From Myxococcaceae bacterium (GTDB lineage: Bacteria; Myxococcota; Myxococcia; Myxococcales; Myxococcaceae), in assembly GCA_016793095.1 (NCBI GenBank), contig JAEUJQ010000060.1, positions 124,001 through 188,000 on the forward strand: DNA of 64,000 nt, given 5' to 3'. The notes beneath the pieces were generated by a model, which saw nothing but the letters and a program-made list of their open reading frames with translations, made no database searches and was not told where the DNA came from. How positions within the stretch are numbered: position 1 is the first letter of the stretch; each line of letters begins with the position of its first letter. Shown here one piece after another: positions 1-64,000 of the stretch. Made by a program: the position numbers and the translations under genes.

Positions 1-918
1 AACGGCAAGATCGACGCCGACGTCGCCTGGGACTTCATCGACGGCCACGGCCAGTTCGGCAAGGACGGCAAGACGGACGGCTCGATGAGCGTGTCGTGGT
101 GGGGCAGCTGCGACAAGGTGGCGCGCGCGGGCATTCTCTTCGAGGAGCCCAGGAAGGACGTCACCGTGAACGGCGTCACCTTCACCACGCAGGACATCAA
201 GGGCCTGCTCACGGTGCTCGCCGACAGCCAGGGCGGCGGCTCGGACTTCGTGGGCAACCGGTATGACGCGAACCCCGACGTGATCGCGCTGAAGAACGGC
301 CAGCAGCTGCGCGGCACGATCCTCACCGAGCTCGACTACGGCACCCGGCGCCAGGAGGACTGGCAGATCAACAGCGCGGCGCTGCCCGACGAGGTGAAGG
401 TGCGCATGCTGGACGGCACCGAGAAGACCTACAAGAAGAGCGAGCTGTCCTTCGTCGCCCGCGAGGACAAGCGCGACGACCCGGTCCTGATGCACGAGAC
501 GATCGAGGCGTGGCTCAAGTCGGGCCGCCCGGCCGTGATGGACAAGGACTCCGGCGACCACGTGTGGAACTACAACTTCTACAAGGCCGACGACACGCTC
601 TACAAAGACGGCCTCAAGCCCTCGTGGGCGAGCGACGACCTGCTGAAGAAGGGCTACTCCGGGCCTGCCGGCGACGGGAAGATCGTGTGGGTCGAGCGCA
701 CCGTGTCGCTCGGCGGTGGCGGCGGATCGGACACGTACCGCTACTGGCTCGAGGAGAAGAACGGCAAGTTCGTCAACGGCGGCTGGGATCCGTCGAGCCC
801 GAACCCCGACTTCCTCTGGCGCCCGCAGACCGAGGCGGCCTTCGTCGGCAAGAACGATCGCAACCCGTTCGTGGACCCGAAGCTGGTGAAGGAGATCTAC
901 GAGGCGTCGATCCGCTGA
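1..918 (+). CDS. 5'-truncated protein, tentatively transglutaminase-elicitor-like
   Basis: The frame is open from the first base, so the start codon and any signal peptide lie upstream; 305 codons are visible, ending in TGA. Two landmarks suggest a papain/transglutaminase-like fold: SWWGSCDKVARAG (Cys at visible residue 37) and GDHVWNYNFYK (His at visible residue 187). Between them is NGVTFTTQDIKGLL. From memory this Trp-Gly-Cys, NGV.F...DIK and HVWN order resembles the transglutaminase elicitor (Pep-13) family, usually secreted. A polar, Asp/Gly/Lys-rich stretch (NGKIDADVAWDF) opens the visible part. The gene stands alone and is followed directly by a terminator hairpin. The family call is tentative; the coding call is firm. 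Confidence 0.62.
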   Translation, partial: NGKIDADVAWDFIDGHGQFGKDGKTDGSMSVSWWGSCDKVARAGILFEEPRKDVTVNGVTFTTQDIKGLLTVLADSQGGGSDFVGNRYDANPDVIALKNGQQLRGTILTELDYGTRRQEDWQINSAALPDEVKVRMLDGTEKTYKKSELSFVAREDKRDDPVLMHETIEAWLKSGRPAVMDKDSGDHVWNYNFYKADDTLYKDGLKPSWASDDLLKKGYSGPAGDGKIVWVERTVSLGGGGGSDTYRYWLEEKNGKFVNGGWDPSSPNPDFLWRPQTEAAFVGKNDRNPFVDPKLVKEIYEASIR

Positions 919-945
919 CGGCGAGCAGTCGCTGACGAGCGCGCG

Positions 946-975
946 AGGGCCGGTTCCCAGCTTGGGGCCGGCCCT
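946..975 (+). terminator. Rho-independent-type terminator after the first gene
   Basis: A perfect 8-bp GC stem (AGGGCCGG / CCGGCCCT) with a 14-base loop starts 27 bases after the upstream stop codon and is followed by TCGTCGT. The tail is only partly T-rich. The same layout, GC hairpin plus TCGTCGT, follows groEL in this window, which supports a terminator role. Confidence 0.6.
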
Positions 976-999
976 TCGTCGTGTCAGAACGTCACCTGC

Positions 1000-1425
1000 G
1001 TGCGACGGCTCTTCCTGGCAGCCCTGGCGGTCGGCTTTGCGTGCGGTGCGTTCGTCGGCGAGCCGCTCGTGGGGCCGCAGTCGATCGGGCTGCCGTGCGG
1101 CGAGTGCCAGAGCGGCCTCACCTGCGGCGAGGCGCTGATCGGGCGTGGCCTGCCGGTCTGTCTTCGCTCGTGCGACGCCGGCTGCGCGATGGGCGAGACC
1201 TGCCTCGAGGGCACCTGCCAGCGCCCGTGCACGGTGGTGAACGACTGCGGCATCCGCATCGTCGAGCAGGTGTGCGCTCCGCTTGGTGATGGAGGCGTCT
1301 GCCTGGTGCGGGGCTGCAACGGGAACACCGAGTGCACCGGCAGCTACGCGTGCACGCGGGAGCGGGTCGCGACCGGGTGCAGCCCCGTCTTCGTCGCGCC
1401 GGGCTACTGCCGCCGCACGCCCTGA
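1000..1425 (+). CDS. Small exported cysteine-rich protein
   Basis: A 141-residue protein with a GTG start 25 bases after the preceding terminator. Residues 1-16 form a short signal sequence (MRRLFLAALAVGFACG); the Cys at its end could be a lipid attachment site, but Gly at -3 makes a poor lipobox. The protein carries 18 cysteines, spaced like repeated CxxC/CxxxxC modules (CGECQSGLTCGEA, CDAGCAMGETC), as in disulphide-rich extracellular proteins of myxobacteria. No enzyme motif is visible. Its 3' end overlaps the convergent gspG by 22 bases. Function unknown; an envelope or secreted location is inferred. Confidence 0.66.
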   Translation: MRRLFLAALAVGFACGAFVGEPLVGPQSIGLPCGECQSGLTCGEALIGRGLPVCLRSCDAGCAMGETCLEGTCQRPCTVVNDCGIRIVEQVCAPLGDGGVCLVRGCNGNTECTGSYACTRERVATGCSPVFVAPGYCRRTP

Positions 1426-1796
1426 GCCGACGAGAGATCGGCCGCGTCGTCTTCTCCGCCAGCGATCCCGTCGGCGCCCAGAGAGGTGACCACCGGGACG
1501 CCACCGACCAACGCGTAGCCGAACGGGTTGCCCCACGGGTCAAGCGGCGGCTCCTTCAAGATGCGTCGCTCGAGCAGAGGCCCGAAGCCCTCCTGCGTGG
1601 TCGGGTATCGCCCCGTCTGCCCGAAGTAGGCGTCGAGCGCGTTCTCGAGCGTCTTGAGCTCCGTCTTCGCGGTCGTGACCCGGCTGTGCTTCGACACCTG
1701 CACGGCCGAGATCGCCACCGCGCTCGCGATCATCGCGATGAGGGTGATCACCACCAGGATCTCGATCAGCGTCTGTCCCCGTCGTCGTCTCTGCAT
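1404..1796 (-). CDS. gspG: Type II secretion major pseudopilin GspG
   Basis: A 130-residue protein. The N-terminus is a class III prepilin signal: a basic leader MQRRRRG, cleavage before QTLIEILVVITLIAM, with the invariant Glu at +5 of the mature protein. After the hydrophobic helix come the GspG features ALDAYFGQTGRYPTT and PPLDPWGNPFGY, then a SLGADG loop that binds calcium in characterised GspG proteins. The ATG was chosen because AAAGGAG sits just upstream and it places the prepilin signal at the N-terminus; an in-frame extension upstream would bury it. GspG polymerises into the pseudopilus that drives type II secretion. No other gsp genes lie in the window, so this copy is isolated. Confidence 0.93.
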   Translation of the reverse strand: MQRRRRGQTLIEILVVITLIAMIASAVAISAVQVSKHSRVTTAKTELKTLENALDAYFGQTGRYPTTQEGFGPLLERRILKEPPLDPWGNPFGYALVGGVPVVTSLGADGIAGGEDDAADLSSAQGVRRQ

Positions 1797-2148
1797 GGGT
1801 GCTCCTTTCGTGAGATGGCGCTCAGCACGGGGCGTGCCGGGTCGATCCCCGTGCATTCGTGAGGCGAAGGGCATGGCCGGTTGACGGGGTGGCAACGCGA
1901 GGGCTCCGGGCGGTGACATCGCGACATTGTCCGGTTCCCAGCGGTCGGGTGGAGTCCTCCTCTTCGCCGCTCCTCCTCCTGCATCCCTGTCCGATGCCGC
2001 CCGCTTGCCGTGCTCGAGCCCGACGTCGTTGGTGTTGGAGGTCGGCTGGCCGGCCGGCGTCGCGGTCGCGATGGGGCGGAGGCTCGTGAAGCCGCAGCCT
2101 CCGGCCTCACGCGCGTCGCCTGGGTCGAGGGCGCTCCCGGGCGACCGC
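1797..2148. other. 352-base gene-free stretch with a strong hairpin upstream of gspG
   Basis: No open frame here has credible protein composition. Two inverted repeats stand out. A perfect 8-bp stem (GCACGGGG / CCCCGTGC, 1825-1854) lies 29-58 bases upstream of the gspG start and would fall in its 5' leader. A 7-bp stem (GGAGGCT / AGCCTCC, 2078-2102) lies after the upstream lipoprotein gene and may act as its terminator, though it lacks a T tract. No clear promoter hexamers were seen. Confidence 0.4.
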
Positions 2149-2661
2149 CTACAGGCCCGCAGGACAGGGCGCGCTGGTCTCGTGAGCGACCGCGGCGGTC
2201 TTCACGGCGTCGGCGATCGCCGCCCGCACCGTGGTCGCGAGCGCCTCGGTCAGCCCACCGTCGGTGGGGACGACGCGCCACATCGATCGCCCCAGCCATC
2301 GCTCGACCGCGCAGGTGTTCGGGTTGGCGGTGCTCCACGTCAGCTCGACCTGCAGCTCGAGCTCGGTGACGTCAGCCATCATCACGGCCGGCCGGTTGGC
2401 CCCGCTCACCACGGGCCGGGAGTCCACCACCACCGATCTGCACACGAGCCTGGCGCCTTCGAGGCGAAGGCTCGAGCCGCGGGTTGAGCGCAGCGCAGCG
2501 CCGACAGCCGCCGACCAGCCCTCGAGCTCGACCACCCCGTCGCCTGTCTCGCAGCGAACCGACGTGGCCAGGCCAGGCGCTCCAGGTGACGGGCTCCCCG
2601 TCTCGAGCCGGATCCGCTGCACGCAGCCGCTCGCGAGCAGGACCGCGAGGACGAGCTTCAA
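2149..2661 (-). CDS. Lipoprotein of unknown function
   Basis: A 170-residue protein with a TTG start that overlaps the TGA of the upstream transporter gene (TTGA), so the two are translationally coupled. The N-terminus is a lipoprotein signal, LKLVLAVLLASGC. The body has no domain I recognise; it is rich in beta-type sequence (ELELQVELTW) and has three further Cys residues (MRCETG-, LVCRSV-, NTCAVERW-type positions) plus one near the C-terminus (APCPAG). Coupling to an organophosphate-type transporter hints at an envelope partner, but this is inference. The TTG start rests on the overlap and on the lipobox beginning immediately. Confidence 0.6.
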   Translation of the reverse strand: MKLVLAVLLASGCVQRIRLETGSPSPGAPGLATSVRCETGDGVVELEGWSAAVGAALRSTRGSSLRLEGARLVCRSVVVDSRPVVSGANRPAVMMADVTELELQVELTWSTANPNTCAVERWLGRSMWRVVPTDGGLTEALATTVRAAIADAVKTAAVAHETSAPCPAGL

Positions 2662-4058
2662 TGCGCGGCCGCGGCCCCTCGCGGCTGGGCGTTCCACACG
2701 CGGGTGCACATGATGAGGCCGATGATCGCGACGGGGACCATCGCCAGCGGCCAGTTGATCCAGTTGCTCGCCGTCTTCGCCGCTTCGCCTTGAGGCAACA
2801 GGAAGCCCACGAGCAGCGATTGGAGGCCGGTGCCCAGGTACACGAAGCCGTCGATGATGCCGACCGCGACGCCGGTGTTCTTCCGTCCGCCGAAGTCCGC
2901 GCTGGCGGTGCCCGAGAGCATGCCGTGCACGCCGACGTAGTTGAGCGCCATGAAGACGAGCACCCAGCCGACCAGCGGCGAGTCGAGCAGCGCGTACATG
3001 GCGAACGCGCCGAGGGTGATGCCAGCGTAGAGCACCGACGCCACCGGCCCGCGCCTCGAGTGGAAGAGCTTGTCGGAGATGACGCCGGCCATCATGCCGC
3101 CGACGATCCCGAAGCAGCAGAGCAGCAGGCCCCAGTTCTTCGAGACGAAGTCGTCGCTGATCGACACCGACTCGGCGAACTTCGGGTACCACGACATCAC
3201 GCCGTTGCGCAGGAACCCGGTGCAGAACTCGATGCCGACGATCACGAGGATCACGGGGTTCGTCAGCATCTTCACGAAGACCTGCACGACGCTGGGCTTC
3301 GAGTCGTCGCCACTCGAGGCGTCGCCCACGTCGAAGTCCGGGTGCCCGGTGTCGCTGGGCGTGTCGCGCACGCTGAAGAAGGAGAGGATCGTGGCGGCGA
3401 TCAGCACGAGCCCGGGGATCAGCGCCACCATCCACGGCGAGGCGGGCATGCCCTTCGCGATCGCGCGGCTCCAGTCGTAGCCGAAGTAGATGCCCAGCGA
3501 GATCAGGATGCCGAACACGCCGCCCTGCACGCCGCGCTCGCGCACGTGGAACCAGGCCGCGTTCACCTTGACGATCGAGACCGCCCCGAAGCTCTGGAAG
3601 TACATGTCGAGGCTGTAGAGAATCGCCAGCCACAGCACGAGGCCGCCAGGCGGCACCAGCCCCTCCGAGACGTTGAGGTAGACGAGGCCCGCCATCAGCA
3701 GGTTCGCCACCGCCGCGCCGCCGGCCGAGAGGAGCGTGGTGAAGCGCCCTCCGAGGCGATCGGTGAGCGGCCCGTTGATGAGAAACGACACCCCGTACAC
3801 GAGGGTGCCCGCGGCGAAGATGATGCCGAAGGCCTTGTTGTCGGTCTTCGAGCCGAGCGCGCTCGTCAGCGCGTTCACGTTGTAGCGCCCGAAGTACAGG
3901 AACGCGTAGGTCAGGCCGAGGGGGAACCAGTTCCAGAAGCGGCGTCGCTTGAAGGCCTGGCTGTGCCCGAGATCGACCTTCGGCAGCCGCCACAGCACGA
4001 GGGCGATCACTCCGAGCAGGAGCACGATCGGCACGAGGTTCGACAACCAACCGGGCAT
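2658..4058 (-). CDS. MFS transporter, organophosphate:phosphate antiporter (GlpT/UhpT-like) type
   Basis: A 466-residue polytopic membrane protein with about 12 hydrophobic segments. RRRFWNWFPLGLTYAF followed by YFGRYNVNAL matches the GlpT/UhpC-type N-terminal signature, and GPLTDRLGGR is the MFS loop 2-3 motif. Characterised relatives exchange a phosphorylated metabolite such as glycerol 3-phosphate or hexose phosphate for inorganic phosphate across the inner membrane. The ATG was chosen because GAGGGGAG lies just upstream; an upstream in-frame ATG would add 13 basic residues without a better site. A lipoprotein gene follows with overlapping stop and start. The substrate cannot be told from sequence alone. 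Confidence 0.85.
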   Translation of the reverse strand: MPGWLSNLVPIVLLLGVIALVLWRLPKVDLGHSQAFKRRRFWNWFPLGLTYAFLYFGRYNVNALTSALGSKTDNKAFGIIFAAGTLVYGVSFLINGPLTDRLGGRFTTLLSAGGAAVANLLMAGLVYLNVSEGLVPPGGLVLWLAILYSLDMYFQSFGAVSIVKVNAAWFHVRERGVQGGVFGILISLGIYFGYDWSRAIAKGMPASPWMVALIPGLVLIAATILSFFSVRDTPSDTGHPDFDVGDASSGDDSKPSVVQVFVKMLTNPVILVIVGIEFCTGFLRNGVMSWYPKFAESVSISDDFVSKNWGLLLCCFGIVGGMMAGVISDKLFHSRRGPVASVLYAGITLGAFAMYALLDSPLVGWVLVFMALNYVGVHGMLSGTASADFGGRKNTGVAVGIIDGFVYLGTGLQSLLVGFLLPQGEAAKTASNWINWPLAMVPVAIIGLIMCTRVWNAQPRGAAAAH

Positions 4059-4200
4059 CGGCACTCCCCTCACTGCGAAGCGCGCGCTGCGTCCCACATG
4101 GCAGAAACCCCGTCAATCAACGGCCTTGTGTCAGATCCTGGCGCCCAGATGCCCGGAATTGCTGGCGCTGGGCTTTCGCGTCACCTGGTTGTCACATAGA

Positions 4201-5838
4201 GTGGAGCACGTGGCAGATGCTGGCAGTCGCGAGCTGTTCGAAACGAAGCTCGACATTCACGATCGGAAGCAGTTCGAGCTGAAGCTGGAGTACCAGCCGA
4301 GCGGCACCGACGACGAGTCTGAGTACCTGGTCGAGGCGACCTTCTTCCTGCCGCGCGCCCTCAACATCACGAGCGACACGTACCCCCGGGAGGACTTCTA
4401 CGCCGATCTGCACAACTACGTCCGCTTCAAGACGCCGGTGCTCTCGTTCGACGAGCTGCTGACGGGCGATCACTCGCCCCTGGTGCAGCTCGAACAGCGG
4501 GTGACGTTCGGCGTGCTCGGACCGCAAGGCGAGGTCGTCTACGACGCGAAGATGCTCGGGTGCGTGTTGCGGGGTGCGCTCCGGCGGTTCGGTCGCGGCA
4601 TGAAGGCGCAGTGCGCGCGGCTGACGAGCGGCCTCGACGGGCGCGCCGAGCCGGCGACACCGGTCGAGCTGCAGAAGCTGGCGCGCCGATCCATCGACGC
4701 CACGCAGCGGGTCCTTCAGCGCTTCCGCACCACCGTCGCGGTCCTGGGTGAGAAGTACGAGCTGTCGGACAAGACACAGGCCGCGCTCCGGCTGGTGGAC
4801 GAGTACCTGTCGCTGGTCGTCGAGCAGTCGTTCCGCCGCATCGTCGTGCAGATGGACGCGATGCCCCGCACCGCCGTCTACGACGAGCTGCGCCGCGAGC
4901 TGATGGACGTGGTGATCGCCGACGAGAGCTACCGGAAGCAGCACAGCCTGGCTTCGGTGATCGCTCCCGGCTCGGACAACGAGGAGTACACGCACCGCAT
5001 CGGCTTCTTGAAGAAGTTCTGCATGAACATCCTCTTCCTCGACGTGCAGCGCTCGAGCCCGCGCAAGGCCTGGGAAGAGGTGCTGTTCGCGCTGGCGGCT
5101 GGCCTCGCGATGGCGTTCGCGCTCGGGGTCGGCTTCTTCGCGCAGAACCGCTACCCGCAGGTGTCCTTCAACTTCTTCGTCATCGCCGTCATCGGCTACA
5201 TGCTGAAGGACCGCATCAAGGAGGGCCTGCGGCGCCTCGCGGCCGCCTACGCGGGCAAGTTCCTCTACGAGCGCGAGACCCGCATCCTCGATCCGGTCAC
5301 GCACGAGGACGTCGGGGTCTGCAAGGAGAAGATCGACTACGGGGCGAACGTGCAGGTGCCGGACGACGTGCTGCGTCTTCGGAACCAGGACGACCTGATC
5401 GTCGCCGCGCAGGGCGAGCTGCCCGAGAACGTGATCCGCTACCGCAAGAAGATCGTCCTCGAGTCCGACATGCTGCCGCGGGTGGCCGACGGCATCGTCT
5501 CGGGCGTCACCGACATCATCCGCGTCAACGTCGCGCGGCTGCTGCACGACATGGACGACCCCGACTACACCATCGACTACGTGGACCTCGAAGACTACTC
5601 GGTGGAGAAGCTGCGCGCCGCCAAGGCCTACCGCGTGGACGTGGCGTTCCGGTTCTCGGTGGACGACGGCAAGCACCGCGAGACGACGGTCAAGCTGGTG
5701 CGCCTGGTGCTCGATCGCAACGGCATCAAGCGCATGAACGAGCTCTCGCACTCCGGGAGCGGGTTGCGTTCGCGGGTGAAGGTGGCGCCGAGCCCTCCAG
5801 AGGCGCCCCAGCCGCGACCGGCGCCGCTCAACGCCTGA
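4201..5838 (+). CDS. Membrane-associated protein of unknown function
   Basis: About 545 residues, not a family I recognise. The first 360 residues are polar and mixed alpha/beta. Two adjacent hydrophobic segments follow at roughly 300-340 (FALAAGLAMAFALGVGFFA and FNFFVIAVIGYML), forming a hairpin in the membrane. After them a basic helix (KDRIKEGLRRLAAAYAGKF) and a second soluble domain occupy the C-terminal third. The C-terminus is Pro-rich. The start is uncertain: GTG codons at 4201 and 4210 are both possible and neither has a good ribosome site. It is divergent from the MFS gene, with 142 bases between. The gene is clearly coding; its role is unknown. Confidence 0.7.
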   Translation: MEHVADAGSRELFETKLDIHDRKQFELKLEYQPSGTDDESEYLVEATFFLPRALNITSDTYPREDFYADLHNYVRFKTPVLSFDELLTGDHSPLVQLEQRVTFGVLGPQGEVVYDAKMLGCVLRGALRRFGRGMKAQCARLTSGLDGRAEPATPVELQKLARRSIDATQRVLQRFRTTVAVLGEKYELSDKTQAALRLVDEYLSLVVEQSFRRIVVQMDAMPRTAVYDELRRELMDVVIADESYRKQHSLASVIAPGSDNEEYTHRIGFLKKFCMNILFLDVQRSSPRKAWEEVLFALAAGLAMAFALGVGFFAQNRYPQVSFNFFVIAVIGYMLKDRIKEGLRRLAAAYAGKFLYERETRILDPVTHEDVGVCKEKIDYGANVQVPDDVLRLRNQDDLIVAAQGELPENVIRYRKKIVLESDMLPRVADGIVSGVTDIIRVNVARLLHDMDDPDYTIDYVDLEDYSVEKLRAAKAYRVDVAFRFSVDDGKHRETTVKLVRLVLDRNGIKRMNELSHSGSGLRSRVKVAPSPPEAPQPRPAPLNA

Positions 5839-5885
5839 GCGGTCCTTGGCGTCGCCGGAGTGATGGGCTATGCGCCGCGCCCCCT

Positions 5886-6617
5886 ATGAACGAGTTCTCT
5901 CACCGCATCGCGGTCGATTGGCACAAGACCCTCGAGCAGGTCCTCGAGCTCGCCGGTAAGGCGCAGGGCAAGGGCGTGCTGGTGTTCGACCTCGACTCGA
6001 CCGTCTTCGACAACCGGCCGCGCCAGGCCCGCATCCTTCGCGAGTACGGCGCCCAGAGGAACCTGCCCGCGCTCACGAAGTGCCAGGGGTTCCACTTCAC
6101 CAACGGGTGGGACCTGAAGGCGGCGTGCGTGGCGCTCGGCATGAGCGCGGAGGAGGCGGAGTCGATCTTCCGCGACCTGAAGAACTTCTGGGGCGCGCGC
6201 TTCTTCACCAGCTCGTACTGCCGCGAGGACATCGAGGTCGTCGGCGCGCCCCGCTACCTGAACGCCTGCGTGAAGACCGGCGCGCGGGTCGTCTACGTCA
6301 CCGGCCGGCAGGAAGACATGCGGGCCGGCTCCATCGAGGCCATGGCCCGGTGTGGCATGCCGCTGCCCGGAGGGCAGGTCGGCCTGTTGATGAAGCCCAC
6401 GCTGCGCGAGAACGACGACGCCTACAAGCGCGTCGCTCACCAGCTGCTCGAAGAGCTCGGCGCGGTGATCGCGGCCTTCGACAACGAGCCGACGCACGTG
6501 AACGACTACGCCTCGCGCTTCCCTGACTCCTTCGCGGTGCACCTCGCGACCGATCACTCGGGCCGGCCGGTGACGCTGGCTGACCGCGTCATCTCCATTC
6601 CCCACTTCGCGTGGTGA
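5886..6617 (+). CDS. HAD-superfamily hydrolase
   Basis: A 243-residue protein with the HAD fold motifs: motif I VLVFDLDSTVFDN (nucleophile Asp and second Asp), motif II VVYVTGRQED, a Lys-containing motif III region (MKPTLRENDDAYK) and motif IV AAFDNEPTHVN. These imply Mg-dependent phosphoryl transfer through an aspartyl-phosphate. The middle cap region contains an FHFTNGWDLK stretch not diagnostic of a specific substrate. There is no signal peptide, so a cytoplasmic location is likely. It follows the unknown membrane protein gene by 47 bases in the same direction and may share its transcript. The substrate is unknown. Confidence 0.8.
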   Translation: MNEFSHRIAVDWHKTLEQVLELAGKAQGKGVLVFDLDSTVFDNRPRQARILREYGAQRNLPALTKCQGFHFTNGWDLKAACVALGMSAEEAESIFRDLKNFWGARFFTSSYCREDIEVVGAPRYLNACVKTGARVVYVTGRQEDMRAGSIEAMARCGMPLPGGQVGLLMKPTLRENDDAYKRVAHQLLEELGAVIAAFDNEPTHVNDYASRFPDSFAVHLATDHSGRPVTLADRVISIPHFAW

Positions 6618-6760
6618 GCGGCGTCCGACGCGTCGCGCCGTGAGGCCCGGGCGGTCCGGCACGACACCGAAAAGTGGGCTGGCGCGATCGCGGCTCGGTG
6701 TTACAAGCCGCGCGCGTTCAGACGCGTGCCGCAGCGAGTTCAGAGCGAGGAAGGACCCCC

Positions 6761-7879
6761 GTGCATAGCCCCCAGTTGCTGCTCACCATGTACCGGAAGA
6801 TGGTGCTCGCCCGCCGCTTCGAAGAGAAGGCGGGGCAGGCCTACGGCCAGAAGAAGATCCAGGGTTTCTGCCACCTCTACATCGGGCAGGAGGCCGTCGT
6901 CGTCGGCATCAACGAGGCGATTCGCCCCGACGACATGGTGATGACGGGCTATCGGGATCACGTGCACCCGCTCGTGCGCGGCTCCGACGCCGGCATGCTG
7001 ATGGCCGAGCTCTTCGGGAAGGACACCGGGTACTCGAAGGGCAAGGGCGGCTCGATGCACTTCTTCGACGTCGAGCACCACTTCTACGGGGGCTACGGCA
7101 TCGTCGGCGGTCAGATCCCCCTCGCGGCGGGCATGGCGTTCGCGTCGAAGTACCGCAACGAAGACCGCATCACCGTCTGCTCGTTCGGAGACGCGGCGTC
7201 GAACCAGGGCGCGCTCCACGAGACGTTCAACATGGCGTCGAAGTGGAAGCTGCCGGTGCTCTACGTCGTCGAGAACAACAAGTACGGCATGGGCACCGAC
7301 ATCGCTCGCGTCTCGGCGCAGCCCGACATTCACAAGCGCGCCGACGCGTACAACATGCGGGGCGAGAGCGTCGACGGCATGGACGTGCTGGCCGTCCACG
7401 ATCTCGTGAAGGAGCTCGCCGCCTCGATCCGCGCGGGGAAGGGGCCCGTGCTCCTCGAGTGCTTCACCTACCGCTTCCGTGGCCACTCCATGTCCGACGC
7501 GGCGACGTACCGCACGAAGGACGAGGTCGAGAGCGAGCGCAAGCGCGACCCGATCCTCAAGCTCCGGGAGCACATCCTCGAGCGCAAGGTCGCGCCCGAG
7601 GCCCGCCTCGACGCCATCGACGAAGAGGAGAAGCGGATCGTGGACGAGGCGATCGCGTTCGCCGATCAGTCGCCAGAGCCCCCGATCGAGGACGTGTGGA
7701 CCCACTGCCTGGTCGCCGACGGAGAAGCCGACGTGAAGCCGCGCGAGCGCGTGCGCGGCGCGACCGACGTGAAGTGGCCGTCGTACCCGACCGACTTCAA
7801 GGTGACGTGGGAGCTCGAGCCAAGAGAGCCGAAGGACGAACCGCAGCGGGCCCCGTCGCGCAAGAAGGGAGCGGCCTGA
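6761..7879 (+). CDS. pdhA: Pyruvate dehydrogenase E1 component, alpha subunit
   Basis: A 372-residue protein. The thiamine-diphosphate motif runs from GDAASNQG (143-150) to ENN (171-173). The E1-alpha signature is also present: YRDHVHPLVRG, KGKGGSMHFF and the loop YRFRGHSMSDAATYRT. It forms the E1 heterotetramer with the next gene product and decarboxylates pyruvate, passing the acetyl group to the E2 lipoyl domain. The GTG start was chosen because GAGGAAGGA precedes it; the longer in-frame extension looks non-coding. The C-terminus carries a Pro/Lys/Glu-rich tail beyond the usual end. The E1-beta gene starts three bases after the stop. A possible -10 (TGTTACAAG, near 6700) was noted without a convincing -35. 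Confidence 0.93.
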   Translation: MHSPQLLLTMYRKMVLARRFEEKAGQAYGQKKIQGFCHLYIGQEAVVVGINEAIRPDDMVMTGYRDHVHPLVRGSDAGMLMAELFGKDTGYSKGKGGSMHFFDVEHHFYGGYGIVGGQIPLAAGMAFASKYRNEDRITVCSFGDAASNQGALHETFNMASKWKLPVLYVVENNKYGMGTDIARVSAQPDIHKRADAYNMRGESVDGMDVLAVHDLVKELAASIRAGKGPVLLECFTYRFRGHSMSDAATYRTKDEVESERKRDPILKLREHILERKVAPEARLDAIDEEEKRIVDEAIAFADQSPEPPIEDVWTHCLVADGEADVKPRERVRGATDVKWPSYPTDFKVTWELEPREPKDEPQRAPSRKKGAA

Positions 7880-7882
7880 GTC

Positions 7883-8869
7883 ATGCCCGAGCTCGCCTAC
7901 CGTGACGCGCTGAACCAGGCGTTGTCCGAAGAGATGGCGCGCGACCCGCGCGTGTTCCTGATGGGTGAAGAGGTCGCCCGCTACAACGGCGCCTACAAGG
8001 TGTCCCAGGGCCTGCTCGACAAGTTCGGCAGCGCGCGCGTGGTGGACGCCCCGATCTCGGAGCTGGGCTTCGCCGGTCTCGGCGTCGGCGCGGCCATGCT
8101 GGGGCTGCGCCCCGTGATCGAGATGATGACGTGGAACTTCGCGATCCTCGCGATGGACCAGATCGTCAACAACGCGGCCAAGCTGCGGCACATGTCCGGC
8201 GGTCAGCTCCGGTGCCCGATCGTGTTCCGCGGCCCCGGCGGCGCGGGCGGCCGGCTGTCGTCACAGCACAGCCAGGCGCTCGAGGCGAACTACGCGCACT
8301 TCCCCGGGCTCAAGGTCGTCGCGCCGGGCACGCCAGCCGACGCCAAGGGCCTGCTCAAGAGCGCCATTCGTGACGAGAACCCGATCATCTTCGTCGAGGC
8401 CGAGCTGCTCTACGGCTCCCGCGGCGACGTGCCCGAGGGCGAGTACACGATCCCCATCGGGAAGGCCGACATCAAGCGGCCCGGCAGGGACGTCACGCTC
8501 ATCACCTGGTCGCGCATGCTGACGGCCGCGGTGTTGCCGGCCGCCGAGCTGCTCGCGCAGCAGGGCATCGACGCCGAGGTGATCGATCTCCGATCGATCA
8601 AGCCACTCGATCACGAGACCATCGCGGCGTCGGTCCGGCGCACCAACCGCGTCGTCGTCGTCGAAGAGAGCTGGCCCTTCGCCAGCGTCGGCAGCGAGCT
8701 GTCCGACTTCATCCAGCGGGAGTGCTTCGACGATCTCGACGCCCCCGTGCGTCGGGTCACCGGCCTCGACGTGCCGATGGCCTACGCCGCCAACCTCGAG
8801 CGCGCGATCCAGCCCTCGCCCGAGCGCATCATCGAAGCCGTCAACGCCGTGCTCTACCGGCCGGGCTGA
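7883..8869 (+). CDS. pdhB: Pyruvate dehydrogenase E1 component, beta subunit
   Basis: A 328-residue protein of normal family length. MGEEVARYNGAYKVSQGL contains the conserved Glu (29-30) that activates thiamine diphosphate. DAPISELGFAGLGVGAA and FRGPGGAGGRLSSQHSQ are typical E1-beta pyrimidine-domain blocks. The C-terminal transketolase domain includes DLRSIKPLDHETI and VVVEESWPFASVGSE. It works with PdhA as an alpha2-beta2 E1. It is cotranscribed with pdhA (three-base gap) and precedes the E2 gene by 48 bases. Confidence 0.94.
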   Translation: MPELAYRDALNQALSEEMARDPRVFLMGEEVARYNGAYKVSQGLLDKFGSARVVDAPISELGFAGLGVGAAMLGLRPVIEMMTWNFAILAMDQIVNNAAKLRHMSGGQLRCPIVFRGPGGAGGRLSSQHSQALEANYAHFPGLKVVAPGTPADAKGLLKSAIRDENPIIFVEAELLYGSRGDVPEGEYTIPIGKADIKRPGRDVTLITWSRMLTAAVLPAAELLAQQGIDAEVIDLRSIKPLDHETIAASVRRTNRVVVVEESWPFASVGSELSDFIQRECFDDLDAPVRRVTGLDVPMAYAANLERAIQPSPERIIEAVNAVLYRPG

Positions 8870-8917
8870 GGCCCGCCCGATCGTCCAACCCGCATTCGAA
8901 GAGAGTGAAAGACCGCC

Positions 8918-10150
8918 ATGGCCGTCGCCGTTCAGCTGCCCGCGCTCTCGCCCACCATGAAGGAAGGGCGCATCACGAAGTGGCTCAAGAACGAGGGTGA
9001 CAAGATCACCAGCGGCACCGAGATCGCCGAGTGCGAGACCGACAAGTCCAACCTCGCCATCGAGGCGTACGACGACGGCGTGCTGCTCAAGATCCTCGTG
9101 AAGGCTGGAGACGCGGCGCCGGTCGGCTCGACGATCGCCTGGATCGGGAAGGCCGGTGAGAAGGTGCCTGACGCCGCGCCCGCGCCCGCGCCCGTCACCG
9201 CGCCCGTCGCTGCGGCACCAGCGAGCGCTGCTCCGAAGGCGCCCGTCGTGGCCGCGCCCACCCCCGTCGTCGCTCCGCCGGCGCCCGCGGCCCCGACCGG
9301 TCGGCTGCGCGCCTCACCGCTGGCGAAGAAGGTGGCGGCCGCGCAGGGCGTCGATCTCTCGGCCGTGCAGGGGTCTGGGCCCAACGGCCGCATCGTCCGG
9401 CGTGACGTCGAGGCGGCGCTCGACCGCAAGCCCGCGAAGGGCGCACCCATCGCGCGCGCCACCGGCGTGCGGCAGCCGCCCACCAACCTGCCCGTCAGCC
9501 AGATGCGCAAGGTGATCGCCCAGCGCCTCACCGAGGTGAAGCCGGGCGTTCCGCACTTCTATCTGACCGTCGACATCGAGATGGACCGGGCCCTCGAGCT
9601 CCGCGAGGAGGCGAAAGCCCAGGAGCTCAAGGTCTCGGTGAACGACGTGATCGTCAAGGCCGTCGCGGTCGCGGTGCGCCGCTTCCCGCGCGTGAACCAG
9701 GTGTTCGCCGGCGAGGTGATCCAGCAGCTGCACACGGTGGACGTCGGGGTCGCGGTCGCCATCGAAGACGGGTTGATCACGCCCGTGGTGAAGGACGCCG
9801 ATCAGAAGGGCCTGGCCGAGATCGCGCTCGAGGTGCGCGACCTCGCAGAGCGCGCGAAGAAGAAGGCGCTCAAGCCCGACGAGTACTCCGGCGGCAGCAT
9901 CACCGTCTCGAACCTGGGCATGTTCGGCATCGACTCCTTCATCGCCGTCATCAACCCACCGCAGGCCTCGATCCTGGCCGTCGGCAAGGTGGAGCCGAAG
10001 GTCGTCGTGCGGGACGGGCAGATGGTGATCAGGCAGATGATGTCGATGACGTTCTCGGGCGATCACCGCGTGGTGGACGGCGCCGTCGGTGCTCAGTTCC
10101 TGCAGATCGTGCGCGACCTGCTCGAGCACCCCATGCGGCTGCTCTTCTGA
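8918..10150 (+). CDS. pdhC: Dihydrolipoamide acetyltransferase (E2) of pyruvate dehydrogenase
   Basis: A 410-residue E2 with one lipoyl domain. The lipoylated Lys is residue 43 in CETDKSNLAIEA. An Ala/Pro-rich swinging linker covers about 85-127. The peripheral subunit-binding domain (128-168) is RLRASPLAKKVAAAQGVDL then GSGPNGRIVRRDV. The catalytic domain ends with the acyltransferase motif SGDHRVVDG (His383, Asp387). The domain count and single lipoyl domain match the shorter E2 type of alpha-proteobacteria and mitochondria. It transfers the acetyl group to CoA. A ribosome site (GAAGAGAGTGAAAG) precedes the ATG. The E3 gene (lpdA) does not follow, so E3 must be encoded elsewhere. Confidence 0.94.
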   Translation: MAVAVQLPALSPTMKEGRITKWLKNEGDKITSGTEIAECETDKSNLAIEAYDDGVLLKILVKAGDAAPVGSTIAWIGKAGEKVPDAAPAPAPVTAPVAAAPASAAPKAPVVAAPTPVVAPPAPAAPTGRLRASPLAKKVAAAQGVDLSAVQGSGPNGRIVRRDVEAALDRKPAKGAPIARATGVRQPPTNLPVSQMRKVIAQRLTEVKPGVPHFYLTVDIEMDRALELREEAKAQELKVSVNDVIVKAVAVAVRRFPRVNQVFAGEVIQQLHTVDVGVAVAIEDGLITPVVKDADQKGLAEIALEVRDLAERAKKKALKPDEYSGGSITVSNLGMFGIDSFIAVINPPQASILAVGKVEPKVVVRDGQMVIRQMMSMTFSGDHRVVDGAVGAQFLQIVRDLLEHPMRLLF

Positions 10151-10246
10151 GCGCCCGCGCCTGGTCGAGCTGAGGTCGTCGAGCCCGGCGCTCCGCGTGG
10201 GGCGCGCAGATGGAACGCGGGCGCGCGGCGCGGTGTCAGGCTGATC

Positions 10247-10477
10247 GTGCACGCGCCCCCGCGAAGCTCGTCGATCCCCGCCGTGGTGGCAGCCGTCCTC
10301 GTGCTGCTGCCGCTCGTGTACCTGCTCAGCATCGGGCCGGTGGCGAAGACGATCGACGCGCTGGGGCTGTCGCGGGGGCCGGCGAAGCAGTTCTACGCGC
10401 CGCTGATCTGGCTGCACGATCACACGCCGCTGCGCCGGCCCCTCGAGCTGTACCTGTCGGCGTGGGGAGTGAAGTAG
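10247..10477 (+). CDS. Small membrane protein of unknown function
   Basis: A 76-residue protein with a GTG start. It has one clear transmembrane segment near the N-terminus (VVAAVLVLLPLVYLLSIGP), followed by a short amphipathic C-terminal part (FYAPLIWLHDHTP, LELYLSAWG). Short proteins with a hydrophobic N-terminus, a SxGP turn, YAPL and a C-terminal Trp occur in several phyla with no known role, from memory. It ends ten bases before the next lipoprotein gene, so the two are probably cotranscribed. Confidence 0.6.
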   Translation: MHAPPRSSSIPAVVAAVLVLLPLVYLLSIGPVAKTIDALGLSRGPAKQFYAPLIWLHDHTPLRRPLELYLSAWGVK

Positions 10478-10486
10478 AGGAGGCAC

Positions 10487-11443
10487 ATGCTCCGCTCGAC
10501 GCTCCTCTCGCTCCTCGCGCTCTGTGGCTGCAAGACGGTCGAGGGGCCGGCCGGGCAGGGCGGCGCGGGCTTCCGGGCGGTGTCGCAGGAGGCGCCGGCC
10601 GTGCCGATGGAGGCGATGTTCGGGATCTGCTGGTCTCCCGCTGCGGGAGCGCAGGAGCGCGTGAAGCTGATGCCGCAGCCGGGCGGTGACGTGCTCTTCG
10701 AGGCGAAGAACGGCGCGTCGAACGGCGTCGGGTGGTGCCTGCGAGAGATCGTCACCAGCTACCCGGTGGCCGCGCGGCCCACCGCCGAGCTCGAGGTCGC
10801 CCCACCGTCGAAGCCCGTGGACCTGTGGGCGGCGCTCGCCTGGGTGAAGCTGCTGGCGCCCTCGCGCTTCGGCCCCGAGCGTGGGCTGCTCGATCCTGCT
10901 CCACTCGCCGCCGCGTGCCTCGCGCGGGGCACGGTGAACGAGGGCACCATCGCGATCGAGCACTCGCCGACGCTCGTGGTGCGGGGCCTCACGTCGCTCG
11001 AGCACGAGCGGTGCCTCGAGGCGGTGCTGGCGGCCACCGCCTGGCCAGCGCCCAAGGACGTGCGCCTGTCGCTGTCGAGGCCTGCGCGAGGCATCGAGCC
11101 GTCTGGTGACGTCAGCCATTACTTCTCGCCAGAGGGGGCGGCGCTCGGCGTGCTCGACGCCCAGACGGTCAAGGAGGCGATGCGCTCGCTCAGCCCGAAG
11201 GTGGGCGCGTGCTGGAACGAGGCGCTCGTACGTCGGGCTGGGCTCGGAGGCGCGCGCACCTTCCGTCTTCGCACCGACCCGTCAGGCGTCCTCGTCGCCG
11301 CCTGGGTGTCGACGGGCCTCACCGATGGCCCCGCCGCGGCCGACGCGATCCTCGATCGCTGCCTCGCGCAGGCGCTCACGGGGTTGCGGTTTCCAGGGAC
11401 CTCGGGCGACGGGGCCTACACCTGGGTGTTCGCCACGCGCTGA
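10487..11443 (+). CDS. Lipoprotein with AgmX/PglI-like C-terminal domain
   Basis: A 318-residue protein. GAGGAGG lies seven bases before the ATG. The lipoprotein signal is MLRSTLLSLLALCGC. The last 90 residues (KVGACWNEALVRR, then TFRLRTDPSG, then ILDRCLAQALTGLRFP) follow the TonB-like layout I associate with the AgmX/PglI C-terminal domain common in myxobacteria, where it appears in gliding and envelope proteins. The central part has no domain I recognise and has several Cys residues. A role at the outer or inner membrane is inferred from the lipobox. Specific function unknown. Confidence 0.7.
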   Translation: MLRSTLLSLLALCGCKTVEGPAGQGGAGFRAVSQEAPAVPMEAMFGICWSPAAGAQERVKLMPQPGGDVLFEAKNGASNGVGWCLREIVTSYPVAARPTAELEVAPPSKPVDLWAALAWVKLLAPSRFGPERGLLDPAPLAAACLARGTVNEGTIAIEHSPTLVVRGLTSLEHERCLEAVLAATAWPAPKDVRLSLSRPARGIEPSGDVSHYFSPEGAALGVLDAQTVKEAMRSLSPKVGACWNEALVRRAGLGGARTFRLRTDPSGVLVAAWVSTGLTDGPAAADAILDRCLAQALTGLRFPGTSGDGAYTWVFATR

Positions 11444-11460
11444 GCGGCGCAAGAAAAGCA

Positions 11461-11494
11461 GAGGGGCGGTGAAGCCGTAGCCCCACCGCCCCTC
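11461..11494 (-). terminator. Intrinsic terminator of the 6S RNA
   Basis: Read on the minus strand, a perfect 11-bp GC stem (GAGGGGCGGTG / CACCGCCCCTC) with a short loop is followed by TGCTTTTCTT, a T-rich tract. It begins about ten bases past the 3' closing stem of the 6S RNA. It may also stop transcripts arriving from the plus-strand lipoprotein gene, although on that side the tail is A-rich. Confidence 0.7.
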
Positions 11495-11503
11495 CCGAAA
11501 AAC

Positions 11504-11683
11504 GTTCCCCGCCACTGAGCCGTGTGTACCGCTTCCACTGAACCGAGAGGTTCAGGTGGGGACCAAAGTCGGCTTCCTTCGGCGTCCTCCCCGAGAGGAG
11601 GCATGCACCCGGAAGCCGAAACAGCCCCCTATGGTTGGTATCGGTTCGAGCGTTTGCTGCACATCACGAGCCCCGCAGGGAAC
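11504..11683 (-). ncRNA. ssrS: 6S RNA
   Basis: About 180 bases with 6S architecture. The ends form a closing stem: GTTCCC (5' end, 11683) pairs with GGGAAC (3' end, 11504), inside GTTCCCTGCGGGGCTCGTG and GGCTCAGTGGCGGGGAAC. The 3' half contains CCACCTGAACC-TCTC-GGTTCAGTGG, matching the conserved hairpin of the E. coli RNA (CACCTTGAACC...GGTTCAAGG). The terminal arm is CGGCTTCC...GGAAGCCG, capped by CCTCC-CGAGA-GGAGG. The large unpaired centre between these is the bubble that mimics an open promoter and binds sigma70 RNA polymerase in characterised 6S RNAs. A T-rich terminator follows. The exact ends are estimates from the stem. Confidence 0.8.
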
Positions 11684-11762
11684 AGCCTGTATGAACCTCC
11701 TGAGCGCTCGAATCATAAGGCGACGGACTTGGGTTTCAAGGGTGGTAACCTGTCGCGTACTC

Positions 11763-12632
11763 ATGGCGCGTGCGGGCTGGGTCCTCGGGCTGGTCGTGTG
11801 TCTCGGTGCAGGGCTGGTGAGGGCCGATCCGAAGAGCCCGTTGATCGACGGCGACTACCTGGTCGGCGAGATGGGCGTGCTGCGCCTCAGCGCGGTCGCG
11901 ATGAACGGCTCGAAGGAGCGCTTCAAGGTCGACGGCAAGTACGTCTCGGGGACGCGCTGTGCGTTCGCTCCGACGGAGGTCCTGATCGAGGGCATCATCG
12001 ACGGCACGGTGCTGATCGCCACCCTGCGGACGTGCATGGAGGGCTCGGGCTGTCCCACCCCGAACGACGTGGCGATCCTGGGCGTGATCAGCGAGGGCGT
12101 CGTCACGGCGTACATCGACATTCCCCGCGGCTGCAGCGCGCCGGGGCTCGAGGCCCAGCGCCTCGTCATGGAGGCCTCGGCCTCCTCGCTGCGTGAGGCG
12201 GGGAACAACTTCGTCAAGACCCAGAACTACGCGCGCGCCGCGGCGGTGTACCGTCGGCTCACCGAGCTGCCCGGCGGCGCCACCGACGTGGATCTGCTCT
12301 TCAGGCTCGGCGCCGCCTACAACGGGCTCAAGCGCTACCAGGAAGGCCGCGCCGCGTTCCGCAAGGCCATGAGCCTGCAGGGGTACGGCGCCCTGACCTC
12401 CGAAGACAAGGCGTATCTCCTCTACAACCTCGCGTGCGCCGAGGCGGGGTTGATCGCGACCGATCCAGAGGCTGAGTCCGCCGCGGTGGGTCACCTCAAG
12501 GAGGCGCTCGAGCTCGCGAAGAAGCCGCGCCTGCCGCTGAAGGAGAACGCGGCTGTGGATGAAGATCTGCAGCCGCTCGCTGGCAACCCGGAGTTTCAGA
12601 AGCTGCTGGGGATTCGCAAGGGGGTGCGGTGA
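11763..12632 (+). CDS. Exported TPR protein
   Basis: A 289-residue protein with an N-terminal signal peptide (ARAGWVLGLVVCLGAGLVRA). Residues 25-130 form an unrecognised domain with two Cys pairs, FVDG-type repeats and SGCPTPNDVAILG. From about 135 onward come TPR-like helices (SLREAGNNFVKTQNYARAA, LFRLGAAYNGLKRYQEGRAA, AYLLYNLACAEAG). The C-terminal repeat ends LAGNPEFQKLLG, common in TPR proteins of this group. The ATG was chosen because a signal peptide begins there; the longer frame would run into the 6S RNA. It overlaps the following kinase gene (GTGA), so the two are coupled. Function unknown, likely periplasmic protein interaction. Confidence 0.72.
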   Translation: MARAGWVLGLVVCLGAGLVRADPKSPLIDGDYLVGEMGVLRLSAVAMNGSKERFKVDGKYVSGTRCAFAPTEVLIEGIIDGTVLIATLRTCMEGSGCPTPNDVAILGVISEGVVTAYIDIPRGCSAPGLEAQRLVMEASASSLREAGNNFVKTQNYARAAAVYRRLTELPGGATDVDLLFRLGAAYNGLKRYQEGRAAFRKAMSLQGYGALTSEDKAYLLYNLACAEAGLIATDPEAESAAVGHLKEALELAKKPRLPLKENAAVDEDLQPLAGNPEFQKLLGIRKGVR

Positions 12633-13540
12633 GTCTTCCGGCCCGGATCGGCGCCTGGGAGGTGCTGAAGCCGCTGGGTTCAGGGGGCATGGCCGAGGTG
12701 TTTCGCGTACGCGGGACCGAGGGGCGGTTCCTCGGGAAGGAGTACGCGCTCAAGCGGCTCCTGCCCACGCTCGAGGCCGACGCCGAGTCCGTGCGGCTCT
12801 TCAAGGCCGAGGCCGAGCTGTCACGCCACCTGCACCACCCCAACATCGTCGAGGTCCACGACGTCGGCGGTGAGGGCGACTCCATCTACATGGTGATGGA
12901 CTTCATCGACGGGCGCGACGTCGGGCAGATCCTCAAGCGCTGCCGTCAGAAGAAGGTGTTCTGGCCGGTGGACTTCGCGGTCTACCTCACCAGGGCGTTG
13001 CTCGACGCGCTCGAGTACGCCCATCACGCCACCGATCCCCAGGGCCAGCCCCTGGGGATCATCCACTGCGATGTCTCTCCCTCGAACTTCTTCGTCTCGC
13101 GCACCGGCGAGCTCAAGCTGGGCGACTTCGGCGTGGCCCGCTCGTTGCTCGAGGGCGGCGCCGACCAGGTGATGGGCAAGCCGTACTACCTCTCGCCCGA
13201 GGCCCTCGAGGGCGCCTTGACGCCGCAGGTCGATCTCTGGGCCGTCGCCGTCACGCTCTACGAGCTGATCACCTTGCAGCGGCCCTTCCTCGGGAAGACG
13301 CCGGAGCAGGTGTTCGACGCCATTCGTCACTCCCGCTACGCGCCGGTGGAGCAGGTGCGGGAGGGCGCGCCGCCCGTGATCGACGGCCTGCTCGCGCGCG
13401 CCTTCGATGCGGATCCGACGCACCGCTACGCCTCGGCCGCCGAGTTCGCCAGGGCCCTCACGCCCCTCTACGACGAGCGAGTCGGCACGCCCCTGGCCAT
13501 CTCGGCGGTGGTGCGGGGCCTGTTCGGCACGGCTGACTGA
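12629..13540 (+). CDS. Serine/threonine protein kinase, cytoplasmic, non-RD type
   Basis: A 303-residue protein that is almost only a kinase domain. It has the glycine loop LGSGGMAEVFRVRG (16-29), catalytic Lys42 (YALKRL), the catalytic loop HCDVSPSN (146-153), DFG (166-168) and SPEALEG in the activation segment. The residue before the catalytic Asp is Cys instead of Arg, so this is a non-RD kinase; the Asp and Asn are intact, so activity is still plausible. There is no transmembrane segment or C-terminal sensor domain. The GTG start overlaps the stop of the TPR gene, suggesting that kinase and exported TPR protein work together. Confidence 0.9.
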   Translation: MSLPARIGAWEVLKPLGSGGMAEVFRVRGTEGRFLGKEYALKRLLPTLEADAESVRLFKAEAELSRHLHHPNIVEVHDVGGEGDSIYMVMDFIDGRDVGQILKRCRQKKVFWPVDFAVYLTRALLDALEYAHHATDPQGQPLGIIHCDVSPSNFFVSRTGELKLGDFGVARSLLEGGADQVMGKPYYLSPEALEGALTPQVDLWAVAVTLYELITLQRPFLGKTPEQVFDAIRHSRYAPVEQVREGAPPVIDGLLARAFDADPTHRYASAAEFARALTPLYDERVGTPLAISAVVRGLFGTAD

Positions 13541-13548
13541 TCACAGGG

Positions 13549-13893
13549 TCAGGGCGCTCGCAGCGCACCGTGATCGTCGCAGTGGGTGCCGTGCGGGTGA
13601 TGCAGGTGCCCCCCGACGAGGAAGTCGACGTGGTCTCCGTGCGGGACCGCCTCGTGTCCGCAGCCAGCGCCGTGGACGTGGCCCTGCTGGTGTCCCGCGC
13701 ACTGGTGCGAGGGGGTGCACGCCGCGGGGTTCCCGCTGTTCACCTCGATCACGCACTCATCGACGTGCCCGGCGTGGGCGTGGTGCAGGTGGCCCTCGTG
13801 GAGGTAATCGACGTGATCGCCGTGGCGGACGGGCGTGTGCCCGCACCCTGGGCCGTGGACGTGCTCGTGGCTGGCGTGGGTGTGGTGGGTCAT
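13549..13893 (-). CDS. Histidine-rich metal-binding protein
   Basis: A 114-residue protein with about one quarter His. It is built from two copies of one module. The first runs HVHGPGCGH...HGDHVDYLHEGHLHH and the second runs HVHGAGCGHE...HGDHVDFLVGGHLHH. Between them is a linker with three Cys residues. There is no signal peptide or membrane segment. Clustered His with Cys and Asp suggests binding of zinc or another divalent metal. Its ATG overlaps the stop of the upstream SmtB-type repressor gene (ATGA), so the repressor almost certainly controls it. It could store or buffer zinc, but the exact metal and role are inference. Confidence 0.8.
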   Translation of the reverse strand: MTHHTHASHEHVHGPGCGHTPVRHGDHVDYLHEGHLHHAHAGHVDECVIEVNSGNPAACTPSHQCAGHQQGHVHGAGCGHEAVPHGDHVDFLVGGHLHHPHGTHCDDHGALRAP

Positions 13894-14264
13894 GATCGGG
13901 TCCTTTCCTTGGTGTTGCGTGGCGAGTGAGGTTCGGCCGCGTGCACCAGCGCCGCGTGGATCAGCGCGCGCACGTGGTCGTCCGCGAGCGCGTAGTAGAT
14001 GTGCTTGCCATCGCGGCGCCGGCTGACGATGCGCTCCGAGAACAACACCCGGAGCTGCTGGGACAGCGTCGACAGCCGCGTGCCGCTGACCTCGGCCAGC
14101 TCGCTGACGCAGCGCTCTGGCCCGTCGAGCAGGTGGAGCAGCTTGAGCCGCGAGACGTCCCCCGCGGCGCGGAAGAGGGCGGCGGCCCGCTCGAAGGCAC
14201 GGTGGTCCACCGGCGCTGGCTTCCGAGCGGCTGCGTGACGGTGAGGTGGGACCCGGTTCGTCAT
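13890..14264 (-). CDS. ArsR/SmtB-family metal-responsive repressor, zinc-sensor type
   Basis: A 124-residue winged-helix protein. The DNA-recognition region is LAEVSGTRLSTLSQQLRVL, followed by the wing VSRRRDGKHIYYAL. Near the C-terminus the sequence DDHVRALIHAALVHAAE fits the alpha-5 zinc site D-x-H-x10-H-x2-E of SmtB and CzrA. An alpha-3 Cys (ERCVSEL) lacks its usual partner Cys, so the alpha-5 site is the likely sensor. Family members leave DNA when metal binds. It is first in a two-gene operon with the His-rich protein and lies just downstream of an inverted repeat that overlaps its predicted promoter. Autoregulation by zinc is inferred. Confidence 0.88.
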   Translation of the reverse strand: MTNRVPPHRHAAARKPAPVDHRAFERAAALFRAAGDVSRLKLLHLLDGPERCVSELAEVSGTRLSTLSQQLRVLFSERIVSRRRDGKHIYYALADDHVRALIHAALVHAAEPHSPRNTKERTRS

Positions 14265-14309
14265 TTCAATAGTCGTTGAATTGATAGGATGAGTCGCGCC
14301 CCGTGGCAA
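14265..14309 (-). promoter_or_regulatory. Promoter and operator of the zinc-sensor operon
   Basis: On the minus strand a -35 box TTGCCA (14304-14309) and a -10 box TATCAA (14281-14286) are separated by exactly 17 bases. Downstream of the -10, across the expected transcript start, lies the inverted repeat TTCAA-TAGTCG-TTGAA (14265-14280), which abuts the ATG of the repressor. The position fits an ArsR/SmtB operator. The predicted leader is very short, about ten bases or less, and has no ribosome site. Confidence 0.6.
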
Positions 14310-14329
14310 GGGCGAAGGTGGCCGGCCTG

Positions 14330-15469
14330 TCAGAGGCCGAGGCTGGCGGGGACGTGCCGCGCGAGCGCTGTCACCACCGCGTCGATGTGGCCGCTCGTGG
14401 TGGTGCGACCCAGGGACAGCCGCAGGCTGGCCTGGGCCTCGGCCGCCGAGAGGCCCATCGCGGTCAGCACGTGCGAGGGCGAGAGCGAGCCTGAGGCGCA
14501 GGCCGCGCCGGTCGAGACGCAGAGGCCCTCGAGGTCGAGCGCGATCAGCAGGGCTTCTCCGTCGGCGCCCGGAAAGCACAGGTTGCTGGTGGTGGCGACG
14601 CGCGTCGCGTTGGCGGCGGTGACGCGGGTGTCGGGCAGGGCGGCGCAGACGCGACGCTCGAGGTCGTCTCGCAGGGCCGCGAGGCGGGGCGGTTCGGTCG
14701 AGAGCTCCGTCAGGCTCGTCTCGAGCGCGAGCACCAGCGCCTCGGCCAGGGCCACGCTCGGCGTGCCTCCGCGCCGGCCGTTCTCCTGGTGGCCCGGCGT
14801 CAACGCGGCCATGGGCACCTGCCGTCGCGCGATCAGCGCGCCGACGCCGGCGGGTCCACCGAGCTTGTGCGCGGAGAAGGAGAGGAGATCGGCGGGCACC
14901 TCGCGCAGCGTGGCTGGCACCTTCCCGAGCGCCTGCACCGCGTCGGTGTGGAAGACGATGCCGCGCTCGGCGCAGGCGCGCGCCACGGCCTCGACCGGCT
15001 GCAGCGCGCCGGTCTCGTTGTTCACCCACATGAGCGAGCACAGCGCGACGTCATCGCCGAGGGCCGCCAACATCGCGTCGGCCGCCACCGCGCCCGAGGG
15101 CTCTGGCCTGATGCGCTCGACCCGCGCGCCCAGCGCCTCGAGGCGCTTCACCGCGCCGAGCACGCAGGGGTGTTCGATCGCCGACGTCACGACGGCGCTG
15201 CGACGGAGGTCCGCCCGCCCGAGCCACCCGCCGATGAGCGCCAGCGCCGCCGCCTCGCTGCCCGAGCCGGTGAAGACCACCTCGCGCGGGCTCGAGGCGC
15301 CGAACGCCCGCGCGACCGCTTCGCGGGCCACGTCGAGGCGCTTTCGCCCCTGCCGACCCACCTGGTGCACCGACGACGGGTTGCCCCAGGTCTCAGCGAA
15401 GGCGCGTGAGAGGTGCGCCGCCACCTGAGGGAGCAGCGGCGCGCCCGCGTTGAAGTCGAGGTAGATCAC
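14330..15469 (-). CDS. Cysteine desulfurase, NifS/IscS family
   Basis: A 379-residue class V PLP aminotransferase-fold enzyme. His100 (SAIEHP), Asp176 (HTDAVQALGK) and Lys202 (SFSAHKLGGPAG, which carries PLP) are present. The persulfide Cys is residue 324 in GAACASGSLSPSHVL. These fit removal of sulfur from cysteine onto the active-site Cys for Fe-S clusters, tRNA thiolation or selenium handling. The start is ATG, overlapping the DHH gene stop by four bases, so it is the last gene of a fic-DHH-desulfurase operon. No iscU or iscA gene is adjacent. The operon is divergent from a selenocysteine tRNA 2 kb away, which leaves selenium supply as a speculative role. Confidence 0.9.
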   Translation of the reverse strand: MIYLDFNAGAPLLPQVAAHLSRAFAETWGNPSSVHQVGRQGRKRLDVAREAVARAFGASSPREVVFTGSGSEAAALALIGGWLGRADLRRSAVVTSAIEHPCVLGAVKRLEALGARVERIRPEPSGAVAADAMLAALGDDVALCSLMWVNNETGALQPVEAVARACAERGIVFHTDAVQALGKVPATLREVPADLLSFSAHKLGGPAGVGALIARRQVPMAALTPGHQENGRRGGTPSVALAEALVLALETSLTELSTEPPRLAALRDDLERRVCAALPDTRVTAANATRVATTSNLCFPGADGEALLIALDLEGLCVSTGAACASGSLSPSHVLTAMGLSAAEAQASLRLSLGRTTTSGHIDAVVTALARHVPASLGL

Positions 15470-16533
15470 GCTTCATCCGAGAGGAGCGAGCCCCCCCGCT
15501 CACCCTCGACGCCGAAGGCCGCCTTGAAGCGCTGCACCACCTCGCGCTTCGTCGCTGCGCGCGCCGCTCGTTTGCCGACCAGGGGAATCCGCGCGCCCGC
15601 CATGCTCCCGTGGCCGCCCGCAGAGCCTCCGAGGCCTTCGCACACCTCGCGGATCAGCCGGCCCGCGTTCATGCGCCGATCAGAGCAGCGGAGCGAGAGG
15701 TAGAGCTGGCTGCGGTAGCTGCCCGAGGCCAGCGACCACTTGGCGTCCTCCAGGAAGGACAGCCGCTCGGCGACCTCTGCCACCATGTCAGGCGAGTAGA
15801 CCTCGCCGAGATCGGTGATCACCGCGCCGGTGAAGAGCTGCGCCTTCTCGATCGCTGCGTGGTAGAGCCGGAAGTAGCGCAGCGGCAGCCTCGGGTGCTC
15901 GATCTCGGCGAGCAGGTTGCGGTCGATGCGCGGGAACAGCCAGAGGTAGCTATCGACGTCGGGATCGCGGGTCTGCCGCTCGAGGTCTCGCGTGTCCGCC
16001 TTGATGCCGTAGTAGAGCGCCGTCGCCAGCTCGGGGGTCGGCTCGATGCGTGCGGCCTGCAGGTACTCTGCGAGCAGGGTCGAGGTCGCGCCGTAGAGGC
16101 CCGAGGCGAGATCGGCGAAGGGGTTGTTGAGCTCGTCGTCGCGCGTCGGGTGGTGATCGATGACGATGTCGGCCGTCACCCCGGCCGGCAGGGCATGGTT
16201 CTTCACCGACTGCTGCGTGTCCACCAGGGCAAAGAGATCGTAGGTGGAAGGATCGACCTGCGAGATCGGCACGATCGGCAACTTCAACACGCGCACGAAG
16301 GCCGAGTTCTCGGCCCGCCCGATGATGCCGCCGTAGGCGACGTCGGTCGGGATGCCCAGGCGCGAGTGGAGCACGACCGCGAGCGCCACCGCGGCCGCCA
16401 TGGAGTCCGGATCAGGGTTGTCGTGGGTGAGCACGAGGCCGCGTCTGCGGCCGCGGAACAGCTTCGCCAACCGATCGACCTTCGCTTTCGCGCTGAGGCC
16501 CGACACGGTCATGGCGAGAGGAGCAGCGCCCAC
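15466..16533 (-). CDS. DHH/DHHA1 phosphoesterase (NrnA-like)
   Basis: A 355-residue protein. The motifs are DNPDPDS (38-44), Asp105 in LVDTQ, DHHP (126-129) and GIKADT downstream, which bind two metal ions in the DHH family. The C-terminal DHHA1 domain carries GGHGS at 306-310. Related proteins degrade nanoRNA or cyclic dinucleotide products, or dephosphorylate pAp. The start is GTG; a later in-frame ATG at residue 8 is possible. It overlaps the cysteine desulfurase by four bases and follows the Fic-fold gene by nine bases. The exact substrate (short RNA, pAp or a dinucleotide) cannot be told. Confidence 0.85.
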   Translation of the reverse strand: MGAAPLAMTVSGLSAKAKVDRLAKLFRGRRRGLVLTHDNPDPDSMAAAVALAVVLHSRLGIPTDVAYGGIIGRAENSAFVRVLKLPIVPISQVDPSTYDLFALVDTQQSVKNHALPAGVTADIVIDHHPTRDDELNNPFADLASGLYGATSTLLAEYLQAARIEPTPELATALYYGIKADTRDLERQTRDPDVDSYLWLFPRIDRNLLAEIEHPRLPLRYFRLYHAAIEKAQLFTGAVITDLGEVYSPDMVAEVAERLSFLEDAKWSLASGSYRSQLYLSLRCSDRRMNAGRLIREVCEGLGGSAGGHGSMAGARIPLVGKRAARAATKREVVQRFKAAFGVEGERGGSLLSDEA

Positions 16534-16542
16534 GGGCTGGCC

Positions 16543-17367
16543 TCAGCGGTACGCGCGACCGAGATCGCGGAAGTACTTCAGGCCGTTGTCGAGGCTGTTC
16601 TCCATCCAGTCCATCAGCGCCTTCGAGAAGACCAGGGGCGAGCCGCGGAAGGTGTCGAAGTACTCCTTGCGGTCGGTGGAGGGGATGATCACCGGCATCA
16701 GCCCGTTGCGCAGCAGGATGTAGTTCGACAGGAACCGCCCCACCTTCCCGCTGCCCTCGGTGAACGGGAAGATCTGGATGAAGCCGTGCTGAACGCGCGC
16801 GGCCTGCATGATCGGGTGCAGCTCACGGAAGTCGGCGGTGGCCGTCCAGTCGATGAGCTTCTCGAGGTTGGGCTGGATCTTCGAGGGCTGGGCGATCTCG
16901 TGCACGTAGGTGCGGTGCAGGGGCATGTCCCTGCGGAAGCCCTGCTTCTCCCGCTCCTTCGCGAGCTCCTTCTCGGTGCGCTCCCGGCGCTCGGCCAGCG
17001 CGCGCGCCTGCTGCGCCTCGGGCGTGTTGCCGGTGACGAGATCGTGAATGCGCTTCACGAACGTCATGGTGATCGCCGCGTTCTTCTTCGCCGTCTTCGA
17101 CTCCTCGCGGATGAAGTCCAGCGCGGTCTTGTGGTTGCGGATCTCCCAGACGATCGGCAGCAGGCTGGCCTCGGCCGCCACCGCGCCGGGGTGCAGCGCC
17201 GCCGACAGCTCGTGCACCTCGTAGACGGTGCCCTCGAGCGCGCTGTCGTGACGCACCCAGGACATCTCGAACCGATCGAGGAAGTCCTGCACCTCGGGCC
17301 GGCGCTGGGTGAGGAGGTCCTTCAGCTGCCGTGTCTTGTCTTCGATCGACTGAAACCGCTCTTTCAC
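16543..17367 (-). CDS. Fic-fold protein with degenerate active site
   Basis: A 274-residue protein. The N-terminal helix WVRHDSALEGTVYEVHEL resembles the inhibitory and dimer helix of Fic proteins (S-A-L-E-G). The Fic core is ARVQHGFIQIFPFTEGSGK then VGRFLSNYILLRNGL. In an active enzyme this reads HPFxxGNGRxxR; here the catalytic His is Phe200, Asn is Ser206 and the first Arg is Lys208, while Glu204 and Arg211 remain. AMP transfer by the usual mechanism is therefore unlikely. The region between (residues 85-180) is unusual, with a Lys/Arg/Glu-rich stretch. GTG start. It leads the operon with the DHH and desulfurase genes. Confidence 0.82.
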   Translation of the reverse strand: MKERFQSIEDKTRQLKDLLTQRRPEVQDFLDRFEMSWVRHDSALEGTVYEVHELSAALHPGAVAAEASLLPIVWEIRNHKTALDFIREESKTAKKNAAITMTFVKRIHDLVTGNTPEAQQARALAERRERTEKELAKEREKQGFRRDMPLHRTYVHEIAQPSKIQPNLEKLIDWTATADFRELHPIMQAARVQHGFIQIFPFTEGSGKVGRFLSNYILLRNGLMPVIIPSTDRKEYFDTFRGSPLVFSKALMDWMENSLDNGLKYFRDLGRAYR

Positions 17368-17374
17368 AGAGCGG
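17356..17374 (-). promoter_or_regulatory. Hairpin enclosing the start codon of the Fic-fold gene
   Basis: On the minus strand a stem CCGCTC / GAGCGG (extendable to eight pairs with flanking G-T and A-T) presents the GTG start in the seven-base loop TGTGAAA. Such a hairpin could lower translation initiation. An AT-rich island upstream on the same strand contains TAAAAT (17427-17432), a possible -10 box, without a clear -35. Confidence 0.35.
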
Positions 17375-17496
17375 CTCTCTAGTCCGTTTCAGGCGTGGCG
17401 TCGACCGAAAACAGCAAAACGCGATGATTTTATTGGTGAATTTGGCCATGTGGGGCGAAGTGGGCGCGCCCCTGTCCCGGTGTTATTGAGGTGGGT

Positions 17497-17592
17497 GGCG
17501 GAGCGACCGGCTCTGGTGACCGGCGCGGTCTTCAAAACCGTTGAGCTGGCGCGCGAGCGTCGGTTGGTGGGTTCGATTCCCATGCTCCGCCG
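17497..17592 (+). tRNA. selC: tRNA-Sec (anticodon TCA), selC
   Basis: A 96-base tRNA with the special form of selenocysteine tRNA. The acceptor stem has eight pairs, GGCGGAGC (17497-17504) with GCTCCGCC (17584-17591), then the discriminator base G. The D loop holds the conserved GGTGA. The anticodon loop is CTTCAAA, giving TCA, closed by GCGGT / ACCGT. The variable arm is long, pairing GCTGGCGC with GCGTCGGT through G-T wobbles. The T arm is GTGGG-TTCGATT-CCCAT. No CCA is encoded. These features together (8-bp acceptor, long variable arm, UGA anticodon) are unique to tRNA-Sec, so the host decodes UGA as selenocysteine. selA, selB and selD are not in the window. Confidence 0.95.
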
Positions 17593-17605
17593 AACCCGCG
17601 GCACG

Positions 17606-18634
17606 TCAATCCAGGCCGCGCTCGTAGAGCTCGTCTTCGTCCAGGCCGAGCAGGTGGCCGACCTCGTGGAGCACGGTGATGCGGATCTCCTCGATCAGCT
17701 CGTCGCGGCTGCGGGCAGAGCGCTCGAGGTTGTTCTGGTAGAGGGTGATCCGGGTGGTCTCGTGATCGGCGGCGCTCACCGGGCTGCGCTCGTCGATGGC
17801 GGCGCCGCGGAAGAGCCCCAGCACCAGCGGTGAGACGCCTTCCTTCAGCTCCTCGGTCGAGGGGATCGCCTGCACGTCGATCACGCAGTTCGAGAGGTGC
17901 GGCTTCGCGTGCTCTGGCAGGCGCGCGATCGCCTCCTCCACCGTACGGTCGAAGTCCGCCGGGCTCAGGTGCACCGTCGCCGGGAAGTCGTCGGGCGCCA
18001 GCGCACGCGCCTTCGAGAAGAACGGGGCGGGATCGGCGCCGGCCCGCTCGGCGAGCAGCCCGAGGTAGTGGTGGCTCCAGGCCTCGTCGGGGAAGTCCTT
18101 CGTCAGGCCCTCGAAGACGCGCCGCGCTTCGTCGAAGCGCCCCAGCTCGAAGAGCGCCTGGCCCTGCTCGAGCCGGGCCTCCGGGTGCTGCGGATCGAGC
18201 CGAAGGGCGGTGGCGACGTGGACCAGCGAGTCCGCGAAGTCGCCCAGCTGGTTGAGCCCGCTCGCTCGCAGGAGCTCGGCCTCGAGGGTGAGCTCCTCGT
18301 CGCGCCGAAACAGGCGCTCACCGGCGTCGAGCAGCTCGAGGCCCTGCTCGATCAGCTCCCGATCGTCCTCCGCGTCACGGATCAGCAGGTCGGCCTCGGC
18401 CAGCACCCACGCCGGGTTCTGCGGCTCGAGTGACTTGAGGCGCTCGTAGAGGTCCACCGCCTCCTGCAGATCGCCGAGCGCCCGGTGCGCCATGGCGCGA
18501 AGGTCGAGGGCGTCGATGTCATCGGGCGCCTCATGCAGCATGCGGTCCGTGATGCGCAGCGCGGCCTCGCCGTCTCCCGCGTCGAGCGCCTCCTCCGCCT
18601 CTTCGATGAGCTGCGCGAGCCGTGGGTCAGGCAC
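17606..18634 (-). CDS. TPR protein with C-terminal zincin metallopeptidase domain
   Basis: A 342-residue protein. Residues 1-205 hold TPR-like helices (EALDAGDGEAALRITDRML, DLRAMAHRALGDLQEAVDLY). The last 120 residues end with TVLHEVGHLLGLDEDELYERG, where His323, Glu324, His327 and the Glu/Asp near 333 fit HExxHxxGxxE. From memory this matches the PF06262 (zincin-like) type, which is usually a stand-alone protein of about 130 residues; here it is fused to TPRs. There is no signal peptide, so it is probably cytoplasmic. Its target is unknown. Confidence 0.8.
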   Translation of the reverse strand: MPDPRLAQLIEEAEEALDAGDGEAALRITDRMLHEAPDDIDALDLRAMAHRALGDLQEAVDLYERLKSLEPQNPAWVLAEADLLIRDAEDDRELIEQGLELLDAGERLFRRDEELTLEAELLRASGLNQLGDFADSLVHVATALRLDPQHPEARLEQGQALFELGRFDEARRVFEGLTKDFPDEAWSHHYLGLLAERAGADPAPFFSKARALAPDDFPATVHLSPADFDRTVEEAIARLPEHAKPHLSNCVIDVQAIPSTEELKEGVSPLVLGLFRGAAIDERSPVSAADHETTRITLYQNNLERSARSRDELIEEIRITVLHEVGHLLGLDEDELYERGLD

Positions 18635-18695
18635 GGGCGCCTTGTCAGTGCGTCGCTACCGAAAGTCAACCGCCGGTGCTATGCACCCTGTCGCC

Positions 18696-19085
18696 ATGGC
18701 GGAAGCCGAGACGCCCCCTCAACAGCGGACGATCCTCGTCGTCGACGACGATGAGTCGACCCTGCAGATGCTGGGTACGTTCCTGCGTCGTCACGGGTAC
18801 CGCGCGCTGACGGCGACCAACCCGATCGCTGCGATGCAGATCCTCGACGTCGAGCGGGTCGATCTGGTGATCACCGATCTGATGATGCCCCACGTCGACG
18901 GCATCTCGTTCACCCAGCAGATCCACCAGCTGCCCCAGCACGCCCACGTGCCCGTCATCATGATCACCGCGTACGGCACCGACGCGGTGACCGATCAGGG
19001 CATGCGCCGCGGCGTGGCCCTCACGCTCCCCAAGCCCCTCGAGCTCTCCAAGCTGCTCGACCTGGTGGGCTTCGCGACCCACTGA
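18696..19085 (+). CDS. Single-domain response regulator (CheY-like receiver)
   Basis: About 129 residues, essentially one receiver domain. The acidic pocket is VVDDDE (15-20), the phosphorylated Asp is residue 61 in LVITDLMMPHVDG, Thr is in MITAYG and the conserved Lys is in LPKPLE. It has no output domain, so it probably acts by protein contact. The start is uncertain: an in-frame ATG five codons upstream (18681) is equally possible and neither has a ribosome site. TATGCA with an upstream TG (18677-18685) could be an extended -10, which would make the 18696 start nearly leaderless. It lies between the TPR-zincin gene and groEL; no partner kinase is adjacent. Confidence 0.85.
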   Translation: MAEAETPPQQRTILVVDDDESTLQMLGTFLRRHGYRALTATNPIAAMQILDVERVDLVITDLMMPHVDGISFTQQIHQLPQHAHVPVIMITAYGTDAVTDQGMRRGVALTLPKPLELSKLLDLVGFATH

Positions 19086-19110
19086 AGCGCCGGAAAAGCG
19101 ACGTTCTCTG

Positions 19111-19138
19111 TTGACTTCGGGGGGCCGCTCCTTAGGTT
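19111..19138 (+). promoter_or_regulatory. Promoter of groEL
   Basis: A -35 box TTGACT (19111-19116) and a -10 box TAGGTT (19133-19138), separated by 16 bases. The -10 box runs into the CIRCE element, as expected for an HrcA-repressed heat-shock promoter. The groEL start is 66 bases downstream. Confidence 0.6.
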
Positions 19139-19163
19139 GGCGCTCGCCGTGCGCGAGTGCCAA
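19137..19163. promoter_or_regulatory. CIRCE element (HrcA operator)
   Basis: The inverted repeat TTGGCGCTC-N9-GAGTGCCAA has perfect spacing and differs from the consensus TTAGCACTC-N9-GAGTGCTAA by paired or wobble changes. It overlaps the -10 region and lies 41 bases before the groEL ATG. Binding of HrcA here represses groEL; heat or other stress releases it. The hrcA gene is not in the window. Confidence 0.85.
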
Positions 19164-19204
19164 TGCGCACAGGGAAAACAACGACAATTCAGGAGGTTGT
19201 AGCC

Positions 19205-20842
<1,638 letters not shown>

Positions 20843-20866
20843 TCGCGCGGCACTGAGCCGTCTGCG

Positions 20867-20899
20867 GCCCCGGTGGCTCCCGCGTGGAGTCGCCGGGGC
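20867..20899 (+). terminator. Terminator after groEL
   Basis: A perfect 7-bp stem, GCCCCGG / CCGGGGC, with a 19-base loop, followed by TTCGTCGTT. It starts 24 bases past the groEL stop. The TCGTCGT tail is the same as after the first gene in the window. Confidence 0.65.
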
Positions 20900-20968
20900 T
20901 TCGTCGTTCGAGGCCCTCTGCGCCGAAGCGCGTGCGTGGAGGAGGGCTCGTGTGTACGAAGGCGTCCC

Positions 20969-21394
20969 ATGAGAACCCTCTTCGCCTCCTGCGTCCTCGT
21001 GCTCTCGGCCTGCGGTCAGCCGATGACGACGCCCGACGCCGGCAACCCGCTCTTCACCTGCGACCCGATGGCGGCCTCCGTCACGCTCGCGGGCAGCGTG
21101 CAGGCGCAGCTCTTCGACAAGCAGTGCAAGAGCTGCCACAACGCCTTCGACGCCTCGAACGGCGACTTCAGCGAGGCCGGCAAGACTGCGACCGCCGTCA
21201 CCGCCGTCTCGAAGCACGCGAGCCTCAAGCGCGTCGAGCCCAACAACCTCGGCAAGAGCGCCATGTGGCTCAAGATGAACGCCGTTGCCGGGCCTGGCGG
21301 GGAGAACGCAGGCGGCGTGATGCCTCCGGGCGGCATGCTCCCGGAGGACTCGCGCAAGCTGATCAAGGACTGGATCTGCACTGGCGCGAAGTAG
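20969..21394 (+). CDS. Lipoprotein with c-type heme motif
   Basis: A 141-residue lipoprotein (MRTLFASCVLVLSACGQ). KQCKSCHNAF contains one CxxCH heme-binding motif, and GGVMPPGGML is a likely distal Met loop, as in the cytochrome c fold. ATG with weak ribosome site, 126 bases past the groEL stop. It probably carries electrons in the envelope. No obvious oxidase or partner is next to it; the next gene (HEAT protein) is convergent. Confidence 0.75.
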   Translation: MRTLFASCVLVLSACGQPMTTPDAGNPLFTCDPMAASVTLAGSVQAQLFDKQCKSCHNAFDASNGDFSEAGKTATAVTAVSKHASLKRVEPNNLGKSAMWLKMNAVAGPGGENAGGVMPPGGMLPEDSRKLIKDWICTGAK

Positions 21395-21412
21395 GGCGCG
21401 CTCACCGGCCGA

Positions 21413-21886
21413 TCAGCCGCGCAGTGGAGCCGCCGCCCTGAGCGAGGCGAGCGCTCGCGCGGCCTCCACTCGTGCCATCAGCACCTCGTCGTCGATGTCG
21501 AGCTGGGCCTCTTCCTGCTCCGTCGGGACGGGGACTCCCCTCGCGAGCCTCTCGAGCGCCGCGATCACCTCTGGCTCTGCGCCACCACGGTCCCTCAGGG
21601 CCCACGCCGCGTCGTAGCGAACCCAGCCCTCCGCATCGCCGAGGGCTCGTACCAGCGCCTCGAGCACTCCCGTGGCCCCGTAGGCCCTCATCTTCCGCAG
21701 CGTCGTGATCGCGACCCGCCGCACGTGGAAGTTCTGGTGGGTGGTCCAGCTGAGGATCCTCGGGAGACTCCTCGTCGCGTCGGGATGCGCGGCGAGCTCG
21801 GAGGAGAGGCGGATCTCCTCGACCGGCATGATCACCGCTTTGGACGCAAGCCCGAGGACTCGCGCCTCCAGCGCGATGATGCTCAC
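21413..21886 (-). CDS. HEAT-repeat protein
   Basis: A 157-residue all-alpha protein with three or so HEAT-type repeats, for example FHVRRVAITTLRKMRAYGAT and GWVRYDAAWALRDRGG. No catalytic motif is seen. ATG overlaps the stop of the M1-type peptidase gene by four bases, and that protein also ends in HEAT-like repeats, so the pair may form one functional unit. Protein-protein contact is the likely role. Confidence 0.72.
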   Translation of the reverse strand: MSIIALEARVLGLASKAVIMPVEEIRLSSELAAHPDATRSLPRILSWTTHQNFHVRRVAITTLRKMRAYGATGVLEALVRALGDAEGWVRYDAAWALRDRGGAEPEVIAALERLARGVPVPTEQEEAQLDIDDEVLMARVEAARALASLRAAAPLRG

Positions 21887-24465
21887 TTCTTCTTGCCGCC
21901 CTTCGGGTCCTTCGCGGGCGCGGCAGGCGGCGGGGCAGGGAAGTTCGCGTCGAGCACCTTCTGCGCGCTGCGCTTGACCTGCTCGCTCTTCGACGTCTTG
22001 AGCACCTCGAGCAGCGACTCCTTCGCCACCGGCGTCTTCACGTCGTCGAGCGAGGCCAGCATGAGCTCGCGAATGTCGTCGCCCGAGAAGGCGTCGTCGG
22101 TCACCAGCACCGCGATCATCGGCGCGAAGTCCGGGTTGTCCCGCAGCGCCTTGTTGTCAGCGAGGCGGTTGAACAGCTGCCGCGTCAGCTCGGGGTTGTT
22201 CGCGTTCTGCATGAGCAGCTCCTTGATCGACGCGATCACCTCAGGCCCCTCCATCGAGCCGAGCGCCTCGGCGGTGCGGCGGAAGAACGGGTAGCCGCGG
22301 CCCTTCTGCGTGACGATCGCCGACTTCAGCGTCGCGAGCGCGGCCGGCGTGTTGATGCGCGCGGCTGCTCCGGCGAAGGCGCCCAGGTAGTTGATGTCGA
22401 TCTCCCGCTTGCCGAGCTGCTCGAGGATGTACGCGTGGCCCTCGGGGGCGTCGGTCTTGCCCAGCATCTCGAGCGCCGCGCCGCGCACGCGGATGTAGCC
22501 GAGCGGATCCTCGTTCAGGTTCTCGGGCTTCTTCGCGAGCTTGAGGCCGATGCTCGCGAAGTCCTTCGGCAGCCGCTTGAACCGCGAGTCGGTCAGGCGC
22601 TTGAGCACGGCCTCGCGCACGTAGGGCGACGGGTCTTTCGCGAGCAGATCGAGGATCGCGTTCAGCGCCGCGTCCGTGGGCCTCGCCTCGAGCTCCATGT
22701 TCGGGTTGCCCAGCTCGCCCAGCAGGTTCCACGCCGCGATCAGCCGCCACGTCGGGTCCGGATCGTACCGGGCCGCGTCGATCCACTGATCCTCTGGCAC
22801 CGTCGTCTTGTTCACCCGCGCCAGCGCGCCGAAGTCCTCGTTCCAGTTGATCCACTGCGGGGCCGCCGGCACGTCAAAGCTGATCTTCACCTCGGGCTTG
22901 TCCACGAGGATCGTCTGCTTCACCGTGTACTTCGGCTCGTTCTCGCGGTGGATCACGATGGGGAGCTTGAAGGTGAACGGGCCCTTCTCGGTGGGGTTCG
23001 AGTTCTGCTGGCGGATGATCACCGTCACCTGCGACCCGCCGAAGGTGAACTCGGGGAAGACCACCGGGTAGCCCTTCTTGGTGACCCACGAGTCCTTGAA
23101 GCCCTTCAGGTCCTTGTCCTTGTCCTTCTTGTTCGCCTCGAGCACCGCCTTGAAGAAGTCGTCGGTGGTGGCGGACTGGTAGCTGAACTTCTCGAGGTAG
23201 GCCTTGAGGCCGGCCTTGAACTCCTTCTGGCCGAGCCACAGCTCGAGCATGCGCGCCACGCTGGCGCCCTTGCGGTAGGTGACCGAGTCGGACGACTCGG
23301 CGGCGGTCGCGCCCTTGAGCACGAGCGGGTGGGCGCGCGGGCCGTCCTCGTGACGGAAGTAGTCCTCGACGATGGCGACGGTGCGCTCGATCTCGACTTG
23401 CTCGTTCCCGTTCGCGTCGTCGAAGGTGGCCTCGGCGATGTGCGTGGTGATCCCTTCGTCGAGCCAGATCTCGTCCCACCACTTGCTGGTCGAGGCGTTG
23501 CCGAACCACTGGTGCGCCATCTCGTTGGCGAGCAGCTTCATCACCACCGGCCGCGCGAGCTGATCGTTCTTCACCTCGACGTTCACCTTCGAGTCACGCA
23601 TGAAGATGAGCGAGGTGTTCTCCATGCCGCTCCAGAAGAAGCGGGGCAGGGCGACGAGGTCGAGCTTCGGCCAGGGGTACTTCGTGCCCGTGTAGCCGAC
23701 CTGGAAGTTGAACAGGCTCTTGAGCTCGTTGCCGACGACCCAGGCGCGGTCCTTCCGGCCGGGAGCGACCCACATCGTGCTCGGAATGTCGTCGTTGATG
23801 GGCAGCGCCTCGAACTGGCCGATCGCGAGCGCCGTGAAGTACGTGGAGTGGGGCTTCTCGAGCTTCCACTCGACGCGGCGCAGGTTCTTGCCCTGCTCCT
23901 GAAAGACCTCGTCCTTCGTCTTCACGCCGTTCGAGAGCACCGTGTAGCGGCTGTCCACGATCGCGTAGAGCTCGACGGTAGCCTTGTCGGCGGGCTGATC
24001 GTTGTTGGGGAAGAAGCGCTGGGCGAAGTGCGGCTGGAAGTGCGTGAAGTAGTACGGCAGCAGCTTCGGGTCCTCCGCGTCCGTCACCTTGAAGAAGCCC
24101 TCGTGCTGGGTCCCGGCCTTGCCCGTGTACGAGATCTCGACGGTGACCTCCTTGTTCGCGGCGAGGCCCGGCGTCTTCAGCGTCAGGGTGCCCGTGCGCG
24201 TCTCGGGGTCGTACTTCGGGGTGGGCGTGGCCGGCTTCCCGTCCACGAGCGCGAAGTCCACGGCGAGATCATACGCGTCGAACTCGAGCTCCTGCGTCGC
24301 CTTCGTCGTCTTCAGCTTCGCGATCAGCTTGTTCTTGAACGAGCCGTCCTCGTTCAGCGTCAGCTCGATGCGGTAGCTCTGCGCGTCGTAGGGACGGGCC
24401 TTCTGCTGGAAGGCGGCAGGGTTTCCGGCGGCGAGGAGGGCGGCGAGCACGAGGGCGGTCGTCAT
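21883..24465 (-). CDS. M1-family aminopeptidase-like protein, zinc site altered
   Basis: An 860-residue protein with a signal peptide (TTALVLAALLAAGNPAAF). The exopeptidase motif GMEN is at 280-283. The zinc motif normally HExxH reads NEMAH (314-318): the first His is Asn, while Glu315, His318 and the distal Glu337 in WLDEGITTHIAE remain. The codon is AAC, so it is not a translation artefact. The C-terminal third (from about 590) is HEAT/ARM-like, as in the eukaryotic LTA4H-type group. The protein is likely to be exported. Without one zinc ligand the peptidase may be inactive or changed. The first 12 in-frame residues upstream lack signal character, so the later ATG was used. Confidence 0.86.
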   Translation of the reverse strand: MTTALVLAALLAAGNPAAFQQKARPYDAQSYRIELTLNEDGSFKNKLIAKLKTTKATQELEFDAYDLAVDFALVDGKPATPTPKYDPETRTGTLTLKTPGLAANKEVTVEISYTGKAGTQHEGFFKVTDAEDPKLLPYYFTHFQPHFAQRFFPNNDQPADKATVELYAIVDSRYTVLSNGVKTKDEVFQEQGKNLRRVEWKLEKPHSTYFTALAIGQFEALPINDDIPSTMWVAPGRKDRAWVVGNELKSLFNFQVGYTGTKYPWPKLDLVALPRFFWSGMENTSLIFMRDSKVNVEVKNDQLARPVVMKLLANEMAHQWFGNASTSKWWDEIWLDEGITTHIAEATFDDANGNEQVEIERTVAIVEDYFRHEDGPRAHPLVLKGATAAESSDSVTYRKGASVARMLELWLGQKEFKAGLKAYLEKFSYQSATTDDFFKAVLEANKKDKDKDLKGFKDSWVTKKGYPVVFPEFTFGGSQVTVIIRQQNSNPTEKGPFTFKLPIVIHRENEPKYTVKQTILVDKPEVKISFDVPAAPQWINWNEDFGALARVNKTTVPEDQWIDAARYDPDPTWRLIAAWNLLGELGNPNMELEARPTDAALNAILDLLAKDPSPYVREAVLKRLTDSRFKRLPKDFASIGLKLAKKPENLNEDPLGYIRVRGAALEMLGKTDAPEGHAYILEQLGKREIDINYLGAFAGAAARINTPAALATLKSAIVTQKGRGYPFFRRTAEALGSMEGPEVIASIKELLMQNANNPELTRQLFNRLADNKALRDNPDFAPMIAVLVTDDAFSGDDIRELMLASLDDVKTPVAKESLLEVLKTSKSEQVKRSAQKVLDANFPAPPPAAPAKDPKGGKKK

Positions 24466-24553
24466 GGCGCGGCTTGTATGACAATCGGCGCTGCGTCGCA
24501 TTCACGGAAATGGTCGGGCGGAGAATGTCGATCCTCCCTCGACGGCCCACGCT

Positions 24554-24940
24554 ATGGTCACCGGCCTGATGGCGCTCGGCACCCAGCTGCGGGAGGTCGT
24601 GGACGGCTTCAGCGAGCTGACGGCGCAGCACATCCGGCTGGCGCGCGTCGAGCTGGCCGAAGACGCCCGCTTCGTCGGGGTCCGGGTCGGGGTGATCGCG
24701 GCCCTCGCCCCGCTGATCCTCGTCGGGTACGGCTTCCTGTGCGTTGCGCTGGCGCTGGTGCTGCGCCGCGTGATGGCGATCGACCTGGCCTTCCTGCTGG
24801 TGGGGCTGGTGAACCTCGTCGGTGGGGTCGCGGGCATCGTCGTCGCGGCGAGGCAGCTGGGTGAGAAGAAGGTGCTGACCGAGACGCTCACCGAGCTCGA
24901 GGAGAGCACCTCGATCGTCCTGCGCAAGGAGACCCCGTGA
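24554..24940 (+). CDS. Holin-X/phage-holin-family-like membrane protein
   Basis: A 128-residue protein: an N-terminal amphipathic helix, then two hydrophobic segments (VGVIAALAPLILVGYGFLC and AFLLVGLVNLVGGVAGIVVAA), then a charged tail. This layout fits the Actinobacterial holin-X / PF07332 type, which is usually not a phage holin but an envelope protein of unknown role. It is first in a tight six-gene run of small membrane proteins. The stop overlaps the next start (GTGA). Family call is from memory. Confidence 0.7.
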   Translation: MVTGLMALGTQLREVVDGFSELTAQHIRLARVELAEDARFVGVRVGVIAALAPLILVGYGFLCVALALVLRRVMAIDLAFLLVGLVNLVGGVAGIVVAARQLGEKKVLTETLTELEESTSIVLRKETP

Positions 24941-25197
24941 GCACCGGCTCGGCGATCACCGTCAAGCCCCCGGACGCCCTCGCGAAGCGCCGCGAGACTC
25001 CAGCAGAGGTGAAGGCCGCGCTGCACGCCGCTCGCGAGAAGATGAAGAGCCGCCTGGTCGCCCTCGAGGACGAGCTGAGCGGCGTACGTCGGCTCCAGGA
25101 GAAGGTGCGCGAGACCGTGCGGAAACACCCGGTGCTGACGATCGGCGGCATGTTCGTCGCCGGGTACCTGCTGGGACGATGGTGGGGGCGCCGGTGA
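24937..25197 (+). CDS. Small membrane protein, DUF883/ElaB-like
   Basis: An 86-residue protein, GTG start overlapping the previous stop. A charged helix (residues 22-60) leads to a single C-terminal membrane segment ending LGRWWGRR. This charged-helix plus xGxxxxGRW anchor layout matches DUF883/ElaB/YqjD proteins, some of which bind ribosomes or localise to the inner membrane. It is followed by further proteins of the same layout. Confidence 0.7.
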   Translation: MSTGSAITVKPPDALAKRRETPAEVKAALHAAREKMKSRLVALEDELSGVRRLQEKVRETVRKHPVLTIGGMFVAGYLLGRWWGRR

Positions 25198-25250
25198 GCG
25201 CGGCGCCTGGCGTCGAGACGACACGTGGTACCGAGAAGGAGAGGGCAACC

Positions 25251-25469
25251 ATGGCGAGCGAGACGGGCAAAGGGCCGGCGATGCCGGAGCTGCCCGAGGG
25301 CCTCAAGGAGCTGCAGGAGCGGTTCGCCCCGCAGCTCGAAGGCGCGATGGAGCAGGTGACCGAGGTGAACGAGCAGGTGAAGGCCTTCATCCGGAAGAAC
25401 CCGGGCACCGTCCTGCTCGGCGCGGCGGCCGTCGGCTTCCTCATCGGACGGTGGGCGGCGCGGCGATGA
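25251..25469 (+). CDS. Small membrane protein, DUF883-like, second copy
   Basis: A 72-residue protein with ATG after AAGGAGAGGG. A soluble helix with coiled-coil character (LKELQERFAPQLEGAMEQVT) ends in the anchor GTVLLGAAAVGFLIGRWAARR-type segment. It looks like a shortened relative of the previous gene product. A start further upstream is possible but would overlap that gene and lacks a ribosome site. The stop overlaps the next ATG. Confidence 0.7.
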   Translation: MASETGKGPAMPELPEGLKELQERFAPQLEGAMEQVTEVNEQVKAFIRKNPGTVLLGAAAVGFLIGRWAARR

Positions 25470-25840
25470 GCGAGCCCTCGGCGAAGCAGATCCTCGAAGG
25501 GGCGGCGCCGATCGCGGCCCAGGAGATCGGCGAGCAGGTGGCCGAGGTGCTCCAGAACGCGAACTCGGCGCTCAACGGCGTGGCCGACGCGGTGGGGTTG
25601 ACCGAGCGGGTCGAGAAGTCGCCCTATGGCATGGTCGCTGCCGCGCTCGGCATCGGCTACGTCCTGGGAGGCGGCCTGCTCACGCCAACCACCTTCCGGG
25701 TGTTGCGCATGGGCATGAAGCTGGCCGCGATCCCCGCCGTGCGCGACAAGCTGCTCGACGTCGCCGAGGCGGCGGTCGACGGCATGTTGGAGAAGTCATC
25801 GCAGGACAACGAAGACGAACCGGGAGGTTCCCCGTCATGA
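25466..25840 (+). CDS. Small membrane protein of unknown family
   Basis: A 124-residue protein whose ATG overlaps the previous stop (ATGA). Its centre has a Gly-rich hydrophobic segment (YGMVAAALGIGYVLGGGLLT). The N-terminal helix (residues 1-45) contains QILEGAAPIAAQEIGEQVAE. The C-terminus is acidic (EKSSQDNEDEPGG). It ends overlapping the next gene by four bases. No family recognised; membership in the operon is clear. Confidence 0.68.
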   Translation: MSEPSAKQILEGAAPIAAQEIGEQVAEVLQNANSALNGVADAVGLTERVEKSPYGMVAAALGIGYVLGGGLLTPTTFRVLRMGMKLAAIPAVRDKLLDVAEAAVDGMLEKSSQDNEDEPGGSPS

Positions 25841-26121
25841 CCGCAGCGACCGTGTTGAAGAACCTGAGGAAGCTGGCCGACGTGGACAAGGACGACGTGC
25901 TGGGGCTGATCGGCCTCGAGGAGCGGCGCACCGCGTCGGACAAGCTGGTGCCCGCGCTGGCGCTCTTCGGCGCGGGGGTGCTGGTCGGCGTCGGCCTCGG
26001 CCTGATGCTGGCGCCCAAGCCGGGTCGTGAGCTGCGCGCTGACGTCAAGCAGCGCCTGCAGAAGGGCCAGCCGGCCGCGTCCACGAATGGAGATCCGGCC
26101 GCCGCGACGAAGACGGCCTGA
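25837..26121 (+). CDS. YtxH-type membrane protein
   Basis: A 94-residue protein whose ATG overlaps the previous stop. The core, LFGAGVLVGVGLGLMLAPKPGRELRADVK, is the YtxH-domain pattern: a Gly-rich membrane helix followed by L-APK-GRELR. In other bacteria YtxH-type proteins are small general-stress membrane proteins with unknown roles. The next gene starts nine bases after its stop. Confidence 0.75.
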   Translation: MTAATVLKNLRKLADVDKDDVLGLIGLEERRTASDKLVPALALFGAGVLVGVGLGLMLAPKPGRELRADVKQRLQKGQPAASTNGDPAAATKTA

Positions 26122-26130
26122 GACGCGCGA

Positions 26131-27165
26131 ATGGCGGCGAAGCGGAAGAAGCCCCGCGCTCCGAAGCGCCGCGTCGTGAGGGCGGCAGGGAAGAAGCGGC
26201 GCGGCCGCACCATGGAGCGCCTGAGCGCGACCCCGCCCCGCTCGCTGCCTCGCGACACCCCGCTGGAGCTCCCGGCCGTCACGCTGGAGCCCCGCGCGTT
26301 GATCGAACCGCCGCCGCCGCTCACCGGAGGAGCGGCCCGCTCGGCGCTCGTCACGAGGCCGGAGACGATCGAGGCGGCCTACGAGGCGTGGGACGAGCTT
26401 CGCGACGAGCTGGCCGCGCTGCGCGCCTCCTTCTCCGCGGAGCGCGCGAGGCTGGCGCAGCAGGGGCAGCTGCTGCTCGGCGCCGTCGCGACCGTGACCC
26501 CCATGGGGGACGCGCGCGGCGAGGCGCTGACGAAGCGGAGCGAGCTCGAGGCGCTCGCCGCGGAGGCCAGGCGTGGGCTCGAGGCGGCGCAGCATGAGCT
26601 CGAGGCGCGCGCGCGCGCCGCCGAGGCCGCGCTCCACGACGCGATCCTCGCGGTGGTGAACGAGCTGCGCGCGCGGGTGACGCGCCAGGCGGCCCGGTCG
26701 AAGCCCGTCCTCGAGCTGATGGTGCGGGTACTCCCTCAGGAGCGGCGGATCCTCCACCTGCGACGACCCTCGCCCGACGACGCCATCGTGCTCGTCTTCG
26801 CCGTGAGCGGCCGCGTGCCGACGCGGTATGGCGCGCTGTTCGACGACTCCACCGACGACGCGCTGCTCGTGCCCCCGGTGCTGTACCGCGATGAAGGGAT
26901 CAGCGAGGTGCGCCCAAAGCCTGCCCAGCTCGAGGCGGCCCTGCGCGAGCGCCCGGCGCTGTGGCCCATCAAGGCCATGGTGCCCATGCTGCTGCCGACG
27001 GGCTTCGTGCGGTGGCTCGCGCGAGGGGCGGTGCTGGAGGCTGAGCTGGCCGACGGCGAGGGCTTCCGGAACCTGCTGACCCACGCAGAGGCCGAGCAGG
27101 TGACCGGGGCCCTGCTCGCGCTCAAGCTCGCGGGTCGGATCGAGCTCGAGCTGGTGCGGGGGTGA
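26131..27165 (+). CDS. Protein of unknown function with basic N-terminus and coiled coil
   Basis: A 344-residue protein not recognised. Residues 1-30 are strongly basic (AAKRKKPRAPKRRVVRAAGK). Residues 80-180 form a long Ala/Glu/Arg helix, a probable coiled coil, and the C-terminal 150 residues form an ordered alpha/beta domain. There is no membrane segment. It closes the six-gene small-membrane operon and overlaps the following lipoprotein gene by four bases (GTGA). A role in linking the membrane proteins to another structure, or nucleic-acid contact by the basic tail, is speculation. Confidence 0.7.
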   Translation: MAAKRKKPRAPKRRVVRAAGKKRRGRTMERLSATPPRSLPRDTPLELPAVTLEPRALIEPPPPLTGGAARSALVTRPETIEAAYEAWDELRDELAALRASFSAERARLAQQGQLLLGAVATVTPMGDARGEALTKRSELEALAAEARRGLEAAQHELEARARAAEAALHDAILAVVNELRARVTRQAARSKPVLELMVRVLPQERRILHLRRPSPDDAIVLVFAVSGRVPTRYGALFDDSTDDALLVPPVLYRDEGISEVRPKPAQLEAALRERPALWPIKAMVPMLLPTGFVRWLARGAVLEAELADGEGFRNLLTHAEAEQVTGALLALKLAGRIELELVRG

Positions 27166-28130
27166 AGCGCGCGCTGGCGGCTCTGCTCCTCGCGACGTTC
27201 ATCGCCTGCGGGCGCACTGATCCGCTCACCTTCGAGCCGCTGCGCCCGGTCGCCGACCGCCCTCCGGCGGATGCTGGCCCTGACGCCAGCGTGGACGGCG
27301 GTCATGACGGAGGAGCGCGGGACGCCGGCCCAGCGGACGCAGGGGCCGACGCCGGGCGCGATGGAGGAATCGACGGGGGCTTCGACGGCGGCCGCGACGC
27401 AGGGCCTGACGGCGGCGTCGACGCGGGGAGCGAGCCTGGGCTCGCGGCTGACGATCTCGTCTACCTCCACGACAACGCCGCGCTGTTCACCTGGGCGCCG
27501 GGGACCAACGTGGTGAGCCGCGTAGGCACGGTGTCGTGCATCCGGCCGACGGATCTGGCGATCGATCGCCTGGGCAGGGCCTTCATGGTCTCTGGCTCCA
27601 CGCTCTACCGGCTCAACCTGCAGACCGGCGTCTGCACCCCGTTCGCGACGTTGCCCGAGCCACTGGTCACGTTGCAGTTCCTGCCGGCCGGAGTGGTGGA
27701 CGCGCTCGAGGAGGGGCTGGTCGGCTACGGCCAGCAGACGTACTGGCAGTTCGAGCTCAGCAACGGCATGGCGTTGGCGCTGGGCACGAGCTCGCTGGGC
27801 ATGGGTCTGGTGCCCAGCGGCGATCTGACCGCCCTGGATGATGGCGGCGCCTTCCTGTCGGTCCGCGGCGGCACCTGCAATGACTGCCTCGTGCGCGTCG
27901 ATCCACAGACTGGCGCCGTGGTGGAGCGCCTGGGGCCCATCGGTGCGAGCCGCGTGTGGGGGCTCGCGACCTTCGACGACACGCTGTACGGCTTCACCGC
28001 CTCGGGCGGGGTGCTCCGGCTCCGGGTCGGGGACGGTGGGGTGCAGTCGCAGCAGGTCGCGACGTCGAACGTCTCGTTCTGGGGCGCAGCCGCCAGGCCC
28101 GGCGCGCGCTCCCGTCGTGACGGGGGCTGA
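27162..28130 (+). CDS. Lipoprotein with Asp/Gly/Ala-rich linker
   Basis: A 322-residue lipoprotein (KRALAALLLATFIACG). Residues 35-95 are an Asp-Ala-Gly-Gly low-complexity linker (DGGRDAGPDGGVDAG-like), a hallmark of myxobacterial lipoproteins. The C-terminal 220 residues consist of beta-rich repeats such as DLAIDRLGRAFMVSGSTLYR, suggesting a propeller. Two Cys (NDCLVRVD, TGVCTPF) occur there. GTG start overlapping the previous stop. Surface exposure and binding are inferred; function unknown. Confidence 0.75.
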   Translation: MKRALAALLLATFIACGRTDPLTFEPLRPVADRPPADAGPDASVDGGHDGGARDAGPADAGADAGRDGGIDGGFDGGRDAGPDGGVDAGSEPGLAADDLVYLHDNAALFTWAPGTNVVSRVGTVSCIRPTDLAIDRLGRAFMVSGSTLYRLNLQTGVCTPFATLPEPLVTLQFLPAGVVDALEEGLVGYGQQTYWQFELSNGMALALGTSSLGMGLVPSGDLTALDDGGAFLSVRGGTCNDCLVRVDPQTGAVVERLGPIGASRVWGLATFDDTLYGFTASGGVLRLRVGDGGVQSQQVATSNVSFWGAAARPGARSRRDGG

Positions 28131-28204
28131 CGTCGCGCCATGAACGGGTGGGCAGGGCGCTGGCCTTGCGCGCGCGGGTGAGCGATCGTCCGCCGGCTCC
28201 CCCG

Positions 28205-28888
28205 ATGCGCCTCGCCTTCTTCGACATGGATCGCACCCTGCTGGCCGTGAACACCGGCACGCTGTGGGTCCGCCGCGAGCTCGCGCTCGGCAACCTGCGC
28301 AAGCGCGAGGCGATGTGGGCGATGTGGTGGCTGGCGCGCTACCAGCTCGGCTTCGTCTCGGGCGAAGACCTGGTCGCGCAGGCCCTCGAGCGGCTTGGAG
28401 GCACGCCGGCGAGCGCGCTGCTCTCGCGCACCGTGTCCTTCTACGAGTCCGAGGTGAAGCACGCGTTTCGGCCGGGCGCCCTCGAGGCCGTGGAGCGTCA
28501 CCGCGCTGCCGGCGACCGCCTGGTGATGCTCACGTCCTCCACCAACTACCTCGCTGAGCTCGCCGCCGCCCAGCTGCGCTTCGATGCCGTGCTGTGCAAC
28601 CGCCTGCTGGTGGACTCGCGCGGGCTCCACACGGGCACCGTGGAGGGCCGCGTGTGCTTCGGCGAGGGCAAGCTGGCGCACGCGCAGGCCGAGGCGAGCC
28701 GGGTGGAGGGACAGCTCGAGGCGGCGTCGTTCTACACCGACAGCTTCTCCGATCTCCCCGTGCTCGAGGTGGTTGGCACCCCCGTCGCGGTGAACCCGGA
28801 CCCGAGGTTGCGTCGGCACGCGCAGCGCCGCGGCTGGCAGGTCGTGGACTGGGGCGTGCCCGCTGCACCCGCCGCCCGCGCCTCGTGA
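28205..28888 (+). CDS. HAD-superfamily IB phosphatase
   Basis: A 227-residue protein. Motif I is FFDMDRTLL, motif II is LVMLTSST, the Lys region is CFGEGKLAHAQ and motif IV is FYTDSFSDLPVLE. This order matches the HAD-IB hydrolases related to phosphoserine phosphatase, in which the substrate is uncertain. The start was placed at ATG immediately before the fold; an upstream ATG at 28148 would add 19 residues without clear function. It is followed 54 bases later by a Ser/Thr kinase gene. Confidence 0.84.
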   Translation: MRLAFFDMDRTLLAVNTGTLWVRRELALGNLRKREAMWAMWWLARYQLGFVSGEDLVAQALERLGGTPASALLSRTVSFYESEVKHAFRPGALEAVERHRAAGDRLVMLTSSTNYLAELAAAQLRFDAVLCNRLLVDSRGLHTGTVEGRVCFGEGKLAHAQAEASRVEGQLEAASFYTDSFSDLPVLEVVGTPVAVNPDPRLRRHAQRRGWQVVDWGVPAAPAARAS

Positions 28889-28942
28889 CGTTCGTCCATT
28901 GCGCCGACCGCCGCGCGTTTCGGCTACGCTCGCGCGGCCCCC

Positions 28943-30475
28943 ATGAGTGACGATCTGCCCAGACCGCTGCGCGCGCTCGAGAACACCCGCGACGACCAGG
29001 AGACGCTCACCGGCGCCGAAGGCCAGCCAGCGACCCCGGCCGAGCCCCTCTTCACGGGCGAAGAAGACACCGTGAGGCAGCAACCCGCCGCGCTGCTCGG
29101 CCTCGCCGGGAAGCCCGAACGCGACCCGGTGATCGGCTCCGAGGTGATGGGGTACCGGGTGAAGGGCAAGCTCGGTCAGGGCGGCATGGGCATCGTGTAC
29201 GAGGGTGAGCAGCCGGTCATCGGCAAGCGCGTCGCCATCAAGGTGCTGCGGCCCGAGGTGGCCGACAACCCGGACGTGGTGCAGCGCCTCGTGGCCGAGG
29301 CCCGCGCGGTCAACCAGGTCGGGCATCGCGGCATCATCGACGTGTTCGGCTTCGGGCAGCTCCCCGATGGGCGGCAGTGCATCGTCATGGAGTACCTCGA
29401 CGGGCAGTCGCTCGAGCAGCTGATCGCGAAGCTGCGCGCCGAGCGGCGCATCATGCCGCTGGTGGACGTCCTGGTGATCCTCGACGAGCTGCTCTCGGCG
29501 CTGGGGGCCGCGCACTCGGCGGGCATCGTCCACCGCGACCTCAAGCCGTCGAACATCTTCCTCTGCTCCCAGCGCGACGGGACGAAGTACGTCAAGGTGC
29601 TCGACTTCGGCATCGCGAAGCTGGGGGTCGTCGGCGCCTCGCCCCAGACGAACGCGGGCCAGATGATGGGCACGCCGTCGTACATGGCCCCCGAGCAGTC
29701 CACCGGCGGCATGGTGTCGCCGGCGCTCGATCTCTACGCCGTGGGCTGCATCGCGTGGGAGCTGCTCACCGGCCAGCAGGTCTTCAAGGCCACCACCGTC
29801 ATCGAGATGGTGATGAAGCACCGCGACGAGAAGCCCGCGCGGCCCTCGACGAAGGTGTTGTCCCTGCCGGATCTGGTGGACGACTGGGTGATGAAGCTGC
29901 TCGAGAAGCGCCCGGAGGATCGCTACCCGAGCGCCGATGAGGCCCGCAAGGTGCTCGCCCCCATGAAGAAGGAGCTGCTCAAGTCCAGCGCCCGCATGCC
30001 CGAGCTGTCGGCCCAGCAGCCCAGCGTCGCCCTCAGCCCCTCGATGCAGCTCGAGGCGGTGAAGGACGCGTTGCCGGCGTCGGCGCTCCCGAAGCCAGCC
30101 GACCTCGGTGAGGGAGTCATCGACACGACGCCGCCCACGCGCGCGTCGGGCTCACCACGACGCTCGGGCCTCGTCGCCGTGGTGGTCGCGCTGGGGGCCG
30201 TCATCGTGGGCGCCGGCGTGGTGCTCTCGACGCGGCCGTCGAGTGAGCTCGCGCAGCCCGCCGTCGTGACGCCCACGCGGGTGAGTGATCGGGACAGCCG
30301 CGTGGCGAGGCTGCTCGAGCGCCTCGGTCAGCTCGAGGGGAAGCTGGGCGCCGACGAGGCGAAGCAGGCCGCGCTCTCGTCGCTCAAGCTCCGGCTCGCA
30401 GGCCCGCCTCCCTCTGCTGACGCCCTCACGGCGCTCGAGGCGCAGGTGGGCGAGCTCGAGCGCGCGGCGCCCTGA
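28943..30475 (+). CDS. Membrane serine/threonine protein kinase
   Basis: A 510-residue kinase. The glycine loop is LGQGGMGIVYEG (77-88), the catalytic Lys is 100 (VAIKVL), the catalytic loop is HRDLKPSN (197-204) and DFG is 221-223, so it is of the RD type. Activation-segment MGTPSYMAPEQ is intact. One transmembrane helix (VAVVVALGAVIVGAGVVL, about 409-428) is followed by an 80-residue C-terminal domain with helical, coiled-coil character. The N-terminal 65 residues are acidic and disordered. The C-terminal part outside the membrane may be the sensor. Confidence 0.92.
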   Translation: MSDDLPRPLRALENTRDDQETLTGAEGQPATPAEPLFTGEEDTVRQQPAALLGLAGKPERDPVIGSEVMGYRVKGKLGQGGMGIVYEGEQPVIGKRVAIKVLRPEVADNPDVVQRLVAEARAVNQVGHRGIIDVFGFGQLPDGRQCIVMEYLDGQSLEQLIAKLRAERRIMPLVDVLVILDELLSALGAAHSAGIVHRDLKPSNIFLCSQRDGTKYVKVLDFGIAKLGVVGASPQTNAGQMMGTPSYMAPEQSTGGMVSPALDLYAVGCIAWELLTGQQVFKATTVIEMVMKHRDEKPARPSTKVLSLPDLVDDWVMKLLEKRPEDRYPSADEARKVLAPMKKELLKSSARMPELSAQQPSVALSPSMQLEAVKDALPASALPKPADLGEGVIDTTPPTRASGSPRRSGLVAVVVALGAVIVGAGVVLSTRPSSELAQPAVVTPTRVSDRDSRVARLLERLGQLEGKLGADEAKQAALSSLKLRLAGPPPSADALTALEAQVGELERAAP

Positions 30476-30487
30476 CGTCGTGCTGGG

Positions 30488-31774
30488 TCAGCGGAGCAGC
30501 CGGGCGGCCGCGGCGACGGCGCGCTCCATGGGGCGCTTTGCCTCGCGCGGTCCGACGGCCACCGTGACAAGGCGCTCCGGGCCCAGGTACTCGCGCGCGA
30601 CGCGGACCAGATCGTCGAGGCGCACCGCGCGGGCCTGCGCCTTCCTGTCGTCGAAGGACTCGGCGGCGCGGAACAGCTCGGTGCCGGCGAACCAGCCGCA
30701 GAGATCACCCGGCGCGTCCTGCATGAAGTCCACGTGCATCTCGAACCGCCGCTTCGCGCGCCGCAGCTCGTCCGGGCTGATGCGGCCCCGCCGCAGGGTC
30801 GAGAGCGTCGAGAGCACCTCTCGTACGACGGCGCCCGCCTGCTCCGGCGCGCAGGCGCCGTCGAGATCGAAGCTGCCGCTGTCGTGGAACGCCTCGATGG
30901 TGGCCGCGATCGAGTAGGCCAGGCCGCGCTTCTCGACGATGTTGTGCGGCAGCCGCGACGACAGCCCGTCGTCGAGCACCCGCCTCAGCAGCGAGAGCGC
31001 CATCGCGTCGGGGTGATCCTCGGCGACGGTGGGGAAGGTGAGGCGGAACTCGACCTGCGACTCCTCGAGGCGCACGAAGTGGAAGTGGGGGCTGGTGGCG
31101 GCGGGCGGCGGCTGCTCCTCGACGCGGGGCCCCCGGCCGATCGGCGCGAAGGCGCGGTCCACCCGCTCGAGCACCTCGTCCGTGCGCACCGGGCCCGCGA
31201 CGCCCAGCACCATGTTGCCGGCGACGTAGTGGGTCTCGAAGTGCCGCCGCACGTCGGCGAGCGTCAACCGCTTCACCGACTTCGGCGTGCCGGCGATCTT
31301 CAGCGCGAGGGAGTGCTCGCCGAACAGCTTCGCCTTGGTGAGGTTGTCCACGTCGATGTCGCGGCCCTTCTCGTCCACCTCGTCGAGCATCTCCTCGAGG
31401 ATGATCTTCTTCTCGGTCTCGAGGTGCACCAGGCGCGGCCGCGTCAGCATGTCGCCGAGGATCGACAGCGCGACCCCCAGCCCGTCGGGGTGGGTGGGGG
31501 TGTAGAAGTAGCTCGAGTCGCGCATGGTGACGCCGTTGAGGTTCCCGCCCACCGCCTCGACGGCGGCGTTCATGCGCACGGAGTCGGGGAAGCGCTTCGA
31601 GCCCCGGAAGAACAGGTGCTCGAGCAGGTGGCTGACGCCGTTGGTGCGCTGGGACTCGTGGCGAGAGCCCACCCGCACGTAGACCGCGCACACTGCGCTG
31701 TGCAGGTGAGGCGTCTCGATCGTCACGCAGGTGAGGCCCGACGGCAGCCGGTGCTTGAAGACACGGAAGCTCAC
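30488..31774 (-). CDS. M16-family zinc peptidase
   Basis: A 428-residue protein with the inverted zinc motif HLLEH (49-53) and the third ligand Glu about 75 residues later (KIILEEMLDE). The second half repeats the fold without the motif, as in processing-peptidase-like M16 proteins (ELRRAKRRFEMHVDFMQDAPG). There is no signal peptide. It follows the histidine kinase gene with a four-base overlap (ATGA). Coupling of an M16 peptidase with a sensor kinase suggests proteolysis in the same response, which is inference. Confidence 0.9.
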   Translation of the reverse strand: MSFRVFKHRLPSGLTCVTIETPHLHSAVCAVYVRVGSRHESQRTNGVSHLLEHLFFRGSKRFPDSVRMNAAVEAVGGNLNGVTMRDSSYFYTPTHPDGLGVALSILGDMLTRPRLVHLETEKKIILEEMLDEVDEKGRDIDVDNLTKAKLFGEHSLALKIAGTPKSVKRLTLADVRRHFETHYVAGNMVLGVAGPVRTDEVLERVDRAFAPIGRGPRVEEQPPPAATSPHFHFVRLEESQVEFRLTFPTVAEDHPDAMALSLLRRVLDDGLSSRLPHNIVEKRGLAYSIAATIEAFHDSGSFDLDGACAPEQAGAVVREVLSTLSTLRRGRISPDELRRAKRRFEMHVDFMQDAPGDLCGWFAGTELFRAAESFDDRKAQARAVRLDDLVRVAREYLGPERLVTVAVGPREAKRPMERAVAAAARLLR

Positions 31775-33312
31775 GCGAGGGGGAACCTCATCACGAAGGC
31801 CGTGCCCTGCTGAACGGATTCGTCGATGCCGATGCGGCCGCCGTGGGCTTCCACGATCTGCCGCGAGAGCGACAGCCCGATGCCGGTGCCCCGGTCTTTC
31901 GTCGAGAAGAAGGGCTCGAAGAGGCGCTCCCGAACGGCGGGGGGCAGGCCGGGGCCCGTGTCTTCCACGCGCACCACCGCCTCGCGGCCCTCGACCGCCA
32001 CCGACACCTCGAGGGCGCCCCCCGACGTCATGGCCTCGCGCGCGTTGCGGAAGAGGTTCAAGAAGACCTGCCGCAGTTGCCCCTCGTCCGCCTGGATGAG
32101 GAGCGGCCCCGGCGGCAGCGCGGCGGTCACGTTCACCTTCGCCCGGGTCAGCTCTTCCCTCGAGAAGCCGATCACGCTCTGGACGATGGCGACGAGATCC
32201 TCCGAGCGCAGGGCCGGGGCTGGCAGCCGCGCCAGCTTGAGGTACTCCTCGGTGATCTCGGTGATGCGATCGACCTCCCGCGTCACCGCCGCGAGCAGGC
32301 GTCGCGCCTCGGACGCGTCCTGGGGATCGGCGAACGAGGCTGACTCGAGCTGATCGCCGAGCAGCTCGGCGTTGAGGCCGATGCTGGACAGCGGGTTGCG
32401 CACCTCGTGGGCGACCTGCGCCGAGACGCGCCCGGCCGCCGCGAGCCGCTCGGCGCGCAGCAGCGCCTCCTGCTTCTGGGCGAGCTGCGCCTCCCGTTCG
32501 GCCAGGGAGCGGGCCATCGCATCGAACTCCCGGGCCAGCACGGCGATCTCGTCGTCACCGCTGATGCCCAGCTTCGCGGAGTAGTCACCGCGGGAGATCC
32601 GCGACACGCCGTCGATCAGCGTGCGCACCGGTCGCAGCGAGCGCGCCGCGATGCCCGTCGCCAGCAGGCCGACGGCGATGGCGAGCACCGACAGGCCGAT
32701 GATGGCGACGCCGGTGCGCCGCTCCCGCTCCTGGGTCAGGGCGACCCGCTGCCGCGTGCGCGCCTCGAGCGAGCTGTGGAGCAGCTTGATGGTCGCGCCC
32801 AGCGCGGTCTCGGCCACCTGGAGCCGATCGAGCAACAGGCTGGCGGTCGTCGCGTCGGGGCTCGGCTGCTCGAGCACCTCCCAGGCCGCGTCGGCCGTCT
32901 CGCGATAGGCGGCGTACTTCGTCTTCAGCTCGAGCAGGCGGCGACGCGCGTCGTCGATGAAGATCTGCTCGTCCGCCGGCGCGAACTCCTCGAGGCGGCG
33001 AATGAGCGACAGCGCCTCGTCGAGCTGCCGATCCATCTGCTCGAAGAAGTACCGGCGGGCGAGCTGAATGGTGACCCGCCGCACCGCCACGTCGGACTGC
33101 TCCCGCAGGCGGGTGGTGTCGTTGGCCTGGTTCTTCTGCAACGAATCGAGGTTGGCCGCCGTCTGGCTGAGCGCCAGGTAGCCCTCGCTCAGCAGCCGGA
33201 TCTCGACCTGTCCGCGGTGGAGCTCGGTCACGCTGAACAGCGACACCGCTCCGAAGGTGACCAGCACCACGGCGTAGCCGAGGAAGATCCTCGTCGCGAG
33301 CGAGAGCCGCAT
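31771..33312 (-). CDS. Membrane sensor histidine kinase with HAMP domain
   Basis: A 513-residue protein: transmembrane helix 1 (about 9-28), a helical periplasmic sensor (30-200), transmembrane helix 2 (201-223), HAMP (RSLRPVRTLIDGVSRISRGDY), a linker helix, the phospho-accepting His302 (VAHEVRNPLSS) and the ATPase domain (NLFRNAREAM, VEDTGPGLPP, GTGIGLSLSRQIVEAHGG). The ATP-binding blocks are complete. The start was set at the ATG giving the first membrane segment. The gene precedes the M16 peptidase gene in an operon; no response regulator is adjacent. Confidence 0.92.
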   Translation of the reverse strand: MRLSLATRIFLGYAVVLVTFGAVSLFSVTELHRGQVEIRLLSEGYLALSQTAANLDSLQKNQANDTTRLREQSDVAVRRVTIQLARRYFFEQMDRQLDEALSLIRRLEEFAPADEQIFIDDARRRLLELKTKYAAYRETADAAWEVLEQPSPDATTASLLLDRLQVAETALGATIKLLHSSLEARTRQRVALTQERERRTGVAIIGLSVLAIAVGLLATGIAARSLRPVRTLIDGVSRISRGDYSAKLGISGDDEIAVLAREFDAMARSLAEREAQLAQKQEALLRAERLAAAGRVSAQVAHEVRNPLSSIGLNAELLGDQLESASFADPQDASEARRLLAAVTREVDRITEITEEYLKLARLPAPALRSEDLVAIVQSVIGFSREELTRAKVNVTAALPPGPLLIQADEGQLRQVFLNLFRNAREAMTSGGALEVSVAVEGREAVVRVEDTGPGLPPAVRERLFEPFFSTKDRGTGIGLSLSRQIVEAHGGRIGIDESVQQGTAFVMRFPLA

Positions 33313-33399
33313 CAGGTGAGTACTACATTGACCGTCACTGTCGGAGAAGCCTACCTTGCCGGCGGCGCAACACCTCTCTTCTGCCCCCGAATTCCACGC

Positions 33400-34815
33400 A
33401 TGATCCGAGCATCGAGCATTCTCTTCGCGCTGACGGCCACGCTCGCCGTCGCCGAGAAGCCGCGTGTCGTCGTGGTGCCGTTCGCCACCGGCGAAGGAGC
33501 GACCGACAAGGCGGCGTCGAAGTTCGGCGCGCTGGTGTCCGACGAGCTGAAGACGCGCACCGACGCGGTCGAGGTGGTCGCCCCGCCGGTGACGAAGCCT
33601 GCCCCCGAGAAGGGCGGAGGGAAGAAGGGCCCGAGCGCCGAGGCGATCTCGTCCCTCGACACCGGCCGGAAGGCCTTCGACGACCTGCGCTTCGACGAGG
33701 CGATCCCCGCGCTCAAGAAGGGCGTCGAGCTGATGCTCGCCGATCCCGTCACCGCCGACTTCGAGGTGGTGCAGGACGCGCTGGTGAAGGTGGCCGCGTC
33801 GAACTTCCGCAACGGCGAGGAGAAAGAAGCCAAGGCGGCCCTCGCCGAGCTGGCCCGCCTCGCGCCCGGCTACGCCCTGCCGCCAGGCTACCCTCCCGTC
33901 TTCCAGCGCGAGTTCGAGAAGGCGCAGAAGCGGGTCGAGAAGCTGCCGCGGGGGCAGATCGTGATCGAGGGCCCGTCGGGCGCCACCGCGTTCCTCGACG
34001 GGCGGGATCTGGGCATGGTGCCCGCCACCGAAGAGAACGTCGTCGGTGGCACGCACTACGTGAGGGTGGACGGCACCCGCGGAGAGAAGTTCGGGCAGGT
34101 CGTCGAGGTGAAGGGGCAGACGGTGAAGGTGAAGGCGGCCTTCGGCGCGCCACCCGATCGCGCCCCCGTCAACATGGTGCCCAACCCCAACGTCACCGCC
34201 ACGGTGGACGAGGGCATGGCGCAGCGGCTCACGGCGTACTGCAAGGCGGCTGGCGCTGACTTCGCGCTCATCGGCCTCGTGTACCGCATCAGCGACACGC
34301 AGTTCTCCGCGGGCACCGCCCTGTTCGCCGCCCGCCGCAACGCGTTCGCCCAGCTCGCGCCGGTGGCCTTCGACGTCGAGGTGCTGACCGCCAACACCGA
34401 GGCGTTCAAGCTGGCCGACGAGCTGCTCAAGCGCACCGCGTCGCTCGGCTCGCCGGTGAGCGCGCCCTTCACCCTGATCGCGAAGAAGCCGCAGGCGGTC
34501 GTGGCCGCGAAGGTGGAGCCGACGAAGGCCGACCCGACCGGCGACGACCTCTCCGTGGCCGCCCCCGAGCGGAAGACGAAGGTGGTGTTGCAGCCGAAGG
34601 ACCGCGTGCTCGACAAGCCGGCCAACGTCGTCGATGTCGACGATCCGCCGCAGGAACAGCCGCCGTCGGAACAGCCGGTGGCGAAGGCGGGCTTCCCGGT
34701 GTGGGCCATCATCGTCATCGGCGGGGTCGCCGCCGCGGGCGCAGGCGTGGGCGCCTACTTCGGCATCCGTGAGGCCACGCGGCCGGTGACGGGAACGGTG
34801 ACGGCATCGTGGTGA
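33400..34815 (+). CDS. Exported PEGA-domain protein with C-terminal membrane anchor
   Basis: A 471-residue protein starting with a signal-like segment (IRASSILFALTATLAVAEK). Residues 30-190 are mixed helices, partly TPR-like. The block GQIVIEGPSGATAFLDGRDLG then VPATEENVVGGTHYVRV is a PEGA domain, typical of myxobacterial surface proteins. A Pro/Glu-rich linker precedes a C-terminal membrane segment (VWAIIVIGGVAAAGAGVGAYF). It overlaps the Kelch lipoprotein gene by a few bases. Envelope display is inferred. Confidence 0.78.
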   Translation: MIRASSILFALTATLAVAEKPRVVVVPFATGEGATDKAASKFGALVSDELKTRTDAVEVVAPPVTKPAPEKGGGKKGPSAEAISSLDTGRKAFDDLRFDEAIPALKKGVELMLADPVTADFEVVQDALVKVAASNFRNGEEKEAKAALAELARLAPGYALPPGYPPVFQREFEKAQKRVEKLPRGQIVIEGPSGATAFLDGRDLGMVPATEENVVGGTHYVRVDGTRGEKFGQVVEVKGQTVKVKAAFGAPPDRAPVNMVPNPNVTATVDEGMAQRLTAYCKAAGADFALIGLVYRISDTQFSAGTALFAARRNAFAQLAPVAFDVEVLTANTEAFKLADELLKRTASLGSPVSAPFTLIAKKPQAVVAAKVEPTKADPTGDDLSVAAPERKTKVVLQPKDRVLDKPANVVDVDDPPQEQPPSEQPVAKAGFPVWAIIVIGGVAAAGAGVGAYFGIREATRPVTGTVTASW

Positions 34816-36446
34816 CTCGAGGGCTCGGGCTCGTCGTGGCGATGGCGCTCCTGCTGCTGGGGGCCGCTGGCTGTTCACCCAAGGAGGCGAAGTACAGCCT
34901 CACGATCGTGACGACCGGCTGCGGCGGCGCCAACCCCTTTCAGGGCGTTCAGTTCGTGCGCATTCGGGTGCTCGGTGACGGCATCACCACGCCGCTCGAG
35001 GTGGTGGCGCCAGCCTCGTCGAAGTCGGCGGTGCTCCCTGACATCCCTGCTGGCTCCAACCGGGTGATCGAGGTGCGCGCCTACGACAACGATCCCACCG
35101 TGGGCGGGCGGGTCGTCTCCATCGGTCACACCCTGCCGTTCACCGTGCCCGATCTCATCGACGGCGCGATCCCCGAGGCCGAGCTGCAGAAGTCGGTGAT
35201 CCTGCGGCAGGTCGGGACGTGGACGCAGCCGGTCAGCCTCACCGAGCGCGAGCGGTGCCAGGCGATGGCGAGCGCCCGCGCAGCGCATACGGCCACGCTC
35301 TTGCCGAGCGGCAAGGTGCTGATCGCCGGTGGTTTCCACATTCCCTCGCCCAACGATCGGTTCCGCGTCTCGCTCGGCTTGACCGAGATCTTCGATCCCT
35401 CGACGGGCGTCTTCACGCCGGCGAAGGAGTTCTCGTTCATCGACACCAACAAGACAGAGACGAAGCTCTTCAAGGCGTTCCACACGGCGTCGCTGCTCCC
35501 GACCGCGCAGGTGCTGATCTGGGGCGGTGAGAAGTACTCGGTGATCAGCGGCGTGAACGTCGTCGCTCCCCAGTCCGAGGTCCTCGTGTACGACGTGGGC
35601 GCGAACAGGTTCAACGCCACCCAGCGTGGCACGGGGCCAGCCGCCATCCCGCGAACGCAGCATCAGGCGGTGGTGGACTCCGGTGGCCGGGTGCTGGTGG
35701 TCGGAGGCCTCAGGTTCAACTCGAGCGGCTCAGGGCCCCGGCTCATCCCGGTGAACGAGTTCGAGTGGTTCGACGCGAACGACCCGACGCCGCGGGTCCT
35801 CGAGACGGCGATGGTGAAGCGCGTGGATAGCGCCGCGGCCGCCGTCAACAAGGGCGAGTTCATCGCGGTCGCAGGAGGAACCGACGGCACGGCGCTGCGA
35901 GACGAGGTGGTCTTCTTCAAGTGGGAGGATCGAGGCTTCAAGCAGGTGACGCAGCAGGCGCCTCCGCGACTGGCAGCGCCCGGGCGTCGGAACGCGGCCG
36001 CGGTCAGCTTCCGCGACGGTGCCGACATGCTGGTGCTCGGCGGGTACAGCGACCCGACGGCGATCAGGCCCGTCCAGACCACCGAGATCGTGCAATCAGG
36101 CGTGGCGACGGTCGCGCGGGGTGCCGACATCGGCAGCCGGGGCGAGCTCTGCGCCGTCACCCTGAAGGACGGCAACACGGTGTTGGCGATCGGCGGGCGC
36201 ACCGCTGACATGGCCGGCATGATGGTCCGTTCGGACGCGACCACCATGATCGTCCGCAACGACGGGCGCGGCGGAACCACCGGACAGAACGGCCCGAGCC
36301 TCGCCGTCGCGCGCTACCTCCACACCTGCACGCTGCTGCACGATGGCTCGGTGCTCGTCACCGGCGGGCTCAACGAGACGCCGGCGAACCCCTCGGGTGA
36401 GGTGCTGAACGACGCGTGGATCTACACGCCCGTGCCCGCCGACTGA
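34809..36446 (+). CDS. Kelch-repeat lipoprotein
   Basis: A 545-residue lipoprotein with signal LGLVVAMALLLLGAAGC. After an Ig-like N-terminal part, seven or so Kelch-type blades follow: AHTATLLPSGKVLIAGG, FHTASLLPTAQVLIWGG, QAVVDSGGRVLVVGG, and near the end LHTCTLLHDGSVLVTGG. This makes a beta propeller, as in many Myxococcota surface lipoproteins. Two GTG codons (34809 and 34812) can start it; the latter overlaps the upstream stop. Function unknown, probably binding. Confidence 0.82.
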   Translation: MVTRGLGLVVAMALLLLGAAGCSPKEAKYSLTIVTTGCGGANPFQGVQFVRIRVLGDGITTPLEVVAPASSKSAVLPDIPAGSNRVIEVRAYDNDPTVGGRVVSIGHTLPFTVPDLIDGAIPEAELQKSVILRQVGTWTQPVSLTERERCQAMASARAAHTATLLPSGKVLIAGGFHIPSPNDRFRVSLGLTEIFDPSTGVFTPAKEFSFIDTNKTETKLFKAFHTASLLPTAQVLIWGGEKYSVISGVNVVAPQSEVLVYDVGANRFNATQRGTGPAAIPRTQHQAVVDSGGRVLVVGGLRFNSSGSGPRLIPVNEFEWFDANDPTPRVLETAMVKRVDSAAAAVNKGEFIAVAGGTDGTALRDEVVFFKWEDRGFKQVTQQAPPRLAAPGRRNAAAVSFRDGADMLVLGGYSDPTAIRPVQTTEIVQSGVATVARGADIGSRGELCAVTLKDGNTVLAIGGRTADMAGMMVRSDATTMIVRNDGRGGTTGQNGPSLAVARYLHTCTLLHDGSVLVTGGLNETPANPSGEVLNDAWIYTPVPAD

Positions 36447-36495
36447 CCTGTCTCCGGCGCGTAACCGAGCGACGCGCTCGTTCGTACCTGTCCGC

Positions 36496-37041
36496 ATGCG
36501 CACCCGGTGGAGTCCGCTCGTCATGGCAGGCCTGCTCGCGTGTGGCGGGGCGCCTGCGCCCGGAACCTCGACGCCGACCGCCGACGGAGGGACCCTGACG
36601 TGGACGCCGGGACAGTACCCGCTCGAGCTGATCACCGAGGCGCAGGGCTGGCGCCAGGTGCTGCCCACGACATGGGCGGGCACCGGAGGGCACTCGGGCC
36701 AGCGGGTGCGCGGCATGTTCAACGCCGTCGCGGCCCCAACCTACGACTCCATGACCGAGCCCGTGCAGTTCGCGGTCGGGAGCGTCATCGCCAAGGCGGT
36801 GGTCGCCGGTGACGCCACCCCGCTCGATCAGGCCACCCGGTACTACTTCATGCGCAAGGAGCCCGCCGGCTGGGACCCCGCCAACAACGACTGGTCGTGG
36901 GCCGTGGCGAACCGGAGCGGCGCCACCTGGAGCTACTCGACGATGGGGCGGTCGGGGCTGTGTTCAGGCTGCCATCAGGCCGACGCCCGCTGGGACTTCG
37001 CGCGCACCGTGCAGGTGTTCAGAACGCAGACGCCGCCGTGA
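36496..37041 (+). CDS. Lipoprotein with cytochrome P460-like heme domain
   Basis: A 181-residue lipoprotein (WSPLVMAGLLACG). The C-terminal domain has RYYFMRKEPAGWDPANNDW then the heme motif CSGCH, then QADARWDFARTVQVF. This order fits the cytochrome P460 family, whose members bind a Lys-crosslinked or c-type heme and oxidise hydroxylamine or detoxify NO in known cases. The function here is not shown. It ends next to a non-coding repeat region and stands alone on the plus strand. Confidence 0.78.
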   Translation: MRTRWSPLVMAGLLACGGAPAPGTSTPTADGGTLTWTPGQYPLELITEAQGWRQVLPTTWAGTGGHSGQRVRGMFNAVAAPTYDSMTEPVQFAVGSVIAKAVVAGDATPLDQATRYYFMRKEPAGWDPANNDWSWAVANRSGATWSYSTMGRSGLCSGCHQADARWDFARTVQVFRTQTPP

Positions 37042-37204
37042 CGTCCCTGCAGGGCCGAGCGAGCCGCCGAGGAGAGCGAGGGCTCATCGCAGGCGCGCAG
37101 GCTCACACCAATTCCCGGGCCGCCGCGTCTGAGCACGCCGAGCCAAGCACTCAGCCGCCGAGTGGGCCGGGCTCGACGGACGAACAGCCACACCACCACG
37201 CGTG

Positions 37205-37560
37205 TGGCGGCGCCGCGTCACGGCGATTCCCGGGCCAGGTCGTCGCGCCTGGTCACCCCCAGCTCCGCAGGCGCCGCGTCACAGCGATCCCTTCAGTGCA
37301 CCATCGCGTGCTGATCACGCCCAGCTCCGCAGGCGCCGCGTTACCCTGATTCCCGGTCGCCTCATCACGCCCAGCTCCGCAGGCGGCGCCGTGCCCGTGT
37401 CGCCTCATCTCGGCCAGCTCCGCAAGCACCGCTGCGTCACGGCGAGTCCTGGCGCGCCTCATCGCGACGTGATCACGCCCAGCCCCGCAAGCGCCGCGAC
37501 GTCAGGGCGATTCCGGTTCCTCATCGCGTCCTGATCACACCCAGGTCTGCAAGCACCGCG
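37205..37560. repeat. Decayed tandem array of a gene's 3' end
   Basis: Six imperfect copies of the core GATCACGCCCAGCTCCGCAG-GCGCCGCG (37251, 37313, 37363, 37405, 37471, 37533, spacing 42-66 bases). The last copy is the 3' coding end of the adjacent minus-strand gene, whose final residues VLADLGVIRT are encoded by it; older copies on the minus strand still read AELGVI-like. Each unit ends with a variable tail and a G-C-G-A-T-T-CC-like box. The upstream part (37042-37204) is also gene-free and holds only weaker scraps of the same motif. Confidence 0.7.
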
Positions 37561-38066
37561 GCCGGCACCCGGTGCCCCTCGAGCAGGTACCAGTCGGCGC
37601 TCAGCGGCTCGGCGCGCACGCGGCGCAGATCGAAGAGCGTGTCACCGAGCCTGAGCCAGTCGCCGTGCCGTTCGCGCACCGCCCCGCCCGAGCGGATCGC
37701 CCACACCACGAGGCCCACCGTCATGATCGACGCCGCCGCGATGCGGCCGATGAGCAGCCCGAGCAGGGCCGCGAGGCTGATGAAGAGCGCGGGCACGAGC
37801 GCCCGGCCGCGGGACCGGGGCACGACGATCACCCGCTGCAGCAGCAGCGCGTCGAGCCACCACGGGAGTTGCTCGGGGCCCGCCCGATCGGCGCTCCGCC
37901 CGGTGAGCGCCGCGAGCCGCGTGACGACTCGCTGAAGAGCAGCCTGATCGCTGGCGAGCTCGATGGCTGGCGGCACCGTTCGTCGCAGGGCCTCGACGCG
38001 ATCCATCCGCGCCTCCGAGAGGGCCGCCTCGAGGGCGGCGAGCCAGCCTCGCGCCTCGGCCGACAT
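37521..38066 (-). CDS. Small two-TM membrane protein
   Basis: A 181-residue protein. The first 95 residues are helical and polar (RGWLAALEAALSEARMDRVE), then two hydrophobic segments (ALVPALFISLAALLGLLIG and AAASIMTVGLVVWAIRSGG), then a C-terminal domain ending WYLLEGHRVPAAVLADLGVI. Start ATG lies two bases after the stop of the PHP-domain lipoprotein. The 3' end of this gene is the template of the tandem array that follows it. Function unknown. Confidence 0.68.
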   Translation of the reverse strand: MSAEARGWLAALEAALSEARMDRVEALRRTVPPAIELASDQAALQRVVTRLAALTGRSADRAGPEQLPWWLDALLLQRVIVVPRSRGRALVPALFISLAALLGLLIGRIAAASIMTVGLVVWAIRSGGAVRERHGDWLRLGDTLFDLRRVRAEPLSADWYLLEGHRVPAAVLADLGVIRTR

Positions 38067-38068
38067 GC

Positions 38069-41000
38069 TCAGTGCTCGTGGCGCAGCAGCGCGCGCAGCA
38101 TCTCGTCGAGCTGCTCGCCAGTCGGCACGACGCGGGAGGTGGATCTCGCCGGCGGGGGGAGCAGCAGCGGGCTGCCCGGCTGTAGCGGGAACCGGTCGTA
38201 GGCCCCCGAGCCGTCGGCGTCGACGAGGATCGCGTTGGTGAACGCCTCGGCGCGGTTGTCGGTAGGGCGGCAGACGCCGTTGGTGCAGCGCACGCCCGTC
38301 CAGGCCATCGGGGCCAGCGGGCGCGCCGCGCTGCTCGAGCGCACCATCGCGACGTACCAGGTGTCGGCGGCGGGCGTGACGGTGAAGCGCTCGGTGACGT
38401 GCACGCGGCGGGCAGAGAAGCCGTTGAGGCCCGGCACCGGCTCGACGGTGAGGGTGCCGATCGGCAGCTCGCGCCGCGCGAGCGTGCGAGACGGTGGCCA
38501 GTCGGAGTTCGAGACGCCGTTCACCGCCTCGCGTCCCGGGGCGTGGGTGTGGACCTCGATGGCGTCGAACTGCATCCACTCCGGGGCCTGCACCTCGACG
38601 GTGAGCTCGACGGGGGTGTTTGCGGGGAGCGAGAGGGTGTCGCCGATCGCTGCCGTCGCTCCCTGGCCGTCCTGGCGCTTCGCGGTGAGGGTGATGAAGG
38701 GGCCCGAGGAGCCGACGGCGCGGTGCTGCTTCATCGCGGCGGTGAAGAGGGCAGGGGTGAAGCGCGCTGGCGTCGCGTCGGCGCCCAGGTACAGCCAGGT
38801 GCGGCCGTAGCCGCCCGTGGTGGCGTCGCGATCGTGCGTGTCGGACACGCCGGTCGCGGTCTTCACCCAGCCGCGCGAGAGGAACGTCATCCAGTCGTTG
38901 GCGACGGCGAGGCTGGCCGACGTGCCGTTCATCAGCTCGATCGCGTCGAAGTCGAGCGAGAAGAGCTTCGTGTCGCTGGCGGTCGCCGCCGGGTTGGCCT
39001 CCATGCGGAAGGTCGCCGGGTTCGCCGCGGAGGTGCCGCGCGCCGTGTCCACCTTGAGCTGAGACAGGGACGCGCCCTGGCCGCCCCGCGGGTGGTTCAT
39101 CTGGATGACGGCGTCGGGCCAGGCGCCCCGGAGCCCCGAGAAGAGCTGGTCGAGCCTCAGCGAGGGGCCGTCGCCGCCCGCCCAGTCGAACGGCGCGCCC
39201 CCCGGTCCCTCGCGCACGGTGAGGGGAAACGCGTTCTGATGGCCGTAGTCGAAGGGCGTCACCTCACAGCCGATCAACGACGCCATCGAGCCCTCGAGGC
39301 CCAGCTCGCGGACGACGGGCGCGAAGTCGGTGATGAAGTCGTGATCGGTGGACACCATGACGTCGACACCCTCGGCGGCGAAGGACGCGACCCGCACCGC
39401 GTTCGGCACCGAGCTGTCGGGGCTACCGACGGCGTGCACGTGCAGGTCGGCGCTGATCCACCCGGTGGTGTCGACGACCTGCGCGAGGGTGACGTCGAGC
39501 CTCGCGTCGGTGGTGGAGAGATCGACCGCCTGTCCGCGGCCGGGGAAGGTGTCGGGCCAGGCGGAGTACTCGGGGCCCCGGGTGACGAAGATCTCATAGG
39601 CGCCAGGCGGGAGCGGGAGCTGCGTCGTCCCCGAGGCGGGCACGAAGGCGATGGCCTGCACGTCGCTGGGCGTGGGCTCGATCGCGAAGAACGCCCTGAG
39701 CTTCGCGATCTCGTTCGGGCAGACCCCCGAGGGGCACTTCACGACGACCTTGGCCGTGAGCGGCCGCATGAACGGATCGCGCACCGAGACGGTCAGCGTG
39801 CGGCGCGCACCCTGCCGCACCGTCACCTGGGCCTCGCCCGTGGTCGGGGCGGCGACGTCGATCGGGTTCTCGAGCGCGACCCCATACGCGCCGGTCGAGA
39901 CGCGGTAGTTGCCCACCGGAACGTCGAAGCGGGCCTTGCCCGCCGCGTCGGCGATGGCCAGCGTGACCGGCTTCTGCGTCTCGGCGCCGTACACGGCGAT
40001 CCGTCCCTGCGGCACGGGCTGACCTGCTCCGTCGAGCACCGTCACGTCGAGGCGAGAGCGCGGCGCCGCGTCGAGCGCGAGCATGCCGGCCTGCACCCGC
40101 GCGAGATCCTGCTCGACGAAGAAGTCCCGCAGGAAGAGGCGGGGCTGGACGGGCAGGATCCCGACCGCGCCCACCGGCTCGCGGCTCGTCGAGGTCCACG
40201 AGAGCAGGCCGTCACGGTCCTTCCCCTCCGACAGGACCCCGACGACGCCCGCGATGGACAGCACCGCGTTGGTCGCCACCGTCTTGCGATCGCGGGTGGA
40301 GTAGCTGCGGTAGCCGTAGGCGACGCCGCTCGCCTGGTAGCCGAACCAGGTGGAGGGATCGACGAGGCAGTCGGCCGCGCCGAGCCCGTTCGCGCAGCCC
40401 TGCGGGTTGAAGAACTCGGTCTCGCCGCCGCTGTCGATCAGATCGCCCACCATCGTGGTGATCGGGGTGCTGCCCTCGTTGCAGAACGCGCTCAACAGGC
40501 GCACGCGCGTCTCTCCGGGTGAGAGGACGTAGTACGTCGTGACGAGCAGCGGCACGGCGGTGTTCGGGTCGCTGCGCAGCTCGACCGCGCCGAGGTACTC
40601 GTTCAAGACGTTGGTGACGTTGATGTAGTCGAGCACGGCGTCCTTGCCGGTGGCCGCGACGACCGCGTAGCCGCCCTTCGAGCCGTCTTCGAGGATCTCG
40701 ACCTTCGTCACCGCCGGCGTGCGCCCGAACGCGTAGAGCGGCGCGAGCTTGCCGAAGGCGTCACGGCCAGCCTCGCCGGCAGCGCGCACGAGATCGGCGT
40801 CGATGATCGCGCCCCCGTACGGCGTCGGTGAGATGGTGCGGGTCGGCTGCTGGATCACGACGCGGATCTTGTCGTTCGACAAGGCGACGTCACCCGCGCG
40901 CGCCTGAGCGAAGCCCCCGCCGATCAGCTCCGCGGCGCCCTCGATCACCTTCGCGTTCGCGCCGGTGCCGAGCTTCGCGAAGAGCTGGAGCTCGTCGAGC

Positions 41001-41095
41001 TTCACCTCGCAGCGCGTGGGCGGATCTGGGGGAGGGAGGGGCTTCGGTGGGCAGGCCAGGAGGGCGGGGAGGACGAGCAGGGCGAGGCGCTTCAC
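38069..41095 (-). CDS. PHP-domain lipoprotein (CehA/McbA-like)
   Basis: A 1008-residue lipoprotein (KRLALLVLPALLACPP). Residues 40-530 hold two or three beta-sandwich segments, including a carboxypeptidase-regulatory-like block (SVRDPFMRPLTAKVVV). From about 545 comes a PHP metal site: ISADLHVHAVGS, STDHDF, GCEVTPFDYGHQN, QMNHPRGGQG and SDTHDRD. This order is that of the CehA/McbA family (carbaryl esterase-like) of polymerase-and-histidinol-phosphatase fold hydrolases. The lipid anchor puts it on the envelope. Substrate unknown. It starts a two-gene operon with the small membrane protein. Confidence 0.82.
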   Translation of the reverse strand: MKRLALLVLPALLACPPKPLPPPDPPTRCEVKLDELQLFAKLGTGANAKVIEGAAELIGGGFAQARAGDVALSNDKIRVVIQQPTRTISPTPYGGAIIDADLVRAAGEAGRDAFGKLAPLYAFGRTPAVTKVEILEDGSKGGYAVVAATGKDAVLDYINVTNVLNEYLGAVELRSDPNTAVPLLVTTYYVLSPGETRVRLLSAFCNEGSTPITTMVGDLIDSGGETEFFNPQGCANGLGAADCLVDPSTWFGYQASGVAYGYRSYSTRDRKTVATNAVLSIAGVVGVLSEGKDRDGLLSWTSTSREPVGAVGILPVQPRLFLRDFFVEQDLARVQAGMLALDAAPRSRLDVTVLDGAGQPVPQGRIAVYGAETQKPVTLAIADAAGKARFDVPVGNYRVSTGAYGVALENPIDVAAPTTGEAQVTVRQGARRTLTVSVRDPFMRPLTAKVVVKCPSGVCPNEIAKLRAFFAIEPTPSDVQAIAFVPASGTTQLPLPPGAYEIFVTRGPEYSAWPDTFPGRGQAVDLSTTDARLDVTLAQVVDTTGWISADLHVHAVGSPDSSVPNAVRVASFAAEGVDVMVSTDHDFITDFAPVVRELGLEGSMASLIGCEVTPFDYGHQNAFPLTVREGPGGAPFDWAGGDGPSLRLDQLFSGLRGAWPDAVIQMNHPRGGQGASLSQLKVDTARGTSAANPATFRMEANPAATASDTKLFSLDFDAIELMNGTSASLAVANDWMTFLSRGWVKTATGVSDTHDRDATTGGYGRTWLYLGADATPARFTPALFTAAMKQHRAVGSSGPFITLTAKRQDGQGATAAIGDTLSLPANTPVELTVEVQAPEWMQFDAIEVHTHAPGREAVNGVSNSDWPPSRTLARRELPIGTLTVEPVPGLNGFSARRVHVTERFTVTPAADTWYVAMVRSSSAARPLAPMAWTGVRCTNGVCRPTDNRAEAFTNAILVDADGSGAYDRFPLQPGSPLLLPPPARSTSRVVPTGEQLDEMLRALLRHEH

Positions 41096-41197
41096 AAAGG
41101 CGCAGCGTAGCCCAGGCGAGCGCCAGGGCGCCCGGTCGTCCGAAGCAGTCGGCGCCGGAGGACACTTCGCCCGGGCGGTGTAATAGCCTCGCTGGAG

Positions 41198-41791
41198 ATG
41201 TCGCCGCGCACCGACGAAGAGCGGCTCGCCGCCGTCGAGTCCATGTTCCGCACTCGCGCGGTGGAGTCACCGCCCGACGAGCACGGCACCCGCACCATCT
41301 GGCACCGCGGGCCGAAGGGCGCCGAGCTCGTCACCGACATCGACGAGAGCGGCCGGGTCACCCGACAGGAGCTGGCGCTGTTCGACGACGTGCTCGTCTG
41401 GTCCGGAGGGAAGCTGAAGACTGGCCAGGCACGCGAGCGCGGCGAGCGGCGCCCGCGCCCGTCCGACGGGCTCACCTGGGACGACGAACCCGGCGCCGAA
41501 CGCCTCGAGCGCATCGGCCGCTCGCTCAAGAAGTACCGGGGCGTCGATCGGTTCGTTCAGCACGTGCGCGACGTGCTGGGCGTGAGCGACGACGCAGCCC
41601 CACCCCTCGACGCGCCCGTCACCGGCAGCGCGGAGGCGGCGCGGGAAGCGCTGGCCCACGCCGAGGCCCGGCGGCGGGAGCGCGAGCGTCAGTCGGCGCG
41701 GACGAAGCAGCTGGCCATCGCCGCGTTCGCGGTCGGCGCCGCGCTCGCGATCGGCGGGCTCGTGATGCTGTGGCTGTCGACGGGTTCGTGA
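41198..41791 (+). CDS. Tail-anchored protein of unknown function
   Basis: A 197-residue protein. Residues 1-160 are polar; a conserved-looking block (RTIWHRGPKGAELVTDIDE, then GRVTRQELALFDDVLVW) lies at 31-70. A basic helix (ARRRERERQSARTKQ) leads into a single C-terminal membrane segment (LAIAAFAVGAALAIGGLVM). This is the layout of a tail-anchored protein with its body in the cytoplasm. It precedes the aminotransferase gene by 13 bases, so they may be cotranscribed. No family recognised. Confidence 0.65.
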   Translation: MSPRTDEERLAAVESMFRTRAVESPPDEHGTRTIWHRGPKGAELVTDIDESGRVTRQELALFDDVLVWSGGKLKTGQARERGERRPRPSDGLTWDDEPGAERLERIGRSLKKYRGVDRFVQHVRDVLGVSDDAAPPLDAPVTGSAEAAREALAHAEARRRERERQSARTKQLAIAAFAVGAALAIGGLVMLWLSTGS

Positions 41792-41804
41792 GAGACAGGG
41801 CCCC

Positions 41805-42989
41805 ATGCACCCCGAGAGCGCCCGCGTCGCTGGCTTCGGCACCACGATCTTCACCGAGATCTCCCGCCTCGCCATCCAGGAGAAGGCCGTCAACCTCGGC
41901 CAGGGGTTCCCCGACTTCGACGGCCCCGACGAGGTGAAGCAGGCGGCGATCGAGGCGATCCGGGCGGGCGTCAACCAGTACGGCGTCACCACCGGCAGCC
42001 CGGTGCTGCGCCAGGCGATCGTCGAGCACGCGAAGCGCTTCTACGGCCAGGTGCTCGACCCCGAGAAGCAGGTGACCGTCACGAGCGGCGCGACGGAGGC
42101 GATCTTCGACGCGGTGATGGGGCTGATCGACCCGGGCGACGAGGTCGTGCTCTTCGAGCCGTACTACGACTCGTACCTGGCGAGCGTCCAGATGGCCGGA
42201 GGGGTGCCGCGCTTCGTTCAGCTGCGGCCTCCCGAGACCGCCGAAGGCGCCTGGTGGTTCGACGAAGCCGAGCTGCGCGCGGCGTTCTCGTCGAAGACGA
42301 GGCTGGTGATCGTCAACACCCCGCACAACCCGACCGGCAAGCTCTTCACCCGCCACGAGCTCGAGCTGATTCACGGGCTGGTCGCGCGGCACGGCGCCAC
42401 GCTGCTGTCGGACGAGGTCTACGAGCACCTCGTCTATCCCCCAGCCACGCACCTGCGCCCTGCGACGCTGCAGCCCGAGCACACGCTGACGATCTCGAGC
42501 GGCGGCAAGTCGTTCTCGTTCACGGGGTGGAAGATCGGCTGGGCGATGGGCCCCGAGGCGCTGGTCCGCGCGACCCAGAAGGCGCACCAGTGGGTCACCT
42601 TCGCGGTCGCACACCCGTTCCAGGTCGCCATCGCCGCGGCGCTGCGCCTGCCGGACTCGTACTTCGCGGACTTCGTGGGCCAGTACCAGCGGCGGCGCGA
42701 TCTGCTGGTGGATGGGCTGCGCCGCGCGGGCTTCTCACCCTTCGTCCCGCACGGCAGCTACTTCGTCATGGCGGGCACCGGCGCCCACCGTCGGCAGGGC
42801 GAGGACGACGGCGCCTTCTGTCGCCGGCTCGTCACCGAGGCCAGGGTCGCGGCCATTCCCCCGTCGGTCTTCTTCTCGCCTGCGCACGCGCCCTCGGTGC
42901 ACCACCTCGCGCGCTTCGCGTTCTGCAAGACCGATCCGGTGCTGCTCGAGGGCATTCGCCGGCTCGAGGCGTGGGCGACGCAGCGCTGA
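41805..42989 (+). CDS. PLP-dependent aminotransferase, class I/II (YbdL-like)
   Basis: A 394-residue protein. LGQGFPDFDGP, TPHNPTGKLF and the PLP Lys in SSGGKSFSFTGWKIGW are the fold I aminotransferase blocks; the Arg that binds the carboxylate is in LARFAFCKT. The ISRLA-VNLGQGFPDF start resembles methionine and kynurenine aminotransferases of the YbdL/KAT group. It converts an amino acid to its 2-oxo acid with 2-oxoglutarate; exact substrate unknown. ATG 13 bases after the tail-anchored gene. Confidence 0.88.
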   Translation: MHPESARVAGFGTTIFTEISRLAIQEKAVNLGQGFPDFDGPDEVKQAAIEAIRAGVNQYGVTTGSPVLRQAIVEHAKRFYGQVLDPEKQVTVTSGATEAIFDAVMGLIDPGDEVVLFEPYYDSYLASVQMAGGVPRFVQLRPPETAEGAWWFDEAELRAAFSSKTRLVIVNTPHNPTGKLFTRHELELIHGLVARHGATLLSDEVYEHLVYPPATHLRPATLQPEHTLTISSGGKSFSFTGWKIGWAMGPEALVRATQKAHQWVTFAVAHPFQVAIAAALRLPDSYFADFVGQYQRRRDLLVDGLRRAGFSPFVPHGSYFVMAGTGAHRRQGEDDGAFCRRLVTEARVAAIPPSVFFSPAHAPSVHHLARFAFCKTDPVLLEGIRRLEAWATQR

Positions 42990-43005
42990 CGCCCCGGCAC
43001 TGGCG

Positions 43006-43035
43006 CCCGGCTGCGCTCCACCCGGCTGCGCTCCG
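43006..43035. repeat. Two tandem copies of a 15-base unit
   Basis: The unit CCCGGCTGCGCTCC followed by A or G occurs twice in a row in the gap before the acyl-CoA mutase gene. The gap of 84 bases holds no other clear signal. Confidence 0.6.
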
Positions 43036-43073
43036 TCTGGCCGCTCGCGGGCCCCGATGCTATCTGCTCCCGC

Positions 43074-44873
<1,800 letters not shown>

Positions 44874-44963
44874 GCGCGTCAAGCGGAACTCGTAGCGCGG
44901 GCGCCAGCCCGGCCCGCGCGTCTGCTCGCGTTCGCGTTCTGGCGAGGTACAGTCAGCTCCGCC

Positions 44964-46088
44964 GTGCCGACGCTCCGCTGCTGCTTCGTGATCTACACCG
45001 ATGGAGGCGTGCCGACCGACGCCTTCGCGCCTCCCAACAGCGGCACGCGCGTCACCCTGCAGGAGCTGTCTGAGCTCGTCATCCCGGCGCGCACCGACGA
45101 GCTCTTCGGCCCGCACGTCCAGGCGTTCTCACGCTTCACCCCCCGTCGTGGGTTCCTGCTCGCCCTCTCGCGCGTCGTGCGCGGCGGCGCGGGGTCGTTC
45201 TTCCATGACGCCCGCCGCGTCTTCCTCGAGGCCTCGTCGGGGCTGCGCGGCTTCGGCTTCGACGTGCTGCGGCTGTGGCCGTTCCCGCTCGAGTCGGCGT
45301 CCGAGGCGCTCCCCGACGAGCCCCTGGCGGAAGATCTGTTCTCGGTCGGGTTCACCGAGATGGGCGAGCATGGCTTCCGGGCCGAGACCGTCGGGTTGTC
45401 GAAGCTCGATCAGCGCGAGGTGAGCTTCGAGTTCCGGGGGCGCGAGCTGCTCGAAGACGCCGCGCTGATGTGCGGGCACCTCGCCGACTGGGCGATGGAG
45501 CAGGGTCACCGCGTACAGCACGGACAGTCGATGGCGTATGGCTTCGATCTGCTCACCTTCTTCGCCGCCGAGGGCGACGCCGGCGGGCCCTTCCGTGGGT
45601 GGCACCCGCCGATGATCCAGAAGCTGCTGCCCCCCGAGGTCTTCCCCGGCGTGGGGGTGCTCGAGGTGCAGACGGTCGAGGAGGCGCGCGGCGAACGACA
45701 GCCGCTCACGGTGCCCCTCATCCGCGCGCTCGAGCAGCGCCTCATCCTCGAGGAGTACGATCTGACGGGCGACGCGCCCTTCCACTCGGCGACCGCGAAG
45801 GTGCGGGGCTTCGTGCACGCGCTGCGCGCCCTGACGGCGGTGCGCGAGGAGCCCGTGGCGTCGAAAGACTCCGGCTGGCGGCTCACCAGCCGGACCACGC
45901 ACGACGGGCCACCCGAGGGCGTCATGAGCCTCGCGGAGATCGCGAACCGCGTGCCTGAGATCATCCGCTATCTCGCCTTGCCGCCCGGCGTCCGGCTCGA
46001 GTGGGACACCGAGGGCCGGCTGACGGTGGACGCCTCGAAGGCCCACGCGGCGCTCGACGAAGACGAAGCCGATGACGATCTCGACTGA
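44964..46088 (+). CDS. Protein of unknown function within the mutase operon
   Basis: A 374-residue protein, GTG start, not recognised. It has no signal peptide, no membrane helix and a strongly acidic C-terminus ([14 protein letters not shown]). Ordered blocks include LRCCFVIYTDGGVP at the start, FRPGAGSFFHDARRVF-like sequence near 75, and the HGQSMAYGFDLLTFF region near 190. It overlaps the following methyltransferase by 17 bases, and the mutase gene ends 90 bases upstream. A role in acyl-CoA metabolism or in activating the mutase is only inferred from position. Confidence 0.66.
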   Translation: MPTLRCCFVIYTDGGVPTDAFAPPNSGTRVTLQELSELVIPARTDELFGPHVQAFSRFTPRRGFLLALSRVVRGGAGSFFHDARRVFLEASSGLRGFGFDVLRLWPFPLESASEALPDEPLAEDLFSVGFTEMGEHGFRAETVGLSKLDQREVSFEFRGRELLEDAALMCGHLADWAMEQGHRVQHGQSMAYGFDLLTFFAAEGDAGGPFRGWHPPMIQKLLPPEVFPGVGVLEVQTVEEARGERQPLTVPLIRALEQRLILEEYDLTGDAPFHSATAKVRGFVHALRALTAVREEPVASKDSGWRLTSRTTHDGPPEGVMSLAEIANRVPEIIRYLALPPGVRLEWDTEGRLTVDASKAHAALDEDEADDDLD

Positions 46089-46815
46089 GGGCCCCAGGGG
46101 CCTGTTCGGCGAGCTGTACCTGCGCTCGAGCAGGCCGTTCCTGCCCGAGCACGTCTCGGTGGCTGAAGGCGACTACCTCGCCGCGCGGTTCGCGGAGGGC
46201 CAGGCCACCGGGCTCCTCCTCGATCTCGGCTGTGGCCACGGTCGCCACCTCGGCCAGCTCGCCGGCCGCCTTCCGGGGCGGGTCGTGGGCGTCGATCTCG
46301 ACCCGCTCTCGGTCGCCGAGGCGAGGGCGGTGGCGCCCGTCACCAGAGCTGATCTCTTCCGGCTCCCGTTCCGCCGCGACGCCTTCGGCGGCAGCCTCTG
46401 CTGGTACAACACCCTCGGCATGTTCGAGGACGAGGCCGTGCCCGTCGCCCTCGCCGAGCTTGCGCGATGCGTCAGGTCGGGCGGTTGGGTGATCGTCCAC
46501 GGCACGCCGCCCCACGCCGCCCAGCGACAGCCCGAGGCGAACTACGACGGGCAGCTGCCCGATGGTTCCCACCTCGTCGAGCAGGTGCGCTTCGAGGAGG
46601 CGCGCCGCCGCGATCAGCTGACCCGCCACCTCACGCTCCCCGACGGGCGCTTCATGGCTGCATCGTTCTTCATTCGTTACTATGCCGTTTCCGAGTGGGA
46701 GGCCCTGTTCGACGCGGCGGGCTTCGAGGTGCGGTGGGTGCACGGCGGGGTGGACGGGAGCCCGCTGGGAGACGCGTCGGTGGATCAGATCGTGGGAGCG
46801 CAGAAACGTGGCTGA
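46072..46815 (+). CDS. Class I SAM-dependent methyltransferase
   Basis: A 247-residue Rossmann-fold methyltransferase. Motif I is [14 protein letters not shown], the acidic motif II is [10 protein letters not shown], and motif III/IV include [10 protein letters not shown] and [16 protein letters not shown]. The last 60 residues ([18 protein letters not shown]) form the C-terminal sheet. It overlaps both neighbours and is translationally coupled to the B12-binding subunit (GTG inside its end). Substrate unknown. Confidence 0.82.
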
Positions 46816-47212
46816 CCGAAAACTCCGTATCCTCGTTGCGAAGCCTGGGCTCGATGGTCATGACCGCGGCGCGAAGATCATCGCGCGGGCGCTGCGCGAC
46901 GCCGGCATGGAGGTCATCTACACGGGGCTGCACCAGACGCCCGAGATGATCGTCAGCGCCGCCGTTCAGGAAGACGTGGACGCGATCGGCATGTCGATCA
47001 TGTCGGGCGCGCACATGACGCTGTTCCCCGCGGTGCTCGCGCTGCTCAAGGGCCAGAAGGCCGACGACATCAAGGTGTTCGGCGGCGGTATCATCCCCGA
47101 CGACGACATCCCGAAGCTGAAGGAGCAGGGCGTCTCTGCGATCTTCACCCCCGGCTCCAGCACGCAGGACATCGTGAAGTGGATTCAGGAGCACATCCCG
47201 GCGCGGGCATGA
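46808..47212 (+). CDS. B12-binding (cobalamin) subunit of the acyl-CoA mutase
   Basis: A 134-residue protein that is just the cobalamin domain of mutases. The motif DxHxxG is D16-G-H18-D-R-G21 in [10 protein letters not shown], where His18 replaces dimethylbenzimidazole as lower cobalt ligand. SIMSGAHM and [10 protein letters not shown] complete the Rossmann domain. The separate small subunit is the organisation of isobutyryl-CoA mutase. GTG start overlapping the methyltransferase by eight bases; its stop overlaps the HMG-CoA-lyase ATG. Confidence 0.92.
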
Positions 47213-48156
47213 GTGTGCTGGGTGCGCTCCCGAAGCGGGTCGAGGTGTACGAGGTCGGCCCGCGCGACGGCCTGCAGAACGAGCTGCGCACGCTGCCGAC
47301 CGCCGACAAGGCACGGCTCATCGAGGCGTTGATCGCAGCCGGGGAGAAGCGCATCGAGGTGTCCTCGTTCGTCTCGCCCAGGTGGATTCCCCAGCTCGCC
47401 GATGCCGAGAAGCTGCTGGGCCTGCTGCCGAAGCGAGCCGACGTCACCTTCACGGCGCTGGTGCCGAACCTCAAGGGCCTCGAGCGGGCAGCCTCTGCGG
47501 GCCTCGAGGAGGCCGCGGTCTTCTTGTCCGTCACCGAGTCGCACTCGAAGAAGAACATCAACAAGTCGGTGGCCGAGGCCGTCGCCGCGGCCCGTGAGGT
47601 GGCGCAGGGCGCGCGCGCGGCTGGCATGCGGGTGCGCTGCTACCTCTCGACGGTGTGGGGCTGCCCGTACGAGGGCCTGGTGCCCGTGTCGCGCGTGGTC
47701 GAGGTGGTGAAGCAGATCGCCGATATCGGCCTGTACCAGCTGTCGCTCGGTGACACGATCGGCGTGGGCACGCCCAACCAGACGGCCCAGATCGTCGGAG
47801 AGGTCTCGAAGCTGGTGCCGCTCGAGCAGATCGCTCTGCACCTGCACGACACGCGCGGCACCGCGCTGGCCAACGCGCTGGTGGGCCTGCAGCTCGGCGT
47901 CACGACGTTCGACTCCAGCATCGGCGGGCTGGGCGGCTGCCCCTACGCGCCCGGAGCGGCGGGCAACCTGGCCACCGAAGATCTCGTCTTCATGCTCCAT
48001 GGCATGGGCGTGGAGACGGGCATCGACCTGAAGAAGCTCGTCGAGGCGGGCGAGCTAGCGCAGGAGCTGATCGGACGGAAGCTGTCAGGGAAGTACCTGC
48101 AGGCCGCCCTGGGTGAGCGTGAGAAGCAGGCCGCCCGCGCCCGCGCCGCCGAGTAG
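47209..48156 (+). CDS. Hydroxymethylglutaryl-CoA lyase-family protein
   Basis: A 315-residue TIM-barrel protein. [12 protein letters not shown] (Arg19-Asp20) and the signature [15 protein letters not shown] (catalytic Cys near 244) match HMG-CoA lyase; [12 protein letters not shown] and the HLHDTRG metal motif are also present. It cleaves 3-hydroxy-3-methylglutaryl-CoA to acetyl-CoA and acetoacetate in known members. It starts inside the stop of the B12 subunit (ATGA), so it is part of the mutase operon. This points to branched-chain or ketone-type acyl-CoA breakdown. Confidence 0.92.
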
Positions 48157-48207
48157 CCGGGCTGAATCGCCAACCCGCGGGAAGGGGCCCCGCCTCTCAC
48201 GGCATTG

Positions 48208-49140
48208 ATGGGAGTCATGGCACTCCGGGCGTTGGTTTTCCTCGTACTTCTCGGGCCCTGGGCGGCGGGCGCCCAGACCCCCGACGAGCCCACCCAGCGT
48301 TGCACCCGGCGCATCAGCCAGACGTTGGGCATCGGCTACCGGGCGAGCCTCCAGTCACTGGCAGGGGCGACGCCGCAGTCCAGGGTACGCACCTGGCTCG
48401 AGTCACGCGACGCCATCGCGACCTTCGCGGGCTTCATCAACGCGCGCTTCAGCCCGGCGCCAGGCGCGAACCTCGCGGAGGAGGGCGTCGCGGCCGCGGT
48501 CCGCTTCATCGTCACCAACAAGAAGCCGTGGAGAGAGCTGTTCATCGGTCGCTACAAGATCAACCACACGAACAACCTCATCACCGAGGATCCGACGGCG
48601 CCTGCGCTCGGCTACTTCGGCAGCGTGGGCTGGCAGAAGCGCTACCTCGGCAACGCCCCCGATGGGCTGATGCTCACCGCCGCCTACCGCACGATGCAGA
48701 ACACGGTCGGGCTCAAGCTGCTGCCCTCGGCCGAGAACGGCGAGGGAGACGTGACGGCGACGGGGCGGGAGCGGGCCGAGTGCCGGGGGTGTCACTTCGA
48801 CTCGCCGTATGCCCTCGATTACGTCGCGCGCTTGTTGCCGCGGAAGGTGGGCACTGGCGGTGGCGCGAGGCCCGAGAAGGTGCCCGTCACCGCGCAGACC
48901 GTCTTCAACGGGGTCCAGGTGCGTGATCACGAGCACCTCGTCGAGGTCCTCGTGTCGAGCGACGCCTTCCTGTTCCGCACCTGCCGGCTCGCCTTCGAGT
49001 TCGTCTACGGGCGACCCGAGTCGGCCTGCGAGGCGGCCATGTTCGATCGGTGCGTCGATGCGTTTGCGCGCACCGGCATGATCCAGGACGCGCTCGCCTC
49101 GTACCTCGAGGATCCGCAGTACTGCGAGGCGGTGCCATGA
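48208..49140 (+). CDS. Exported protein with c-type heme motif
   Basis: A 310-residue protein with a signal peptide (MALRALVFLVLLGPWAAGAQ). RAECRGCHFDSPYALDY is a CxxCH heme motif. The last 60 residues (FRTCRLAFEFVYGRPESACE, then FDRCVDAFARTGMI) show a pattern seen in planctomycete-type heme proteins encoded beside DUF1501 genes. Three starts are possible (TTG 48205, ATG 48208, ATG 48217); the middle one was used. Its stop overlaps the next lipoprotein start by four bases. Confidence 0.76.
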   Translation: MGVMALRALVFLVLLGPWAAGAQTPDEPTQRCTRRISQTLGIGYRASLQSLAGATPQSRVRTWLESRDAIATFAGFINARFSPAPGANLAEEGVAAAVRFIVTNKKPWRELFIGRYKINHTNNLITEDPTAPALGYFGSVGWQKRYLGNAPDGLMLTAAYRTMQNTVGLKLLPSAENGEGDVTATGRERAECRGCHFDSPYALDYVARLLPRKVGTGGGARPEKVPVTAQTVFNGVQVRDHEHLVEVLVSSDAFLFRTCRLAFEFVYGRPESACEAAMFDRCVDAFARTGMIQDALASYLEDPQYCEAVP

Positions 49141-49901
49141 CGCGCTCGAGCGGCTCGCTGTCGCTGGTCCTCTTCGTCGTCTTCGCCGGCTGCGAGGGGG
49201 CGATCCTGGGCCCGCGCTCCGACGTCACGGCGCCCGCCAACGGGGAGCCCGGCGCCCCCGCGGGAACTCCGGATCCGGCTGGCCCCGGCTCGCTGCAGTC
49301 CAGGCCCATTCCAGCGCTGCCTTCGACGGCCACCTGCACCAACGCGTCGGCAGGCCGGGGCTATCGCGGGCTGGCGGGCGAGGCGCTCGAGGCGGGCCGG
49401 CCCGACGTCGCCCCGCTGGTGGACAACCACCGCCCGTTCCGGAACAACAAGGATCCGAACAGCAACAACTGGAGCGTGATCACCGAGATCGCGCGGTCGC
49501 TCGGCACCACCACCACCGGTGATCAGGAGCTCACCAACCCCGGCGTCGGCGCGGCCTTCGGCGTCGTCCCGGCGGGCTGGTACGAGGAGAGCGAGGTCGG
49601 CGCCTTCGCCGTCTATGTGACGTTCCAGTACGCCTTCAAAGCCTGCGACCGGGCCTTCAGCACCACCAACACCACGCTCAAGACCGGCTGGTTCGAGCAC
49701 ACCGCGTTCGCGCCCACCCAGCAGCGCGCCGAGGCGTTCTGCGCGCGCACCATGAAGGCGGCGTGGCTCCGGCAGCCGACGGCCACCGAGCTTTCGCCCT
49801 GCGTCGAGCTGGCGCTCACGCTCGACGAGCCAGACGTGAAGAAGCGCTGGGCGCTCGTCTGTGCCTCGGTCTTTGCGTCCCCCAACTTCCTCGCGAACTG
49901 A
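49137..49901 (+). CDS. Lipoprotein of the heme-DUF1501 cluster
   Basis: A 254-residue lipoprotein (SLSLVLFVVFAGCEG). A Pro/Gly/Ala-rich linker (residues 25-60) precedes a helical domain with Cys residues in pairs (FKACDRAFST, AFCARTMKAA, LSPCVELALT, WALVCASVFASP). The C-terminal WALVCASVFASPNFLAN resembles the end of the heme-domain proteins of the same system. ATG overlapping the heme gene stop (ATGA). Function unknown, probably part of one surface complex. Confidence 0.7.
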   Translation: MTRSSGSLSLVLFVVFAGCEGAILGPRSDVTAPANGEPGAPAGTPDPAGPGSLQSRPIPALPSTATCTNASAGRGYRGLAGEALEAGRPDVAPLVDNHRPFRNNKDPNSNNWSVITEIARSLGTTTTGDQELTNPGVGAAFGVVPAGWYEESEVGAFAVYVTFQYAFKACDRAFSTTNTTLKTGWFEHTAFAPTQQRAEAFCARTMKAAWLRQPTATELSPCVELALTLDEPDVKKRWALVCASVFASPNFLAN

Positions 49902-49912
49902 AGAGTCAGGTC

Positions 49913-51121
49913 ATGCACCTCACGAGACGACAGCTGATGGTGGGTGGGGCAGGCGCGGTGGCGGCCTCGAGCCTCGCGCGAGCAGACGTCCCGGTGGAGA
50001 AGCCCACCATCGTCCTCGTGTACCTCGATGGTGGGTACAACGCGTTCTTCTCCGCCGCGGACTGCTACGTGCCCAAAGGGCTCTACGGGTGTGGCGCGGG
50101 CAACGTGCGTGACGTGGGCAACGGCGTGGTAGTCGACGCGTCCACCATGGGCACCTTGCCCGACCCCGTGCTTCAGAAGATGGCGACCGTCGGCGTCGCG
50201 CACCGCACGTCGGGGCATGACTTCGCGCTCCAGTACGCGTGGTTCGATCAGGGGCGCAGCGTTCCGCTGATGCTCGCCGACGCGCTCGGCGGCACCGCGC
50301 CCTTCCGCTGTGTGCACTTCGGCCAGGCGCCGGCGCGTGGGGCTCCGCACCGCGCGGTCAACGGGGTGGCGATGACGGCGGTGCCTGATCTCGCGGCCGC
50401 GATCGCCCTCGTCTCGAACCAGTCCGTCGGAGCCGGCAGAGGGCAGACGGCGCGCGCCCTCGAGGCCTCGCTCGCCTACGGCGCGACCCGCTATCAGCAC
50501 AGCCCGACCGCGCTGAAGAAGACGTGGGAAGGCACCCACTCGTTGATCAACGCGCTCCGCCAGCCGCCCCCGCCGGGCATCGACTGGAACGAGATCGCCC
50601 AGGCCTACGGGATCGCGCCGACGGACACCTCGGCCGTCACCTTCACCTCCCACCTGGCCGGCGCGGAGTTGATGATCCGCGCAGGGGCCGATGTCGTGTG
50701 CGTGACCAGCAGCCGCGTCAGGCTTGGCGGCGACACGCCCAACTGGGACACCCACGGCGATGGCTCCGGCGACGTCTCGCGCGAGATGATGCGCACCGGC
50801 ATTCTCCCGTCGCTCGAGGTCTTCCTGGCGCGCACCCTCGCGCTCCAGGGGCGGAACGTGGTGACGCTGCTGTGGGGTGACTTCGCCCGCATCGGGGGGA
50901 ACTCGCCGACCGCCTCGGAGCACGCGAACGGCGTCAGCGCGACCGTGTGGGGCAAATACGTGCGGCAGGGCACCACCGGTCGCTTCGATCCCGGGAACAA
51001 CGCCGGCTACCGCCTGCCGATGGGCACCCCCGGCTACCCTGGCTTGTGGGCCTACCTGACCGCGGCCGCGCGGGCGCCGGGGACGCCGTGGGGCCAGAAC
51101 CCGCACACGGCGCTGCTCTGA
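49913..51121 (+). CDS. DUF1501 protein with Tat signal
   Basis: A 402-residue protein. The N-terminus TRRQLMVGGAGAVAASS is a twin-arginine signal. VLVYLDGGYNAFF, VGVAHRTSGHDFALQYAW, TPNWDTHGDG and LLWGDFARIGGN are the metal-site blocks of DUF1501, a sulfatase/phosphatase-like fold family. Such genes usually sit beside DUF1800 or heme-domain genes. Here the heme protein and lipoprotein genes are just upstream. It ends abutting the convergent DUF697 gene (TGA next to TCA). Substrate unknown. Confidence 0.8.
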   Translation: MHLTRRQLMVGGAGAVAASSLARADVPVEKPTIVLVYLDGGYNAFFSAADCYVPKGLYGCGAGNVRDVGNGVVVDASTMGTLPDPVLQKMATVGVAHRTSGHDFALQYAWFDQGRSVPLMLADALGGTAPFRCVHFGQAPARGAPHRAVNGVAMTAVPDLAAAIALVSNQSVGAGRGQTARALEASLAYGATRYQHSPTALKKTWEGTHSLINALRQPPPPGIDWNEIAQAYGIAPTDTSAVTFTSHLAGAELMIRAGADVVCVTSSRVRLGGDTPNWDTHGDGSGDVSREMMRTGILPSLEVFLARTLALQGRNVVTLLWGDFARIGGNSPTASEHANGVSATVWGKYVRQGTTGRFDPGNNAGYRLPMGTPGYPGLWAYLTAAARAPGTPWGQNPHTALL

Positions 51122-51679
51122 TCAGACGTCTTTGAGCAGCTGCGCCTTCTTCTCTTCGAACTCCTTCTCGGTGATCACGCCCTTGTCGCGCAGGTCGCCG
51201 AGCTTCTGCAGCTTCTCGAAGACGTCGCCCGCCTCCTTGTTCTCGCTGGCCTGCTTCGCGACGTCCTTCCCCTTCTCGTACTCGTTCGCGTACTTCGACT
51301 TCGCCGCCTCGACGTTGAGGTTCGCCATCGTTCCACCGCTCGCCAGATGGGCCTTCACCACCTGGCCGACCGCGTAGGTGGACGCGCCGGAGGCGATCGA
51401 CATCGAGACACCGCCGAGCAGCGTGCCGATGCCTGGAATGGCCTTGATCGCCGAGGCCCCCAGGCGAGCCACCGCGCCCCCGGTGAGCGCGCCCACCCAC
51501 ACCTTGCCCGTGCCTTCCTCGTACGACACGCCATAGATGGTGCAGAGCTGGCGGATGAGATCGAGCTGCACGGCCGTCACCGCCACGAAGTCGGCGATCG
51601 GCACGGGCACGAGGCCAGCGCCGATGCTCCAGTAGACGTGCTGGCGGATGACGTGGTCGGCGGTGGCTGCGGTGCTCAT
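51122..51679 (-). CDS. DUF697 protein with C-terminal SHOCT domain
   Basis: A 185-residue protein. Residues 10-110 match DUF697 (VPVPIADFVAVTAVQLDLIR, then IYGVSYEEGTGK), with a Gly/Ala-rich hydrophobic part (GASAIKAIPGIGTLLGGVSM). The C-terminal 30 residues (LQKLGDLRDKGVITEKEFEE) form a SHOCT domain. GGGAGGAACGACCC gives the ribosome site. DUF697 proteins are often membrane-attached and accompany GTPases. Its role here is unknown. Confidence 0.82.
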   Translation of the reverse strand: MSTAATADHVIRQHVYWSIGAGLVPVPIADFVAVTAVQLDLIRQLCTIYGVSYEEGTGKVWVGALTGGAVARLGASAIKAIPGIGTLLGGVSMSIASGASTYAVGQVVKAHLASGGTMANLNVEAAKSKYANEYEKGKDVAKQASENKEAGDVFEKLQKLGDLRDKGVITEKEFEEKKAQLLKDV

Positions 51680-51798
51680 GGGTCGTTCCTCCCGAGGTGC
51701 GTCGAGTATGCGCTCTCGAACGTCGGTCGAACGGCAAAGTTCCCGTGCAACGGGTTCGCGCATCGATAACCACTCGTTCTCGATGGGACGGCCGGGGC

Positions 51799-53949
51799 TC
51801 AGCGCCCGAAGAGGCGACGGAAGAAGGCGAAGAGCCCCGAGGGCCTGGCCGCGTCGAGCTCGGCCCTGGTGAGCTCGGGTCCTTCGGCCTCGAGCTGCGC
51901 GACCTTCTTCCGCGCCGCGTCGGGCGTGTGCTGCGTCGCCCAGGTGGACGTCACGGTGCGGCCGGTCGTCTCCTCGCTCGAGGTGATGCTCAAGATGCAC
52001 TCGTTGGACAGCTCGAAGGACAGCTCGACGCTGACCGAGCCGCGGGGGCCGGGCGGCAGGTCGCCCACCTTGAAGACGCCGAGCAGGTGGTTGTTGCGCA
52101 CCAGCGCCGACTCGCCCTGGAAGATCGAGAGCTCGAGCTCGGTCTGTCCGTCCTTCGTGGTCTGCACCCGGTACTTCCGCGTCACCGGCAGCGAGGTGTT
52201 CCGCTGGATGACGGGGTAGAAGCGCCCGCCCGGCAGGCCGACCCCGATGGAGATGGGCAACACGTCGATCAGCAGCAGCCCCGCCTTGGTCTCGAGGGAG
52301 TGGGCGAGCAGCGCGGCGCCGAGCGCCACCGCCTCACCCGGGTTCAGGCCGAGCAGGGGGCGGCGCCCGAAGAGCAGGGTGATGCGCTCCTGGACGAGCG
52401 GCGCCTTCGCCTGGCCACCGACGAGCAGGATCTCGTCGATCTGATCCGCGCGCAGGTACCTCGCCTGCAGCACCTCCTGGCAGACCTCCATGGTGCGATC
52501 GACGAGGTGGCGGGTGAGCGAGACGAGCTGCGAGCGCGACATCGTCACGTCGAGATCGACCGGCTGGTTCTTCACCATGGTGACGAAGGGCACCTGAATG
52601 CGCGCCTCGGTCTTGTCGGACAGCGAGATCTTCGCGCGCTCGGCCTGCTCCTGCACCCGCTGGATCGACACCCGATCGTTGAAGAGCGCGTCGTGCTTCG
52701 CCTCGAACTCCGAGAGCAGCCAGGCGACGATCGCATGATCGAAGTCGAGGCCCCCGAGGAAGGGGTCGCCGCCGGTCGAGACGACCTCGTAGACGACGTC
52801 TGAGAGCTCGAGCACCGACGCGTCGAAGGTGCCGCCGCCGAGATCGTACACGAGCACGCGCTGGCTCTTCCTGCGGCCGTAGCCCCACGCGAGCGCGGCG
52901 GCGGTGGGCTCGTTGACGATTCGCTCGACGTGCAGCCCCGCCAGGCGCCCGGCCTCGCGCACGGCGAGCCTCTGCTTCTCGGAGTACCAGGCAGGCACGG
53001 TGATCACCGCCCGGTTGATGGGCTGCTGGAGCGCCTGCTCGGCGAGCTGCTTCACCTCTCGAAGCACCAGCGCCGACATCTGCTCGAGCGAGTAGACGCG
53101 ATCGGCCAGCTTCACCCCGCAGTCGCCGGACCCGGTGGGCACCACCTCCCAGGTGAAGCGCGAGAGCAGGTCCTGCACCTCGGGTGACTCGATCTCCCGT
53201 CCGACGAGCCGCTTGAAGCCCGCCACGGTCCACCGCGGGTTGGTGACGAGCTGGCTCCTGGCCGCTCCGCCCACCACCAGCTTCCCTCGCGAGGTGAGCG
53301 CCACCACCGAGGGGATGAAGATCTGCCCGTCACGGCTTCGCAGCACCACCGGCTGGCCGTCCTTCACGATGGCTGCGCACGAGTTGGTGGTGCCCAGATC
53401 GATGCCGATGATCGGCCCGTCCCGCGGCGGTTCGGCGAGCGGCGCCTCGAACTCCGGCGCCTTCACCTCGGCTCCGCCAGCGCCCTGCACCAGCAGCCGC
53501 CCGCTCGCCTCCGACGGCAGCGCCGCCTGGACCTGAGACGGGGGCGGGGCAGGTGGTGGTGGCGGCGCGACGGCCTCGGGTCGGGTGTCGATGGGGCCGA
53601 CGTTGCGGGGCACCGGCGGCTCGGGGCTGCGGGCGTGGGGCATCGCCGCAGCGGCCGCCTCGAGGAAGCGCCGGCTGCCCGCGTCGAGGGTGATGAACTT
53701 GAAGCCCATCCCCGTCACGCCTTCGCCCCGGGTGCCCGTCACCCACGAGACGGTCGCGTTGCCGTAGAGAATGCGGGCTCCGTCGGCCAGCTTCACCTCG
53801 AGCGTCACCGGCGTCCCTGGCGGGTGCAGCTGTCGCGCGCGCAGGTAGATGCCACCGCGGCTGAGGTTCGCGCCGTAGCCCTGGAGGAACTCCTCGGCCG
53901 TCTTGAACGGCAGGCGCACCGAGAGGCTGATCGGCTTGGCGTTCGACAC
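51799..53949 (-). CDS. PilZ-Hsp70 fusion protein
   Basis: A 716-residue protein. Residues 5-100 are a PilZ domain with NLSRGG (28-33) and GMGFKF; the RxxxR that binds c-di-GMP is only RxxxK (12-16), as in the TIGR02266 branch. A Pro-rich linker covers 105-178. Hsp70 starts at about 180 with GIDLGTTNSCAAIV and contains VYDLGGGTFDASVLEL and ILLVGGQAKAPLVQ. The substrate-binding half is short, ending in a helix with GLFAFFRRLFGR. The ATPase motifs are intact. GTG start. Coupling of a second-messenger-type domain to a chaperone is unusual. Confidence 0.9.
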   Translation of the reverse strand: MSNAKPISLSVRLPFKTAEEFLQGYGANLSRGGIYLRARQLHPPGTPVTLEVKLADGARILYGNATVSWVTGTRGEGVTGMGFKFITLDAGSRRFLEAAAAAMPHARSPEPPVPRNVGPIDTRPEAVAPPPPPAPPPSQVQAALPSEASGRLLVQGAGGAEVKAPEFEAPLAEPPRDGPIIGIDLGTTNSCAAIVKDGQPVVLRSRDGQIFIPSVVALTSRGKLVVGGAARSQLVTNPRWTVAGFKRLVGREIESPEVQDLLSRFTWEVVPTGSGDCGVKLADRVYSLEQMSALVLREVKQLAEQALQQPINRAVITVPAWYSEKQRLAVREAGRLAGLHVERIVNEPTAAALAWGYGRRKSQRVLVYDLGGGTFDASVLELSDVVYEVVSTGGDPFLGGLDFDHAIVAWLLSEFEAKHDALFNDRVSIQRVQEQAERAKISLSDKTEARIQVPFVTMVKNQPVDLDVTMSRSQLVSLTRHLVDRTMEVCQEVLQARYLRADQIDEILLVGGQAKAPLVQERITLLFGRRPLLGLNPGEAVALGAALLAHSLETKAGLLLIDVLPISIGVGLPGGRFYPVIQRNTSLPVTRKYRVQTTKDGQTELELSIFQGESALVRNNHLLGVFKVGDLPPGPRGSVSVELSFELSNECILSITSSEETTGRTVTSTWATQHTPDAARKKVAQLEAEGPELTRAELDAARPSGLFAFFRRLFGR

Positions 53950-54009
53950 GCGGCGGCGAGAGTTAGCCCTGCCCCCGAGCGGAGTCGACTGCGATGAAGG
54001 GGCCCGCGC

Positions 54010-55035
54010 TCACGGCTTCGCGCTCTTCGCCGGCAGCGACGGGACGCGCGGCAGCTTCGGCAGCGGGACCTCGACCGTCTTCGCGGAGCCGGCGCAGAGC
54101 ACGTCGTACCTGATGGAGTCCCCGGGCTGGAGCGCGGCCAGGCTCTTGCCGATGGCCTTCGCGTCGGTCGTCGGCAGGCCGTTCACCCGCAGCACGAGAT
54201 CGCCGCCGAGGATCACCGTCGCGCCCGCGATCTCAGCCTCGATCATGCCGCCGTGCAGCCCCGCTCTTTCGGCCGCGCCATCGTCCTTCACCTTCTCGAT
54301 CAACAGCCCCGCCTCGATCGGCCAGTTCATCACCTCGGCGAACTCCTTCGACACGAACCGCACCGAGACGCCGATCCACGGGAGCGGCGCCTCGAACAGC
54401 CGGGCCCGCACCGTCGCGCTGGGGATGGCGAAGTTGAGCCCCATGGAGCCACCCGATCGGGACGCGATGAAGCTGGCGATGCCCACCACCTCTCCCTCTT
54501 CGTTGAAGAGCGGGCCGCCCGAGTTCCCCTGGTTGATGGCCACGTCGGTCTGGAGCACGCGGCTCGGGTGAAGCCCCTTGCGGCTGTCGGTGCGCAACGC
54601 GCTCACCACGCCCGCCGTCACCGAGTGGGTGAGGCCGAGCGGCGCCCCGATCGCGAACAACCGCATGCCGGGCTTCAGGGCGTCGGAGTCGCCCAGGGCC
54701 GCCACGACGGGCTTCTTCGGCAGCTTCTCGGCCTTGAGCAGCGCGAGATCTTCGGTGCGCGACAGGGTGACGATCTCGGCCGGCGACGTCGTGCCTTCGA
54801 CGTACTCGATCTCGATCAGGTCGGCCTCGTCCACCACGTGCGCGGCGGTGACGATCCACCCCTCGGCATGCACCAGCACCCCTGACCCGGTGCCCGTCGT
54901 GATCGACACCGAGCGGCCAGAGGTCTTCTTCTGCGCGACGCGGACGGTGACGACCGAGGCATCGACCTTCTGGATCACCTGCTCGAGCGGCAGCGCGGCG
55001 AGGGCGAGGGGCAGGGCAGTGAGCAGGGCGGGCAC
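54010..55035 (-). CDS. HtrA/DegP-type serine protease
   Basis: A 341-residue protein with a hydrophobic signal (PALLTALPLALAAL). The catalytic triad is His66 (TAAHVV), Asp96 (RTEDLALL) and Ser172 (QGNSGGPL). One PDZ domain follows (AGLLIEKVKDDGAAERAGLH, GGDLVLRVNG). It is a periplasmic quality-control protease in known relatives. GTG start by signal position; longer in-frame extensions look non-coding. It is convergent with nothing adjacent and lies next to the PilZ-Hsp70 gene on the same strand. Confidence 0.88.
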   Translation of the reverse strand: MPALLTALPLALAALPLEQVIQKVDASVVTVRVAQKKTSGRSVSITTGTGSGVLVHAEGWIVTAAHVVDEADLIEIEYVEGTTSPAEIVTLSRTEDLALLKAEKLPKKPVVAALGDSDALKPGMRLFAIGAPLGLTHSVTAGVVSALRTDSRKGLHPSRVLQTDVAINQGNSGGPLFNEEGEVVGIASFIASRSGGSMGLNFAIPSATVRARLFEAPLPWIGVSVRFVSKEFAEVMNWPIEAGLLIEKVKDDGAAERAGLHGGMIEAEIAGATVILGGDLVLRVNGLPTTDAKAIGKSLAALQPGDSIRYDVLCAGSAKTVEVPLPKLPRVPSLPAKSAKP

Positions 55036-55125
55036 GGGGCGCTTTCGGAAGAGGGGAGGCGACTCTAGTCGCGCGGCTGCTGGTCGCACATGACCTGCGC
55101 GCCGTGCTCGTCTAGCCTGCGCTGC

Positions 55126-55641
55126 ATGGTGCCGAAGTTGACGGTCCGCGAGCTGCGCGCCCTCGCCGCCAGCAACCAGCTGAGGGAAGCGGTGCCCTTC
55201 GCTGCGCTCGTGCAGCAGCCCCCCGACGAGCTGAGGCGCCGACTTGCCCTGCAGCAGCCGCGCACCGTGGTGTTGCCCGGGAAGCCCCACCTCGCCCGCC
55301 ACGCCCTCGCCCTGGTCCTCGGGTTCGAAGAGATGATCGCGTTCAGCGTGGGCGCCGGGACCGATCGCATCGAGACGATCGGGCGGGGGCCCCAGAATGA
55401 CATCGTCGTCGAGGACCCGTCGGTGTCCTCCGCCCACGCGGAGCTCACCTGGCAGTCGGGCCCCTCGGTCGTCGCGCTCCGCGATCTCGGCTCGACCAAC
55501 GGCACGTTCATCAACGGCGCCCAGGTCGGCGATCAGTTCGCGATCCTCACCGACGGCGAGGTGGTGTCGCTGGGAGACGCCGCCTTCGTTTACGTCACCG
55601 TCGAGTCCCTCGAGGGGCTCCTGCGCATGGGCTCGAGCTGA
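55126..55641 (+). CDS. FHA-domain protein
   Basis: A 171-residue protein. Residues 1-80 are a helical N-terminal part; residues 80-165 form an FHA domain with GRGPQNDIVVEDPSVSSAH, then LRDLGSTNGTFINGA and DGEVVSLGD. FHA domains bind phosphothreonine, so it is a likely client reader of the Ser/Thr kinases. The start was set at ATG 55126, the first in-frame start giving a typical N-terminus. It is followed by guaB 53 bases later. Confidence 0.86.
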   Translation: MVPKLTVRELRALAASNQLREAVPFAALVQQPPDELRRRLALQQPRTVVLPGKPHLARHALALVLGFEEMIAFSVGAGTDRIETIGRGPQNDIVVEDPSVSSAHAELTWQSGPSVVALRDLGSTNGTFINGAQVGDQFAILTDGEVVSLGDAAFVYVTVESLEGLLRMGSS

Positions 55642-55685
55642 GCAGCCGTCCGACGGGCGTTGTCGATCTCGTGGGGGTGCGGTAG

Positions 55686-57158
<1,473 letters not shown>

Positions 57159-57164
57159 GGGCGA

Positions 57165-57572
57165 ATGCTCTGGTTCGTGAGGTCTGCGATCGTGGCGCTC
57201 TTCCCTCGCGTCGAGCGTGACGGCGTCGTCATTCCCGGCGCGGCCGACTGCGGCCTCGACGAGTTCCTGAAGCGCTTCAAGGCCGAGACGACGACGCTCG
57301 TGTGGCTCGGCACGGTGCTGGGCGCCTTCGTCTTCCACTTCACGCCGCTGCTGACGATCTTCGTCCCGCTGCCGGCGTTCCTCCTGCCGAAGGGCCTGCT
57401 CGATCGGCACGCAGCGGGGATCACCACCACCAGCATCTACCTGCTGCGTCAGGCGGTCTTCCTCGTGAAGCTGCCCGGTGGCCTGTGCTGGGGCGCGGAC
57501 CCGCAGGTGCGCAAGCTGATCGCCCTGCCGCCGCTGGGGACCGATCCCGGGACCTGGAGGGCCGCCGGGTGA
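57165..57572 (+). CDS. Small membrane protein next to GMC oxidoreductase
   Basis: A 135-residue protein with hydrophobic segments at 47-85 (TLVWLGTVLGAFVFHFTPLL and IFVPLPAFLLP) and helices on both sides. KGLLDRHAAGITTTSIYLLR and GGLCWGADPQVRKLIALPPL are the blocks after the membrane part. Its stop overlaps the GMC oxidoreductase start (GTGA). It may be a membrane partner or subunit of that enzyme, by context only. Confidence 0.7.
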   Translation: MLWFVRSAIVALFPRVERDGVVIPGAADCGLDEFLKRFKAETTTLVWLGTVLGAFVFHFTPLLTIFVPLPAFLLPKGLLDRHAAGITTTSIYLLRQAVFLVKLPGGLCWGADPQVRKLIALPPLGTDPGTWRAAG

Positions 57573-59104
57573 GTCACGTCAGCTTCCAGACGGAGCACTT
57601 CGAGGCCGAGGTGGACTTCGTGGTGGTGGGCTCGGGCGCCGGTGGGGCGGCGGCGGCGGTGACGCTCGCGCGCGGCGGCCAGAAGGTCGCGATCGTCGAG
57701 GCCGGCGCCTGGCGTGATCCCGAGCACTACCCCCAGAGCACCTTCGGGGCGCTGCGCGACCTGATGGACGACTTCGGCGCGCAGGTGACGCTGGGCGGCG
57801 CGTTCTGGCCGGTCGTTCAGGCTCGCACCGTGGGCGGGACGACGGTGGTGAACTCCGCCATCTGCGTGCGCACCCCCGGCGACATCTTCCGCCAGTGGGA
57901 GGCGGAGCACGGGCTTCGCGGGCTCGAGGCGGGGGTGCTGGCGGCGCAGGACGTGATCGAGCGGGAGCTGGCGGTCGAGGAGGTGCCTGAGTCGGCGCGC
58001 GGGCGCTCCAACGTCCTGGCGAAGCACGGCGCCGATCGGCTGGGCTGGGCCGACTCGCACTACATGAAGCGGTACGTGAAGCAGTGCGAGGGCGCGGGCC
58101 GCTGCATGCAGGGCTGCACCGGCCGCCGCAAGCAGAGCGTCAACCTGAACTACGTGCCCGAGGTGCTCGAGCGGGGCGGCGTCGTCGTGTCCTGCGCGCC
58201 GGTCGATCGCCTCGTCTTCGAGGGCACCCGCGCCGTGGGGGTGAAGGGTCGCTTCGTTCACCCGGGAACGCGGAAGCCGGGCGGCGAGTTCGTGATCCGC
58301 GCCCGGAAGGCCGTCGTGGTGGCGGCGTCGGCGACGCACTCGCCAGTGCTGCTCATGCGCTCGGGCCTCGAGCTGCCTGCGCTGGGCCGCTTCTTCCGCT
58401 CGCATCCCGGCACGGGCGTCTTCGGCGTCTACGACGACCCGATCGATCAGAACGTCGGCGCCACCCAGGGCTGGGCGTCGGTGGCGTTCCGGGAGCAGCC
58501 GGGGCTCAAGCTGGAGACGCTGGCGATCCCGCCGGAGCTGGTGGCGAGCCGCCTGGCAGGCGGGGGCACGGTGCTGATGGAGCGCCTCGCGCGCTACCGG
58601 CACATCGCCATGTGGTGCCACGCCGTGCGCGCGGAGTCTCACGGAACCGTGAAGCCGGGGCTCTTCGGCAGCGCGCGGCCGGTGATCCGCTACCAGTTGA
58701 ACCGCGCGGACATGGAGCGCTTCCGCGTCGGCATGACGTTGCTCGCGAAGCAGCACTTCGCCGCCGGTGCGCGCGCCATCATTCCGGGCATCGCTGGCCT
58801 GCCGTACGAGCTCGGCCCCGATCAGCTCAGGCTCATCGAGGAAGGCCCGCTGGACCCGAAGCACTACATCGCGATCCTGAGCCACCTCTTCGGGGGCTGC
58901 GTGATGGGCACCGACCCGAAGACCAGCGTGACGGACGCGCGGGGCCGGGTGCACGGCGTCGAGGGCCTGGTGGTGGCTGACGCGTCGGTGATCCCCACGA
59001 ACCTGGGGGTCAACCCTCAGCACACGATCATGGGGCTCGCGGTGGTGTTCGCGCAGGCCCTGCTCGAGCAGCACAGCGGGGTGCGCGTCGGCGTCGCTGC
59101 GTGA
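57569..59104 (+). CDS. GMC-family FAD oxidoreductase
   Basis: A 511-residue flavoprotein. The dinucleotide motif GSGAGGAAAAVTLARGG is near residue 21; the substrate domain holds ARTVGGTTVVNSA and a Cys cluster (CEGAGRCMQGCTGRR); the C-terminal GMC domain ends GGCVMGTDPKTSVTDARG, then NLGVNPQHTIMGLA. The Cys cluster resembles the one in GMC enzymes that pass electrons to a cytochrome partner. It oxidises an alcohol with FAD. It is translationally coupled to the small membrane protein. Substrate unknown. Confidence 0.85.
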   Translation: MSHVSFQTEHFEAEVDFVVVGSGAGGAAAAVTLARGGQKVAIVEAGAWRDPEHYPQSTFGALRDLMDDFGAQVTLGGAFWPVVQARTVGGTTVVNSAICVRTPGDIFRQWEAEHGLRGLEAGVLAAQDVIERELAVEEVPESARGRSNVLAKHGADRLGWADSHYMKRYVKQCEGAGRCMQGCTGRRKQSVNLNYVPEVLERGGVVVSCAPVDRLVFEGTRAVGVKGRFVHPGTRKPGGEFVIRARKAVVVAASATHSPVLLMRSGLELPALGRFFRSHPGTGVFGVYDDPIDQNVGATQGWASVAFREQPGLKLETLAIPPELVASRLAGGGTVLMERLARYRHIAMWCHAVRAESHGTVKPGLFGSARPVIRYQLNRADMERFRVGMTLLAKQHFAAGARAIIPGIAGLPYELGPDQLRLIEEGPLDPKHYIAILSHLFGGCVMGTDPKTSVTDARGRVHGVEGLVVADASVIPTNLGVNPQHTIMGLAVVFAQALLEQHSGVRVGVAA

Positions 59105-59109
59105 CGTTG

Positions 59110-59141
59110 GCCTGCGCTCCTCAGCTCAGGGTGACGCAGGC
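59110..59141. terminator. Possible terminator between convergent genes
   Basis: The inverted repeat GCCTGCG / CGCAGGC with an 18-base loop lies in the 57-base gap between the convergent GMC oxidoreductase gene and the lipoprotein gene. No T tract follows on either strand. Confidence 0.4.
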
Positions 59142-59161
59142 GGCTCCGCGCCGCATTGGGT

Positions 59162-59749
59162 CTACTTGTTGCGGCCGCGGCTGGAGCCCTTCACCTCGAC
59201 CTGCTTCTCGGCGTTGCTGATCTTGTTCTGCAGGGACTCGCGATCGTCCAGCTCGAGCTTCTCGATGGCGGCACGGAGCGGCGCGAAGTCGAGGCGCGCG
59301 GCCTTCACCGTCTGGCCACCCTTCACCTCGTCCACCACCAGCACCTGCATGATCTCGCGGATCAGGCTCTCGAACTCGACGCGAACATCGGCGGTCATCT
59401 GGATGCAGGCCTCGCGGGCATCCACGAGGCGCTGGCTGCCCTCCTGGTAGGCGAGGTCCGGGTTTCGCGACATCGCCTCGTCGAAGCGGCTCGAGCGGTT
59501 CTTGAGGCGCTCGTACACGTCGGCGAAGACGGTGAGGCGCTCCTCCTCGGTCCGGGCGCCGTCGCGCGCCTTGGCGAGGTCGTCGTTCAGCGCGTCGCAG
59601 GTGATCTTCGACAGCTCGGCGGCGGTGTTCGTCTTGAGCGCGTCGCTGCGCGCGGTCTCTCGCTCGAGCCGCTCGTCTGACGTGATCTCCTTCACACACG
59701 CAGACAGGAGCGTGAGCGCACACAGCACCGTCAGGGGTCGCGTTGTCAT
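59162..59749 (-). CDS. Lipoprotein of unknown function, helical
   Basis: A 195-residue lipoprotein (PLTVLCALTLLSACVKE). The rest is charged and helical, without Cys-rich modules or domains I recognise; two Cys (SKITCDALND, EACIQMTADV) could form one disulphide. The C-terminus is basic (QVEVKGSSRGRNK). It diverges from guaA with 72 bases between. No operon partner. Confidence 0.68.
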   Translation of the reverse strand: MTTRPLTVLCALTLLSACVKEITSDERLERETARSDALKTNTAAELSKITCDALNDDLAKARDGARTEEERLTVFADVYERLKNRSSRFDEAMSRNPDLAYQEGSQRLVDAREACIQMTADVRVEFESLIREIMQVLVVDEVKGGQTVKAARLDFAPLRAAIEKLELDDRESLQNKISNAEKQVEVKGSSRGRNK

Positions 59750-59821
59750 TGGCGGGCGGAGTCTTGAAGGGGTAGACGCCCAAGTCAACGAGAAGCCTCG
59801 CCCACCTTGAGGAGCGGACGG

Positions 59822-61372
59822 ATGCACGCGACCCACGAGAAGATCCTCATCCTCGACTTCGGCAGCCAGTACACCCAGCTGATCGCGCGCCGCGTGCGCG
59901 AGCTGGGCGTCTACTGCGAGATCCACCCGCCCACCCTGGGGCTCGCCGAGATCAAGGCCTTCGCGCCGAAGGGCATCATCCTCTCGGGTGGCCCGGCTTC
60001 GGTCGAGGCGCCCGGAGCGCCCACCTGTACGCCCGAGCTGTTCGAGCTCGGCCTGCCGGTGCTGGGCATCTGCTACGGGCTGCAGCTCCTCTCGAAGCTG
60101 CTCGGCGGCCGGGTGGACAAGAGCGCCCACCGTGAGTTCGGGCCGGCGAGCGTCGAGGTGGTGGCCTCGCGTGGGCCCTTCGCCGCCTTCGGCCGCGGCA
60201 CCGCGCTCAAGGTGTGGATGAGCCACGGCGATCGCGTGGAGCAGCTGCCTCCGCACTTCGTCGCCATCGGCAAGACGCCCAGCGCGCCGTTCGCCGCGGC
60301 AGCGCACGAGTCGAAGCCCATCTACGGCCTGCAGTTCCACCCCGAGGTCGTCCACACGGCGCAGGGTCGCGAGATGCTGCAGTCGTTCCTCTTCACCGAC
60401 TGCCGCTGCAAGGGCGACTGGACGATGAAGTCGTTCATCGAAGAGTCCATCGGCGAGATCCGCGCGAAGGTGGGCGACGGCCGCGTGATCTGCGGGCTGT
60501 CAGGCGGCGTGGACAGCTCGGTGGCGGCGCTGCTGCTGCACCGGGCCATCGGCGACAAGCTGCAGTGCATCTTCGTCGACAACGGGCTGTTGCGGCACGG
60601 CGAGCGCGAGCAGGTCGAGGCGCTCTTCGTGGGCCGCTTCCACGTGCCGCTGAAGACGATCGACGCGCGCGCGCGCTTCCTCGGCAAGCTCGCGGGCGTC
60701 ACCGACCCCGAGAAGAAGCGCAAGACGATCGGCTACGAGTTCATCTCGGTCTTCGAGGAGGCCGCGCGCGAGTTCACCGACGCGAAGTTCCTCGCCCAGG
60801 GCACGCTGTACCCCGACGTGATCGAGTCGGTCTCGGTGAAGGGCCCGTCGGCCACCATCAAGAGCCACCACAACGTGGGCGGCCTGCCCGAGAAGATGCA
60901 CCTGAAGCTGGTGGAGCCGCTGCGCGAGCTCTTCAAGGACGAGGTGCGCGTGCTGGGCCGCGAGCTCGGCCTGCCCGACGAGATGATCTCGCGCCACCCG
61001 TTCCCCGGGCCGGGCCTCGCCATTCGCGTGATCAGCGACATCACGCAGGAGCGCCTCGAGGTGCTCAAGAAGGCCGACGTGATCGTGCAGGAGGAGATCC
61101 GCGCCGCCGGCCTCTACAAGGAGCTCTGGCAGGCCTTCGCGGTGCTCCTGCCAGTGCAGTCGGTGGGCGTGATGGGCGACGAGCGCACCTACGAGAACAC
61201 CTGCGCCGTGCGCGCGGTGACCTCGGTCGACGGCATGACCGCGGACTGGGCGCGGCTCCCGTGCGAGCTGCTGGGGAAGATCAGCACGCGGATCATCAAC
61301 GAGGTGCGCGGCATCAACCGCGTCGTCTACGACATCTCGTCCAAGCCGCCGGCCACCATCGAGTGGGAGTGA
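59822..61372 (+). CDS. guaA: GMP synthase (glutamine-hydrolysing)
   Basis: A 516-residue two-domain enzyme. The class I amidotransferase domain has Cys84 in [13 protein letters not shown] and the His/Glu pair in [10 protein letters not shown]. The ATP-pyrophosphatase domain has [22 protein letters not shown]-type and the C-terminal dimerisation block ([15 protein letters not shown]). GAGGAG lies eight bases before the ATG; an upstream TTG frame was not used. It converts XMP to GMP. It is convergent with the PLD gene, with three bases between stops. Confidence 0.96.
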
Positions 61373-61375
61373 GCG

Positions 61376-63277
61376 TCACATCACCTTCGACTTGTTCCAG
61401 ATCTCGTCGAAGCGGCCCTGGAACGCCTTCGCGGTGCTCGCCTCGTTCTTGATCGTGATGCGGTTCTCGGAGTGCTTCGTGGACGACGAGCCCGAGAAGT
61501 TGGCCGAGCCGAAGAAGATGTCGTCGCCCACCACGCCGAACTTCTCGTGCATCGTCTTCGCCTTCTGCACCCGCACGTCGATGGGCAGGCCCTGGGTCGC
61601 GAGCGCCTTGAGCGCGGCCACCGTGGGCGCCGTGTAGTCGTCGTTGAGCACCACCCGCACCACTGCGCCGCGCTTCGCCGCCTCGACGAGCGCGTTGTAC
61701 TCGGGCGCGCCCACGCTCATGCCGTACATGGCGACGTCGATCGGCTGGCCCGCCTTCGCGCGGTTGAAGAGATCGGTGGCGCCCACCACCACGTTCGGGG
61801 CCGCGCTGGTGATCTGCCCGTTCGCGCCCATCACCGGCGTGGTGCGCGAGCCGCTGGAGCCGTAGCCGGTGCCGCCCTGCGGTGCGCCGAAGGGCCGCGA
61901 GTTGAAGAAGACCTCGACGTCGGTCGTGGACAGCTTGTCCTTCAGCCGCGTCAGCGTCGCCTGGGGCGCGAGGCCCTTGAGCTGATCGAGCGAGTCGAAG
62001 TCGCCGTTCGTCTCGCGCCACTTCACGATGTCCTGCGCGGACTTCTTGCTGAAGCCGAGGTTGTCGAGCTCCTCGAGCGACGCGGTGTTGACGCTGACGA
62101 GCCCGCTGCCGAAGTGCAGGGCCGCGAGCGTCTCGGCCGACAGCGCCGCGGTGCCGGGCACGCGCTCCTGCAGGTCCTCGACGCTGGTGAAGCGGCCGTT
62201 GGTCGTGCGCTCCTTCGTGACCGCCTTCGCGAGCGTCGCCCCGACCAGCTCGGTGAGCCGGCTCAGATCCCTCGCGCGGTAGCCGTTCAGATCGGCGCTG
62301 CGGTCGAGCGGGGGCGAGTAGGGCGCGTAGCTGTCGTCGGGCTTCGCCTTCGCCTGGGTCGGCGGCTTGCCGTTCGCCTTGAGCAACTCGTTCCACTTCT
62401 GGCTCTTGAAGTTGGCGAAGTTGTTTGGCGACAGCGCGGCCTCGGGGTTGTTCCAGAAGCCCGCGAACTCGTCGGTGAAGCTCTCGATGCCGCGCCGGCT
62501 CGACGAGTCGGTGTTGCGCATGAAGACGAGGTTCTCGTAGTTCTTCGTGTCGGCGGTGTCGCTCCAGTTGAACGAGCCGGTCGAGAGCAGATCGGGCTTG
62601 CCGTCGATGAGGGTGACGAAGCCCTTGTGGTGGTTGAGGCCCTGGGTCGCGCCGTGGTTGTAGACGGGCCGGCCCGCCGACTGGCTGAAGATGTAGGGGA
62701 AGTCCTTCTTGTACTTCACCTGCACGTTCGGGAGCTTCTCCTTGAGGATCGAGGGCAGCGCGTTGCCGCCCGAGTCCGTCGCCTGGCCCGAGTCCCCGAT
62801 GACGCGGATGGTGACGTTCGGGTTCTTCTTCGCGATGTCCACCAGCGCCTTCTCGAGCGAGTCCGACTGGAACTCGAAGATCAGCATGTTGATCTCCATC
62901 GGCCGCCCGTTGGCGCGCGCGACCGACGCGTTCAGCTCGGCGATCATCTTGTCCTTCACCGAGCCGTCCTGGAACGTGAAGAGCGAGCTGACGCCGTCGA
63001 GGTTCGCGAGCTCCTTCATCGAGGCCACGGTGGCCGCGGACTTCTCGACGCCCAGCGCGATCGGGTCGAGCGTGCCCGCGCTCGCCGCCGCTGACTTGAA
63101 GGTGTCGAGGATCGCCTGGGCCTCGGCCGCCGAGATCACCTTGTTGCCGTCGGCGCCCGCCGCCTTGCGCAGCACCTCGTTCACCTTCTTCTTGTCAGCC
63201 TCGGTCGTGGCGCGCGCGAGCAGCTGGTCGACGATGGGGCGGGCGGCAGCGGAGATCTTGAAGGCGGGAGCGGGCAT
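61376..63277 (-). CDS. Phospholipase D-fold protein with central HhH repeats
   Basis: A 633-residue protein. The first HKD half-site is NHHKGFVTLID then STGSFNWSD; the second is MHEKFGVVGDD then GSANFSGS. Spacing to the Asp is longer than canonical in both. Between them are two helix-hairpin-helix DNA-binding motifs (GATLAKAVTKERTTNGRF, then SVNTASLEELDNLGF, ComEA-like). The order PLD-HhH-HhH-PLD suggests a nuclease or nucleic-acid processing enzyme. Start ATG is set by the absence of a signal peptide; an upstream extension looks non-coding. No effector tag is seen. Confidence 0.85.
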   Translation of the reverse strand: MPAPAFKISAAARPIVDQLLARATTEADKKKVNEVLRKAAGADGNKVISAAEAQAILDTFKSAAASAGTLDPIALGVEKSAATVASMKELANLDGVSSLFTFQDGSVKDKMIAELNASVARANGRPMEINMLIFEFQSDSLEKALVDIAKKNPNVTIRVIGDSGQATDSGGNALPSILKEKLPNVQVKYKKDFPYIFSQSAGRPVYNHGATQGLNHHKGFVTLIDGKPDLLSTGSFNWSDTADTKNYENLVFMRNTDSSSRRGIESFTDEFAGFWNNPEAALSPNNFANFKSQKWNELLKANGKPPTQAKAKPDDSYAPYSPPLDRSADLNGYRARDLSRLTELVGATLAKAVTKERTTNGRFTSVEDLQERVPGTAALSAETLAALHFGSGLVSVNTASLEELDNLGFSKKSAQDIVKWRETNGDFDSLDQLKGLAPQATLTRLKDKLSTTDVEVFFNSRPFGAPQGGTGYGSSGSRTTPVMGANGQITSAAPNVVVGATDLFNRAKAGQPIDVAMYGMSVGAPEYNALVEAAKRGAVVRVVLNDDYTAPTVAALKALATQGLPIDVRVQKAKTMHEKFGVVGDDIFFGSANFSGSSSTKHSENRITIKNEASTAKAFQGRFDEIWNKSKVM

Positions 63278-63390
63278 GTAGGTGTTTTCGGCAGGCCGGC
63301 GAGGAAGTTGCGTGGATCCGCTGGAATACACCCGGCGGGGCGGTGGTGCGCAACCCCGGTTCCGGTGGGCGCCGGCATAGAGTCGGGCGC

Positions 63391-64000
63391 GTGGACGTGG
63401 CGACCTTCGAGCTCTTGTGCGCGGCGCCACGCGAGGGGGCGCCTTCACAGCCCCAGCTTCAGGCGCTGAACGTCATCGCTGATGTCTGGGCTGGGGAAGG
63501 GCGGCCGGCGGGGCAGGCGCTCGCAGAGCACCTGCAGGGGCGCCTCACCGAGGCCCGCTGCGTCGAGTTGGGGATCGAGTCGTGGCTCTGCCGTGTCGAC
63601 CCACGGGCCCTCGCGCTGCGGTTCGCCCCCGATCTGTCTGCCCTCGTCGATCAGGTCGCCGCCCGCCACGACTTCGCCGCAGCGACCCGGGCGCTCGCGT
63701 GGATCGGCACGGGCGAAGCCGGCCGGCCTCTCCACGCCCTCGTGGCGGAGCGCCTCTCCGACATGCTCGGGGCCGTGGAGCGCCGCGAGCTCGCCGTCAC
63801 CCCCGAGCGAGGCGGCTATCGGCTCGGCAACGGCTGGTGGCTTGGAGTCTTCGTGCGGGGCGACGACTTCTGGCGCATCGACGTGGTCACGAGCCCCGAC
63901 GGCTTTGAGCTGCACCTCATCGACTTCGATGACGGCCCGCTCGCCGAGCTGAACGAGTACGAGCCGCCGGGCGACGTCGAGCAGGAGGTGTACGGCCTCG
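63391..64000 (+). CDS. 3'-truncated protein of unknown function
   Basis: A GTG start begins a frame that stays open through the last base, so the C-terminus lies outside the window; 203 residues are visible (MDVATFELLCAAPREGA...). The visible part is a helical, polar sequence with VELGIESWLCRVD, ALVAERLSDMLGAVERREL and GYRLGNGWWLGVFVRGDD. No motif is recognised. The other frames in this region have worse composition. It diverges from the PLD gene. Confidence 0.62.
   Translation, partial: MDVATFELLCAAPREGAPSQPQLQALNVIADVWAGEGRPAGQALAEHLQGRLTEARCVELGIESWLCRVDPRALALRFAPDLSALVDQVAARHDFAAATRALAWIGTGEAGRPLHALVAERLSDMLGAVERRELAVTPERGGYRLGNGWWLGVFVRGDDFWRIDVVTSPDGFELHLIDFDDGPLAELNEYEPPGDVEQEVYGL

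What the first reader, a model, noticed from the sequence alone, without database searches (positions are those of the whole stretch)
17497..17592. Selenocysteine tRNA in a window without selA, selB or selD
The tRNA shape (8-bp acceptor, TCA anticodon, long variable arm) is unambiguous for selC. Its presence shows that the organism reads UGA as selenocysteine, so annotated stops elsewhere in the genome may be wrong. No in-frame UGA selenoprotein was recognised in the window itself.
Basis: seen in the sequence. Interest (0 to 1): 0.6.

Follow-up and report, generated by a model that had tools for sequence, protein, structure and literature searches.

The report
Ordinary selenocysteine tRNA of a myxobacterium
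The sequence is a normal bacterial selenocysteine tRNA gene; its partner genes selA, selB and selD lie elsewhere in the same genome, and at least three genes there use UGA as a selenocysteine codon, so the finding is real but ordinary.

Summary
Window 17497-17592 (+) is a canonical bacterial tRNA-Sec (selC): 8-bp acceptor plus 5-bp T stem, UCA anticodon, 9-bp variable stem, G73. Compensatory changes across 20 relatives show that its fold is under selection.

The suspicion built into the title does not hold. The whole genome (8.81 Mb MAG, Myxococcaceae/Archangiaceae) has selA, selB and selD on three other contigs, each above its curated cut-off. Among 60 relatives, 45 have both selC and selA, 11 neither, 4 selA only, none selC only.

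UGA is used as Sec. Three genes have an in-frame TGA at the redox site: a peroxiredoxin (FTGG-U-TRE), an AhpC/TSA_2 protein (RHFG-U-MFC) and a SelW-like protein (YCTA-U). In the peroxiredoxin, 16 of 24 orthologues read TGA and 8 a Cys codon, and a SECIS-like hairpin is best kept in the TGA versions. No selenoprotein was found in the window.

One oddity noticed in passing: selC lies in opposite orientations between the same neighbours in close relatives, so the gene has been inverted in place, apparently more than once. Otherwise ordinary.

The parts
17497..17592 (+). selC, tRNA-Sec(UCA), 96 nt with G73; CCA not encoded
   Evidence: ARAGORN; Rfam RF01852 70.3 bits; pair counts
17497..17504 (+). 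acceptor stem 5' strand GGCGGAGC, pairs with 17584-17591
   Evidence: sequence; helix 1 100% paired in 17 distinct relatives
17532..17534 (+). anticodon TCA (reads UGA)
   Evidence: invariant in 20 aligned relatives
17544..17565 (+). long variable arm, 9 bp with GCGA loop
   Evidence: all nine pairs have two-sided changes among relatives
17567..17583 (+). T arm, 5-bp stem
   Evidence: helix 5
17584..17592 (+). acceptor 3' strand GCTCCGCC plus discriminator G73

Best explanation
This is the single selC gene of a complete bacterial selenocysteine system. The transcript gets CCA added, is charged with serine by SerRS, converted to Sec-tRNA-Sec by SelA using selenophosphate from SelD, and carried by SelB to UGA codons followed by a SECIS hairpin in at least three redox proteins. 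Shown here by sequence: the tRNA and its constrained fold; full-length SelA, SelB (with winged-helix domains) and SelD in the same genome; UGA at catalytic positions; a conserved hairpin after one UGA. Inferred from established knowledge: charging, transcription and the actual incorporation of selenium.
For: tRNA. Sec machinery in G000: selB C66:39454-41364 (SelB-wing_2 and SelB-wing_3 domains), selA C69:157254-158573, selD C19:70112-71038. Co-occurrence in 60 relatives: 45 both, 11 neither, 4 selA only, 0 selC only. Selenoproteins: peroxiredoxin C33:12577-13068 with TGA at 12700; AhpC-TSA_2 protein C14:68756-69301 with TGA at 68882; SelW-like CxxU protein with TGA at C51:195170. Orthologues carry TGA or a Cys codon at that column. 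The 8-bp hairpin starting 15 nt after the peroxiredoxin UGA keeps on average 7.9 of 8 pairs in 16 TGA versions and 5.3 of 8 in 8 Cys versions.
Against: No expression or protein data. The genome is a draft (93 contigs), though rated 98.65% complete. Four relatives (G014, G018, G051, G056) have selA but no strong selC match; they are draft genomes rated 86-97% complete, and the search used strict filters. FdhA and SelD in this genome carry Cys, not Sec. A sigma-70-like promoter was not found by a consensus scan upstream of selC.
Confidence: 0.97

Rival explanations
1. A decayed or orphan tRNA-Sec (pseudogene) in a genome that no longer uses selenocysteine.
For: No sel gene or selenoprotein gene in the window; no consensus promoter just upstream.
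Against: selA, selB and selD are intact elsewhere; every helix is kept with compensatory changes; three genes have UGA at catalytic sites.
Confidence: 0.01
2. A selC-like tRNA that inserts cysteine or serine at UGA (a recoding or suppressor variant) rather than selenocysteine.
For: Such selC-like tRNAs exist in some bacteria (own knowledge, not tested here).
Against: Canonical 8/5 fold with G73, a single strong selC in the genome, full SelA/SelB/SelD set, and UGA found at redox sites and followed by a conserved hairpin in the peroxiredoxin.
Confidence: 0.02

Closest known systems
Bacterial tRNA-Sec (selC), Rfam RF01852; 8/5 fold described in PMC5330540
   Same: 8-bp acceptor, 5-bp T stem, UCA anticodon, long variable arm, G73
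   Different: The D stem has four G-C pairs, then a C/A mismatch and a U-G pair, instead of six clean pairs; close relatives also vary here
Selenocysteine trait of Myxococcota, e.g. Anaeromyxobacter dehalogenans with Sec peroxiredoxins, thioredoxins, FdhA and SelD (PMC1794560, Table 3)
   Same: SelA/SelB/SelD with peroxiredoxin-type selenoproteins
   Different: Here FdhA and SelD carry Cys; the UGA genes found are a peroxiredoxin, an AhpC/TSA_2 protein and a SelW-like protein

Membership tests
bacterial tRNA-Sec (selC) | UCA anticodon | tested here: met
   17532-17534
bacterial tRNA-Sec (selC) | 13-bp acceptor plus T stack (8/5 fold) | tested here: met
bacterial tRNA-Sec (selC) | exceptionally long variable arm | tested here: met
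   9-bp variable stem, all nine pairs with two-sided changes
bacterial tRNA-Sec (selC) | discriminator G73 | tested here: met
   G at 17592, invariant in 20 relatives
bacterial tRNA-Sec (selC) | 6-bp D stem with 4-nt loop | tested here: inconclusive
   Four strong pairs 17507-17510/17520-17523; the extension has a C/A mismatch and a U-G pair; the outer four pairs are 89.7% paired in relatives
bacterial selenocysteine trait | selA, selB and selD in the genome | tested here: met
bacterial selenocysteine trait | genes with in-frame UGA at Sec positions aligned with Cys homologues | tested here: met
bacterial selenocysteine trait | SECIS hairpin right after the UGA | tested here: met
   peroxiredoxin: 8-bp hairpin in 15 of 16 TGA versions, 7 bp in the other; Cys versions 3-7 bp. 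For the other two genes only single-sequence folds were made
bacterial selenocysteine trait | selenium actually incorporated | not testable with these tools
   needs 75Se labelling or mass spectrometry

The most novel reading that the evidence does not exclude
selC with its own promoter is a short cassette that has been inverted in place repeatedly in Myxococcaceae, so the gene sits on either strand between the same Fic-domain and zincin/TPR neighbours, perhaps because the acceptor arms act as the inverted repeats.
Probability: 0.45. Interest if true: 0.3.

Novelty: new member of a known kind. Interest (0 to 1): 0.1.

Why it matters
It shows that this myxobacterial MAG decodes UGA as selenocysteine, so standard gene calls cut or miss at least three redox proteins (a peroxiredoxin, an AhpC/TSA_2 protein and a SelW-like protein). 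It adds one more example of a scattered sel gene set. Nothing here changes what is known of selenocysteine decoding.

Tried and rejected
Formate dehydrogenase alpha as the selenoprotein: the full-length hit carries Cys (VDTCARVCH). SelD as a selenoprotein: Cys form (SSCAGC). AhpD-like hit C76:3079 with '1 TGA': the TGA is only the normal stop. Thioredoxin-family hits: none has an internal stop. In-frame UGA scan of the window and about 396 kb of further own-genome DNA by codon usage (one stretch overlaps the window): three candidates, none in the window and none with a redox motif; the known peroxiredoxin passes this filter but the AhpC/TSA_2 gene does not, so the filter is not fully sensitive. 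At a looser cut-off the window candidates were ends of ordinary genes (7877, 16545, 57156) or unconvincing frames. A literature search for Myxococcus xanthus selenoproteins found nothing.

Full report
Observation. ARAGORN reports a single tRNA in the window, tRNA-SeC(tca) at 17497-17592 on the + strand, and Rfam RF01852 matches 17497-17591 with 70.3 bits against a gathering score of 47. Read from the sequence it has an 8-bp acceptor stem, a 5-bp T stem, the anticodon TCA, a 9-bp variable stem closed by a GCGA loop and G73; CCA is not encoded. The D stem has four strong pairs and then a C/A mismatch and a U-G pair. On an alignment of 20 selC genes from relatives the cloverleaf is paired in 97.9% of cells, 20 of 31 pairs show changes on both sides, and no shuffle of 500 reaches any of the five measures. 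This is a gene under selection, not a pseudo-tRNA.

Machinery. The window is part of an 8.81-Mb draft genome in 93 contigs (98.65% complete). selB (C66:39454-41364, 324 bits), selA (C69:157254-158573, 560 bits) and selD (C19:70112-71038, 380 bits) are all over their NCBIfam cut-offs and free of internal stops. SelB carries the EF-Tu-like domains and two winged-helix domains; SelA both of its Pfam domains. The sel genes lie on four contigs, so 'a window without selA, selB or selD' is expected. Named relatives of the neighbouring Fic-domain gene are Myxococcaceae/Archangiaceae MAGs (taxonomy).

Co-occurrence. In 60 genomes of the genus, family and order, 45 have a selC of 66 bits or more together with selA over the cut-off, 11 have neither, 4 have selA only and none has selC only (counted from the tables). 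Weaker RF01852 matches of about 85-90 nt occur in genomes with and without selA and are probably other type-II tRNAs (inference). All seven genomes of the genus have both.

Use. In-frame UGA genes were sought by family searches that read through stops. A peroxiredoxin at C33:12577-13068 has TGA in PKAFTGG-U-TRE. Among the 24 orthologues in which the motif was found (this genome's included), 16 have TGA and 8 a Cys codon at the same column. Fifteen nt after the UGA an 8-bp hairpin (GCGUACCG-GGAC-CGGUAUGC) keeps 7.9 of 8 pairs on average in the TGA versions and 5.3 in the Cys versions, as expected of a SECIS element; related sequences are not independent, so this is supporting rather than conclusive. 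An AhpC/TSA_2 protein at C14:68756-69301 has RHFG-U-MFCREQ; 10 of the 11 orthologues found by motif have TGA and one TGC. A SelW-like protein at C51 has YCTA-U-GY with TGA at 195170; its conservation was not tested. Formate dehydrogenase and SelD use Cys. Peroxiredoxin and SelW-like proteins are known bacterial selenoprotein families, and Anaeromyxobacter has Sec peroxiredoxins (PMC1794560).

Mechanism. The standard bacterial route follows: seryl-tRNA-Sec, SelA with selenophosphate from SelD, delivery by SelB to UGA plus hairpin. The parts are shown; charging, expression and selenium incorporation are inferred.

In passing. selC lies between a Fic-domain gene (16543-17367 -) and a zincin/TPR gene (17606-18634 -). 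In the window it is opposite to both. In G001, G003, G005, G007, G021 and G023, and in named relatives L182-L185, it is on their strand; in G006 and G024 it is opposite, as here. In G002 and G004 it is opposite to Fic, but the zincin gene was not found on the other side; in G010 it is opposite to both, with longer gaps. The Fic-side leader is alignable in both states, so the gene, not the region, has turned round. On a tree of the neighbouring proteins at least four changes are needed, but several branches are poorly supported and within the genus the co-oriented state is confined to one clade, so at least two events is the safe reading. The consensus scan of this window's interval found no sigma-70-like promoter; that the promoter turned with the gene is a guess from TA-rich hexamers about 12 nt upstream in both states. 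Assembly error is unlikely in so many separate genomes but was not tested with reads.

Verdict. A real, functional-looking and ordinary selC.

Noticed in passing
window 17368-17605, with L124-L130, L143, L145, L146, L176-L188: selC lies on opposite strands between the same Fic and zincin/TPR neighbours in different close relatives; it has been inverted in place, at least twice and by parsimony four times on a weakly resolved tree.
   Followed up: partly
window 11502-11684 (-): 6S RNA (Rfam RF00013, 79.4 bits).
   Followed up: no
window 14330-16533 (-): Cysteine desulfurase of the NifS/IscS kind and a DHH-family phosphoesterase near selC throughout the genus; a role of the desulfurase in selenium delivery is possible but untested.
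   Followed up: no
G030 loci L107 and L117: A relative with no selA or strong selC match still has TGA at the Sec position of both selenoprotein genes; probably missing contigs (87% complete), possibly lost machinery.
   Followed up: no
L136 (G012:C1:5182915-5183007): A second tRNA-Sec (59.5 bits, UCA) about 22 kb from the main selC in a 13.2-Mb single-contig genome.
   Followed up: no
G037:C147:88223-89684: selA is split into two separate matches of one gene in different frames although selC is intact; frameshift or sequencing error.
   Followed up: no
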